From Amyelois transitella (lineage: Eukaryota > Arthropoda > Insecta > Lepidoptera > Pyralidae), in NCBI RefSeq assembly GCF_032362555.1, contig NC_083526.1:4732001-4796000 (forward strand): 64,000 bases of DNA. The letters are read 5' to 3'. Positions 1 to 64,000 of the stretch are shown here, one piece after another. Positions within the stretch are counted from its first letter, which is position 1. Each line of letters opens with the position of its first letter. The position numbers were made by a program, and so were the translations under genes. The notes below the pieces were generated by a model. The model was not told the origin of the DNA. It did no database searches and saw only the letters and a program-made list of their open reading frames with translations.

Positions 1-70
1 CGCCAAACTATTTCACTGACTTATCAACGTACAACCTTATCCACTGAATCTATAGATACTTGAAATTTTG

Positions 71-180
71 TCAATTCTATCATTAAGCCAAACAGCTGAA
101 CTTGGCCTATCAGTCTTGAAAAGACTGTTGGCTTAGCTACCCCGCAAGGAATATAGACGTAATTATTTTGTATGTATGTA
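71..180 (+). mobile_element. M1 repeat, 3' half
   Basis: From tcaattctatcattaagcc through the CAGTCTTGAAAAGACTG stem to the tatgtatgta tail. Confidence 0.75.
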
Positions 181-300
181 AATTTGGTATGAATGTTCCT
201 TATGTAGGGGTGCATCAAGAGGGGATTTCCCGAAAGTGATTGGATGTACGAGAATTAGCAGGAGTTGTCTTTTTGAGTGGCCGGAGACGTAGGTGCAGGT

Positions 301-378
301 TACCACTATGATAATACTATATGTATATCATGTTAGTGGGTATCACTATGATAATACTATACTCGTATGTATATCATG
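301..378. repeat. Imperfect tandem duplication
   Basis: cactatgataatactata followed by gtatatcatg occurs twice, with about 40 bases between starts; the second copy has an extra ctcgta. Confidence 0.8.
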
Positions 379-510
379 GAATTAGCTTACTCGGTGATAA
401 TGAATGATGGGCCAACCGTTAAAACTAGGCGTTAAAGCTGAAATTGGGCATTAATATTCCTGGGACATTATTCTTGTTTCAAGTCAAGTGGCATAATAAC
501 ATCTATAACA

Positions 511-683
511 CTTGCAGGGTAGACAGAGCCAAGAGAATTGAGATTCAAATAGTGACAGGTCGCTAGACCATCGCCTACAAGAGGAATCCCAAGTTTCTAA
601 ACCTATCCCTTAGTTGCCTTTTACAACCTCCATGTGGAAGATATGGAGTGGTTCTATTCTAAAGTGGCAGAAACCACACGGCA
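511..683 (-). mobile_element. M1 repeat, internally deleted
   Basis: Minus-strand copy from the ggcacc/ccacacgg end to the gggtagacagagcc end; the AGTCTT stem region is deleted. Confidence 0.7.
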
Positions 684-700
684 TGAATAAGGTGATTTTT

Positions 701-3088
701 TTTAAAATTCATACAGTTCTCTTTTTTAGAAGTAAAATTTGCCGTACTTCCGGGAATTTGATCCCGTTCGCTTACAATTAAGATTTATGGCCCATGGATG
801 ATTTCCATCCGGAGGGAGGAAGGTTGAGATAGGGACGACGTAGTTGGACAAGAGTTGGAAACACTTTGAGGATTTCCCAATATCCCCAAAAGAACAAAAG
901 TATGAAGACAATAGAAAACACAGCAGGCGAAAGATAATAAAAAAAATAATGATAAAAAAAAAAACAATAAAAGTAATTTTAATAATAATTTATAAACTTT
1001 TTTTTAGTACAGTTCTAATAAATAAGTAAACAAATGGTTTTGTGTTATTTCGACACAATAAATAAATCAATAAATACATATGTACAGTGGTCAAAACTAT
1101 AAGGAAATTTTTTTTGGAAATGATGATTGATTGATTGATGATACATATTTACATGCATTTAATAAAGCCTCTTTTTCTTAGGGGTTGAACAACATATTTT
1201 TGTTTGTTACGGTGCTATCGACTTATTTTTTTAAGATCCATATTAATTTATTGTACGCTTGTTATGTTTTATAATAATATAATAAATAAAAACCAAATAA
1301 AAAAAACAGGGAGACATTTTCCATGAAATACCTATTTTCTTCCATTCATACATCCTAATGTATTGTGTATGTAACTATCCTAATAGTAAATCAGATGTTG
1401 AATAAAAAATTCTTTCAGAATTTTATTTTTTATATTGAATTAAGTTCTTTTTTTACCACAGTCCTAATACATAAAGAACACATTTTAATTGTTAATAATA
1501 CATTGTAAGTTAAAGTTACTGACATTGCACATAAAAAAAAGCTGAGTAAAAAATACAACATAACATAAATAAATATAAAACAATAATAAATATAAAGATA
1601 ATATATATATTAAATATATACATATTTATAATAGTCATTAAAAATAAATTGATAAATATACCTACATCATATGTGTAATAAATGTAATAATTATAAATTA
1701 TAATAATTGAATACAAGCCAATCTCGTCGTTTGTTATATATTTTTTTTTATATATTTTATATCTGTTTTTTAAACAGCTTAAAAGAGATTAAAAATAAAA
1801 CAATTAAACAAATTGTGATGATGATACTAAAACAAATTTAAATAAGTAAGATATATAATTATGTTAAACCCATATACACAAAATAGCATTAAAAGGAAGA
1901 AATGGACAGTTGACTTATTGAAAACTATTATTTAAGAGGAAAATTTTACTTATTGATTAAGTGCAAATTCCTCAAAATGTTACAAAATATACATATACAT
2001 ATATAAAATCAACAAAAATACATTTACTTTTCAATTAAACTGAGATTTCCAAAGCGAGTGAAATTATATAATAAATAATATCTACCAATACATGTAGTGT
2101 TTTGTTTATAATTTTAATCAGTACAATTAGATATATACAATAATATACATGTTTAAAATATTTATTTCCAATTGAAATTTAAAGAAAAAGAAGTGAAATT
2201 CAATATAGAGGTATGATAAGATGCATAATATATAGTAGGTACTGTCAAAAGCATATCAAGATACCCAAATTCGATGCGAACTAGCCGCTGACGTGCGGTT
2301 GACTGTACCATTATAGAAATAATAATAATAATTAAATCGATTTATATGGTTAACTTTCTTGTTCTTTTATTTAAATGCTTACATTTGATGGAAGCAATAA
2401 AATGTTATAAACAATTGTATATATTGTATATGTAATATTTAAATAAACTTCATGCTATTTTGCAGCCTCATTCTGAAAAAATATATATTTATGTTTAACA
2501 AACCCTTAAAAACACACGAATTTTAACAATTAATTTAACAAATTAGCAATAAATAAATAGCGCTAACCATAACAGCTTAATGCATACTTAATGAACACAA
2601 CACAACCAAAATTATTAAAGTAAATAATAAATAAATTACGTTTTAGCATAACATTCAACACCTTTTCTAGTTTTATCAGTATTTAAATTTTATAAAGATT
2701 ATTATTGAGAAATTTTACTATTTTATATCTTTGATGAAACTTTATTCGCATTCTGGTAAATGACTTTTTATTTTTACGACAACACTTTAATTTTTACTTT
2801 GAGTTTTAAAGTAGCGTGTAGCAGATCAAAGTGTTAAATGTGTAATCAATTCTTCTTAAATTTCAAAAAAATTTTTTTCAATTACATTGACATTTAGCGA
2901 TTTATTTATTTTGTTTTTTCCTTTTTTATAATATAAGGCTGTAGAAAAAACAAAACAAAATTACAGATGTCATAATAAATTAATTTCACACTTAATTTTA
3001 GGAATATATTCTTCCTACCTAGTATTTTAAAGAATGGGCTATAAGTTCCTGCCTGACCAAAAAATGTCCATTGCAATATCAATTAAAT
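701..3088. other. AT-rich flank downstream of gene A, no gene seen
   Basis: Long poly-A/T and ta-rich runs; frames found here are AT noise. The last part (2900-3088) is probably the 3' untranslated region of gene A. Confidence 0.6.
2901..2910 (-). promoter_or_regulatory. Candidate poly(A) signals of gene A
   Basis: Two overlapping AATAAA hexamers on the minus strand about 180 bases past the stop at 3089. The region is AT-rich, so chance matches are likely. Confidence 0.3.
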
Positions 3089-5176
3089 TTACCGCCTTCT
3101 AGCATTTAAGTTCCGTCCGTACCCAGAGTGGCCGTAGCCCCCCACGTCTTCATGAGCGGTTGAGTGTGAATGGCTGTGGCTGTAGATGGGTTTGGATACG
3201 ATTTCGTAGGTCGTCGACTTCTGGCCGCTGGATAATGATTTGATGCCGATGATCGCGGAGAGGAGTAGGGACATCAAGGCAGTCATGAGAGCTTTTCCTG
3301 CTAGAAGAGCCAATGCGCCAAGACCTAGGGACATGAGTGTGCCTGCGAAAAGAAATAAAGGGTTAAAAAAATATAGCTACGTCTCTTTCCCTTACGGGGT
3401 AGACAGAGCTAACAATCTTGTAAAGACTGACAGGTCACATCCGGCTTTATGGTTTATTGAAGGAAATGAGATTCAAATAATAACAGGTTAGCTAGCTCAA
3501 GCATAATCATAATCAATTATTCAAGGAATAAATGATTATGATTAAGTCCGCCAATTGTGCTTAACATTTGTATTTTGTATATTAAAGTTGAAATAAATAA
3601 ATAAATGTAGTGAGTGACAGGTTGGTAGCCCATCATATAAAAAAGTAGGTTAGGTTAGGTTTACTAGTAGAACTGATAGTGTAATATTTAGTGAGTATAT
3701 ACGTACATACATACATATAATTACGTCTACATTCCTTGCTTATATGATGATGGAATTGAGATTCAAATAGTGACGGGTGCCTAGCCCATTTCCTACAAGA
3801 AGAATCCCAAGTTCTTTTAGAGACAGAGAGCAGACCTATTCTTAAGTACCAGGAACCACACGGCTCAGTATAAGTAGGTACCTAAGTAAAAAGTGTCAAT
3901 TTGCACGTGTTAATAAACTGTGAAGAAAAATACGCCTTCCCGTAGAAAATAGAGATATTAGGGCGTAGTATGTCATTTTATGCTTTACATAGTATGCATT
4001 ATAGAAATGTGTGTCATCAAAAATTGTAGTTATTATGCTCTGGTTGGTAGTGTGGCATTTTTGTAAGATCTTATCACTAACTAGCTTTTGCATACTGTTT
4101 CGTTTTCTACCGTAAATCCTATAGCTACAGTACTTTATAAAGGTTAAGTCCTCTGTCCTTGTTTAAAGTCCTAGATATTATCGAAAGACACATCAACAAA
4201 CACACTTTCCGATAAACTCGTAACTTGTTCTTCTTTATTAGAGATTTAAAGGAAATAATGTATTCATTGTGTAGGCACTTTGTTTACCATGACGAGGATT
4301 CAGTATTCATCGATATTAGTAATAGGTAGGTAGATGATTAAAATTTTGTATTCAAAATAAATAATTAAATAACAATAATGTTAATGATTATTAAAGGGGC
4401 TCTCATACAAAAAAATGTAATGCTTTTTTATAAATTTTTTGTTCGATTTTGATAAACAGGTAGAAATGTGAATATGAAAAATAAATATTTATGTATCAAA
4501 CGTGATGATGGTACGAAAACCTTCGTGCGCTAGTGCGACTCGCACTTGGCCGGTTTTTTTTTTAATTTTGCACAAACTGATGGCTTTTGTTTCAACGTGT
4601 CCCGTTTCATTCCGAAAATGAAAGTATTTTGCTTATATATTGGTGAATTATACTGATTTATATCAAAGACATACCTTTGAATAACATTCCCATTGCCAAA
4701 AGTCCTCCGATACCCCCCTTTTTGCCCCCAAGACCTCCTTTTCCTCTAGCTTCACTGACCAAAGCCCTAGCTTCTTCAGTGGAGTTTTCATCCAAAAGTC
4801 TCAATTTCACTGTATGACTCTCCAAATAATTGCCTAGTTTGTACAACAAGTACTTATCCAATCTATCTTCTGGCTTATTCAAAGACCTCACTAGTTCAGA
4901 AGCGAATTCCTCAGTCTTACTCTTATTCTCTAAACTTTCCTTCACTAAGCTTACTCCTGGAAGAAGCCTTAATTCGTCTTTAGCACTGAGTTTGTCCAGA
5001 ATTGCTATAGCTTCGATTTTCAAACAGGTAGGACTAAATATCCCATTACTGCAATCCTTTCCCATCGACCGCGCGGCGACTTCCAGAGTGTGTTCATTTT
5101 TATTCGAATCGCGAATTTCAGGACTTGGCAGCGCAAACGCCGAAGCCGTTAACACAAAAACCAATAATTTATACAT
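3089..5176 (-). CDS. Osiris-family protein A (two exons, DUF1676)
   Basis: Two coding exons, 5176-4675 and 3342-3089, give a 251-residue protein. The donor reads AAAG|GTATGT (intron starts at 4674) and the acceptor TTTTCGCAG (ends at 3343); the intron is phase 1 and splits a glycine codon, giving LFK|GTLMSLG. Residues 1-16 form a signal peptide (MYKLLVFVLTASAFA). Cys42 and Cys51 sit in DCSNGIFSPTCLK, the paired-cysteine segment of Osiris proteins. Next come an amphipathic region, a Gly/Lys-rich stretch (about 145-155), a hydrophobic segment (about 155-205) and a tail with alternating His-Ser, Tyr-Gly-His and a final Arg triplet. Known of the family: Osiris proteins act in secretory and endosomal membranes of cuticle-forming epithelia. 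The ATG is the first after the TATA box at 5249. Without splicing the frame stops five codons past the donor. Which numbered Osiris gene this is cannot be said. Confidence 0.9.
3375..3495 (-). mobile_element. M1 repeat, 3' half, in gene A intron
   Basis: cttacggggtagacagagc to gattcaaataataacagg; diverged, lies 33 bases inside the intron acceptor side of gene A. Confidence 0.7.
3525..3607 (+). mobile_element. LINE 3' end with ATAA tail, in gene A intron
   Basis: aagtccgccaattgtgctta, ttgtattttgtatattaaag, aataaataaataaat. Confidence 0.65.
3701..3863 (-). mobile_element. M1 repeat in gene A intron, internally deleted
   Basis: tacatacatacat tail, then tagcccattt, aagaagaatcccaagtt and ggaaccacacggc; the stem region is missing. 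Confidence 0.7.
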
Positions 5177-5248
5177 TTTTATACACTAAGTACACGTGTG
5201 TACTGGAACAAATACAGTTACAATTGATAACGTGATTGAAGATCCCAG

Positions 5249-5256
5249 CTTTTATA
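5249..5256 (-). promoter_or_regulatory. TATA box of gene A
   Basis: TATAAAAG on the minus strand, 73 bases before the ATG at 5176, so transcription probably starts near 5225. A CACGTG E-box lies at 5193-5198 in the presumed leader. Confidence 0.6.
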
Positions 5257-5259
5257 TGT

Positions 5260-6162
5260 CTCACCATAGAGTCTTATGTCAATTATATTTTCATAGAAGA
5301 CTGATCGCAAAAAGTTGCAACAAATACGTGGGAAACTGAGCCATATGATGTATGCCATTGGGTATTCTTTACCTCGTTTTTTGTAGCAATTGTAATCGTG
5401 TATGATTTCGTTTCAGTTTTGTATGTTTTTTGTACTTTTAAGTGTAATGATTTTATATTTTCATGCAAATTTTGAAAGGTATTACAAATTTAGTTATCAG
5501 TCACTCAGGAAAACGGGGTTTCGTAGAATTGCTATTAAGATTACCTGGCATGTAGGTATATTTGTTTTAAGAACTAACAATAATCTGTTTTTTGATGGCA
5601 AAGTAACTAATATATTACTGTAAATGTTTAATATATTGTCAACAGTATTATGAGGCACAAGGCAAATCTTTTATTTGTAATGGATATCAGGGTATAACAT
5701 ACCGTGCTAGATCCTCAAATGTTTTTCTTTTTTATAAAAATTATATTAAGATTATAATTTTATTTATAGAGAAATGTTTACACTAGTTTGTGGGATTAAA
5801 AATTAAAAATTCTATGAATGTTTATAGTACTACAGAATTTATTACAATAGTACTAGATACTTAGATATCATAGAAATTTATATACAAATAATTTGTATAA
5901 TATAAATATTGGCTGTGCGGTTTCCGGGCACAATGACACTCTTTCTAGATCTATATCTGAGGACGTGAATACTCGTAGTACCTAAATGAAGCCCTACGGG
6001 GCTTAGTGCAATAGAAAATATTCATAGAAACCTGGCCAAATAATTTCACAACATTCACAAGATAAAAAAAGCTCTTGTATGTAGAAAAACGAAAAATTTA
6101 ATATTTTCTCTGCTTAACTTAAAGCAAGGCCGGTAAGAAAATTATGTCCTAACAAGAGGCCG
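5260..6162. other. Spacer between promoter of A and exon B, no exon seen
   Basis: Read on the minus strand for a GT/AG exon with a hydrophobic segment or a Tyr/Gly/His tail; none found. AT-rich, few repeats. Confidence 0.6.
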
Positions 6163-6335
6163 CCCGTGACTTCGTCCGCGTGGAATCATTCCCGCGGGGA
6201 GTCCGGGATAACTAGGTCTTCAGCTACCCACATACCAAATTTCATCGTAATCGGTTCAGTAGATTTTGCGTGAAAGAGTAACAATCATCCATACTGACAT
6301 ACTCACAAACTTTCGCATTTATAATATTAGTAGGA
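6163..6335 (-). mobile_element. RTE-like 3'-end fragment between exons A and B
   Basis: cccgtgacttcgtccgcgtg gaatc, aatttcatcgtaatcggttc, tttcgcatttataatattag: a block common in Lepidoptera. It occupies the space where a terminal exon of B would be expected. Confidence 0.6.
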
Positions 6336-6427
6336 AATTCATACAATAAAACCGAATTACTTTATTAAACGTGTATTATAATTTTGTGTTAATTCACAAT
6401 GACCTCGAGCTCTATAAAATTACTCAC

Positions 6428-6905
6428 CTTTCATCATCATAGCCATAGCAATCAATCCCCCCATACCACCCTTCTTGCCTCCCATCGACAAAGGATTCTT
6501 CCCTCGGGCTTCGCCAATCATACTCCTTGCTTCTTCAGCTGCCCCATCATCTAAAAGTCTCAATTTCACTGCATGAGTATCCAGAAATGTCCCGACTTGA
6601 TAAAGCAGAAACTTATCAAGTCTTTCAACTGAATCCGATGGCAGAGATTTGGCTAATTCATCAGCTACTGCTCCAGTTTTCAAGTCACTTTTGTCTTTAA
6701 TAAGACTAACACCAGGTATGAAAATCACTTCGTCTCTGTTATTAAGCTTCTCGAATAAAGACACTACTCCAATTTTTAGACATGTTGGACTGAATACTCC
6801 GTTTGTGCAATCCATCTTCGAAATTGTGTTCGATGCAGATTCAGGGTCAGGGTTTGGCAGAGCAAGGGCACATGATAATAACCCGAGAATTAGATTTATG
6901 TACAT
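6428..6905 (-). CDS. Osiris-family first exon B (no own 3' exon seen)
   Basis: One exon codes 159 residues plus one base: signal peptide (1-16, MYINLILGLLSCALA), Cys33 and Cys42 in DCTNGVFSPTCLK, then a region clearly paralogous to exon 1 of gene A (GVSLIK, ERLDKFLLYQ, VKLRLLDD, EARGK) and a Gly/Met-rich start of the hydrophobic segment. It ends at AAAG|GTGAGT, the same phase-1 Lys/Gly split as gene A; the frame stops two codons into the intron. I read 5190-6420 on the minus strand and found no exon with the expected hydrophobic segment and tail. Joined to 3342-3089 it would give a 243-residue protein. So it is either an alternative first exon of gene A, or a tandem duplicate that lost its terminal exon; the RTE-like insert at 6163-6335 could mark such damage. 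The coding part itself is intact, which favours use. Confidence 0.8.
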
Positions 6906-6972
6906 TTTTGAAGCTATGCGTCCACTGTGGTCAGTCAGCTATAAGACTATGTTAATCCATAGTGGTGACACC

Positions 6973-6980
6973 CTTTTATA
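6973..6980 (-). promoter_or_regulatory. TATA box of first exon B
   Basis: TATAAAAG on the minus strand, 68 bases before the ATG at 6905; almost the same spacing as at gene A. It argues that exon B has its own promoter rather than being an internal exon. Confidence 0.55.
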
Positions 6981-7841
6981 TTTTGTGCTTTGTGGTCGGA
7001 TGATTACTCCAGGCTAGCGCGTGTCTTGGTCTGCGATTTTTGTTTTCACAACTTTATTATGGTCATCATTCAATCTTATTCCAGCTTCAACTTAGTCTTT
7101 ATTACTGTCGTAATAGGATCTATAATAGTACAGTTGTATATTTTCGAAATTACCGTTTTTACGTTTGTTTGTATTCACATTTTCATAGGATCGTTAGCAG
7201 AATGAATGTGGTTGTGGAGACTTGCATAAAAAACTATTCTCAATTGCAATGACATTATGGTATATTATTGTTTGAATTTTGATTTTAACCGTTTTGAGTC
7301 TGATCTGGTTCTGAAAGATAATCATGATCAAAAGCAAAATATTAACACATTATATAATAAGTGTTGATTATATTAATTATTTGACATAAATATAAATTAA
7401 GCTTTCAGGAATAACATCAGGCTTTTTTCTCTGGGAATGAAATGGTTTGGTTACAGAAAGTACGCTCTTTCATTTATATTGTAAGCCAATTTTCTTATTC
7501 TACGGAGAAATGTACCATTAATGTGAAAGAAAGCTACAAACAATATGCAAATAAGTAGAAATACAACATTAATTGTTCAAGGAACATACTTTTTTCTTGA
7601 AATCATGGGAACGATATGTATAATTAAGTAGTTCGTAATGACGAATGTATTAAAGTTTCTACTATATTTTCCTACTATATCACTTAGATTTCCAGCAATG
7701 TATGTGCCATTAGAAAGAGAGTGAGATTAAAGAAAAACGTGAGAGAAAAAGAAATTGGTAAAAACGGTTTTCCCTTTTCATTGCACACATTCACTGAGTG
7801 TCGCACCCACTCGTCCTCCTACACATGTGACAGTCAGTTTG

Positions 7842-7902
7842 TACATACATAAAATCACATCAATATCCCTTGCGGGGTAGACGGAGCCAAGAGTCTGAAC
7901 GT
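7842..7902 (-). mobile_element. M1 repeat, 3' end
   Basis: tacataaaatcacatcaat, cccttgcggggtagac, gagccaagagtct; only about 60 bases, next to a full copy in the other orientation. Confidence 0.65.
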
Positions 7903-7970
7903 CGACGCTAATATTTTGTTTGTATTTCTTTTTATTTCAAGAATCGACTTTTCAAGAAGTGAAGACTTTT

Positions 7971-8230
7971 GTGCCGTGTGGTTCCCGGCACCAATACAAA
8001 AAAGAGTAGGACTACTCCATCTCTTTCCCATGGGTGTCGTAAAAGGCGACTAAAGGATAGGCTTAAACTTGAGATTCTTCTTTTAAGCGATGGGTTAGCA
8101 ACCTGTCTCTATTTGAATCTCAATTCTATCATTAAGCCAAATAGCTGAACGTGGCCATTCAGTCTTTTCAAGTCCATTGGCTCTGTCTACCCCGCAAGGG
8201 ATATAGACGTGACCATATGTATGTATGTAT
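7971..8230 (+). mobile_element. M1 repeat, near full length
   Basis: Starts gtgccgtgtggttcccggca, passes ctccatctctttcccatggg, aaggcgactaaagg, gcgatgggttagcaacctg, tcaattctatcattaagcc, the AGTCTT stem and gggatatagacgtgac, ends in tatgtatgtat. A good reference copy of the family. Confidence 0.85.
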
Positions 8231-9849
8231 TTTCAAGAAAAAAAATAACCTTATATTTATTCACAGAAGAAAGGAAATTTCGAATTCTTCGTTTATTATA
8301 TAGTCTCATCTCATTCATTCAAAAATACAACTGTACCGTGTGTGATCACACCCTCACTACGTAAGTGCTTTAGGTTTAAAGACATTTATTCTCATTAAGA
8401 CAAGTTGTCACTTACATGCTTGCTTACGTGCTTTACATGATTGAACTGTAAATTATTGAAACCCGTCTGTAATTTTTAAGCTAATATGTTTGAACAGACA
8501 ACAAGATAGAAATAATATCAGCGTTAAGCGTTTTCAAAACATAAAATAAAATATTGAACTCGAAATTTAAAAAAAATAAAAATCCTTAAAAATCAGTTAT
8601 AAATCACAAACACAAAATATGAATCAAAATTTATTTTTGATTGTTACAGCGTTTTTTCCTAATAAAAGTTGTGTGGGTGTGAAATTGCTAACTGTACAGC
8701 TCCATTTCAGAATGAAATGTGTTTTACTACCAAGTATGTACTATCGCCGGATCACTTTTTCAATACACATACATCGCTGGCTCTCAAGAGAGCGTTGAAA
8801 GTGCATACCAACTGACAGAGCAATGGAATGCACTATAGGCCACAAGTCCAGTAATTTTATTCGTCACATCTAACTGAGTAAAGGGGTGAAGTTTTTACAA
8901 TGCGATGATGCATCTTTACATCTGTCATTTGTAAAATTCATCTATTTTGTTTTATACTACATTGTGATGGTAGCTGGAAGCTTTTTTATTACTGCAAAAG
9001 TAAATGTATGTAGTGAACATAATACATGGAGATAATAAGTAAGAGTATTAGTAAAAATAACGAAAGAACATTACCAAAAGGTACGCAGTTTTCATTTCAG
9101 TGTGATACTCAGTAATGATACATGACATAACTAAACAAAATTTCCGATATAACTAACACGGGGGTATCAATTCTAGTTATTCTTATGTTCTAACTATTTT
9201 TAATTTACTTTATTTCGGTTTATAAATTCTTTCGAGTTTGTTTTTTTAATAAAAAAAAATCATCTTTCTAAAATATGGTCAATTAATAACTTACATTTCT
9301 TTTTATTTATATCTTCTATTTTGTGTCTTCTCTAGGGAAATTGCAAGAGGCGGCTATAGTAACTATAGTAATAAATGCCTTTCTTTTTTTTGTTTTCGAA
9401 GGGAAAATCAAAAAATCAGTTTTACGAACGACCTCCCTTCAAAAAAAGGAGGATGTCAATTCGACCGTATATATTTTATTATTTATGTATATCGCCGTTA
9501 TTTTTGAAATATTCACAATTTTGTAAAAAAGGCGAGGTCTAGTTCGCGGTGAAAAACAAGGTTAGTTATTTATAAGTAGAGTACACAACACACAAACGCA
9601 TTGTCGTCACTATACGTACCCATAATATGTGTTCAGAAGTCTGGTAATACAACCGCATACCTAATGATTAGGTGAGTACCTTCAAAGAGAGCCTCTGTAA
9701 TCTTCTTGAGCAAAAATGTTTATACAAACTAGTTGACTTCTTAAAGGATATATTTTATTTATTTATATATTTATGTACCTCAAGGATAAAAATAAGAACA
9801 GAACTTAAACTAAAGTATTGTATAATTAATATTAATTTAAACTTTTTTG

Positions 9850-9965
9850 CACAAAATACAAATGTATAGCACAATTGGCGGACTTTATGCTAGAAGCATT
9901 ATCTACCAGTCAACCATTGGGTCTGACAGAGAACTTTATGTGGTGTCAAACTAAATAAATAAATA
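9850..9965 (-). mobile_element. LINE 3'-end fragment
   Basis: agcacaattggcggacttta, tctaccagtcaaccattggg, gtctgacagagaactt: reverse complement of the 56083 block. Confidence 0.65.
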
Positions 9966-10378
9966 TGTTTATACCTACACAAAATACAAAATAAAATAAT
10001 TATAATAAACACTACAATAAATAAACATTACTAGTTTATGGAAAATAGTTGTAAAAAATGTGTAAGTACATGTCATAGTTAAGTATTAAGTTAAATTATA
10101 GCGGCAGTATTTAATAACGCACTATCTTTTTCCATGTAACGGTGTATAAACAGAGACAGTAAAACATATATGTTACAGAATAAAATCATCAGTATCAATT
10201 AATATTATAAATAAGATATTAGGTATGTTTGTAACCTCCTCACAGTTAAATCATTGATCCGATATTGATCAATCTCGGTACAAATATATGTAGGTAGTTT
10301 AGACTTTGGGAATTGTATTTCAATTCTTGTGGGAACAAGACTTATGTAAGAGTAAAGCGTAGAATGAGAGTTTAGACA

Positions 10379-10505
10379 TAATAATGTGTAGTAAACATTT
10401 TTATTTTTTATAAAAATTAATAATTGAAAATAGAATTTATAAAGAATAGAATAAGATTTATTTTCAAAAAGATCACCTATCGACGTCACATAACTAAGTC
10501 CATTT
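10379..10505 (-). mobile_element. CR1-like LINE 3'-end fragment
   Basis: Short fragment with AAGATTTATTTTCAAAA and the cgtcacataacta block shared with the 3' region of the element at 14451-17432, same orientation. Confidence 0.5.
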
Positions 10506-10872
10506 ATATTCGATCTCTTATTTTATGAAAACTATTGAAAACCAATGTTACTACAAAATTTTATTTGGTTAATTTTAATAGGTATTGCTCATAGCATATG
10601 TCACATCTGTTACCCACGTCATTTTATAGTAACAGAAAAGAAAAATTTTCGCGTCTACTATTTAATGGAAAACTTTGACACGGTAATAATATTTTACAAG
10701 GTAAATTACGCATAAACTGGCTTCGACTTGATACGGGTAACTATTGACATGTAAATTGCTTTCGCTTCGTGTCTTTTCTAACTATGTGTATGTATTTTAT
10801 TTTTCTTTGGAAGAAAATTATATCCAGAGTTATAGATAATATATTATTTTACCATAAAACCTTGAGACTAAA

Positions 10873-11112
10873 CTCCATCTCTTTCCCATGAATGTCGTTA
10901 AAGGCGATGTATATATGTTTGTTATGTTATGTTATGGGATAGTCTTATAAACTTGTGACTCTTCTTTTAGGCGACGGGCTTGCAACCTGTCACTTTATAT
11001 GAATCTCAATTCCATCAGTAAGCCAAACAGCTGATCGTGGTCCATCAGTATTTTCAAGACTATTGACTCTGTCTACCCCGCAAAGTACATAGCTGTGATT
11101 ATTTGTATGTAT
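10873..11112 (+). mobile_element. M1 repeat with TATGT microsatellite insert
   Basis: Near complete but with a ttatgttatgttatg block inside at about 10920-10935. Confidence 0.75.
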
Positions 11113-11284
11113 CCTTTAGCCAAGGAAAAGACGAATTATATGATATTTCATTAGTTCAGCATAAAAGCTACAGTAATAATATAAAAAAAAGTCACGAGCA
11201 CACGCGTGCTTGCGGTTTAAAAATTTAGGTGAAAGATGATGATATGCATGCAGCTGTTATTGGTTTTACCTAGTTTTTATATAA

Positions 11285-11345
11285 AAGTTATGTAGTGGAA
11301 AGACGTAGTCTCTGCCTACCCCTCTATGGAAATAACTCATCGTGA
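11285..11345 (+). mobile_element. M2 LINE 3'-end fragment, decayed
   Basis: tggaaagacgtagtctctgc and ctacccctc blocks; tail lost. Confidence 0.5.
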
Positions 11346-11484
11346 GACGCGTAGCAAGATAAATGTAAAATGCATTTTATTTTTTACTTTATAATTATTG
11401 TAAGTACAAAATCTAAAATACACGACGATTCTAGTGTAACCGTACATTAACCGTATTCCAAGTCTTAAATTGTTTGTAGCCTAG

Positions 11485-11625
11485 GTACTAGCTTTTGCCC
11501 GCGACTTAGTCTGCGTGGTTCCTCAAGTTCCTCAAGACCAACATCAAAATCAATTTAGTGGTTTACGCGTGGAAGCGTTACAAACAAACAGAGTTACTTT
11601 TGTATTTGTAATATAAGTTCGGATT
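11485..11625 (-). mobile_element. RTE-like fragment
   Basis: cttttgcccgcgacttagtc, gcgtggttcc, gcgtggaagcgttacaaaca. Confidence 0.5.
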
Positions 11626-11663
11626 ATTATTATCAGTAATAGTTCATTTTTCATCTTCCCAAT

Positions 11664-11870
11664 ACAGGTTAGGTTCCCCTGCAAAGGTTGCGGAGGTCAG
11701 ACGGGAGTCGCTTCGTGTAAAAACCTGACTCGCCCAATCCAGGATCTACGGTCAAGGGCTTACCCTGGGCTTCTCTCCAGAGTGGTGGGGATGCAACCGG
11801 GACTATAGTCTGGAAGAAGTAATTAATTTTTCATCGTGACCGAGGATCGAACCCGTGACCTATGGTTCAC
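11664..11870 (+). repeat. Repeat H (gggagtcgcttcgtgta), longest copy
   Basis: ttaggttcccctgcaaaggt, tgcggaggtcagacgggagt, cgcttcgtgtaaaaacctga, ggatcgaacccgtgacctat. Origin unknown; other copies are listed below. Confidence 0.6.
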
Positions 11871-12315
11871 GTGAACACACTATCTACCTACCACTGCGTC
11901 AAACGGACTGTCGTGCAAAAAAGAAAGCGATTGATATTTGCGGTTACCGTAACTACTTACCGTAATGGCGTCGGTTTTGTCCAAAATAAACATAGATTAA
12001 ATGTGCTTAAAAGCGGTTTTATTAAATTAAAAAAAAAAACAACATTAAAGTCGGTCATAAGGTCAATCGACCATCAATGTGACGACGTTCGCTATACTAT
12101 CGTCGTTTCGCATTTTATTATGACGTGAAAAGGGACAACTATAGCAGTCCCGATGATGTATCAATGTACAGTGGGCTACATAAATAAAGTACCACGTGTC
12201 ACACATAAAACCTGATGTTTTTGAAATAAATTATTTTATTGGAGCATAAAATACTCGTACATGTAAACCGGGGTAAAGACAGATATTTATTTATTTATAA
12301 CTTATAACGTTAATA

Positions 12316-12474
12316 ATCACGTCTTTATTTATAATGGGGTAGACAGTGGCAACAGTCTCGCAAAGAATGAAACGCCACGCAAATAGGTGACAGGTTGCTA
12401 GTTCATCGCCTAAAAGAAGAATCCCAAGTTTATTATCCTATCTATCCCTTAGTCGCCTTTTACGCTTTGTGCTG
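12316..12474 (-). mobile_element. M1 repeat, middle deleted
   Basis: cacgtctttattt, ggggtagacag, gacaggttgctagttcatcg, agtcgccttttacg; element 5' end absent. Confidence 0.7.
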
Positions 12475-13190
12475 TGAAGTGAATAAAGATTTTTAATTTA
12501 TTTTATTTTTATAGTGGAATATCCTAAAGATTAATTTCAAGTAAAATGTCTATGGAATTGAAGTGCAAATGGCATAGACGTTTTTCACCTTTTTCACCTT
12601 TTCATTAATTTGTTCAAAAGTAGTTAAAAAAAAGAAAGAGTTCACTCTAGCGGCAGAAGGTATTACTAATACTTTCTTTTTCCTTTTGTTGCGCTATCTC
12701 GTTGTTTATGCTTAATACCAATAGATGGCGTTGTAATTATTAAAACATGACTCTTGATCGTCGCTAGATGTCACTAGCAGTCGCAAATTAAAAAGAAGTA
12801 AAACAAAGTAAGCTTCATTGTGGTAAGAAACTTCAGTTATAATCTTTCTGTAAATGATAACTTATGTTTATAAGAAAAAATAAACTAACATTATAGTATC
12901 TTATGAATAGAAAGTTCCGCCTCCGTAATGGGAAAATACCGTTCCCATGGGAATTTTGGAAAATCCTTTCTTAACAGATGATCATAAAAACTGTCTGCAC
13001 GCTACATTTCATCACGATCGGTTTATAAATTAAGGTTGTGCTTTATTGCAGTCGTTATCACTACATATTCTAAAGTTCTCCCTATTTTCTATGTATGTAC
13101 GAGTATTTAGTATACACTAATCTCGGAAAGTTGTGGAAAAAGTTGTTTGTTCCTATTGAAAATGTTCCAATTTGAAAATAATTCATAGAT

Positions 13191-13439
13191 ATGGTCACGT
13201 CTATATCCCTTGCGGGGTAGACAGAGCCAACAGTCTTGAAAACACTAAATGGCCAGGTTCAGATATTTGGCTTTATGATAGAATTGAGATTCAAATAGTG
13301 ACAGGTTGCTAGCCCATCGCCTAAAAGAAGAATCCCAGGTTTATAAACCTATCCCATAGTGGCCTTTTACGACATCCATAGGAACGAGATGGAGTGGTCC
13401 TATTCTATTTTTTTATTGGTGCCGGGAACCACACGGCAC
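13191..13439 (-). mobile_element. M1 repeat, near full length
   Basis: atggtcacgtctatatccct to gggaaccacacggcac with all blocks present; stem partly decayed (agtcttgaaaacact). Confidence 0.85.
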
Positions 13440-13750
13440 TATTTTCACTATAAAGTGAATATTTAAAAAAATGATTGCATCATTTCGAAAATCTCGACGC
13501 ATTGATTATATTGTGAATGGCTTAAACGCGTGTACAAATAATAACTCCATTCAATGAATCTAAAGTTGAAAATCGCATAGCTAAGGAAAGTTCAAAGCGG
13601 TCAAAAAATGAAAGTATAGAAAGTGTTGGAACACCTGCGTCGAAAGTTATGTAACCAATCACTACAGACCTTAAACGTATGAGTTAGAAGGGGAAGGCCA
13701 GGGCGAACGTACTTTGATCAAATCGTGGAAGTTCTGGAAAAAGATTAATT

Positions 13751-13990
13751 GACGGCCTCTGTGGCGCAGCGGTAGTGCGCTTGTCTGTGTCACCGGAGGT
13801 CCCGGGTTCGAATCCCGGCCAGGGCATGATGAGAAACGAACTTTCTCTGATTGGCCTGGGTCTTGGATGTTTATCTATATACGTATTTATTATAAAATAT
13901 AGTATCGTTGAGTTAGTATCTCGTAACACAAGTTTCGAACTTACTTCGAGGCTAACTCAATCTGGGTAATTTGTCCCGTATATATATATT
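13751..13990 (+). mobile_element. tRNA-headed SINE S1, copy 1
   Basis: Head GGCCTCTGTGGCGCAGCGG carries an A-box (TGGCGCAGCGGTAGTGCG) and a B-box (GGTTCGAATCC), the RNA polymerase III internal promoter. Body: TGATGAGAAACGAAC, GATTGGCCTGGGTCTT, then CTAACTCAATCTGGGTAATT, ending TTTGTCCCGTATATA. About 240 bases. The acceptor stem does not pair as in a true tRNA. Confidence 0.85.
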
Positions 13991-14399
13991 ATATTAAATA
14001 TTAATTAATTTTTTTGTAAACTTCTTACATCTGTAAGTAGTAGGTACTTACATGTCCCACCAACTAACCAAGGTGGGTTGGCACGGCTACGAGTATCTCA
14101 TGAAAAACTGTCAAACCTAAATCGATGAGTTTGCTTAAAAATGTATATGAATGTAAGTAGGTAGTAGGATGGAGCTAGCTTGTGTTTTTCTTACACAACT
14201 ACTGGCTGTGTGACTCCATCTCTTTTTCATGGATGTCGTAAAAGGCACCGAAGTGCACCTATTTACTATGCTCCTTTATTCGACGAATCAGGTATTTACA
14301 CGAAGCGACTCCCATCTGACCTCCAAAATCGTTGAGTTAAAAAATATATGTTATCTGCTTAACAAGCGCGTTGATGTCTTTTGTATGTCATAATATTAT

Positions 14400-14450
14400 G
14401 TGCCGTGTGGTTCCCGACACCAATAGAAAGAAAAGAATAGGACCACTATT
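14400..14450 (+). mobile_element. M1 repeat, 5' part, split by LINE
   Basis: gtgccgtgtggttcccgac to aggaccact; continues beyond the CR1-like LINE at 17452. About 40 bases of M1 consensus are missing at the break. Confidence 0.8.
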
Positions 14451-17432
14451 TAGAATAGAATAGAATAGAATAGATTTATTTTCAAAATTGGATACAAGGT
14501 ATCACTTATTGACGTCACATAACTTAAATCTAATTATAACTACTACCGCTTCCAAAGCGCATGTGTAGAAGAAGCGGCGGAACAAACTACACTGCAGCAT
14601 TTTCATAGGACGTCAATTTACAAATATAGATCTCTTAAATCTAAATCGTGGACGAATGCACATTGTCTACATTAAAAAACATGTATGAATGTAGAACTGA
14701 TTATGTCAATACGAATATTTCGTCAAATAAAATAAATATAAAATAAAATATGTACATACTGTACAAATTATGTCCAGATCATGTCAAAAATACACAAGCA
14801 TTTAAGAGGCCATTATGTCCAGCTCGGGCCACACATGTTTATCATTAATATAATCATCCGTGCTGTAATAGGCTTTCCTACAAAGCTCAACTTTAATATA
14901 CTGTTTGAATTTTCTATCATTCATTTCAAGAACACTTTTTGGTAATTTATTATAAAATCTTATACAATTAATAAGAAATGATTTCCCTACCTTAGCCAGC
15001 CGATGTGCTGGGATCGACAACTTGTAATTGTTCCGCAGTGATCTACTAGTACATTCACCTACTTTTTTGAAAGAGTCTAAGTTTTTCCTAACATGCATGA
15101 TGTTATCGAATATGTATTGGGAGGGCAAAGTTAAAATATTTAGGTTTTTGAAAAAATCTCTAAGGGAATCTCTTTGTTTAAGACCGTAGATATATCGAAT
15201 TGCCCTTTTTTGTAAAATGAAAATAGTTTGTATGTCTGCTGCTGATCCCCAAAGCAGTAGACCATATGACATTAAACTATGAAAATAACTAAAATATACT
15301 AGCTTAGCAGTTGCCACATCCGTCAAATGCCTAATACGACGAATAGCGTATGCTGCAGAACTAAGCCTTTTAGAAAGTTTTAAAATGTGAGCATGCCATT
15401 TCAAATTTGAATCTAATGTTATTCCTAAGAAAGTAGTACTATCAACAAAATCTAATCTTTTACTACTTATACTAATATCCACATTTGCCTGCCGCACATT
15501 GGGAAGTGTAAACTTAATGCATTGGGTCTTATTTGCATTTAACAGTAAGTTGTTGATTGTAAACCAGTTAGAGATGGCGGCTAAAGTGCTATTCACATCA
15601 TCACAGATTTCGCTACGGCGGTTCATTTTAAAAATTAGTGACGTATCATCTGCAAACAACACGATGCCAGTCTGTTTCTCAATCATGCAAGGCAGGTCGT
15701 TGATATATATCAGAAAGAGAAAAGGTCCCAAAATGGAACCTTGCGGTACCCCAATTTTTACCGTCGCTCCTTTCGATTTTGTATTATTTAAATCTACCGT
15801 CTGTAATCTATCACTAAGATATGATTTAATTAGTTCAACGGCAGCAGTATCGAACCCGTAATGAGCGAGCTTGAGCAGAAGAGTTCTATGATCTACGCAA
15901 TCAAATGCTTTGGTCAGATCGCAAAACACTCCGATGGCATCCTGTGAGTCTTCCCATGCATTGAGAATATGAGTGACAAGAGCCACACCTGCATCTGTTG
16001 TACATTTCCCCTCAGTAAAGCCGTATTGCTGACTATGAAATAATTTATTAGACTTAAAGTAACGCTGCATTTGATTAAGCATGATTCTCTCGAACACCTT
16101 GCTCAAAATTGGTAAAATTGAGATTGGTCTATAATTACCAGGATCTGATTTTTCACCTTTCTTGAATAATGGAATTAGTTTACTATACTTCATTAAATTT
16201 GGAAATATCCCTTGGTCAACACAATTATTGAATATATAAGCTAAGTCCCCAGCTATAATATTTATAATATGACATATCACAACAGCCGACATACCCCAAT
16301 AATCCTCAGACTTTTTCAGATTAAGTTCTTTAAAGGTATTAATAATGTCAGTAGGGTCAATATTTAAGAATTTAAATTTGGAACTGCAAATGCTGACATT
16401 ATTTTTAAGTAGAATTTCAGCTTCATTAGGGCATGAGTCAATATTAGAAGTTAATTCCAACGGTATATTTGTAAAAAAATGTTCAAATAAATTTACTATT
16501 TCTGTTGTAGAGGTAATTTTCCTATCATTAAATTTAATTTCATTAATATTTTCTTTAAAATTACTTCTACCAGTTTCCTTGTTTATAACACTCCAGGTTT
16601 CCTTTGTTTTGTTAGGAGCATTACTTATTTTGTTTTTAATGAACAAAGATTTTGCATGTAGACATACTTTTTTAAAAATTTTTGAATAATTCCTAACATG
16701 GTCTACGAAGCCGCTTTCAAATCGATACTGTTTTTGGGCATATAAATCGTACAAAGTCTTTCTACTTTTGTAGATGCCAACAGTAGCCCATTCATTGAAT
16801 TTAAAGTTATTATTGCATTTCCGTTTCTTTTGTATAAATGTTTTAGAGTACGCGTCTGAAATGGTAGTAAATAACTTATTATAATGACCATTAGGATCGC
16901 TGCCCGTGTAAGTTACTGCGCAAATTTTATTTTCTAAAGAACTTGTAAATTTATTGATTTTATGGGCTGTGATAGGTCTGCACATAATTAATCCATCACG
17001 TGTACTACGTTTAGTGGAAAAGGTAACTAATTGACCGCAATGATCAGAGGGTAATTTACTAAATACATTTTTATTATTTGGTTTTTGTTCACTAAAAACA
17101 TTATCAATACATTTAGCAGATGTGGCAGTGAAGCGGGTTGGTTCCAAGAAGGCATTATCTAAGTTAAAACATTTAAATAGGTTAAGAAACTGTATTGTCA
17201 CTGTGGAGCTAACTAATATGTCAATGTTAAAATCACCGCAAACAATTACTTTCTTATTACTTTTTGTCGCTACTATTAGAACTTCCTCCATTACATTCAG
17301 GAAATCCATAATACTACTGTTGGGTGGACTATAAATACAAATAACAATGTGTTCCTCAAGCTCGGCACAAGATACCTCAACACAGCGCTCAAGAGAAAGT
17401 CTGACTATGTCATGGCGCTCCTTACTATATAT
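14451..17432 (-). mobile_element. 5'-truncated CR1-like non-LTR retrotransposon
   Basis: Runs on the minus strand from a truncated endonuclease domain (17432) through reverse transcriptase to a 3' untranslated region (14801-14475) and a tail of TTCTA units (14474-14451). The 3' region shares blocks with fragments at 10379-10500 and 34083-34275 (cgtcacataactta-like start, AGAAGAAGCGG, CTGCAGCATTTTC). It sits inside an M1 copy whose halves are at 14400-14450 and 17452-17624. About 19 extra bases (17433-17451) lie at the 5' junction. Confidence 0.88.
14802..17432 (-). CDS. LINE ORF2 fragment: endonuclease C-part and reverse transcriptase
   Basis: One uninterrupted frame of 876 codons; the first internal ATG is at 17309 (835 residues from there). 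Numbering from that Met: CGDFNID (24-30) and SDH (88-90) are motifs of the apurinic-type endonuclease; YRPISILP (393-400), DLTKAFD (464-470), GVPQGSILGP (520-529) and FADDTS (552-557, catalytic Asp pair) belong to reverse transcriptase; a conserved C-terminal extension follows (FLGITLDSNLKWHAHI, LLLWGSA). The pattern resembles the CR1/Daphne group; clade is inference. The lack of stops or frameshifts suggests a fairly recent insertion. The first part of the endonuclease and any ORF1 are missing, so the copy cannot be autonomous. Confidence 0.9.
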   Translation of the reverse strand: MYSKERHDIVRLSLERCVEVSCAELEEHIVICIYSPPNSSIMDFLNVMEEVLIVATKSNKKVIVCGDFNIDILVSSTVTIQFLNLFKCFNLDNAFLEPTRFTATSAKCIDNVFSEQKPNNKNVFSKLPSDHCGQLVTFSTKRSTRDGLIMCRPITAHKINKFTSSLENKICAVTYTGSDPNGHYNKLFTTISDAYSKTFIQKKRKCNNNFKFNEWATVGIYKSRKTLYDLYAQKQYRFESGFVDHVRNYSKIFKKVCLHAKSLFIKNKISNAPNKTKETWSVINKETGRSNFKENINEIKFNDRKITSTTEIVNLFEHFFTNIPLELTSNIDSCPNEAEILLKNNVSICSSKFKFLNIDPTDIINTFKELNLKKSEDYWGMSAVVICHIINIIAGDLAYIFNNCVDQGIFPNLMKYSKLIPLFKKGEKSDPGNYRPISILPILSKVFERIMLNQMQRYFKSNKLFHSQQYGFTEGKCTTDAGVALVTHILNAWEDSQDAIGVFCDLTKAFDCVDHRTLLLKLAHYGFDTAAVELIKSYLSDRLQTVDLNNTKSKGATVKIGVPQGSILGPFLFLIYINDLPCMIEKQTGIVLFADDTSLIFKMNRRSEICDDVNSTLAAISNWFTINNLLLNANKTQCIKFTLPNVRQANVDISISSKRLDFVDSTTFLGITLDSNLKWHAHILKLSKRLSSAAYAIRRIRHLTDVATAKLVYFSYFHSLMSYGLLLWGSAADIQTIFILQKRAIRYIYGLKQRDSLRDFFKNLNILTLPSQYIFDNIMHVRKNLDSFKKVGECTSRSLRNNYKLSIPAHRLAKVGKSFLINCIRFYNKLPKSVLEMNDRKFKQYIKVELCRKAYYSTDDYINDKHVWPELDIMAS

Positions 17433-17451
17433 CTAATTCATAATTGAATAT

Positions 17452-17624
17452 CATATAGACTCACAAACTTGGGATTCTTCTTTTAGACGACGGGCTAGCA
17501 ACCTTTCACTATTTGAATCTCAATTCTATCATTAAGCCAAACAGCTGAACGTGACCTATCTTATGACTCTCTACCCTATAAGGGAAATAGACGTGTTTAT
17601 ATCTATGTACGTATGTTTGTATGT
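17452..17624 (+). mobile_element. M1 repeat, 3' part, split by LINE
   Basis: actcacaaacttgggattc, gcgacgggctagcaacc-like block, aaacagctgaacgtgacc, tatgtacgtatgtttgtatg tail. Same orientation as 14400-14450; the AGTCTT stem is lost. Confidence 0.8.
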
Positions 17625-17730
17625 AAAACTATGTCGCGGAAAGGAGTATTACCGGAATAACCGCGCATATAGACCCCACTATATCGCAGGTATATGGACG
17701 TGATTGTATGTATGTATGTATAGTCCCACT

Positions 17731-17941
17731 AACATACATATAATCACGTCTATGTCCCATGCGGGGTAGACAGAGCCAACAGTCCTGAGCGGACTGATAG
17801 GCCACGTTCAGCTATTTGGCTTTAAGATAGAATTGAGATTCGAATAGTAAGCCTATCCCTTAGTCGCCTTTTACGACATCCACGGGAAAGAGATAGAGTG
17901 GTGCTATTCTTTTTTGTATTGGTGCCGGGAACCACACGGCA
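17731..17941 (-). mobile_element. M1 repeat with internal deletion
   Basis: acatacatataatcacgtct to gggaaccacacggc; the gctagcaacctgtc block is missing. A short plus-strand M1 3' end (17690-17722) abuts it, so the two ATGT tails lie back to back. Confidence 0.8.
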
Positions 17942-18124
17942 CACTAACATAGAATACGGAATGCCGAGTCGTCGCCAGCCTAAATACATAAATACACGCG
18001 GAAAGCAGCGCGCCATTGGAATTTCATTGAAGAAAGTGATTTTCCAAACGAAGAAAGGAGGTTCTCAATTCCAGTTTAGGTTATATATAAGAAAACAACA
18101 TAAATATATGCGAGTTATGTGTAT

Positions 18125-18195
18125 TGCGAGTCTTTTTGACACTATTAGCTCTGTCTACTACATAAGGAATATAGACGTGACTACATATATGTATG
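18125..18195 (+). mobile_element. M1 repeat, 3' end
   Basis: ttagctctgtctac, ggaatatagacgtgac, tatatgtatgg. Confidence 0.6.
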
Positions 18196-18421
18196 GACTC
18201 GCAAGACATATTTCCACTGTTTACCCGTAATAAAGATAATGTAACGTAATAGGATCCTAATCCTCATCAGCTTCCTGAATTTGGTCCCTCTTACATCCTT
18301 ACAGGGGCAGACAGAGCTTATTATCTCGAAAAGACTCAAAAGCCACTTTAAGCTATATACATAGTACGGTATGGTATTACATATATATGTATAACACACC
18401 ACACCAACAAACAAAAAAAAA

Positions 18422-18648
18422 ATAGAACCACTTCACCTCGTTCCCATGGATGTTGTAAAAAGCGACTAAGGGATTGGCTTATGAACTTGGGATTCCTCTT
18501 TCAGGCGATGGGCTAGCAACCTGTCACTATTTGAATCTTAATTCTATCATAAAGTCAAACGGCTGAACGTGGCCTGTCAGTCACTTCAGGTCTGTTGGCT
18601 CTGTCTATCCCTCAAGGGATATAGACGTAACTATATGTATGTATGTAT
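18422..18648 (+). mobile_element. M1 repeat, near full length
   Basis: All blocks from ccacttcacctcgttcccat to atagacgtaactatatgtat; lacks only the extreme start. Confidence 0.82.
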
Positions 18649-19784
18649 TTAAAAAAAATGTGTATAAGATTTAATTCGATAAACATGAATCGGAACTGAC
18701 TCGGTACTCGCACGACTAAGTGTGCCACCCGGGTTCAACGACCGACTTTCTCGCCGCCATCTTGAATGGTGATATAACCTTACAAAGGATATTATCAAGG
18801 CTGATGTCACGAACGAAAGTTTTTGAATGCTGAAAGTATTTGAATGGTTGTTACATGAGGCATTCCAATTATTTAACTAAGTAGGTACAAATTTTTTTTT
18901 TTCAGTTTTAAAAGTTAGTGATTTAGTTTTAAACGGTTTAAAGTTGATTAATTATTGTTATTCTCAGTTGTTTGGTAGCGATTTGCAGAATCTTGTCTAT
19001 TGTATTTTATTAAAGATAAATATTTTGAAGAAAAAGGTGTAAAAAAATGTAACTTGTCGTTTACAGGTTTTCCATTTAAAAGAATTGATTCATGTAATTT
19101 TATTCATTTAATTTTCAAAACTCAAAATGAAATATTAAAAATATATAATTATATGTGTTTACAGATAAGTATAAAACTGAGTATTTTAAAATTATTAGAC
19201 TATACAAGTAGCTCCGGTTTCTCAATATTGAGAATTACTGTGAATTTGGAATTAAAAAAAATTTTGAAAAAAGAAAATTATACGAGTATAGGTATATGAT
19301 CTAAAAAAATGTTTGTAAATCTTCAAGAGAGAAAATTTTAAGAAGAAGTACGATAATTATAAAAAAAGCCATCACATCTTGCAAAATTTTTGTTTTGGAT
19401 ACGAATAACATATAAGTATTATTTTAATTCTGCCTTATAAAACTTGTCGTGTTTATTAAGCAATACTTTTCGGTTTATAAAACAAAAATAATGTGTAAAC
19501 CTTTCTATTATTATTATCTCCTTACTCATCACTTATATAAAGAAAATATACATTTGTCATTTCCAAATGTAAAGTCAATTATACAACATCAACAAATTAA
19601 TAAGTACATAAGGCACATTTACCAAAAGCAGTGTGCTGGTGCCGCTTTCACACGCTTTCCACTTTCGTGAGTACTTTCACTTTGAGGCAAAAAGAGGCAT
19701 CCGGCATTGCAAGAAAAAAATTATTATGTAATGATTTCTACGTCTAATTTTCATATCAGTTATCCTATCCATTTAATATTATAC

Positions 19785-19965
19785 TTACATATGCTATGAA
19801 GAGATTTGTATTTTTATTTGTTATTAATTGACACAAAAACTAATGAACCGATTCTGATGAAATTTGATACATACATAGAATCGTCCTTCAGGTGTTACAG
19901 AGGCGCTACTTTTTCTGGAATATCCCACGGGAGCTTTGCCCCGTGCGTGCCAATAAATAAAGCTA
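19785..19965. mobile_element. RTE-like fragment
   Basis: acaaaaactaatgaaccgat, tctgatgaaatttgat, cgggagctttgccccgtgcg. Confidence 0.5.
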
Positions 19966-20279
19966 TTAGTAAAGTGTAATGTCTAACTGACTTGTCATAT
20001 CTAGACACTACCCAAACAGTTGGGTTTAGGGTTTTGTTACGCAGGTTCTATAAGCAGTATAGGGATGCACTAATAGAGAATTTCTCGAAATTCTAGGGGA
20101 AATGTTAATTTACTGGATATTTTGCATTTTAAAAGGCGAAAGCATGGCCATATTTTAGTTTTCTAAATTATATAAAAGTTATACCGACTGAGAGACTAGA
20201 GAGACATGCAATTAGAACTGTTGGGCGTAGGAAGCTGATATTAGGAATGTACATAATAATATCAAGAAACAGTTTCTTG

Positions 20280-20415
20280 GGATGGGCTAGCAACCTGTCA
20301 CCATTTGAATCTCAATTCTTTCAAAAAGCCAAACAGCTGAGCGTGGCTTTTCGGTCTTTTCAAGACTTTTGGTTCTGTCTATCCCGTAAGGGATATAGAC
20401 GTGATGATATGTAAT
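20280..20415 (+). mobile_element. M1 repeat, 3' half
   Basis: gatgggctagcaacctgtca through ggtcttttcaagact to gggatatagacgtgatgat. Confidence 0.75.
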
Positions 20416-20539
20416 GTAAACAGTTTCTTAAATACTGAAACGCCTCCCTCAGATGTTAAATAATGAAATTCAGATGTTGGCACGCAAGCCCATCACCTAA
20501 AAGGATAAAGCCAAATTTATAAAAATAAATTTATAACGA

Positions 20540-20750
20540 TAAAGAATATGGCCACACCATGCGCCGAACAACTGGTCACATGACGAGAAAAGTATTGGAG
20601 ACGAAGAAAGCCTCAACTCAAGTGGATGGGACTTATAGATAAGAATTAAAAAGTCGCCCAATTACCACCCAAGGCGGACAGAATATATCCTAACAATGCG
20701 ATATTAGGAGGGCCGACCCCGAGTAGACGTGATAAAGGCTAGGTAGAAGA
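20540..20750 (+). mobile_element. LINE reverse transcriptase C-terminal remnant
   Basis: atgcgccgaacaactggtca, gggcggacagaa-like and ggagggccgaccccgagtag blocks; broken reading resembles the RR/GRP-rich end of RTE-type ORF2. Confidence 0.45.
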
Positions 20751-21879
20751 AGAAATAACTAGTTAAATACGTATCTATTTCAATCATCTTACCCTGATGT
20801 TCGTCCTAGTGGTAGGTAGGTAGTAGTAGTAGTAGTTTATCCTTAGGGTCTAACCGTGGAGCCTATCTCTTTTTGACCACAATCTAGAAGTACATGTAAG
20901 ATCTTCGTTATGTTATTAACTAGTCAATATACTTACCAACATAAGTAAAGTAACACTTTTTATCAAGAGGGGTAAGGCAAGGAGGCTTTCAAGTTACCAT
21001 GATCCCTGCATATTTAATTCCCTTCATCTATTTCAGTTATGGGTTATCCAAGGCCTGAGTACGTAAGGCTATACCTGATCCTAACTTCAATATGTTCATG
21101 TTATATTTATTCCAGACAAACAAAATTCCTGTATCTTCTCACACCCAAAACACAATTAATTTTGTTATCATCTCAATTATCTTCTAAATAAAGACGAGTT
21201 TCCTTTACAATCATATTTGATGCATAAGTTTATATGTTACCGAGCACACATTGAGGGCGCTGTTTACTCGGCGCTGAGTAGAAAGTTGGAGAAAGCTGGC
21301 TGCGGACCCAAATTCCTGAGTTGGTGAAAGACATTTTTTCAACTTTATCGCCGCAGGTGGATTGGGAGGTGTATGTGATTTAGTACCGCGCGTTGTATTA
21401 CTTAATATTACATATGAATGTACCGTTACATTTTGGATTTATTGAATTGTACTAAATATATAAAACGATTGAAGTAGGTATAGTAATACAGATTGAGTGA
21501 CAAGTCCAGTTTGATATACTGGCATCAGAATCTAGAATTTGACACTCGTATGTTCCTTGAGAAGTTTCGCTCATAAGAAAGGGAAGTTCTTTGAGATTTA
21601 TATGAAAGAATATTCTAAAATTACAAGGATAACAGTTTTTTTACATAACATAGGTGGAGCTACGCGTATTTTTTTAACTTTGAGTGTTCAGTAATAATTT
21701 ATGTAGTTTTAATTATAAAGTACCCTAAGGTTCTCAAAGGCAGAGCAATCGTAGATAAAGTTTTTGATGTTATCTAATAACATGTAAGAATGTAAGGGAT
21801 AAGAAAAAGGGTGGAATATTGGTTATGGGAAAGACCTTAAGGTCTTCGTTTTATTAATAAAACGAATGCTTTGCTTAAG

Positions 21880-21990
21880 CAAATAAGTATTGCAAAAGAC
21901 GCACGTCAGGTTTCTGTCCAGGGAAGCGATGATGTTACCGGGATTAGTCCCGGTTAACATTATTGTTAGCAGGAAGAAGTAAACATATTT
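21880..21990 (+). repeat. Repeat H, degraded
   Basis: gcacgtcaggtttctgtcca, gatgttaccgggattagtcc cgg, aggaagaagtaaacatatt ttt. Confidence 0.4.
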
Positions 21991-23123
21991 TTCATCAGTA
22001 CTTATTTTAACAAGTATATAACTAGATAATAATGGATAATTCTTTCTTAGAATTCATTTTCAAAGACATTTGATATTTCAAGTTAAACAAGCTGCTTTGA
22101 ACTTTTGTATTACAGGTACTCCAAAAAAATTACTAGTATATTGTAAATTAAACTGAAAATAACGATTTCTTAAAAGCATAAAAACGGAAAGTTACTTGAA
22201 ATGTGTTCAATAATAAGGAAAATTTGAAAAAATACTTCACTTAATAAAGTTATCATCCATTTTATCGTATATTTATTAACAGTATTCATTTTTCATAAAC
22301 TATTTTATGGAAAGGAAAAATATTGCCTTGGAGAATAATAGAATAATATAAAATGTATTCACAAAGTTTTTTTTTTTATTTTATTCTCGACTTTTGCTCT
22401 ATGGTCATTTTTCAGGAATAAAATAAATATAATATATTATTTTACTGTAACAAAATATACCTGCGTAAAAAGTATTTTTCATTCTTCTAATACCTAAGTA
22501 TTTTTCATTTTAACTTTTTTATAATGATGTAATAAATTTCATAAAAATACCTATGTCCAGTAGTTTTTGAGTTAATTTATGAAATATTACGAGAAAACAA
22601 AACCATAAGAGATTTGATTAAAAAATATAATAAAAATGTAGTCAAGTGAAAGTGTACCCACACAACAATCTCCACTAGTAGTGGTGTAGAAAGTTAGGCG
22701 TGTTCAATAGTGTGACACAGAAAACTGTGGAGTCGATATTCTATAATATTGTTCCTAAATGATACAAACATCTTTATCGAATACGAGATAGACAGCCACA
22801 ATAGTCAAAGGTGACGTTTAGCTGTATAGGTTAATGTTGGAATTAAAATTCAGAGACAATGACAGTTGCTCTATATTTCTTTATATTTTTTAGCCAAAAA
22901 GCATTTTTTCTGTTCCTAGATAAAGAGGAAAAGATATCAAAAGCTTAGTGATTGGTCAATATATAATTTGCAAATCAAGTTGGTACGTGCTTCATGCTCA
23001 ATATTAGTCGCGTCTATATTGAGAATACGCAGTATTGAGAGATAAAGAATTAGGGAAACACAAACACATCAAACACACAACAACATTTGTATTTTTGTCA
23101 CAAATTTTAAATACACACATTCT

Positions 23124-23256
23124 ACATACATACATACATATTGTCACGTCTTGAAAAGACTGAAAGGCCACGTTCAGGTGTATGGCTTTGTGATGAATTT
23201 GAGATTCAAATGGTTCCTATCGCCCTATCGACCTAACGCCTACAAGAGGAAGGCCA
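23124..23256 (-). mobile_element. M1 repeat, fragment
   Basis: tacatacatacat tail, gtcacgtcttgaaaagactg, ggccacgttcaggtg; the gggtagacagagcc block is deleted. Confidence 0.7.
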
Positions 23257-24081
23257 AGTTAAAAAAGATTTAAAATTTTAAATAAATTATTAAAATAATA
23301 GTTATCTAGTAAAATTACATTATCTATTTTGAGTCATATAATTGTTTGACGTACATTTAATCAAATAGGATTAAATAAAGTCAACAGCACTCTACTGCAT
23401 TCTCTGTGCCAAGTATTGTAAAGCAGTATGAGTAAGTGAAAGGCGTGTACAGACAGCGTAACAACGCACATTTGTTAACGTGTGAGTGGAGATTCCATGA
23501 TGTTTATTACTCGTGTTAATCGTTGAAAAGTACTATAAAAGTTGTTTGTCTGTTCGCTCGCCAGCTAGTTCCTAAGCAGACGATGCATTAGAACGTTATG
23601 ATTTTCAGCGTATGTTAGATTTTTAAGAACTGAAGCTATTATAAATTAAGATTTTCTATTGTCGTTATTTTAAACATCTTTATATGAAAAGAAAGTATTT
23701 TTGATATTTTCTGTTTTCTTTTTTATTTTGTTTGTAATTGCATATTTTTCTTATAACGGTCCAAATAACAGTTGAACACTAAATATTAATCCTTCAACAT
23801 AATAGTCATATTTTTTTAATGAACATTTATAGTCTGAAGTGAATTACTTATTTTATTGACACTTATGAAAATTGCAAAGCAACTGACATTTGTCAGACTC
23901 GAAAATTACCTAAGTTACGTACTTTTTAGAAAATATTCATTTTTTCATTGAATTATTTTTTTCCTACTCTTGGTTTAAGATATACCTAAGTTAAGATCAA
24001 ATTTTAAAGGTCCAAACATACAATAAAGTCACGTTTCGTAAGGGGTTCGCAGGGGTAGGAGTATACTACATATTTCTACTT

Positions 24082-24160
24082 ACCATGATCTTATTCCCTT
24101 CGGGGTAGATAGAGGCAAAAGTCACATGACTCGAAAGCCACGTTTGGCCATATATCATAA
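24082..24160 (-). mobile_element. M1 repeat, diverged fragment
   Basis: tcccttcggggtagatagag and actcgaaagccacgtttgg. Confidence 0.5.
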
Positions 24161-24380
24161 TGAAATAAAAAATGAATACTAAAGTCTAATAATCTGTGAA
24201 AAAGCCATATGAATAACAAAAAATAAATGATAATTTAGTTAAATATAGTAGCTTAGTTCTTATTGCGTTCACTCCTGGAAAGGTGCCTTTTGTTTTTACC
24301 TACACGAACTCCCGTTTGACCAAGCCGGCAGAGAAAAAGAGCTTGACTGTGCAACCTTACAGGAAAACTTAAACCATCTT

Positions 24381-24476
24381 TACATACATATGGTCACGTC
24401 TATATCCCTTGCGGGGTAGACAGAGCCAACAGTCTTGAAAAGAGTGAATGTCCACGTTCAGCTATTTGGCTTACAG
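24381..24476 (-). mobile_element. M1 repeat, 3' half
   Basis: tacatacatatggtcacgtc, cttgcggggtagacagagcc, agtcttgaaaagagtgaatg, ttcagctatttggctta. Confidence 0.78.
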
Positions 24477-24482
24477 ATGCTT

Positions 24483-24625
24483 ATTATGGATGTCGTAAAA
24501 GGCGACTCAGGGATAGGCTTACAAACTTGGGATCCTTTTATAGGCGATGTGCGCTAGCACATAGAATTAAGATTCAAATAGTGACAGATTGCTAAATCTG
24601 TCACTATTTGAATCTCAATTCTATT
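24483..24625. mobile_element. Two M1 fragments head to head forming an inverted repeat
   Basis: 24483-24560 is plus-strand M1 (atggatgtcgtaaaaggcga to aggcgatgtgcg). 24563-24625 holds the same 28-base block (attcaaatagtgacag) twice in opposite orientation around a 3-base spacer, a strong hairpin. Confidence 0.65.
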
Positions 24626-26389
24626 ACCCATCTTTAATTTTAGTACATTTAGTTGCCTTGCCTTATATAATAATAATGATTAATGTCATTTATTTCTGTA
24701 GTTAAAGTAATGCTTTTTTATTAGCCATGTATCTCAATAGATGGCGCTAGTAGTACTGAAAATAAAACTACATTTTTACTTGGAACTCAATGATAACTTT
24801 AAGTCTGTTGCGACATTATGACTTTATGTTTGGTAACAAGATTTTCGCGGGAATTTTGAAAAATCCTCTTATTTATTTATAGTGCACTACATTAAAAATC
24901 TTGGTTTGAGCTGTCTGTTGAAATGTAAATCAATCAGTGGTCTCTTTTATATATTAAGAAGTGAATAAAGCCAAAGAAAACATTATAGGGAGAGGAAATT
25001 CCGAATAACGAAACATATGAGTTATAACTTCACGTTTATTTTAATGTCTAACTTATGGCTATCAATACAGTCTCATTTGCTTAAATAAAATAATTTATTT
25101 TTATAAATAATAGTATATTATGTCTGGTTTATGACACAAATAAACCCGTACAACATAACTAGTTTACCAGTTTTTTTTTATATAACCCTGTCAATATCCG
25201 TTACTTTTAATTGTACAGTACCTTATGATTATGTCGATTAATATGAAAAATAATCTGAAATTAATTTGAATAAATAAAACGTTAATATCTCTTACAAATT
25301 TCAGAGTTAATGTGGAAGCCTTACACAAAATAAATTTATAATTTTATTTTTCTTTACATAAAATTATTGTTACATAAAATTTAACACAAAATTATTAGGT
25401 TTATTATATACATTAAAAAAATTAAAACTTTTTATATGCAGGACAGCAGCCTATGGAATAACTTCCGCATTTTCAGTTTACGAATTTTAGCTGGATATCT
25501 AGAAAATACATAATTAAAATTCTTAGTTTAAACCCAAAATTTTATGTTTTCAAATTTAATACATATAAAAATTCTATCATCACAAATTTGCTATGTAGAT
25601 ATAAGTTTATTTAAACAGCCCATAAAAATGAATCTTGCATTTATCAACAAAATTATCGGAGATATTGTAAACTTTAAATATGTTTGACTCTTTTGAGCAA
25701 TAAATAGTAAATAATAAAAAATAAGGAATAATATTCGTACTTTACATAAAATCATGCACCATTTTATTCAGCTTTTAAATTAACAATTTATCAAAGTAAT
25801 TAATTAAAGCATATTAACTCCATTTAAATAAAATATTTTGATTATAAATTATACAAAAGTTTATTAGTTTAACGCTTACTACAAATCTAAAAGATCATTG
25901 GAATTTGATTTTTCTTTTTCATTAATTTACCTATAAAACTTTTACTTAGAAAAAGGTACAGTGAACATAATAAATCTTACCCTTGAATCTATAGTCTTGA
26001 GATATAGGAATATCCTGAACTACACACAGGTACAAAATAAATAAATAGTTGACTTTTCAAAATTTACAAAAGCTAACCAGTTTAAATAATCATTCTAACA
26101 TGTGATCGGGGGGTCGATACACGAACGTTGATAAGACATAATAATATATTTTATCTTTACTGTTCCTCTTACTCTGCGATTAACCTCCAAGATAGGTAGA
26201 GAGAAGTTAAGACATACCTTATCAATGTTCGTGAATAAGGGGTCGGATCACTTAGATTTGATTCATCCCACTATAAACCACATTCGACCAAGAGTGACTT
26301 AAAACTTCAGTATACAACCATTGTGTCAATAACTTAGAATAATTATATTGTCAGATTGCATAATGCCCTTGCATGTGATAGTATCATAT

Positions 26390-29300
26390 TTAAGGGGATA
26401 TTTGTGCTTTGTAAGCTAAGTCGTTCGCGTCTTGAGCTATGCTGGAAGATCTAGCGTAAGGATAGGTACCAGCTGAGGCGGTGGGTGATGACCACTGCTG
26501 CGGTGAAGATTGGAAGCCAGCAATCTGCGAACAAAGATAATAAAGTCTTAAACATCGTGAATAGCTGAACGTGGCCATTCAGTCTTTTCAAGACTGTTGG
26601 CTCTGTCTACCCCGCAAGGGATATAGACGTGATCTTATGTATGTATGTATGTATGTACATCGTGAATTCTGATGAAGAAGCTGAACGGTATAGTTCATAT
26701 GGGAGTCGCTTCGTGTAAAAACCTGACTTACATGATCCGAGATTGTCAAAGGTGCATTTTGTGCTTTTTTCATTGAGGTGAGGACGCAAATGACCCACTT
26801 TCATCTGACCTCCGCCATCTTGCTGGGAAATCTAACTTCTGCTAGATCTTAGTTACTTATCCAATGACCTAAATATGAAGGTTTCTTGACTATGTTGCTT
26901 TACTGAACTTTCAGAAAACGTCAACATCTCAGCATCTTATAAAGTTACGTTCTCCTCAAGGAGAAATTTCCCATTCTTCCTCTCAAGCCTCATGACCATG
27001 ATAGCAAAAATCCTCTTTATTTCCTAAAGATAGTATACTTCTTTCAGAAGTAAAAAGGAATAGCACTAAGAGATTTCCCACAAACGGGGATTTTAGTCAA
27101 CAAATAAAACCACTTACCTTTCCACTAATACTGTTCAGACCTCCACCGCTTAATAATTTCTGGATGCCCAAAGCTGCAGCCGCCAGGAAGGCTAGTTTTG
27201 CGACCACCAGCGCTTTGGTGACCAACAGAGTCAGACCGCCGAAGAGGATGCCCAATACGGCAATCACTTTGACGCCTATACCGGCCAGGAGTGGAGTGTA
27301 CTTCTTGATTTTGCCTCGTGCTGAAACGAGAACAAAATTTTAGAATTGATTTAATTTATGATTTAAGAATTGTAACTCATGTAGATTTTTATAGTTTTGG
27401 GGTATTTAGACTACGTAGTTGAATAAACTTTTATTTATTTGGTCGATTCTTAAATGGGATGACACGACTGTCAAACAATTTTTTAGTAAAAAACATAAAA
27501 TAATGGATTTTATATAGATTTTAGCAGTTAGAGTAGTAAACTCTAAAAATTTTCACAAGTTTTTTATTTTTAAAATTACTAGAAAAGTGAATTAAGAATA
27601 GATTCAAATTCTAATTCAAATAAGTACAATATATGATCATAAAATCATAAATGCACCACCAGGAGTGAGAACGCAACCACGCAATGACTACTGGTTGATT
27701 GATTGATGAGTCTTCCTCCTGGCTTTAGTCCTGGTTGCATCCTTACCTTTCTAGAGAGGAGTCCGGGGTATGCTTTTGACCATGGATCCTGTATTGTGTG
27801 AGACAGGTTTTTACACGAAGCGACTCCCATCTGACCTCCGCAACCTTTGCAGGCAAACCTAATCCATACTGGATCCATAGTTAACATAGTACAGTACTAG
27901 AATTGTACTTAAAAAATAAGAACATTCTAATTTTGAATTTAAAAATAAAATCTCGACTTGTTGGAAGTTCTGTTCTCACTCAACGCGGCCTTGACCTAGA
28001 AACGGTTACGCGCTCTCACGTAAGAGGTCAATGTCTTACGCCGACTTTCATTTCTGGTCATTGCACTTCGACGATCGCTTCAGTACCTATTCGTGCGTTC
28101 ATTTGAGTTGCTTTTTGAATTTAGTCGGTTTTTAAATGAGTACTTTTTTTGTTTCTTCAACTTTTCACAAATTAAAATTAGACCATTGTCAATTTGATAC
28201 AAGCAAACACAGCATGACAAATAAATCAAAAAGAATTAGGGAAAAATAAATACACAATCTCAATAAAAAATTGTTACTAAGTAAATAAATAAAGGTGGCC
28301 ATCTTTTTGGGTAAAAATATATTGTTTTTGATCAATAATGGCCAACATTATAATTTCGTCACATTTTTTTTGTAGTGTGGCTTTTCTTGTCATTTGTAGA
28401 ATAGTATATATAAATATATATATCACAAAAAATTAACAATTTTTTGTGATATATATATTTAAAATTCCGTCTTCAATAGTCCATAATCATTTTTAATTTA
28501 AAAAAAATCATCACAAAATTTTCATACCTTCTTCAAAAGTTCTAGCCGCTTCCCTTAATTCACCGGGTTCGAATTTCACATTTAGTTTGTCTTCACCGGT
28601 AGCATCACTGGAACAAAAATAATAAACTGAATTTAGGAAAGAAGAAAAATATGTTAACATACTAGCAGTGCCCGCAACTTCGTCCGCGTGGAATACTTAT
28701 TTTGGGCACTCCTCCGAAACGACATGGCTGATACTCATGAAATTTTGTGAGCATATTGAGTAGGTCCGAGAATCGGCCAACATCTATTTTTCATACCCCT
28801 TAGTGATAAGCGTTGTCCACCGTTATCATTTTTTTAACAAGAAATTACTTAAAAATTATTTATATGGCAAAACAACGTTCGGCAGGACAGCTAGTTTTGT
28901 ATAAATGTCCATTATTTTGAATGCCAACTGATGCGCTTACGATAAGGATTCCCTTGCAAAGGCTGCTGATATCAGACGGGAGTTGCATCATGTCCCTGAA
29001 TTCCTCAATCCATAACATATGTATAGTCAAAGAATGATGGAATTGAGATTCAAATATTGACAGGTTACTAGCCCTTTGCCAAAAAGAAGCATCCCAAGTT
29101 TATAACGCTGTCCCTTAGTCGCCTTTTACGACATCCATGGGAACGAGACGGAGTGGTCCAATTTTTTTTATTGGTGCCGGGAACCACACGGCATAATGCG
29201 GCTGTATGTTTGTCGCGTTAATATCACTGTTTGACTAAATTCTTTAAGCTTAAACTCTTTTATAAGCTCACAAAGAGCAAGAAAGTTTTAATACTCTTTG

Positions 29301-31913
29301 TTTAATTAATCTTTTTAATCTTCTTTTATTACAATTATCATAACCACAATTATTCATATCAGACAGATGTACGTACGTACGTACATACAATAATGTAGAT
29401 TTCGCTAGATACAATTATGCATGATTAAATAGTAGGTACTTCTTTTATGTCGCATGTATCAAAGAAGTTGAGTGCCGTGTGGTTCCCGGAACCAAAAAAA
29501 ATAATAATAATAGGACCACTCCATCTCGTTCCCACGTATATCGTAAAAAGCGACTAAGGGATAGGATAATAAATTTGGGATTCTTGTTTTAGGCGATGGG
29601 CTAGCAACCTGTCAATATTTGAACCTCAATTAACAGTTTTTTCAAGACTGTTGGCTCTGCCTTAGTCCTGCAAGAGATATAGATGTGATTATATGTAGGT
29701 ATGTATCAAAGAAAACACACATTAAATCTCGATTTCGGGAAAATTATGCATTGAAATACATATATACCAAACTTCAGTAGACTTAAATTATACTTTTATT
29801 CCTGGAAATTCCCATGGAAGGGGAACCCGGAAAATGATGAAATTTTTTTTTTTATTATATACGTATTATTTAAAAAAAACAAAGATATTATCTAATCCGC
29901 CAATCCTTTCAACTTTCTTTTTTAAGAAAATAGACTTTTCGTCGATGAAAAAGGCGACCAAAACAAACTCATTTCTAGTGTGAAGTGTGCCTAATGCGTT
30001 GTTGTGACTTGTAAGAATTAACGTAGGACAAAAACCCTTTTTAGTAAACAACTTTCTAAGTAACTGTTAAGCGACTAAGTGAAATTGAAACAAATACTGT
30101 TTTTTGTACTGCACTGAGGTGAAAAGATTTTCCCGGAGAGCAGAGACTTATTTTTTTTTCATTTACCATATTTTTTACATCTTTCATTTTTCATCCCTGC
30201 ATACTTCTCCTAGCTTCACCTTTATTAATGTGATCCCGTAATTAAAACCCATTCTCTTTTCCAACAAATCTCAAATCCACCATTAAGCCATACAGCTGAA
30301 CATGGCCTTTCAGCCTTTTTAAGATTATTGGCTCTGTCTACCTCGCAACGGATAAAGAAGTGATTAAAATGTATGTACGAATGTGTGTTACTTTTCCAAT
30401 AAAAAAAAATATATGTCACTCTCCTCTGATAAAGGAATCAGCCTCCTATTGTAAGTAACCAAAACTTCATATAATCTCTACGATTATGTTATATGTATTT
30501 AGCGTTTGACGCAGCACACAGTTGAAGACGAGTAAGTAAATAAAGTAAGACATTTGTCATTCTGGCTCTAGTCCCGGTTATTGTCTCACCTCTCTGGATT
30601 ATCCAGAGATAAACTACGCCAGGAGTCGGGATCAGAAGGAGTCGTAATTCAGGTTTTCACAAGAAGCGACTCCACAAACATACCTACAGGTGAATCATAC
30701 CAATATTACAATACAAATACAAATATCGTTTATTCAGTATGAGTTTACAAAAGTATTTACAAATATATTGGATCATGGTAACACATCCACTTGCCTGAAT
30801 GTACAGTTTTCCACACAATATTTTGGTCGTTGACAACCATAATAACACAAGTTACGGGACATAAGTTTTTGTTGATTTTTAAAATATGTGTACTTCAATA
30901 TTGTTAACTGGAAACTATGTTTATGTTTTGGTCAATTACTTTGTAAAACGGTGTTTCCAAAAATAGAAGTAGGCGGTAAGTAGGTATACACCGATGTGTT
31001 CTCAGTAATACATATATAAATATATACATATAATCGCGAATGAAAAGTCTTGAAAAGATTGAAAAGCCACATTGTTAAGTTTTATTTGAAGAATTAATAC
31101 ATATACATACATACACAAAACACGTCTATATCCCTTGCGGGGTAGACAGAGCTAACAGTCTTGAAAAGACTGATAGGCAACGTTCAGCTGTTTGGCTTAA
31201 TGATAGAATTGAGGTTCAAACAGTGACAGGTTGCTAGCCCATCGCCTAAATGAAGAATCCCAAGTTTATAAGCCACATTCAGCTGTATGGCTTGAGGATG
31301 GAATTGAGTTAAATAGTGACAGGTTGCTAGCCCATCGCCTAAACGAATAATCTCAAGTTTTCTAACCTTTTCCTTGACTGACTTTTACAATCTCCATGGG
31401 AAGAGAAACAGCTGGCACATGCTATGTTTTTCCTTCTCTTCGAGACCAGCAAGGAAGTTATTTAGTAATGTTTGTGTAATACTGATTATGTTGCTATATA
31501 TGTTATATAAAAGAAGATTGTATAGCCCAACCCAAACCACTGAGACTTGAAATTTGGCATGTAGGTTCCTTATGAGGTCTTGGGGTGCACTTTAACCCTC
31601 GTAACGGAAAATCAACATCATTCGGAACCGCGCTTAAACTCCAGAAATAAACTTATTAAATGTCATTATAATTTTTACACTCGCTCTACGAAGGAAACCT
31701 ATAGGGAAGTAAATAAATAAACTTTTCATTTACAATGCATTTAAACTTATCCAAAAAAAAAAACGGCTGATGTCTTTATATTAAAAAAAAAACTTACCGT
31801 TCAATGGCCACCCCTGAAAACAGCTCGATCCTCCCCTCTTCTTCAGTGCTCGCCCCCGGCGCCGCTCCGCAAGCTACCACAGCTACGATCAAAACTACAC
31901 ACAGCACTCTCAT
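26390..31913 (-). CDS. Osiris-family protein C (four exons, short form)
   Basis: Exons 31913-31798, 28607-28528, 27320-27118 and 26524-26390 join in frame (phases 2, 1, 0) to 177 residues. Donors: ACG|GTAAGT, AAG|GTATGA, AAG|GTAAGT; acceptors: TTCCAG, TTTCAG, TCGCAG. Residues 1-17 are a signal peptide (MRVLCVVLIVAVVACGA). A short acidic N-terminal part follows, then a long hydrophobic segment (about 74-118: YTPLLAGIGVKVIAVLGI onward, with TKALVVAK) and a tail ending in DANDLAYKAQISP, the typical Osiris C-terminal Asp-x-x-Asp-Leu-Ala-Tyr motif. The usual N-terminal Cys pair is missing; the only cysteines are in the signal peptide. At 177 residues it is shorter than most Osiris proteins. Intron 1 (3.2 kb) is full of repeats; an M1 copy lies in intron 3 and a perfect hairpin in intron 2. 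Confidence 0.88.
26562..26660 (+). mobile_element. M1 repeat, 3' end, in gene C intron 3
   Basis: agctgaacgtggccattcag, perfect AGTCTTTTCAAGACT stem, accccgcaagggatatagac, five ATGT units. It begins 37 bases from the acceptor of the last gene C exon. Confidence 0.8.
26695..26825 (+). repeat. Repeat H fragments in gene C intron 3
   Basis: tatgggagtcgcttcgtgta aaaacctgact, then a shortened middle and catctgacctccgcc in reverse, so two opposed pieces. Confidence 0.5.
27718..27870 (-). repeat. Repeat H in gene C intron 2
   Basis: ttcctcctggctttagtcct, acacgaagcgactcccatct, gacctccgcaacctttgcag. Confidence 0.6.
28412..28460. repeat. Perfect 23-base inverted repeat in gene C intron 2
   Basis: Arms 28412-28434 and 28438-28460 are exact reverse complements around the loop aac. 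It lies 67 bases past the donor of exon 2, so gene C pre-mRNA would fold here. Confidence 0.85.
28660..28905 (-). mobile_element. RTE-like fragment in gene C intron 1
   Basis: gtgcccgcaacttcgtccgc gtgg, atgaaattttgtgagc, aacaacgttcggcagg. Starts about 50 bases upstream of exon 2. Confidence 0.55.
28938..29020 (+). repeat. Repeat H in gene C intron 1
   Basis: ataaggattcccttgcaaag gctgctg, cagacgggagttgcatc. Confidence 0.45.
29035..29194 (-). mobile_element. M1 repeat, 5' half, in gene C intron 1
   Basis: gatggaattgagattcaaat to gggaaccacacggc. Confidence 0.75.
29472..29705 (+). mobile_element. M1 repeat, near full length, in gene C intron 1
   Basis: gtgccgtgtggttcccggaa to agatgtgattatatgtaggt; the block with aaacagctgaacgtggcc is deleted. 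Confidence 0.8.
30267..30385 (+). mobile_element. M1 repeat, 3' half, in gene C intron 1
   Basis: ctcaaatccaccattaagcc, cagctgaacatggcc, ggctctgtctacctcgcaac, tatgtacgaatgtg. Confidence 0.72.
30555..30690 (-). repeat. Repeat H in gene C intron 1
   Basis: ctggctctagtcccggtta, caggttttcacaagaagcga ctcc. Confidence 0.5.
31101..31412 (-). mobile_element. M1 repeat with internal duplication, in gene C intron 1
   Basis: Complete 3' side with perfect stem, then the block from gccacattcagctgtatgg to gcccatcgcctaaa occurs a second time about 110 bases on, as if two copies recombined. Confidence 0.8.
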
Positions 31914-32005
31914 TTTCAAAATTGGAATTTTTTATTTTTAAATTTGGGATAGATCCTTCTTGGTCCGTGTCCGGGATTCGAGTGTGGGTCGCCAGGGATA
32001 CGACG

Positions 32006-32013
32006 CTTATATA
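32006..32013 (-). promoter_or_regulatory. TATA box of gene C
   Basis: TATATAAG on the minus strand, 93 bases before the ATG at 31913, in a locally GC-rich stretch; transcription probably starts near 31980. Confidence 0.55.
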
Positions 32014-32986
32014 TTGGGCGCGTAAGAAGTTTTGAAACTGAGGCAGAGGTAGTTCCGTGAACGTAGCAACGAACGATCTTGATACTTGTGTAAACTTTGT
32101 CTTTGAAAAAAACTGTGTCTGTGTCTGTATGATGTAGAACAGTTTTTACACATTTTTGTGGTACACATACTTTTGTTTACAAGGATGTTTTTATGCTCTA
32201 TTTTTTTATTAATTAATTTATAACTTTGTCTTCGTGCTTTATTTTAATTTTACTTCATACAAAAAAATATCGGTTGGTTTGTGATTGTGTTTGTTCTCTT
32301 GGTGATAACTTAAATTTTTTGAGTTAATATTAACGTTTTACTATATAAAAAAACAAACCAGAACTTTTAAAGATTTTTTTTTTATTAATATACGAATAAT
32401 ACTTAAAGGAAAGCATAATTTTAAAAAAATATTGAAGAACAATTAATAGTTACGATTTCAACGTGTGCTAATTCAAATCTATTCATCTTAAATTAAAATG
32501 TAAATATCATATTATATCCATAAAATAAGAAAGAAATATTAAATTATATCTTTTTGCGTTATCAATAATTCCAAAATTTTGGTAAAGGATACCTACGTTA
32601 TCGAAACTATAATACTTAGGCAAATTATAGTGTATTAAAAAAAAAACCTTGAACTGTTTATTGTTACTGTTGTGTAGTAGTATCAACATTCCTCGAACGC
32701 ACTATAAAGTCTAAACGTTCATTCATACATTCAGAAGAATACGAACAGCCGGTGTTCTATCAACATACAACGAAAGACTGTAGTAAATAAGGATGAGGCG
32801 TTGAAAAATATGCTTTAATAATAAAGACTTAAGAACTATTTTGTATCGATAGTATACACAATGGAATTGACATAACTCCAATTGGTAGCGCTTATGGAAA
32901 TTGGGTTTTCCAGAGATGGGAACTCTCTCTCATTTATTGTATTAAAATTGTTATTCTTAATAAACATTATATTATATACAAATAGG

Positions 32987-33076
32987 AAGTATGCAGGGAT
33001 CGTGGCAAGTGGAAAGAGGTAGTCTCTGCCTACCCCTCCGGGAAAGAGGCGTGAGTTTATGTATGTATGTATGTAT
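32987..33076 (+). mobile_element. M2 LINE 3' end
   Basis: gcagggatcgtggcaagtgg, tctctgcctacccctccggg, aaagaggcgtgag, then tatgtatgtatgtat. Upstream of gene C. Confidence 0.75.
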
Positions 33077-33359
33077 TATATACAAATAATATGTAATTAA
33101 ATTAAAGTCAGTACTTTTATTCAGAAACAAAAAGAACATAGTCAGCTATCTTTTTTTATAATATGTTTTAGATTAATATATGCAAACGGGAATTAACGCG
33201 AACATATATCTTTTTTCCTGGCGTTAACGAAACGAAAATTTGAATATATTGATGTGGTATATATGTACTACATTTTTTCTATGATTTATTCTCGGGAATG
33301 GTACGTTCTACTCGAACGTACTATACCCGAGCCGAGAGCCTTTTTACCAAATAATCTTT

Positions 33360-33440
33360 GATTGGGTTTTTATGCGAAGCGACTTCCGTCTCAGTTTCTC
33401 CACCTTTGCATGGGAATCTAACCCATATAGGATCATAATA
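33360..33440 (-). repeat. Repeat H fragment
   Basis: tttttatgcgaagcgacttc cg, ctttgcatgggaatctaacc. Confidence 0.45.
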
Positions 33441-33673
33441 AAAATTGTACCAGATTCATGAATACCCATGTTCATCACGATAGGACACGTAGTTGATGAA
33501 CAGTTGTTTTTCTCTACTTCTCTTGTGACTATTTAGCTCTATATACCACGGAATGGATGAAGACGTGATATGTGTGTAGGTAGATTCACCAGTCTATGGG
33601 TGGCAGGACATAAAGGACCATAATGCGATATTCTTGAGAGATATTTCCGGCATTATATTTCTGAGAGATATTT

Positions 33674-33763
33674 AGTATGCAGAGATCGTGGCAAGTGGAA
33701 AGAGGTAGTCTCTGCCTACCCCTCCGGGAAAGAGGCGTGATTTTATGTATGTATGTATGTATG
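33674..33763 (+). mobile_element. M2 LINE 3' end
   Basis: Almost the same 90 bases as the copy at 32987, with cgtgattttatgtatgtatg as tail. Confidence 0.78.
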
Positions 33764-34082
33764 CTTATTTTTAAACTGACTTTGTGCATCACACATCAAA
33801 TGTGAAATTTTTAAAAAGTTTATTTTGGCACACGCCTCTTCATTCATACATGCCACATAAAATATTTGGCAGATGACACCACTTTCTCGAGGATAAAGTA
33901 TGTATGTTAAAGGACATGCACATTTTTTTTTTATTTTACAATGCAATGAAAATGAAAGTAAAAATAAAAAAGCGACATATATACATGCACTTATTAGTTA
34001 CATATGTTTAATCACTAACACTATATAAGATAATATTCGGAGACCCAAATGCGTCGTCAACTTGCCGAAGAATTACTGGGTC

Positions 34083-34275
34083 AAATTCAAGTTCAAAATT
34101 CAAAAATTTTATTAATTATTATTGTATACTTCATATCACTTGTCATATCTTTTGGTTTCACAACATTGGTTGACGTCAAATAAATTACTTGAAACTAAGT
34201 TTACTGCCGCATCAAAAGCGTCAGTGCGGAAGAAGCGGTAACAAACTGCACTGCAGCATTTTCTTCAACAACGTC
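34083..34275 (-). mobile_element. CR1-like LINE 3'-end fragment
   Basis: Shares the gaagaagcgg, acaaactgcactgcagcat and gacgtca blocks with the 3' region of the 14451-17432 element; A/T-rich tail at the low-coordinate side. Diverged, so an older family member. Confidence 0.6.
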
Positions 34276-36160
34276 AACTTATATATGACCATGATCCTGA
34301 ATTGGGAAGGTAAGATTGTAAGTACGTGAAGCAAGTCTTATCGTAGCAGCGCAGCAGCAGAAGACATTTGCAGGAGAACATGACCTATATTGGATTATAT
34401 GCATAATTTAGTTATGAATCTGAATGGGCTGGTTTCCTCATGTTTTTCCTAACCGTAACAAGCATCGGTTAACATGGAATCTATACCTTATAATGATTAA
34501 AGTTCATGGCTAATTTTTATCATCTAAGAAAATTGTACGCTGTCGAGGTAGAACTTAAACCTGTGAATTTTATTCGATCACCTTAACTGTTTGGCCATAG
34601 ACGCCTAAAATAATGCTCGATTCTAAAATTATGGTGATTCTGATTAAACATCAAGGTCTACTTTCTCCGAGATGCAGCATGCATCTCAAGGTCGTGGCAA
34701 TGAACTTCGGCTTACTTTCTATTTGGTCTGCATGTAGTATACGAAAAAAATTAAGAGAATCATCGATTTACTAGACTTGTAGGGGGACCCTTGTCTTGTC
34801 GCCAGATTTCATTCTTAAAGTGATTTTTTTCTAAGAAATTTTTTAATGAATCACTTAAAATTAAAGTTACGCCAATTTTTTTTTGGGAATGACTGGCAAA
34901 AGGTCAGGTCAAGAGTACTCGAAAAGACTTATAATTATTTATTATATATTATTATAGTAATACATTATCCAACATTACTTAAATAAAAAGATAGATCATT
35001 GCATTGAAAAGCGCATCATAATCCACTTCAAGTAAACAAGTATTTCCAGAAGCATATTTATTATTTACAATAAAAAAAATCTCTTCAGAATATAAGTATG
35101 ATTTATCAGAAATTTTAGCATATTCTACGTATCTGAGAATAGAGTAAGTAATCGATATTACATAACGTTCAGGTTCCAAATGCGTTGACATACATTATAT
35201 AAATAAATTAAAGTCACACTCTTTTTTATGTTATTGTAACTAGTTAGTATGAACATGAGCTTATTGTTATTTGACTGTATTGTTTTAATAATGTATTGAA
35301 TTGTTATAAGATAATTATAAAATGAGTCTCACTCTGAATGAAGACTATTGGATATTTAAGTATTTTACTTATTGTGGCTGGCCTTGAATTATATACATCT
35401 CATAATTCCCTTAATGAAGACCCGTTGCGTCATTCCTTAACACACTTTTTACATAATTTGACTCCCGTATAATCTCAGCGCTTGTGAATTATTTTCTTCA
35501 CTTATGAAAATATCGTCACTCGGATCATATGCATGGTGTGAATTATCAAGGTCATTTTCAGAAATCTTGAATTATAATAAAATCTAACCACAGGATTGAC
35601 CCATTACACTGAATTTTTCGTGGTGGTTTTTTTTTAAATTATTACCTCGATAATCATAAAAAAAGACCTTACCCTTTTTCTATAAATACATTTGACATAC
35701 TGCTCGGAGTTCCTGGCAAATTAAAATTCAATTATTACCATTTCTTCTTCCAATATAGCTTTTATAGTCTCAGATAAATAACTAAGTTCATACAAAATAA
35801 AAAATGGTCCAGTAGTAAAGATTAGAAAACCTAATACACAGATAAACTGACTTTCGCATGAATAATATGGAATATGGATAGATTATTCCGATTGCTATAG
35901 TGGAAAGTACTATTTCTTTTTTGTTTCGATTAAAACCTGCATAATGTATTCTTTGTCAAATAAACAAAAGCCAAAGAAGAAAAAAAAAACTGACATAAAA
36001 CTCTAACATCACAAAATTTAAGAAACCACAATGTAATTTCTTGTAACAAAAATAATCCTTCCACACCTTTCATTGACGAACCGAAAATGAGTGCCAAGTA
36101 ATTTGGGTGAGTGTTATATTTATCTGGTACTTGTAGAAGAACATAAAGAAACAAAAAAAA

Positions 36161-36439
36161 ATGGGGAAGAAGAAGAGACGCGTTTTCCCTAGGAAGAAGA
36201 GGTCGGTCTTTAGTAGGCCTCACCCAATAAAAAGAAAAATGATGATCAGACAGAAAAGAATGAAAGCATTTTTTCACAGGCACAATCCCAAGATGGCAAT
36301 TGAAAGAGGAGTGAGAAAGGTTGTGGGGGGAATCTATACTGTTTCAGATAAAGTGAGAGACAAAATAGCAGAAAGTACTCTAGCCCTTGATAATCCCTTC
36401 AGTGCACAGTTTTACGAAGACCGTTGTATAATTCAATAG
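36161..36439 (+). CDS. Unassigned small basic protein, 92 residues
   Basis: The only sizeable plus-strand frame between genes C and E. It starts at ATG (36161) with an in-frame stop 27 bases before it, so it is a self-contained frame. Residues 1-44 are extremely basic (MGKKKRRVFPRKKRSVFSRP and on), followed by a mixed part (MAIERGVRKVVGG, SDKVRDKIAESTLALDNPF) ending CIIQ. It has no signal peptide or membrane segment and I recognise no domain. It is not made of any of the repeats seen here. It could be a lineage-specific gene, an exon, or chance. The frame opposite it is judged a shadow. Confidence 0.35.
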   Translation: MGKKKRRVFPRKKRSVFSRPHPIKRKMMIRQKRMKAFFHRHNPKMAIERGVRKVVGGIYTVSDKVRDKIAESTLALDNPFSAQFYEDRCIIQ

Positions 36440-36777
36440 GAATAATGTGGTCCGAAAAGACATAGCCTCCGACTATCTGTTACAGCGCACTGTTCATGCA
36501 AATTCGTGTACTCAATAGATTATGTGGTGTTTAAATAGCTGGCTAATCATTAAAATAGAAAAACCTCTGTTTTGTTTCATTTATATTATATTAATGAAAT
36601 GTTATACTTTGGAATTCGTGAATATATATTCAAGTACAGGTCATAATATGAGCCTAAATTTTGAGATAGACATGGGCTCAAAATAAAATGTCTAAGAATT
36701 ACTAATCTTTAGACTTAGACATCGTGAGTAAATTTTTAACATTTAATCAACTGAATGTGTTACACAATTTTTTTTTC

Positions 36778-36905
36778 AATATGGGTTAGATTATCCTGCC
36801 AATATTTCGGAGGTCAGATATAAGTCGTCTCTTGTTAAACTTAGCTAACCCAATTCAGGGTTATGGTCTGAGGCAAACCTAAGAGCTCCTATCCAGATAG
36901 GTCAT
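36778..36905 (+). repeat. Repeat H
   Basis: atgggttagattatcctgcc, ggaggtcagatataagtcg, caattcagggttatggtctg. Confidence 0.5.
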
Positions 36906-37442
36906 TACGTAATCGGTGCTAACAGTAGGGAGATGATGACATACGGACATCAACCTATATTACGACACTTTTAGAAATCACTTTCTTTTCTCCAAACTAA
37001 AGATTTCATAGTAAAATAGGTACCTCATGTCCACTTACATATATCTATCTTGGGAATCCATTACTTGATCTTTTTGCCACTTTAATCTTGCGTCTTAAAG
37101 AAAGATCCAATGGATATGACACAATGGAGTCTTCTTTAGCACTTACGAGTACAACTTTCCTGACTGGATCCTTTAACATACTCGTATATAAACTAATAGG
37201 TATAGCGATTCAAAACTGAGTAGGTAGCTGTGGTGTGTAGGTACCAACTAAATTGAAAGTATTGATAATACCCACATAATTGATAGTAGAATCTTTGAAA
37301 ATTCATAAAACTGGGTTCGTAATACTAATAAATAATACACGCCTTATTATATTTAGAAAACAACATACAAATGCTTTAATTTCTTTCTTTGGTTACATGA
37401 ATAAATACAAATAAATAGTGAGCAAACTAAATGTAACAGTAC

Positions 37443-39613
37443 TTATTTAATAACAGTCTCAAATCGATTTATAGGTAGAAAATCTTCTTTCGCATGCATG
37501 AAATCTCCTTTTACAGGTAAAAAATCTCCTCTTTTGAAATGATCGATATGGTCATCATAATATACGTGTTGATCTTCAGTTTTTGTTGGGACTTGAATGA
37601 TTTCCACTTGTGTTTTCGTGTCATCTTTTCTGTTAGCGTAACCATGTGAGTGATCAAACATGCCTTTGAGACTTAGTACTGACGCCATGACAGTTGAGAA
37701 GAAACCCATCATCAGACCTATAAGAATAAAATTGATTAGGAATTTAGTTGACTGTGTATTGTCTGGAATGGTATAACTTTAACCTATAAAAAATAATGTT
37801 TTAATATCTATTTATACACGGACTAATTGTTTTATTTTGAAGTTTTATTGTGTCATTATTAACTCAATTATATACAAGTGGATATTCTAAGGTTAAATCA
37901 AGGTAAGTGTTTTTGAGTCCGATTTTTTTTTCAGATATTAATAGTCAAGTAAAACCACCATCGGATTCATCTGTAGGCCTTACTTTAGGTGGTAAAGTAG
38001 GAACTATACATATATTATTCTACTTTATTCACATATGATTAATTTATTTTTGAATATTATGTATCAAAAAGACAGACAAATATGACGACAAATTAGAGTA
38101 TCGACCAAATTATATGGCTAAATCGTTGACTATGAAGCCCAAAATGCAATCATAAACATAACAATTATCTCACCTTTAGCTGACAGAAACGCTAATGCCT
38201 TCAATGCGATTGGTATTAACAAACTCTTTGCAGCAAATAATCCCAAAATCAGTGGTAAAATGTACTTCTTGTGCTTTCCCATCTTGTTCCCACCTCTATT
38301 CTTCTTTTTAGCACTTTTGATTATCTTATAGATGCATTTCTTTACCTTTCCTTTTCTCTTTTTGTGACCTTTGGCAGACTTCGTTTTGGATTTAATTTTC
38401 TTTTTGCTTCTCTGTTGTGGAATCGGTGTTGTGGTTTTTACTGCTTTCTTCTTTAACGATCTTGATTCAGTTTCACCTTTAAGGAAACAGGTAATAGTTT
38501 AAGAAACTTTAATTTCGGCGGTCAAAAGTTTATATCCATCCATATAATCACGTCTGTATCCCTTGCGGGATAACTGATAGTCCACGTTCAGCTGTTTGGC
38601 TTACTGATAGAATTGAGATTCATATAAAGTGGCAGGTTGCTAGCCCGTCGCCTTAAGAATCCCAAGTTTATAAGCCTATCCCTTAGTCGCATTTTACGAC
38701 GTCCATGGGAAAGAGATGGAGTGGTCCCATTCTTTTTTCTATTGGAGTCGGGATATTAAAAATATAATACTTAAAGGAATGGGATACGGTAGGATTGAAC
38801 CTGTGCTTTATGCTATCTACTCAATTGTTCGACCAACAGCGTTTAAAATTTAATAGCTCAGTGTAAGTATCGGTTCCGTAAGTCCCTTCAGTAAGTATTC
38901 AAACTAATGCTGATTATTTCGAAAATTGTCATTAGTACACGGCAAGAAAAGAGTTATGAATGTGGATGAAGCGAAAGATGTAGTCTCTGCCTACCCCTCC
39001 GGGAAAAAGGCGTGATTTTATGTATGTAGGTAGGTATGTACATGGCCAAGGTGGGATTTGAACTAGTGTCTTTATGCGAATCACGCATTTTAACCTTACT
39101 GGATCAACCACCGACGCTCTTACAAAACTAAGTGTTTTACAAACATACATACATATGTTCACGTCTATATCCCTTGCGGGGTAGACAGAGCCAACAGTCT
39201 TGAAAGGACTGAACTGGCCACGTTCAGCTATTTGGCTTAATGATAGAATTGAGATTCAAATAGTGACAGGCTGCTTGCCCATCGCCTAAAAAAGAATTCC
39301 AAGTTTGTAAGCCTATCCCTAAGTCGCCTTTTACGACATCCATGGAAAAGAGATGGAGTGGTCCTATTCTTTTTTGTATTGGTGTCGGGAACCACACGGC
39401 ACTACTTAGTGTTTTTATGATTTAATACTCACTTGACAAAGATCTAGTTTCAAAATTTCCATGTGTGAAAATCCACTCCAACGGTTCACTGCTGTTAAAC
39501 GTTTCTTTATATCTATCCTGGCTAGAAGGACCAAACCCAAACACAGTTTCAGTCTTTACTATCCCGTAGTTATTCGTATTGTCCAAAATTATACCGCGTG
39601 AATATGGAAGCAT
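37443..39613 (-). CDS. Osiris-like protein E with lysine-rich insert (three exons, 5' end uncertain)
   Basis: Exons 39613-39433, 38476-38174 and 37717-37443 join through two phase-1 introns (TCAA|GTGAGT, AAAG|GTGAGA; acceptors TTAAAG, TTATAG) to 252 residues. Residues 1-60 are polar and carry no signal peptide. About residues 66-131 are very lysine-rich (KKKIKSKTKSAKGHKKRKGK and more). The hydrophobic segment runs about 132-180 (YILPLILGLFAAKSLLIPIA, then SAK|GLMMGFFSTVMASVL), with the same Lys/Gly split as gene A. The tail is His/Asp-rich with repeated KGDFLP/KEDFLP units. The hydrophobic segment and intron position support Osiris membership; there is no Cys pair. The minus strand reads ...TCTATAG just before the ATG, a possible acceptor, so a further 5' exon with a signal peptide may exist; I found no convincing one up to 42200. 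Two M1 copies flank exon 2. Confidence 0.75.
38541..38752 (-). mobile_element. M1 repeat in gene E intron
   Basis: ataatcacgtctgtatccct to tattggagtcggga; gggtagacagagccaac is deleted. Confidence 0.78.
38945..39040 (+). mobile_element. M2 LINE 3' end in gene E intron
   Basis: agagttatgaatgtggatga, then a deletion, then tagtctctgcctacccctcc, aaaggcgtgattttatgtat. Confidence 0.72.
39142..39403 (-). mobile_element. M1 repeat, near full length, in gene E intron
   Basis: acatacatacatatgttcac to gggaaccacacggcac, all blocks present. Confidence 0.85.
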
Positions 39614-39951
39614 TATTTGCTATAGATTTAAAAAAATATATTTAAAGAGGTCTATTTTTTCATTGCTCTTTGACCGTAATTTGCAAGCATGTAAGTAAAT
39701 GCGATAAGTTTTTTTTGTAATTTTATATCAATGGCTGCACTATCAGCCTATTTTTAGAAGATTTTTTTTAATGATAAGGCTTTTGTTTCTGAAAATTTCA
39801 ATCACTTAGTCTTTTTTATTTATTTTCTTTCAATATCCACTGTTATTTGGTATCAATTTTAAATTTTTAAATCAAAATTTAGTTTTTTTTCCACACTCAC
39901 TACCGTATGAACTAATGTATGTATAATGGCTTCTTTCAGAGTTACAGTTGA

Positions 39952-39959
39952 CATTTATA
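39952..39959 (-). promoter_or_regulatory. Possible TATA box of gene E
   Basis: TATAAATG on the minus strand about 340 bases before the ATG at 39613. It would give a long leader with small upstream ATGs; weak evidence in AT-rich DNA. Confidence 0.3.
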
Positions 39960-42214
39960 CTGGTCAAATGAGTTCATTATGGCCTATGAAGCATATCGTT
40001 TAATTGCCATTTCCACGTTAATAAGCTACTTATCACGTTTAATTTTTGAGAAAGCTAAGTACATTGAACTTGAGTTGGTTTTTCAAAAAGTGTATTAAAA
40101 TTTAAGGAAAAATTATTGTGCACACTTTCTTTTATGAAATGCAAAATACTGATTATGTGCCAACATATCAAAATATACAAACCAAAAAGTTTTAATAAAT
40201 ATATTTGTGAAATGATTTCCTTCCTAAATACTCTTAATTTTACGTTTATTCTGGAAGAAAATAAAAAGAATTGTAGGTAATATGCTAGCTGTTTTTCTCA
40301 AGCAGATTGTCTATCGAGAAAGTCTAATTTGTTATTAGCAAACAGTATTTTTTTATGAATCTCAGTGGTAATTATGAAGCTATCCAGTACATCATAGTCT
40401 TGTGACTATTGTTTGGTTAGAATATAATAAATTTCTATCGAGCTGTTTCCATATGGATCACATCAAATTCTTATAAGACCTTTTAAAATCTCTATGGATT
40501 TCAACTTATTATGTCAATTTCAATGTCTTAGGTATATTAACGCAAAGTTTAATAAAAATTCGTTAAGAAAAGTTACAATACTAATGACGTAAATTGTTTA
40601 TGTCCAATACTTGATCTAATTAAGGATGCTCATGAATTAAAAACCCCAAAAGTTCCCTCCGAGCTTGCATGAAGAGAGTTATGAATGTAGATGAAGCGAA
40701 TTAAGTATGCAAAAATCGTGGTAAGTGGAAAGATGTAGTATCTACCTACCCTTCCGAGAAAATTTTATGTATGTATGTATAAAGGTCCAAATGTAAAAAA
40801 TATAAGTTTTAACGTGATAGAGTAATAAACTCACATACATCCTTATAAATTATCGCACATCGTAACTTTTTTAATATTATTTCTTAAGCTATCCAGATAT
40901 TATCTCTATTGGAAGGTCAAATAAAAAGAAAGAGATGAAATATCAGATATTTTTTGATATTTGAAGAAGCTACCTTTGAGGGCTGGAAAACATTAAAGCA
41001 TTTCCCATTTCACACCTGCTTGCCCCTTGTTCCTTGATAGAACGATTTTCTTAAAACCGCAAATATTGAAGTTAAGTGGACCGCTACAAATGAACTACGA
41101 TTTATGCTATCAACTGTAAATTATTTTGTATTTTCCTAGTCTTTTTATTATTTAAAATTAACTTATTACTTAAGTTTAAAATATATATATATAGTGTAGT
41201 GAATTTAAGTTAAGCTTCATAAAATAAACTACTTAGTGAATTTTTCATGGTATTTTGATTTTAACTGACCCGAAATTACAAAACTAAGTAAGATTAAATG
41301 TGTAAGACTGATTACTTTATAGTAAAGGAAAAACTGACAATAATTGAAAACTAAACTACATGAAGTATGTTATAAATTTTTCGATCAAAATATTTTAATA
41401 AAATTTCCGTTATGAGTTAATTTCTATGAAAAAAAGTAAATAATGTACCCAATTTGGTCGCTAATAAAAAACATAAACAATAAAAGCATGTGTATAATTG
41501 CATTATATTGTCGTTAATATATCATATATTTTTTTTTCTACAATGTCATTGGTAACTATATTAGTACAATAAATCGTCTTAGTAACATTTTTACATAACA
41601 TTATAAATACGTTCATTACTATTCGGAATCAATATAATTCTCACTGATAAAACAAAATCTATAATTAAAGTATGTTACACTGACAAATTATGTTTGATAA
41701 ACACTAATAATAAATTAGTTAATAAATACCTTAACTAACTATTTACAATGCGCGAGCTCTAAACTACAAAACAGTAAAAGAATTGTAAAGTACAAAAGGT
41801 ATCACTTGATCACAATCGAAGTAAAAAAGATTCATATGTTAAAGATATAAGGTAAAAGATTCAAAAAGCCAATGAATCAATCGGTGGTCGATATCTAAAG
41901 AGTTAAGGCGGTTATTCATTGCTGCTCAATCACATTGATGCTATTTGTTTAAATGTTTACGAAACGTCTACTAAGGATGAAATACCGAAGAACAAGAACA
42001 ATGTATAAACAACCAATGACGTTCCAATTATTGCAAATTTAATCACGTTGATTATATCATGCACGTTTTCTTAACTTTCTGTTCTTGCCCTTAGATTGTA
42101 GACAGTTCGTACGCAGCTTTGAATGAGGCCTTAGACTAGTAGTTAAAAAATACCAAATCGTTAACTTAGTTTGGATGGCAACGGCGAGTCTGTCGACTTT
42201 ATCTAACTATTTGT
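39960..42214. other. Spacer between genes E and F, no exon seen
   Basis: Checked on the minus strand for a signal-peptide exon for gene E; each ATG gives a short polar or quickly stopped frame. One M2 copy at 40668. Confidence 0.5.
40668..40781 (+). mobile_element. M2 LINE 3' end, diverged
   Basis: agagttatgaatgtagatga, aaaaatcgtggtaagtggaa, ttttatgtatgtatgtat tail. Confidence 0.7.
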
Positions 42215-45200
42215 CTAATATGCTCCCTTTTGGAGACCCATTACTGCTGCAAACAATGCAAAGAAGAATCCTGCTAAGCCAGTTGCACCGACCAGCAGAA
42301 TCAGACCTCCGATCAAGACAGGCACTAGAGCGAAATACTTCATCTTGTAGGCCATCAGTAATGGTACAACGTATTTCTTGAGCTTGTGAGATTTCAACTT
42401 GAGTTTGGGCTTCTTGATTTTCTTCTTGCCTCCTTTCGCTTCTTCGTATTCATATTCTTCTTCCTCTTCCTCCTCTTCTTCGGGGTCTTCTCCATCGAGG
42501 CCAAGCATATCTGGAATTGAAGAAATGGTTGGTCTTAGGTTCTGGTTATTGTTAGTTAGCCTACTTGCAATTATGATAAATCTTTTTGCGAATGACATAT
42601 CATTATGCGTTTTCGGCGAACTAGTAAAGACTACATTTCTACACTGGCCACGATTACTGCATTCTTTTTTCACTTTCCACATTTATCATTTCAAATAGAA
42701 TTATTTTTATTAAAATGACCTTCTACTTCATTATGTGTGTGATTTCCGGCATCAATAGAAAAAGAATAGGACTACTCCATTTCTTTCCCATGGATGTCGT
42801 AAAACGCGACTTAGGGGTAGGCTTATAAACTTGGGATGCTTCTTTCAGGCGATGGGCTAGCAACCTGTCACTATTTGAATCTTAATTCTATTATTAAGCT
42901 GAACGTCGACTTTCAGTCTTTTCAAGACTGTCGGCTCTGACAATTCCGCAAGGGATATAGACGTGGTTATATGTATGTATGTATATGTACTAATTCAAAT
43001 AAAACTAAACAATTATTGAAAAATAACGCAGATGTCGCCTAATTATATTAATTTCTATCAGGCTAATAGACGATCAATGTCATGTAAATCACTATCGATA
43101 CCTGTTTATTAAACAATCTTATCTAATCTTCGCATGCCAACAGCAAATGTATCTCGTAATCGTTCTTAATTAGCTGTAACTTAAGGAGAAAAGACACAAA
43201 CGCACGCACATTTACGCGTTCTTAACATACGTAATTGATGTTTATTTATCTAGAATTGTTAATCGTTTCGTGTACGCGTTAGTTTGAAAGTTGATTCATG
43301 AATGTGTATTGTGTAATGTTAGTAAGATCATGAATAGGGATGTTGAATAATATTCTAGAATGTACAGAGGTTAAGAATCTATAATATAAAGGGGTGTTTG
43401 TTTGTCATTTTTGCCGTTAGCTGTGGAGGTCAGATGGAGTCGCTTCAAGGAAGAAGAAGACGGTTCCGCCATCCAAAAATTAGGAATATATAATTATTAC
43501 CAATATAATGAACGCGCGAACTTTCGAATGTGTTACAGTCATTCAAAACTTAGGAAAACAACTGAGAACATATTTTAACTTAAAAAAAAAGTATAAAATA
43601 TTAAAATTCTTGAGTTCATATATTTGTATTTCTTCACACATTTACTTTATTATGATAACAACAATGCACCTAACGATATCGCTGAAATAAGCCACCGCTG
43701 ATGTCACTTTCAAAAAAATCACTCAAAAACAAAGAAAGCTATTACGGAGAAGAAAATAATTCTATAGTAATTTATAAGAAAAAGTCAACGAAATACCACA
43801 TTATGGGCCCTATCAGCGTTTCGCATACCGACCATGACGGGCAATACTGTCATAACAGATATTTTAGATAGTCAAGCGGAAATGATTACTGGTTTGATGA
43901 AATTCAGGTGGAGAGAGCGATGACAGGGGACTGGACTGTTGATAGTATAGGTATTAGCAACGGGAATTGTATCTCAATGTAAAATTATAGTTAAAAACTT
44001 CGGTGGTCAAAAAGTGCACGTTACAAGGTGCGCCAAAAGTTCCTATACTATTCCAACTACGTATTAGTGGTTTTTCTTTACCCTTTTCTTTTTATATATA
44101 CGGGACAAATTACACATATTGAGTTAGCCTCGAATTAAGTTCGAGACTTGTGTTACGAGATACTAACTCAACGATACTATAATTTATTATAAATACTTAA
44201 TATAGATAAACATCCAACACCCCAGGCCAATCAGAAAAAGTTTTTTTCTCATCATGTCCTGGCCGGGATTCGAACCCGGGACCTCCGATGTCACAGACAA
44301 GCGTACTACCGCTGCGCCACAGAGGCCGTCAAGTTATTAGATTTCTTGTCGATGCTTTAATTGGAAATAGGTCGAAAAAGCGCAATCCGGGCTCCTCTAT
44401 ACAGAGGTGAGAATGTAACTTGAATTAACGTCAGAGGAAGAAGAAATAAAGAACGGGAAAACGTGAGAAATCTTACACATTCAGGCAAATAGAAGTGTAT
44501 CGATGTTCCAATGTGAGTAAGATTCCCCAGCAAAGGTTCATTTCATAGGGACAGCTAGCTAATAGCCCGAAAGAATTCTAAGTTTAAACGCACCTCCCCT
44601 GCCTGACTTCCACATACATATGGTTGAGTAGAGAACAAGAAGAAAAGTTTTAAGAAAATTGAAATCAAACGTTACTTATCGGCTTTAAAAATGTTCAGAA
44701 CAGCAAGGAAGCAATATTTGCTTGCTTTTCATTAGATAGATAGATAGAACTCTTTATTACACCATAAGAGTAAAACATACTACAAAAAAATATAAAACAG
44801 ATAGAGATGGTACAAAGGCGGCCTTATCGCTAATGCAGTCTCTTCCAGTCAACATTGGGCTAATTAATTCCAACTAATATTATAAATTCTACAGTAAGTT
44901 TGTTTGTTTGATGTCGCTTCACGCGTCATCTACCGAACCAATCTGCTTGAAATTTTGCGAATATATAGTTAAAAGTTAAGAGGAGTACAACTGAGGGACG
45001 GAAACCCTTGTGTTGGTGCCGCTAAATAAGCGCGTCTATGTGGCGCTAAATTAGCGCGTATAGGTGGCGCTAAATTCAAGCGTTTAGGTGGAACTTAATT
45101 CGCGTGTGTTGGTGTATAATATATAGGTAGTTCAGAGAAAAAGCTAATTCTATATAACATGAACTTTGAACACAAGTTGTAGTAACACAGTTGATCTGAC

Positions 45201-47824
45201 ACTCTTTCAGGATAACGTACTCCATAAAACATACATATTCTCACGTCTATTTTTCGTAATTATGTCTTAATTTAACATTCTTGAAAGTACCCAAAGACCA
45301 CGTTCAACTGTTTGGATATAGGTATAATAGTGACAAGTTGCTAGCCCATCACCTACCAGAAGAATCCCAAGTGTATAAACCTAATTCTTTGTCGTCTTTA
45401 ACGCCTTCCATGGGAAAGAGATGGAGTGATCCTATACTTTAGTGCCGGGAACCACACGGCACATTATAATCCATAAAACAATTAGCATCAAACAATAGTC
45501 AATACTTATAAATTCACTTTCGCGTTATTAACACATTCAAATGGAATGAAGGAAGAAAATCGTCAAAACACGCAGTCGGGAAACAATTACATACGACGCG
45601 TAGAGAAGGGAGTTCGTATGTAACATCTTTATTTCTAACGGGGTCTACAAAGTCAAAAGTCAGGATAATTCTTTCAAGTGGTTGGTTTGATGATGGAACT
45701 GAGATTCAAGTAGTGACAGTTCATGCTGAGATAGCTCACGACCTAAGAATCCGAAGTTATTTTTGCATAAAACGTACTTAAAATATAAATTGGAAAAAAA
45801 TGCCGAAATTTAGTAATTATTTAATAACTAGCTGTGCCCGCGACTTCTTCCGTTGGAATAGTTATTTTGGGCATCATTGAAGCCCTCAAGATTGAATAAT
45901 TTTCCCTGTTTTTTTCACACATTCCATTATTTCTTTGCTCCTTATAGTTGCAGCGTGATGTTATAATCGTACAGCCTAAAGCCTTCCTCGATAAATGGTC
46001 TATTCAATGAAAAAATAATTTTAGCTTTCTATTATTCATTCTAAGTGTCCCTCTATCCATTTCAGTCAAAAATACTAAATGCACAGACAAAATATTTTTA
46101 CTGTTTTATTATATGTATAGATATAGATTAATAAGAAGTTATAAATTAACGATTAAATATTAGATAGAAAAGACTTATAAACTTGGGATTCCTCTTGTAT
46201 GTGATGATGGGCTAGCAACCTGTCAAAATTTAAATGATTATATGTATCGTATATGCAGTTGGAAACATCAATAAACTATATTTAGGAGTAGGCTTAACTG
46301 AAATACCTTAGTCTCCATGGCAAATAGTCACATAATATTGATGAGTAACTGCTGATTAATTTAATACTTCATAAAATGAATAAAATCACGCCACTTTCCC
46401 AAATCGCACTTCATACAAATAATAAAATTAATCAGCATCGTATTAATATTTTACACAAAAGTTTTGAGTTGACATCTAAATACATACATACATACATTTA
46501 ATCTCGTCTATATCCCTTGCCTAAAAGAAAAATACCAAGTTTATAAGCCTGTTCCTTAGTCGCCTTTTACGACATCCACGGAAATGAGACGGAGTGGTCT
46601 TATTCTTTCTTTTATTGATGCCAAAACCACACGGAGTCTAGGTTGACATCTAGATTTACAATTTTCACAACTAAGTTCGGGATCTTAATGTGCGTGTATA
46701 AATATAAGTAACAACTGATATTTAGACACGCAAAATAAGACCCCGAACTTAGAGTTTAAGTAAGTTAAGTAAGAGTAAGTTTTTACCAACACTACAAGCT
46801 GGCATTGAGGTACAAACAGATACATATTCCTGACATGTTAAATAAGACTACTCCATCTATATGTCATAGATATTATAAGAGGTTACTAAGGATATAAATA
46901 CTCTCAGTTAGTGCGATAGACAAGATCGAAGATAGGTGATGTGGTCATTGGCAGCATCACGGAGGTCAAACGAGATCTTCACATGAGATAAACGGACCCA
47001 GGGTTCAAGAAGAGGTGCGACCAGAACAAATACTAAGGTCATATTAGGTACTATGCGGTTTTTTGATCAAAATACAGTGAATTCTATTAAGTTATTATTA
47101 TGAAAAACGTTATTCCTTCTTTGCGTCTTTGTCCCTGATACCTACCTATTTTTTTCAAAGCGAGAGTGCATTAGAGTTATTTGAGCTTTCATAAACAACT
47201 TCAAAAATGTTTGGCCCACCAGGCAGGTTGGGGGTCAAATGCACCCAAATATTCAATTATTAGAAAGGATAATTCTTATTGATAAATGATGGATAAGATA
47301 CAATAAAAATACTTACAAGATATCGATCTCCTTGAAGCAGCTTGTTCTGTGAACCCTTCAGGCTTCTCAATCGTTGGCTCTTCGTCCACGTCCAATGACC
47401 TCCTTTGGAACTCCTGACTCCTTATCAAGGGAATATCCCTAGGGTGAAACGGTTCTTTTTCAGTTGACTCAGTAAGATTTTCATTACCCTTCTCTGCGGC
47501 AATTGGGATATAATTACCTGAGAAAAGCATCTTTGGTTTGTACTTCACATCTTGTGAATAATAAACATTTGAGGGCTGATCTCTTATTAAAGGTATCGCT
47601 CGGGGCTTGAAAGCATATTTGTTGTTTATCCTCGCTTCCCTGTTGTAACCTGAAGGCTGTATAACTATCGATGTGCTAGTAACATTAACAGATCCATCAC
47701 TATTTGAAGCACTAGATAAGGACCATAATTTGGTCAACTTATTTTCGTAGGCCTCATCAGCTTTCGTCAATGCGACGAACGTTATCACAATAAACGTCTG
47801 TAAACTCATCATTTTCATTTTCAT
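42215..47824 (-). CDS. Osiris-like protein F with glutamate run and IPLIR repeats (two exons)
   Basis: Exons 47824-47317 and 42510-42215, phase 1 (TCTT|GTAAGT; acceptor ATTCCAG), give 267 residues. The ATG at 47824 is chosen because the frame upstream starts only with GTG and because MKMKMMSLQTFIVITFVALT forms a proper signal peptide (1-22). Residues 23-169 are polar, with a repeated motif FKPRAIPLIRDQ (72-83) and FHPRDIPLIRSQ (126-137), the second followed by an Arg-Arg pair. Residues 180-188 are nine Glu in a row, then a Lys-rich patch (198-215), then a hydrophobic segment (about 216-262: YVVPLLMAYKMKYFALVPVL onward, GATGLAGFFFALFAAVMGLQ) and an abrupt end at KGAY. The hydrophobic segment and gene neighbourhood point to the Osiris family; the Cys pair and the long Tyr/Gly tail are missing. 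The 4.8-kb intron holds many repeats. Confidence 0.78.
42736..42988 (+). mobile_element. M1 repeat, near full length, in gene F intron
   Basis: gtgtgatttccggcatcaat to atatgtatgtatgtat with perfect AGTCTTTTCAAGACT stem. Confidence 0.85.
44093..44331 (-). mobile_element. tRNA-headed SINE S1, copy 2
   Basis: Reverse-oriented copy in the intron of gene F, with A- and B-boxes, body and TATATA end preserved; close to copy 1. Confidence 0.85.
44735..44880 (-). mobile_element. LINE 3' end with TAGA tail, in gene F intron
   Basis: tagatagatagaactcttta ttacacca start, then ccagtcaacattgggc. Typical reverse-oriented LINE 3' end. Confidence 0.55.
45012..45113. repeat. Minisatellite, about four units of 24-26 bases
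   Basis: Units begin ggtggcgctaaat (first gccgctaaataagcgcg, then gcgctaaattagcgcg, gcgctaaattcaagcg, and a decayed fourth). In the gene F intron. Confidence 0.8.
45226..45464 (-). mobile_element. M1 repeat, diverged, in gene F intron
   Basis: acatacatattctcacgtct to gggaaccacacggcac with several decayed blocks. Confidence 0.7.
45627..45760 (-). mobile_element. M1 repeat, diverged 3' half, in gene F intron
   Basis: ttctaacggggtctacaaag, tgatgatggaactgagattc, cacgacctaagaatccgaag. Confidence 0.55.
45825..45910 (-). mobile_element. RTE-like fragment in gene F intron
   Basis: aactagctgtgcccgcgact tcttccg, ggaatagttattttgggc: matches the block at 28660. Confidence 0.5.
46170..46245 (+). mobile_element. 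M1 repeat fragment in gene F intron
   Basis: cttataaacttgggattcct, gatgggctagcaacctgtca, tatatgtat tail; middle deleted. Confidence 0.6.
46481..46636 (-). mobile_element. M1 repeat, middle deleted, in gene F intron
   Basis: tacatacatacatacattta, gtctatatcccttgcctaaa (deletion joint), agtcgccttttacgacatcc, aaaccacacgg. Confidence 0.72.
46671..46752. mobile_element. 82-base inverted-repeat element (MITE-like) in gene F intron
   Basis: Terminal arms 46671-46697 and 46726-46752 match at 24 of 27 positions (CTAAGTTCGGG at the ends), spacer 28 bases. No clear target duplication. Confidence 0.65.
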
Positions 47825-47910
47825 CGATTGTCTATAAATTACACAATACACTTCACTTTCAATTGATTCACCCTGCTAACATCATTTTGTGTCAAGCGAC
47901 CGAGCAAAAC

Positions 47911-47944
47911 TGAATCTATTTCGCTGTAAGACGTTATATTTATA
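47911..47944 (-). promoter_or_regulatory. TATA box and initiator of gene F
   Basis: Minus strand: TATAAATA at 47944-47937, then TCAGTT at 47913-47908, a close match to the arthropod initiator with its A at 47911, about 30 bases after the TATA box. The leader to the ATG at 47824 would be about 87 bases. Confidence 0.65.
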
Positions 47945-49159
47945 CATGTGATAGTATAAAGTTGCGTTTTTCCAGGCGATTCACGGTTGGATGGACTCCT
48001 TGCCTTCCTCACTTGCGATTCCAATGTAAGGGAAATATTGTCTAAAAAATCATCGTAGTCTAAGATCCACATATCTCATTTTCGTATTTTTTTTAATATG
48101 TCATATGGTTGTCTGGGAGATGGGGTCGCGAAATGTTCAGGTATTTGGAATACCAATATTTAATACCAATACCAATATTTGGTAACAGGCTCCGGTCCTC
48201 CAGTAGTGGAATGAGCAACTGGAAACACTCAATGATGAAAGGGAGCAAGAACTGATCATTAAGAAGTTCAGGTTTAGACATATTTTAATCTTTCTAGTTT
48301 TCCCGGAAAAATAGAAAGCACACACATATTACTTCCAGACTAAGACAGGAGTTTGTGGCTATGTGCTCGAAGGCAACGTTTAGCTAGATGCTGAAATGAT
48401 GGAATTGAATAATTTAGGGATGCATTTTTGTAAATTGTAGATATATCATCAAACATTTAAATTTTAAGAATTCATAATATTAATAGAGTAGAGAGCCCAT
48501 AGCTCTGACCGACCAATCAATCTACAAATATCTCAAAATCTAATTTTGATGCCCCACGCGCTAAAAAATCCATTGACAGATCCAACATTTATTTTAAATT
48601 TCAGCCAAATGGTCTAATTTTTATGAAATTGAAATTATAACGGTTCAAAAGTTATCGTGTTACAACCTTGCATACATACAAAAATGTATATCTCCTCCAA
48701 GTTGTTTGGGCGACATAACAAATATCAGCTTGATAACTCAGTTGAATTGAAGAAAAAAATACGGTGTGTGATCTTAGACTATTTCGTGATTTGCGCCGCT
48801 TCTTCCGATAATGATTTCTGGCTTAATTTTGACAGGCAATTTGTTGTTATCATATCGTCATTTCGTGTCATTTTGATGTCAGGAGAGCACGCTTCCTAAC
48901 CAATTTAATGCGGGTGGTGTCAGATTTGAAAGACGAAAGTGAGAGTTCTTGACAGGTCTTCTATGTTTTGAGAGAAGGAACATTTTTGTCGAATTAATTA
49001 TTACAATTCGAAAGGAAACTTTAAAGCTCCTCGAATCCTTGATAAGACCAAGATTGAAGATAAGAGGAACAAGAAGAATTATCATAATTTGACCGTTTTT
49101 GACCCACCCTAAGGAGCATCCTGGTCAGGTCAGGTCAAGTGTATCCTAAACCGACGAGA

Positions 49160-49270
49160 TTTCATGAATATTTATGAATGTGATGACATGAAAGAAGGAT
49201 GCAGGGTTGCTGATAAATAGAAAAAAATATTTTCTGTCTACCCCTCAGAAAGAGGCGTGTTTTTATATAT
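49160..49270 (+). mobile_element. M2 LINE 3' end, diverged
   Basis: gaaggatgcagggttgctga, ctgtctacccctcagaaaga, ggcgtgtttttatat. Confidence 0.55.
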
Positions 49271-49620
49271 TTTAAATATTGAGCAACAAAATGGCTTCAT
49301 ATAACTTTATATAATCCTTTGAAGGTAAATCACCAACTTGAGAACCTCTACTTTTTTGAAGTTGGTTAAAAGTAATAAAATCACGGCCACGAGTTATCTC
49401 TACCCTGCGTGAAACTATATACCAACCCGCACTTGACTGAATTTACTTTCATTCGTCGTGTTTACTTGCGCATCTTCACATAGGTATACACGTTACTATT
49501 ATTGTTTGTTAATAGACAAATCTGTCTATAATTTACAATATTTAATTAAACGCAACGTAATTTAGTCTGCTTTCGCAGTCAATCGTTTGGACCACGCAAT
49601 CTAGACGCGACACATGAGGC

Positions 49621-49858
49621 ACGTCCCACTTTAACGAGGGAGACAGAACCTACAGTCTCGAAAAGACTAGAAAGCGATGGGCTGGCAACATGCTAGCCTA
49701 TCGCCTATAAGAATCTCAATGCCAACATGATGCCATTCAGCCGAACGCGGCCTTTCAGTCCTTTCAGTACTGTTGGCTCTGTCTACTGTCTATTGTTGGC
49801 TCTTCTGTCTACTGTTGGCTCTGTCTACTCCGCAAGGGTTACAGACGTACTATATGTT
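49621..49858. mobile_element. Two M1 fragments in opposite orientation
   Basis: 49625-49720 is a diverged minus copy (aacgagggagacagaaccta, gtctcgaaaagacta). 49735-49858 is a plus 3' half (agccgaacgcggcctttcag) with a local triplication of tgttggctctgtctac. Confidence 0.65.
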
Positions 49859-50652
49859 ATGCTGTTTTACAATTTCTTAAATTTAGTTAAGATTCAAATT
49901 GAACAGTTAATAATTCATGTCCTGTAGCGGTAACGGGGCTGACAGATTCAATTGTTTCGGAAAAACCCTGACATATGTAGTTCTAACATAGGAATTGACG
50001 TAGTGACAGATTGTAACCTAAAATAATAAGGTTATAATCCTTAATTTCCCTTGATTGACTTTTACATTTAAGCCATAAATAAATCGAATTAAATGGTTAT
50101 TAATGGTAACAATAAATAAGAAATGAATTAATGGTAACAATAATTAAGAAATGAATTAAAAAGTAGACATGTTTTTTAATTTTTTATTCAAAGAAAATAT
50201 TCTTTTTTTTTTTAATAAATGTAAACATAAACTCGGGCATGAGCCTCGTTAAAAAAAAAGAACAATTTCTCCTTCTGTCGTTACTATAAAACAATGAGTT
50301 TTACCACTTTTGTTACATGCAAAGAAATTAACTGCATGACAACTAAATGATAACGCAATAGATTTTATACTCCTTATTTCAATAATAATAAAGTCTATAT
50401 TTCACTGGCGTTCAAAAATGCGTATATCAATAATTATTTATGTGAATCGTATCGCAAAGCGTTATTATAGAAACTATTATTTGTTTCCGTTCCAGTCTAG
50501 AAGATTATCGAATGTTTGATCTTAGTTTCTTAAAGATCCTTATCTTTGATGAACTTCTTTGAACCATTACCTATTGATATCTCGTATCCATCATCTCCCC
50601 ATATTCTAGAAATACATTGAAAAAGAAGTTAAAAAAAAGAACACACACACAC

Positions 50653-50790
50653 ATAATCACGTCTCTATCTCTTACGGGGTACACAGTCAAAAGTCTTACA
50701 AAGACTGAGAGGCCACGTTCAGCTGTATGGCTTAAAGATAGATTTGACATTCGAACAGTGACAGATGCCGAGCCTATTGCCTAAAAGAAC
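50653..50790 (-). mobile_element. M1 repeat, 3' half
   Basis: cacataatcacgtctctatc, cttacggggtacacagtc, ccacgttcagctgtatggct. Confidence 0.72.
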
Positions 50791-50799
50791 ACAAAACAC

Positions 50800-51055
50800 A
50801 TACATACATTTAATCACGTCTATATCCCTTGCCGGGTAGACAAAGCTAACAGTCTTGAAAAGACCGATAGGCCACGTTCGGCTGTTGGCTTAATGATAGA
50901 ATTGAGTTTCACGTTGCTAGCCCATAGCCTAAAAGAAGAATCCCAAGTTTATAAGCCTATAACTTATCCCTTAGTCGTCTTTTACGACATCTATGTGGAA
51001 AAGATGGAGTGGTTCTATTATTTTTTCTATTGGTGCCAGAAACCACACGGCACTT
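50800..51055 (-). mobile_element. M1 repeat, near full length
   Basis: Second copy directly behind the previous one, same orientation: tacatacatttaatcacgtc to agaaaccacacggcac. Confidence 0.82.
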
Positions 51056-51324
51056 TTTCAAATCAGCCTCAAAATGCAGTACGTTGCCTTTTAATAGCTT
51101 AGCAGTTGAGCATAACATTCTTCAAAGAGGCTTTGATATTGCATGAGCAATAACAGCAAATAACACAATTTCAAATTCACCAGAGCAAGAAAAATATATT
51201 GACCAGCAATACATTACGATTACACGGTGTTTTCACAAAAGGCACGAGCGTACGATAATATTCATTTGTTTTATAACTGGATTTGTTTATTTGAATTTAT
51301 TTTTATATTATCATTCATATGAAA

Positions 51325-51534
51325 ACGCGTTTATATCCTTTGCAAGGTAGACAGAGCCAGCAGCGTCGAAAGACTGACAGGCCACATTCAGTTTTATGGC
51401 TTAGTTGCTAGTCCATCGCATACAAGAAGAATTCGAAGTTTATAAGCCATTCCCTTAGTCGCTTTTTACGACATCCACGGGCAAGAGACGGAGTGGTCCT
51501 ATTCTATAAAAGTGCCGGGAACCGCACGGCATTT
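51325..51534 (-). mobile_element. M1 repeat, internally deleted
   Basis: tcctttgcaaggtagacaga to gggaaccgcacggca; the gattcaaatagtgac block is missing. Confidence 0.75.
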
Positions 51535-51609
51535 GTGTTTTTTTTTTCACTTTTAAATTGACATTTATTTATATAATGTTAGATTTTTTTAAAAAACCAA
51601 CCACTTCTA

Positions 51610-51691
51610 CTCTTGTCTTTTTTAATCCTAACATTCATAATGTCTTTTGTAATTCTGATAGTCATAATGTCAGGATAACAAAAGACAAGAG
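51610..51691. mobile_element. 82-base inverted-repeat element
   Basis: Arms CTCTTGTCTTTT...ATCCT (51610-51629 and 51672-51691) match at 18 of 20 positions; interior contains cataatgtc twice. Confidence 0.55.
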
Positions 51692-51714
51692 AATACTTAC
51701 TCGTATATACAGAT

Positions 51715-52047
51715 TTAATATAGAATAACTGTTAGACTCTGGAATGCCTTACCCGAACAGACGGATATCCGACCGGCTTATTTTTAAGGGAAAAGTAGAT
51801 ACAATCTCTCTTCTTCAGAAAGAAAATGGCGGAATGATCCATCATGTCTTAGTTATGTGATTATTATTTATGTCTTTTTAATTCTAATTAATGTATGTGT
51901 ATAAAAATTTGTGTATTTTTCCCTCTCTTAAATTGACACCAGATTATTTATCTGTTTGCTATTTTCTAAAGGTTGACTGGTAGAGAATGCTATAGGTAAG
52001 CATTAAGTACACATATTGCACCGTTGAGGCTCAATAAAGGTTTAACA
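51715..52047 (+). mobile_element. LINE 3' end with reverse transcriptase C-terminal remnant
   Basis: 51730-51780 reads as VRLWNALPEQTDI-like residues, a common C-terminal motif of LINE ORF2, followed by a 3' region (aggttgactggtagagaatg, aagcattaag) shared with the fragments at 3525, 9850 and 56083. Confidence 0.6.
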
Positions 52048-52053
52048 TACTTA

Positions 52054-52238
52054 CATACAGTCACGTCTATATTCGTTGCGGGGTAGACAGAGCCAACAGT
52101 CTGAAAAAGACTGAATGGCCACCTTCAGCTATTTGGCTTAATGATGGAATTGAGATTCATCGCCTTTTACGAAATCTATGGGAAAGAAATGTAGTGGTTC
52201 TATTCTTTTTTGTATTGGTGCCGGGAACCACACGGCAC
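52054..52238 (-). mobile_element. M1 repeat, internally deleted
   Basis: tacagtcacgtctatattcg to gggaaccacacggcac; about 65 bases missing after gaattgagattca. Confidence 0.78.
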
Positions 52239-53479
52239 ATAAAGGTTTAAAAAATAAATAAATAGACTTGCCATGGTATTTATACTTCAAGCATTCAGCC
52301 ATGCTTAATCGCATGAAAAAATTGGTATGCAAACATCGCATGCGAATGTAGGGAAGTACAAATTATTTGTTGTATCGTGTAGCGCGTGAATTAGGAAGCG
52401 CACGCGCATCGGTTTTCTCATTTCACCGGCCGCATGACTGAAAATATTGCATTGTAATTGACAATTTACTGTTCTTCGTGACACGTTTGGTATTTATTTC
52501 CATTTTGTGTCTAACAATTAACTATAATTTGATGTGTTCAAATTTTTATAAAACTTTTGGAGTATGGTTTTTTTTTTATTTCGCAACTATTTCGCCTTTC
52601 CTCCATTCTTATTTTCCAATTTGTTTACATTTACTTTTATTAGAAGCTTAGTACAATATTTTTCTTTTTGTTTTTTGACACATTTTGCTGTTATATTTAT
52701 AATGAAAACTATTTTGATCAATATTGTACAATGAAGGTGCTAAATTGTTCCCGGCACTCTTAAATAGGATTTAATTTTTCCTTTCATTCCAACCCTTTCC
52801 ATGAATATCGTAAAAGACGACTGCGGAAGTAAGTAAGCGGATGCGTAATTCTTTAGTGGTGGGAACCACAAGGCACTGATATACTTGCTTTATCAATTTT
52901 CTCATTCACGATCAAAATAGTGTAAACAGTTATCGCTAGATGGCAATGTCTGAGTATTTTTTTAAGCAACAGACATCTCTTTTCTTGAAAAAAAGAATCT
53001 GCCCAACTGCCCATCTTAAAATTATAAATTGTGAACAGGTTAATGTTTGAAAATCTCTTTGGCGTTTTGTTGTTTATTCTAGCCTCAAACATTTTAATTT
53101 TCAATAGGCACCAACTTCATTCGCTTAAGTTAATCATTGTTTGAGCTTCTTCATAGATGGCGTTGGAAATTTTTACTGCTAACGATGTAATAAATGTTAG
53201 CTTAGCGCACCCCAGGCTCCGAACTTTGGTGGCAGAGGGTGCAACTGGGAACAGGCAAGGATGAGAGAAAGAGTAATAAAGAAATTTTCAATTTTTATGC
53301 ATATGTGTTCATTAGATATGTGTGGAAACACAATTATCTAGTTCCTTTATTGTTTGCAGGTTGACTAGATGAGATCCCTCCATGGGATAACTCTGCCATT
53401 GCAAGTGATTTATTTCTTTAAAAACTATGAACCTACATTAACATTCTGTATTGAATGCTCCTGTATATAATTTTGTGTA

Positions 53480-53512
53480 CATAAATAAATAAATAAATAA
53501 AATAAATAAATT
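53480..53512. repeat. ATAA microsatellite
   Basis: Run of aaat units, probably a LINE tail remnant. Confidence 0.7.
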
Positions 53513-53732
53513 CTCAACTTTCCTTTATTTGGATTTAGATCTAATGCAAAAAATAACTGCTTAATTTCTTAAAAAAATCTCAAACAAGACATTTTATATG
53601 ACGGCTTAACACTGCGCAAGAAACTGCGTGTTATGACATATATATCTTATAGTTCCAAATAGGTACAATACGGAATTTATGTTATATAAGGATTCTTGTA
53701 CTTGTTTGTCAGGTCAAAAGTACCCGGAACCG

Positions 53733-53862
53733 CTGAGCTTGGATGAAGAGAGTTATGAATGTGGATGAAGCGAAGGAAGTATACAGAGATCGTGGCAAGT
53801 GGAAAGAAGTAGTCTCTGCCTACCCCTCCGGGAAAGAGGCGTGATTTTATGTATGTATGTAT
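53733..53862 (+). mobile_element. M2 LINE 3' end, longest copy
   Basis: Contains a 33-codon open stretch from 53743 (MKRVMNVDEAKEV, then RDRGKWKEVVSAYPSGKEA) ending at TGA just before the ttttatgtatgtatgtat tail. This looks like the C-terminal end of a LINE reverse transcriptase frame; the clade is probably RTE-like (inference). Confidence 0.75.
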
Positions 53863-54166
53863 TTTTGTACTTAGGCACTATTTAATTGATATGAATGGTG
53901 AGAATTTTGAAATCAAGATTCGTTTACAGGCGTATTTCATTCAGTTGCCTCAATGGTTGCTTAACAGCTAGGGTTTTGATTTTTTGCACACGATGGTCTA
54001 GATCAAAAAGGCGCCTAGGTTATTGTTGTTATTAAAGTTTGTTGACCTCATGATATATTTGAAGTAATTCTGCACTGGAACTGTCAATAGGTAATTTTGA
54101 CATTCTATTTTTGGAAATTCTATTTTTAAATTTTTAATTGTTTTCAGCACTTTAGAATATAATCAC

Positions 54167-54367
54167 TCCATCTTTCCCATGGATATCGTAAAATGTAACT
54201 ATTGGTCAGGGTTATAAACTTGGGACTGCTCTTGGTGATGGGCAAGCAACTCACTTTTTACTACGCTTTTATTGAATCTCAATTCCATCACAAACCCAAA
54301 CAGTTGAACGTGATCTTTCAGGATTTTCAAGACAAGGGATAAAGACGTGACTGTATGTATATGTATC
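54167..54367 (+). mobile_element. M1 repeat, diverged
   Basis: actccatctttcccatggat to acgtgactgtatgtatatg; the ggctctgtctac block is deleted. Confidence 0.72.
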
Positions 54368-54464
54368 TAAACACAATTGTTGTATTGCCGATATTATAAT
54401 TTTAAATGTAAAAGAAAAGGAAGCTAAATCATTTCATAGCATAGAATTCATTATAATATATTTT

Positions 54465-54640
54465 ATTAGCTTTTGCACGGGGCTTCTCTCCTGTTGGAAT
54501 TTCCAGAAAAAGTAGCCTGTGCAATTAGGTGTTACTGTGTGTTAGGTACCTGTTTACCAAATTTTATCAGAATAGGCTCAGTAGTTTTTGAAGTTTTACA
54601 ATTTTTTCTCTTTATTATAAGTGAAGATGTAGAGGACGTC
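54465..54640. mobile_element. RTE-like fragment
   Basis: cacggggcttctctcctgtt, ttatcagaataggctcagta: shared with other fragments of this type. Confidence 0.45.
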
Positions 54641-55416
54641 ATGTATTTAATCCTAATGTTGAATACAGGCAGGTATATGGGCGAGGGACATCTTGTAAAT
54701 AAATAAGAAATTCATACCATTTATTTTTATTCAATCCATTATATTACAAAATGCAAGTTCGAATCATTAAACCTATTTAAAATGAATCGCCCGTGTCTAC
54801 ATCGGCCCTTCTATTTCGGAAATAAAACATAAAAATAAATTAAAATAAAAGAAAACTGAACATAATTAAAAAAAAAACGAAATTAAATTAAGTTAAAATA
54901 AATTAACGAGTATTCAGGCACAGTTCGTCAATAAATAAATTAATCTACACAGTCTTAACTTAAAATCTAGAATAAATACGTCTTTTAATAAAAAGTACCG
55001 TCGATCAGCCCATTTGGGCCAATGTTACCACTGAAACCATATACCAAAGAGGTGGGTTTATGAAATTATATCACAAAGAGAGAAAACTTTACTTTGGCTT
55101 GATAGTATCAAGTCAAATAAGGAAAGATTTGGTAATATAGAATTAGGAATAATAAGAGACTTTAGAAATGGTAAGTATTGGTGAATGTGATGTCGCCAAG
55201 CCATTCTGATATCATAACATTCTCATAATTACATTTCAATTCTGACATTTAGTAATTGACAGCTTTTAAAGTGTGTATGTGTGTTACCAAAACCATTCTG
55301 ATGTTCATTTAATTCTGACTTTGTAGCTTGTAACAGAATGAGATGCAAGACAACACATAATTCCAATAGTTTCAAGTATTTCTATTGTCTCATATCATTC
55401 CGATTACGGATAAAAA

Positions 55417-58400
55417 CTAGTTGGTATTATAAGCGCTGTAGGCCAAGTCCGAGGCGTCAGTGTAAGTTCTGCGATCCCAACCGCCGCTGCTGCCTCCGGA
55501 AGACCAGCCGTGGCTCTCGTGACCACCTCCCTTCTGAGACATGATCTTCTTCAAAGCAATGATCCCGGACAGAAGGAGAGCGATCTGGAATCAAGAATGG
55601 AGATAGATTAGTTTGATAAAAAAAAATTCTTACGGTTGAAATGAATGAAAAATATTAATGTAAGTGTTGCGGCCGTTCAGCCTCCATAGACAGACAGACA
55701 CTTTGACTTGACATTTTAGACGAACAAAACTGACTGATATATTAAATAAAAAAAGGACAATCGATTTTTTTACTAAGGACGACCAGACACTACCTTGAAC
55801 ATCCGAAAATCTGGTGTTTTATTCTGACTGACCCACCAGACCCTCTTCCCGTTCAGTAAGACTACATAACGTCAGAGACAGATTCAAGTATATAAAAATA
55901 CTTACATAAATTACGTTATGAGAAAATGTTAGTGAAAAACTATTTAATGAATATGCCTTAGCAATCGTATGGTAAAATCTTACACAATACAAATAAAAAT
56001 TAATTTAAAAAAAATACATGTGACACTTGTTTTATGGATTTAACTGAAGATTTAGTTTAGTTAGTTGGACCCCAAGTCTCCCCAAGTTCTCTGTCAGACC
56101 CAATGGTTGACTGGTAGATAATGCTTCAAGCATTAAGTCCGCCAATTGTGCATACATCTGTATTTTGTGCAATGAAGCTTAAATAAATAAATAAATTATT
56201 TTCATATTTTCCTGATACCAGCCAAAACGCCTAAAGCTCCTGGTGACTATTTCGCTATCGCTCGAAATAAATTTCGTACGGCTTAGAATGAAAATAAGCC
56301 GCACGAGATTTACTTAAAGTGACGGCGAAGTATCTTCGAGAATGTGTTTAAACCATAGAAACGACTGCTCATCAAGCTACGTCCTACTGGTTCTGAGTAT
56401 TTGGTATGGCTTTGCTCTGTGTTGCTTATTGCATAATAAAATTTCCCCATTTGCATTACCCTAGCTATGTATAAAAAAATACATTATATTTTTTTCTTTA
56501 AAATACGGTTCTGAGAAATCTGAGAATTACAAAATGAGTATCTTGTGTGTTTATATATATGACGTGAAAAGGTTTAAAAACACAACAACAACGTATTTAC
56601 ATATAATGCAGTTAATTTTTAAGCTTTGGCATCCTAAAAATAGTCGGTATTGGTTCATTCTGAAAATGTGTTTCAAGTAAGTTTTGTTCGAAAGTAATAA
56701 ATACAAAATACCTACATATTTTTATATACTGTATTACTTTAGAATAATGCTGACCTTTTTTTTAACTTATTAGTATAAAATTCATAGTAATATTAAAGTT
56801 ATGTATCACGTTATATATCAATCAATTTTGTAAGGAAATATTACGGTCGATGATTCGCATTTGTTAATTTTTTTAGATGAGTAGGTTATTCCTTAATTGT
56901 ATGGAACATTTTCAAACATGGCAACACTCATCTCATTGTAATGCACAGGCGAAGAGAATCGGTCCATTCAAGGCTATCTTGTCAGATTAAATTCCTCATA
57001 AAAATGCCATGGAATACGAAATTAATCTTTAGTACGGTAAATATAAGGATTGTAATAAAATGGTAGATTTTTGTATATCGTCATCTAAATACTAAAAGTA
57101 TTTGGTCACATTTTTTAATATTGCTTAAACATTTGATTTAATTATACTTATAGAATACTCTAGAACCAGCATGATTCTAGAGTATTAGATTTATAAAATT
57201 GTTAGTTTAATTTTACATACCGACTGAAGAGTTTGATAAAAACTTTTTCTTATAAATTATCTCGTTTTATCTATTTGGTTGAGTACAAGGTACTGGTTAT
57301 ATTATGTCATTTGTGTTTTAATTTTTTTGTATAAAGATGTATCAAATTGTTTTGATATCAATTTACCGCATTAAACACTTGTGTAAGTACTATTTAAAAA
57401 AAGTCAAATCGAGAAACCATTCGTTCTTGCCCTTTGTACTTATCATGTATCATCATTGTTTTGAATCATATAACTTTACGCGATATGATCACGTCAAAAA
57501 ATAGATCTATGTGCACTCTCCAAATAATGCCCCCAAAATTTATAGGTCTCGTTTTCTGCCTGAGAAGAAACGCTGGTGACTTCTTTCCATTTGGCTACAG
57601 AGGTCCTAATAAAAATCAATCTTAGAACCATGATACATAACATTTCATTACAGTCAGAGCCAATATGTAGTCTCGAAATCCATATTCATCTTTGAAATTC
57701 ACTTGCTATGTACATCTTAGCAAATCATGGGTTGGAGAGTATTGTGAATGCGTACAATTTTCAATATTATGTTGAAAGAGACATTATTATTAAGGACATT
57801 AAATCATACCTGGATCTAGAAAGTTTCTGCCCTCACGAACGACGAGTAAGGTCGCAGGTCTTAGAAAGTTACGTGATTACTTCAAATTGTATGAGGCTCA
57901 GACGTATGATTAGATTGATTGGTCCTTAAGGGCGTTCTGTGCGTGTTTTTGTGCTATCAGGCATAGTATATGGAATAGTCTAGGACATAATAGTTTTACC
58001 GAGAAAATTGCCTTTGGATATTAAAATTCAATGTTCCATTTTCTGCACTTGAGAGACCGTGTTTGGTGTATTCTTAGTTTTTTATAATTAGTGAATTCAC
58101 TATAAAAATCTATTCTACTGGCCTTGATAAATATTTTTTTATGATTTATTTAGAAACTACTTCGTATATCTACTCTAATAAACCGTAATTATAACATAAG
58201 TTGCAAACAAAAAACTTTAATCAAAAAAAAGAAAAAAATTAATTTTTGACTTCATTATAACATTAATTGCAACTAAAATGACTATCAAACCATCACCTCA
58301 CGTATACCACGTTCTTACTTTCAAGGTCAAACAATCACCAATTATAAGCCCTAGCTTTCGAGTCGAAAGTCTATGACTTTCTTTTCAAAAATGTAAATGA

Positions 58401-61400
58401 AAGAAAATTACGCCCAGCTATATTTGGTCTGGATATCAGTAAATTCGTTTAAGTTCATTGACTCATCATTTAATCTATGATAGCTTAATAGAAAGAACCG
58501 TTTGGAGTTTTATTAAAAGATTGAACAGGTATAGTTTTTTTTAATACTTTGCTAAGCCCGGAGTCATACAATAATGCGAGTAGCATCATCTATCTGATTT
58601 TAAGGAAGCTTCTTCTTATCCTACCTACCGTCCGTAATGAGACTATTTTAACCCCGTAGTCTCATAGGTCAAGTGACAACTTTTATTTAATTGTTTACTC
58701 GCCTACAAGATTTTGAATGATCCAATCTGGTCTACTGGCAACTAGAAGCTGTGATCTATAATTAATCCATTGCTGGGATTGTTTAGGTATCACCTACAAA
58801 ATAGCAGTCCTAACGTGAGCTAAAATTTTGTTATTCTTTATTGTATTAATTGACGGCCTCTGTGGCACAGCGGTAGTACACTTGTCTACGACACCGAAGG
58901 TCTCGAGCTCGAATCCCAGCCAGGGCATGATGAGAAAAGAACTTTTTCTGATTGGCCTGGGTCTTAGATGTTTATCTATATAAGTAGGTATTTATTGTAA
59001 AATATAGTATCGTTGAGTTAGTGATAGCGAGGCTAACACAATCTGTGTAATTTGTCCCGTATATATGTATTTATTTATTAATGATAAATTCCGATAACAA
59101 CTTCCTGATTTTGCCAAAATTTTGTTACCATTTATTGTATCAATGACAAATTCCCATTACAACTTCCCGCTTTTCCTCTGATATTATCCATAAACTGTTT
59201 AGTTCACTAACCTCACTTTCAATCATTCAAAAATGCTCTCTCACCGCTATTAATTTCTCATTATTGTTCCCAGTTTTCTTGTTCACTTGTAAACTGTGTC
59301 TTCGATCGGTGTCAGTGTCATTTACTCTGTTTTTACGTTCGTATAATAGAGGTTTGTGTAACGTATGGGAAATGATTCCTATTGGTATGATGACCTAGAA
59401 CTTTGGCCAAGTTCCCGTGATGATCATGCAGATGATATTGACTTGGTAACGATGGAAAAACAGATCATGAACAAGTACATTGGTCGCGATAATTGCTTAG
59501 TTTCTTGTGTTATTTTCTCAGAATACATACGCGTGAATTGAAAGCTTTTAAGAACTTTATGTATGATATTGACTGCTATGAGAGTTGAGACTACATGTTT
59601 AACTATAAAGTTTTGACTTTAAAATATATTTTCTATCTAATAAGAATGGGTTCATTTGAATTGTATTCTGATTTCTACGAATGTCTTCTTAAAACACAAC
59701 TGTTTTCAGATACTATTTCAAAGTGCTAATTGGTCATTTAAAGCATGCACTATAAGTACTATACAATAATTTTACACGATGTGAGAATATTTATAGAACT
59801 TTTGTATGGTCAGCAACCTATTATACGTCTTAAATAGATTGTATTGCATCAAACTAATATTTTTATAAATCCGTCTAGGTATTAGTCATAAGAATTTTAA
59901 AATTGCTGAACTCATATCATTTTTATTTTCTAACTGATTACTTGTCACCAAGGCATAAAGTCCAATACCTTGCCTTGAAACGTTTCAATATAAGCAGAAA
60001 GTACCATTTGAAGTGTAAGAGAATGTACCTCAGTTCGTGATATTGTTGTTCCAGAAACGGAACACTACAGTGTCAGTAATAGGGTACTGCTAAAACATAG
60101 CGAGGAAAGTACCGTCAGTCCTTGCAGTTATTTTTTGTTAACTTTTTATTTTCTTATTATATAACTATATTATTCTCTTGTTATCTCTTCATAGGATATG
60201 TCTTCCGTAGTTTTTTGTCAATAATTTTGTAAGATTTTGTTTTATGCATTAGAGATATTGAAACAACATAATTGACACCCAGTTCGTGTTAATCATCATA
60301 TACATAGAGGAGAAGGTGGTCTTGTGGGGCCCGACTTTGTTCTTAGGGTTTATAAAAAAATAAATAAAGTCTTACTTAGAAATTGGAAACATATTTTTAT
60401 ATATATGTTTTACATGACACTGACTTTATAAAATTTTCCACTAACTGAACTCTTAAACCGGCCTGCCACGAATACTTAAATTTTTCGGCTAGAGTGCACA
60501 TAAAATATTACAGCAAAGTCGAAGCTAAAATGGTCCAGAGGTCCTAGCCCGTCCATGGTTAAACCGAATACGTTCGATGAGGATCATGCTTTACGACTCT
60601 CTTCACTCTTCAAAGACAGATAGAGGAACATCGTCGATTCTCAATTTTATTGATATGACATCCAGCTTAATATGGCCTTTCAGTAGCATATTCGGGGTGA
60701 CAGTGTAATATATGTTTGTGTGTGTATGTAGCATGATGAAATAAATAATGACTACTTAAAGATGTTGGCTTGCTTTTGCTATATTTAAGAGCTCACCATT
60801 TCTTGGTTTGAAAAAATAGCCAAGAAACGAATAGAAAAATGTGAAATGATGCTGTGAGTAAAATTAATCTATTACACAGCGATTGCATTTAATGCTATTT
60901 ATTTTTAATACTTTACATGCTATGTTTTTTATAAACTATTCTATACTATGTACCAACAACATTTAGAATGTTTACTGGCACTGTTTTTAATTCCGAATCA
61001 TAAATGTTACCAATTTCCACATTTTGTACTGTATTTCATCAAGTTCATTATACCTTCTATTTTAATAATACAGTACATGTTACTTTATACGAACCAGGAG
61101 GTAGATTAAAAAAAAGTTATAAATAAATAAATATATACGGGACAAATTACACAGATTGAGTTAGCGTCGAAGTAAGTTCGAAACTTGTGGTACGAGATAC
61201 TAACTCAACGATACTTATTTTATAATAAATACTTAGATAAATAAAAATCCAAGACCCAGACTAATCAGAGAAAGTTCGTTTCTCCTTATGCCCTTATGAC
61301 CAGGATTCGAACCCGGGACCTCCGGTAATACGCTATTACCGCTGCACCACAGAAGCCATCAAATTATATAGAATGCTGAAATTTTTAATAATATAAATTC

Positions 61401-64000
61401 CCCAGCAACATGATACTTGTAGTTATCTGACAGATACACTACAGTATTTGTTAACAGATGCTTTCGATTTAATATGCAGACTTTACATAACTGAGAACAT
61501 TAACCACAGTTTATAAATCTAGCACTAAGCTATGCCTGAAGCAATCATTTTCAAACTGTGTCACTAGATTCAAATAGTGTTGTGTTTCTGACGTTAGTAC
61601 CGTAATAACAATAGTTTGATACTAGTTGTGAATTTAAATGCATTTATGTCAAAATTTTGCAAAAAACCACCTAAACAAAATACATACATACATACATACC
61701 TATGATCACGTCTTTATCCCTTACGAGGTAGACAGAGCCAACAGTCTTGAAAAGACTGATAGGCCACGTTCAGCTGTTTGGCTTAATGATAGAATTGAGA
61801 TTCAAATAGTGACGGGTTGCTAGCCCATCGCCTAAAAGAAGAATCCCAAGTTTATAAGCCTATTCCTTAGTCGTCTTTTACGACATCCATGGGAACGAGA
61901 TGGAGTGGTCCTTTTCTTTTTTTGATTGGTACCGGGAACCACACGGCATAAATATTAATTTGTCAATAAGCAGACGTGCGTTCAAAAAAATATTGGATGT
62001 GACTTCTAATAATCCAATATTTTTGCAAAATGATCCCTAAGCATTTTATCGCTTCTTTCACTTAATTTATACACACATTGCAACATGTCTCATTTCCAGA
62101 GAAAGGATTTCCTCATCAGTGTTTCTGACCATTCATCAAATAAAGGACCCAGGTATTTTACATAATTTTTCTTAAACTGGTACATAAAAGCTTTTTAAAG
62201 ATATGTCGTGTAGTTGCCGGCACCAATAGAAAGAAAAATAGGACCACTCCATCTCTTTCCCATGGATGTCGTAAACTCCGACTAAGGGATAGGCTTATAA
62301 ACTTAGGGTTCTTCTTTTAGGCGATGGGCTTGTAATCTGACACTACCTGAATCTCAATTTTATCGCCAAGCCAAATAGCTGAACGAAGCGTAGTGGTGTT
62401 TTCGAAACAGTTGGCTCTATCTGCCTCATAAGGGACATAGACGTGATTATAAGTTATGTCAAATATATGAAACTCCTAAAATGTCAAAAGAAAATTAAAT
62501 GGGAGTAAAGTGAAACCTTTTAATAGCTGTATGATTGAAATGAATAAAAAACAAATTGACGAGAGAAAGAAAGAGTGAACAATTTACGAGGATTAAACTA
62601 AACACAATGGAAAGTTGATTGCGAAATATGAATGAAGCTTTCAAATGTGGGTCAAAAAGTTCTAAAGCATCGTACAAAATATGATGTCAAGCGACCTTTG
62701 ATGGAGAAGTACACATAATATACTATTCAATTATATCTTTTGAAGTGTTTAAAGAAAGCATTAAGCAATCATTTGTGTATATTTATGTCGGTTATGGTTA
62801 GAAGTTTCTCTTCTTTTTACAGATTGATTCGAGTCCATTTCTGCAATTTAACGTCTTTTTTGAAGCAATATAAATAAAAAGAAAGTGTTGCTAATCCCAA
62901 TAGTCGATTTGGTAAAATTTTTATCAGTACCTTAAAAACGGTTTTAACTGACTTTTTTTGATGAAAATAAAACGTACTATTATTTCTTATAGACTTAAAT
63001 CAGAAAGGCCGTATTTTATTGCATCATAAACTTACAAAATAAAAGCGCTTACAACGAAGAAATTGATTGCATCTTACTATTTAATACCTTCTGAAGATCT
63101 AGACCAAGATCAACCAAGCTCTTAAGGGCTAGATTCAGCCCATGATTGTACAAAAGTGGAGCGTGAATTATCATGGCACAAATCAAAGAACTCTCACATT
63201 TTACCATGTGACATCAACCTATTATACAGTTCTCACGATGCTTTGTGTACAAAACTACAATAGGGAATGCATGACAGAACGCCAATGAAATAAGTGTGTA
63301 ATGGTTCAATTAAGAGTTTTCACATAAGGCAGCCAAATTTATAGATAGATAATATTAGGAAAGAAAACTAACTTAACATGGTTATGTAGTAACAATCAAT
63401 TGGCACCTGACAGACATTGCGAACATTTAATTTAGGAGAGATAATGAGATATAATAATCATAAAAGAAATAATCGATAAAATAATTTGTTTTTTTTTTTT
63501 TAATTTCACCGTAAATTTATCACGAAAACGATGACTTTTTCATAGAAGGCAATTAAGGAAGCCTACACAAAGCGTGATATTTTTTCTATACATTTGAATT
63601 TTGTTCGTTTTTTCTATTATTCTTTTCGATAAATCCGATGAATGGGAGATGAAAAAGATATGCGATCTCAAATAATGCGGAATTTTCACATTGACAAGGC
63701 TATCTTACCACAACCTATGGTTCTACCAACCTTCCGGTTGTAGGAGCGTCATCATAGGAAGAGGGTGATGCTCTCTAACAGCACACCCATTCTGGACCCC
63801 CTAAAAAACCTACTCAGTGTCCCTTTAGTTCTGTATTACTCAGCCTCTATTCCTTCGTTCTAAGGTGTACTGACGATATACGTATTGGGTAAGTAAACAA
63901 ATTATAAATACCTTAGCGACTATCAAAGCCTTCCCCGCCAGAACGAAGAGACCAGCAATGGCCAGGGGTATCAAAGCCGCCATCTTCATGCTGGCTCCCA
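55417..64000 (-). CDS. Osiris-family protein G (partial, last two exons; 5' end outside window)
   Basis: The penultimate exon runs from beyond 64000 to 63912 and ends AAG|GTATTT (phase 0); the last exon is 55584-55417 after acceptor GATTCCAG. The visible join reads GLFVLAGKALIVAK|IALLLSGIIALKKIM, a nearly canonical Osiris hydrophobic segment, followed by a Gly/Ser/His-rich tail and the C-terminal motif YTDASDLAYSAYNTN before TAG. 29 residues are seen from the first exon piece and 55 from the last. The intron is about 8.3 kb, far longer than in gene A, and contains SINEs, LINE ends and M1 copies. Signal peptide and Cys region must lie to the right of the window. Strong family assignment; the numbered orthologue is not claimed. 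Confidence 0.87.
56083..56200 (+). mobile_element. LINE 3' end with ATAA tail, in gene G intron
   Basis: ctctgtcagacccaatggtt, gactggtagataatgc, aagtccgccaattgtgc, aataaataaataaa tail. Confidence 0.7.
57154..57186. repeat. Small perfect stem-loop
   Basis: AATACTCTAGAA and its exact complement around a 9-base loop, in the gene G intron. Confidence 0.5.
58851..59070 (+). mobile_element. tRNA-headed SINE S1, copy 3
   Basis: Copy in the gene G intron; B-box degraded (gctcgaatccc), short deletion in the body near 59025. Older than copies 1 and 2. Confidence 0.8.
59365..59541 (+). CDS. Possible 58-residue acidic ORF inside gene G intron
   Basis: ATG to TGA codes MGNDSYWYDDLELWPSSRDD and on, an acidic N-terminal half (DDHADDIDL) followed by a mixed part with two Cys. 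It lies on the strand opposite gene G. The upstream 100 bases hold a TCAGTGT initiator-like site at about 59309. No family recognised; short length makes chance likely. Confidence 0.2.
   Translation: MGNDSYWYDDLELWPSSRDDHADDIDLVTMEKQIMNKYIGRDNCLVSCVIFSEYIRVN
61133..61362 (-). mobile_element. tRNA-headed SINE S1, copy 4
   Basis: Reverse copy in the gene G intron; B-box intact (GGTTCGAATCC), A-box region shortened by loss of several bases near 61335. Confidence 0.8.
61681..61948 (-). mobile_element. M1 repeat, full length, in gene G intron
   Basis: tacatacatacatacctatg to gggaaccacacggcat with perfect stem and all blocks; probably one of the youngest copies here. Confidence 0.87.
62209..62458 (+). 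mobile_element. M1 repeat, near full length, in gene G intron
   Basis: gtagttgccggcaccaatag to gggacatagacgtgattata; stem region decayed. Confidence 0.8.

Follow-up and report, generated by a model that had tools for sequence, protein, structure and literature searches.

A candidate promoter-choice switch between two first exons of an Osi9-like Osiris gene in Amyelois transitella

In a 64,000-nt stretch of the Amyelois transitella genome, which we refer to as the window (positions 4732001-4796000 of contig 22, NC_083526.1; genome of 327 Mb in 33 contigs), two Osiris first exons lie in tandem upstream of one terminal exon. The sequence suggests that they are probably alternative, promoter-linked first exons of a single Osi9-like gene, both using that terminal exon. 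Osiris genes are insect cuticle genes. Going forward, we refer to the distal first exon as D, the proximal first exon as P, and the terminal exon as T. Coordinates are those of the window, with negative positions lying before its start, and a slash marks the splice site. The features needed here are as follows.

6973-6980, minus strand: TATAAAAG box of D, 75 nt upstream of the ATG
6428-6905, minus strand: first coding exon D (distal), with hydrophobic N-terminus, C-x8-C and luminal half; donor AAG/GTGAGT, phase 1
6138-6345, no strand assigned: dispersed repeat of ~190 bp in the D-T intron, 80-90 nt behind the D donor
5249-5256, minus strand: TATAAAAG box of P, 80 nt upstream of the ATG
5203-5204, minus strand: AG resembling a weak acceptor, within the leader of P (2.06 bits, equalled or exceeded by ~6% of AGs)
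4675-5176, minus strand: first coding exon P (proximal), with hydrophobic N-terminus, C-x8-C and luminal half; donor AAG/GTATGT, phase 1
3089-3342, minus strand: terminal exon T, with membrane segment, His/Ser/Gly-rich tail and stop; acceptor TTTCTTTTCGCAG/G, 8.08 bits
-2422 to -4022 (C22:4727978-4729578, outside the window), minus strand: gene X with terminal exon TX, same junction type

Both D and P exit in phase 1, the phase that T takes. Conceptual translation of the joined exons gives 243 aa for D+T and 251 aa for P+T (25.7 and 27.0 kDa before processing), with no internal stops and a common stop codon. This agrees with a preliminary description of this DNA, which had given the same coordinates, phase and donors, the in-frame fit of T to both first exons, and a Cys-x8-Cys pair in each; the pair reads CTNGVFSPTC in D and CSNGIFSPTC in P. 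On inspection of the translation both N-termini are hydrophobic, and we regard them as putative signal peptides. The same description had the first exons encoding the start of the hydrophobic segment, and here the picture changes. By hydropathy in windows of 19 residues, the membrane stretch starts at residue 161 in D-T and 164 in P-T, and exon lengths place the junction at residue 160 (D-T) or 168 (P-T). Because the hydropathy start lies essentially at the junction, nearly the whole membrane segment is supplied by T.

D and P are intact Osiris (DUF1676) first exons. Against PF07898 (profile length 170, curated cut-off 24.3 bits), the D and P exons alone score 50.1 and 63.5 bits and cover positions 1-133; the joined D-T and P-T score 100.2 and 111.6 bits and cover positions 1-169 of 170. 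The profile match, the cysteine pair, the hydrophobic segment and the location in the Osiris cluster all place them in the family, and 36 of 40 PF07898 matches listed for the genome are on the contig that carries D, P and T. The locus is Osi9-like and a putative ortholog of Osi9. Beyond this genome, no relatives were found among 23 pattern stretches from viral contigs and 120 from genome contigs, and the PDB held no convincing relative (two matches, E 0.49 and 0.92, to proteins unrelated by name).

Several other features occur in the surroundings. Minus-strand Osiris terminal-exon matches are present at 27312-27115, 38276-38148, 42385-42227, 55584-55453, and 64031-63873; two of these are weak (14.9 and 20.9 bits). 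At approximately -6152 to -9564, outside the window, there is a possible divergent multi-exon Osiris-like gene with weak profile scores (17.1 and 10.7 bits). An 876-residue open frame at 14805-17432 on the minus strand resembles, by eye, a non-LTR retrotransposon endonuclease/reverse transcriptase.

Each first exon has a promoter-like box of its own. The preliminary description had placed a TATA-like box about 70 bases upstream of each, and we find TATAAAAG upstream of the ATGs, at 75 nt in D and 80 nt in P. Counting both strands, the 264 kb contain the motif 37 times, or ~1 per 14 kb of strand; from these 37 occurrences, the chance of finding it in a given 100-nt promoter is ~0.7%, and in two, ~5 in 100,000. 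Given this rarity, boxes at both places are unlikely to have arisen by chance. Comparison of the D and P 5' flanks and introns gave no significant similarity (best E 0.11 for flanks, 0.64 for introns).

The exon count points in the same direction as the structure. Among the matches listed for the 327-Mb genome, first exons of the D/P junction type number three (D, P and X), while terminal exons number two (T and TX). N-terminal partial PF07898 matches extend to profile position 134 in D, 141 in P (read-through) and 134 in X; the others listed end at 117 or before, except C22:5078484 (131). We rejected this last candidate first exon (C22:5078484-5078876, profile 2-131), which has no KG junction end. 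C-terminal partial matches start at 134 in T and 135 in TX, and the others among the 40 matches listed start at 120 or before. Peptide searches of the genome gave the same result. The D peptide has six matches listed, those of the junction type being D, P and X only, and the T peptide has 11, with the junction type restricted to T and TX and the rest being other Osiris-type exons or weak. Gene X, a third paralog, lies ~9 kb downstream of D, just beyond the window. Its first exon (-2422 to -2992) and TX (-3739 to -4022) encode a clean 284-residue protein; the cysteine spacing is C-x7-C instead of C-x8-C, and the exon end, MMMKG, is identical in D and X. Since X has TX as its own terminal exon, three first exons and two terminal exons leave one terminal exon for D and P together. 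Splicing of D to TX would be in phase, and we set it aside because T comes first and has the stronger acceptor (8.08 vs 6.44 bits).

A terminal-exon profile was built from 12 Osiris terminal exons of the cluster. With the full profile, T reaches 88.9 bits and TX 77.2 bits, and a leave-out version constructed without these two exons scores them at 50.4 and 28.8 bits. Between D and P (6427-5190, six frames), neither version detects an Osiris-like terminal exon or remnant: the best scores are 2.2 bits (full) and 1.2 bits (leave-out), the latter compared with 1.8-4.2 bits in 20 shuffles scored with the leave-out profile only. The preliminary description had named a separate terminal exon in the 5190-6420 interval as a finding that would speak against sharing; by profile, no Osiris-like one is present. 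From TX to 27.1 kb, no terminal-exon match other than T exceeds 4.7 bits (scan of 264 kb; 8,622 open stretches, minimum length 20 residues), and no second copy of T appears across the 33 contigs among the matches listed. By profile and peptide searches, then, T is the one terminal exon found from D as far as the next gene, which upholds the earlier view of a single visible terminal exon that fits both first exons. As far as Osiris-like exons are concerned, the locus thus has the single common downstream exon of a variable-first-exon arrangement.

We scored splice signals with approximate frequency matrices, so that the scores have relative value only. The D donor is consensus-perfect; at 8.52 bits it ranks in the top 0.035% when all 28,719 GTs of the cluster are compared. 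The P donor scores 5.41 bits (top 0.5%) and the X donor 6.42 bits. Of the 169 AGs in 6400-3089, none scores higher than the T acceptor (8.08 bits), which also ranks in the top 0.007% when all 27,673 AGs of the 264 kb are considered. The second-best acceptor in 6400-3089 (4.89 bits) is within T itself. AG scoring revealed no strong acceptor upstream of P. The acceptor-like AG in the leader of P, already pointed out in the preliminary description, would indeed bring D to a stop after five codons, and its score is unremarkable; we therefore rejected P as an internal exon of D transcripts through the AG at 5203. Within P, an AG at 4957 (2.19 bits) lies in frame and would join D to the remainder of that exon; it was judged to be at chance level.

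In the proposed mechanism, each first exon would be driven by a TATA promoter of its own and would supply a distinct N-terminus and luminal half. Whichever promoter is used, the transcript would be spliced to the single T, which contributes the membrane segment and tail. In a D transcript, P would be spliced out with the intron, skipped because it lacks a competent 3' splice site and because the D donor is stronger. Promoter choice would then swap the luminal half and keep the membrane half constant. Sharing of T by promoter choice had been proposed in the preliminary description, and its structural side stands: there is no second Osiris-like terminal exon or relic, the D donor is perfect, the T acceptor is by far the strongest, and the flanks share no significant similarity. 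Transcription from both promoters, the 6428/3342 junction and differential use of the two promoters are what we infer from these signals. With somewhat more reserve, we favor a fuller account in which the locus is a promoter-choice switch Osiris gene that may combine two luminal halves of ancient divergence, each under an independent promoter, with a tissue-specific choice between them, D having been kept as a pure first exon after it lost its terminal exon.

D and P are homologous tandem first exons, as in variable-first-exon clusters, and their divergence is old. Identical residues make up 80 of 155 aligned positions, with dS ~2.5 (near saturation) and dN 0.38. Synonymous divergence near saturation together with this dN indicates that purifying selection acted on D and P through most of their long separation. 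Under neutrality, and with assumed indel rates, K of ~0.04-0.08 would suffice for a 95% probability that the frame or donor of D is disrupted. The frame and the donor are both intact, which suggests that D was functional until recently or still is.

This bears on the possibility that D was recently orphaned, its own terminal exon having been deleted in this lineage, perhaps around the repeat at 6345-6138, so that D is now silent or non-functional and any joining to T accidental. The cited passages on Bombyx report five Osi9 copies (PMC3755909). If those copies are complete genes, D would once have had a terminal exon and then lost it, and sharing would be either a rescue or an accident. The dispersed repeat 80-90 nt behind the D donor and the lack of any Osiris-like terminal exon in the D-P interval would fit such a deletion. 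Against this, 159 codons and a consensus-perfect donor have survived the decay expected by K ~0.04-0.08. The repeat has at least 40 other copies at 82-91% identity (best 40 of 2,512 first-look candidates genome-wide), and because the scored copies are 9-18% different from 6138-6345, the insertion is probably not very recent. Overall, we consider recent orphaning unlikely. An assembly error that dropped or collapsed a D terminal exon is very improbable, given 0 N in 264 kb and no second T copy in the 33 contigs among the matches listed.

It is also improbable, more so than orphaning, that the D-P interval contains an unrecognized terminal exon belonging to D, either short or unlike those of Osiris genes. 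The interval does contain 54 AGs, from which the longest D tail is 51 residues, and the AGs at 5607 and 5714 give hydrophobic tails of 36 and 28 residues that contain a 19-residue Kyte-Doolittle window above 1.6 (1.88 and 1.82, respectively, vs 1.97 for T) and are not Osiris-like. However, the best AG of the interval, at 6110, scores 3.23 bits, and 5607 and 5714 are outside the 15 best acceptors and hence score at most 0.94 bits, compared with 8.08 bits for T. The profile score in this interval is not above that of shuffles, and a hydrophobic stretch probably arises easily by chance in AT-rich sequence. Slightly less probable again is that D forms a single-exon gene, with a poly(A) site near 6345 in the intron, its product being a 161-residue secreted luminal protein (...MMMKGE) that has no membrane segment. 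An in-frame stop directly after the donor and an AATAAA at 6366, ~55 nt past the D read-through stop, would permit this. Yet AATAAA and ATTAAA together occur ~3.5 times per kb locally, which makes a nearby one unremarkable, and in X, a gene with a terminal exon of its own, an AATAAA likewise follows the read-through stop by ~60 nt. In U1 protection, a 5' splice site suppresses a nearby poly(A) site, and the same effect would be predicted here, given the perfect 5' splice site immediately upstream.

If the shared-terminal-exon reading is correct, Osiris, whose members are described as separate genes in the literature consulted here, would include a variable-first-exon arrangement like that of UGT1. 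The locus would be a natural swap experiment, able to show whether tissue-specific function resides in the luminal or in the membrane/tail half of an Osiris protein. A further implication would be that a duplicate in tandem can persist as nothing but a first exon, and that Osi9 copy counts in moths may mix genes with alternative first exons. The type of arrangement is already known; within Osiris it appears new as far as our literature searches show, which found no report of an Osiris alternative first exon among papers available without subscription.

The closest known counterparts of the locus are the Osi9 copies of other Lepidoptera. In the cited passages, a study of Bombyx full-length cDNAs reports five copies of Bmosi9, situated between Bmosi7 and Bmosi8, and describes Bmosi3-Bmosi12 as wing-specific apart from osi9-3 (epidermis) and Bmosi10 (no hit) (PMC3755909). 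The Osi9 duplications are placed in the ancestral lepidopteran lineage in the portion of the study cited here (PMC3284338). BmOsi9a is given as a middle-silk-gland protein, observed at 26 kDa (PMC7084798, as cited in part), so the Osi9 copies do vary by tissue. Lepidopteran Osi9 copies, whose multiplication two of these sources describe (PMC3284338, PMC3755909), resemble D and P in being tandem paralogs in the main Osiris cluster, with the cysteine pair, DUF1676, membrane segment and tail. The tandem copies within the cluster here agree with the Bombyx report, and given the copies described there, paralogy at this locus is ordinary. The difference is that the cited passages report gene copies, five in Bombyx, whereas here there are two first exons and one terminal exon.

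Clustered protocadherins offer a parallel in which a large first exon for the extracellular half is picked by promoter choice; unlike D, P and T, they have many such exons, a stochastic choice in neurons, and several constant exons. They are named beside UGT1 as a tandem variable-exon cluster in the passage cited (PMC1885805). UGT1 is itself a variable-first-exon cluster (PMC3325998), and in UGT1 (UGT1A), as predicted here for D and P, alternative first exons are joined to a common downstream part. UGT1 differs in that it encodes vertebrate enzymes and has a set of common exons, whereas the Amyelois locus has two variable first exons and one common terminal exon.
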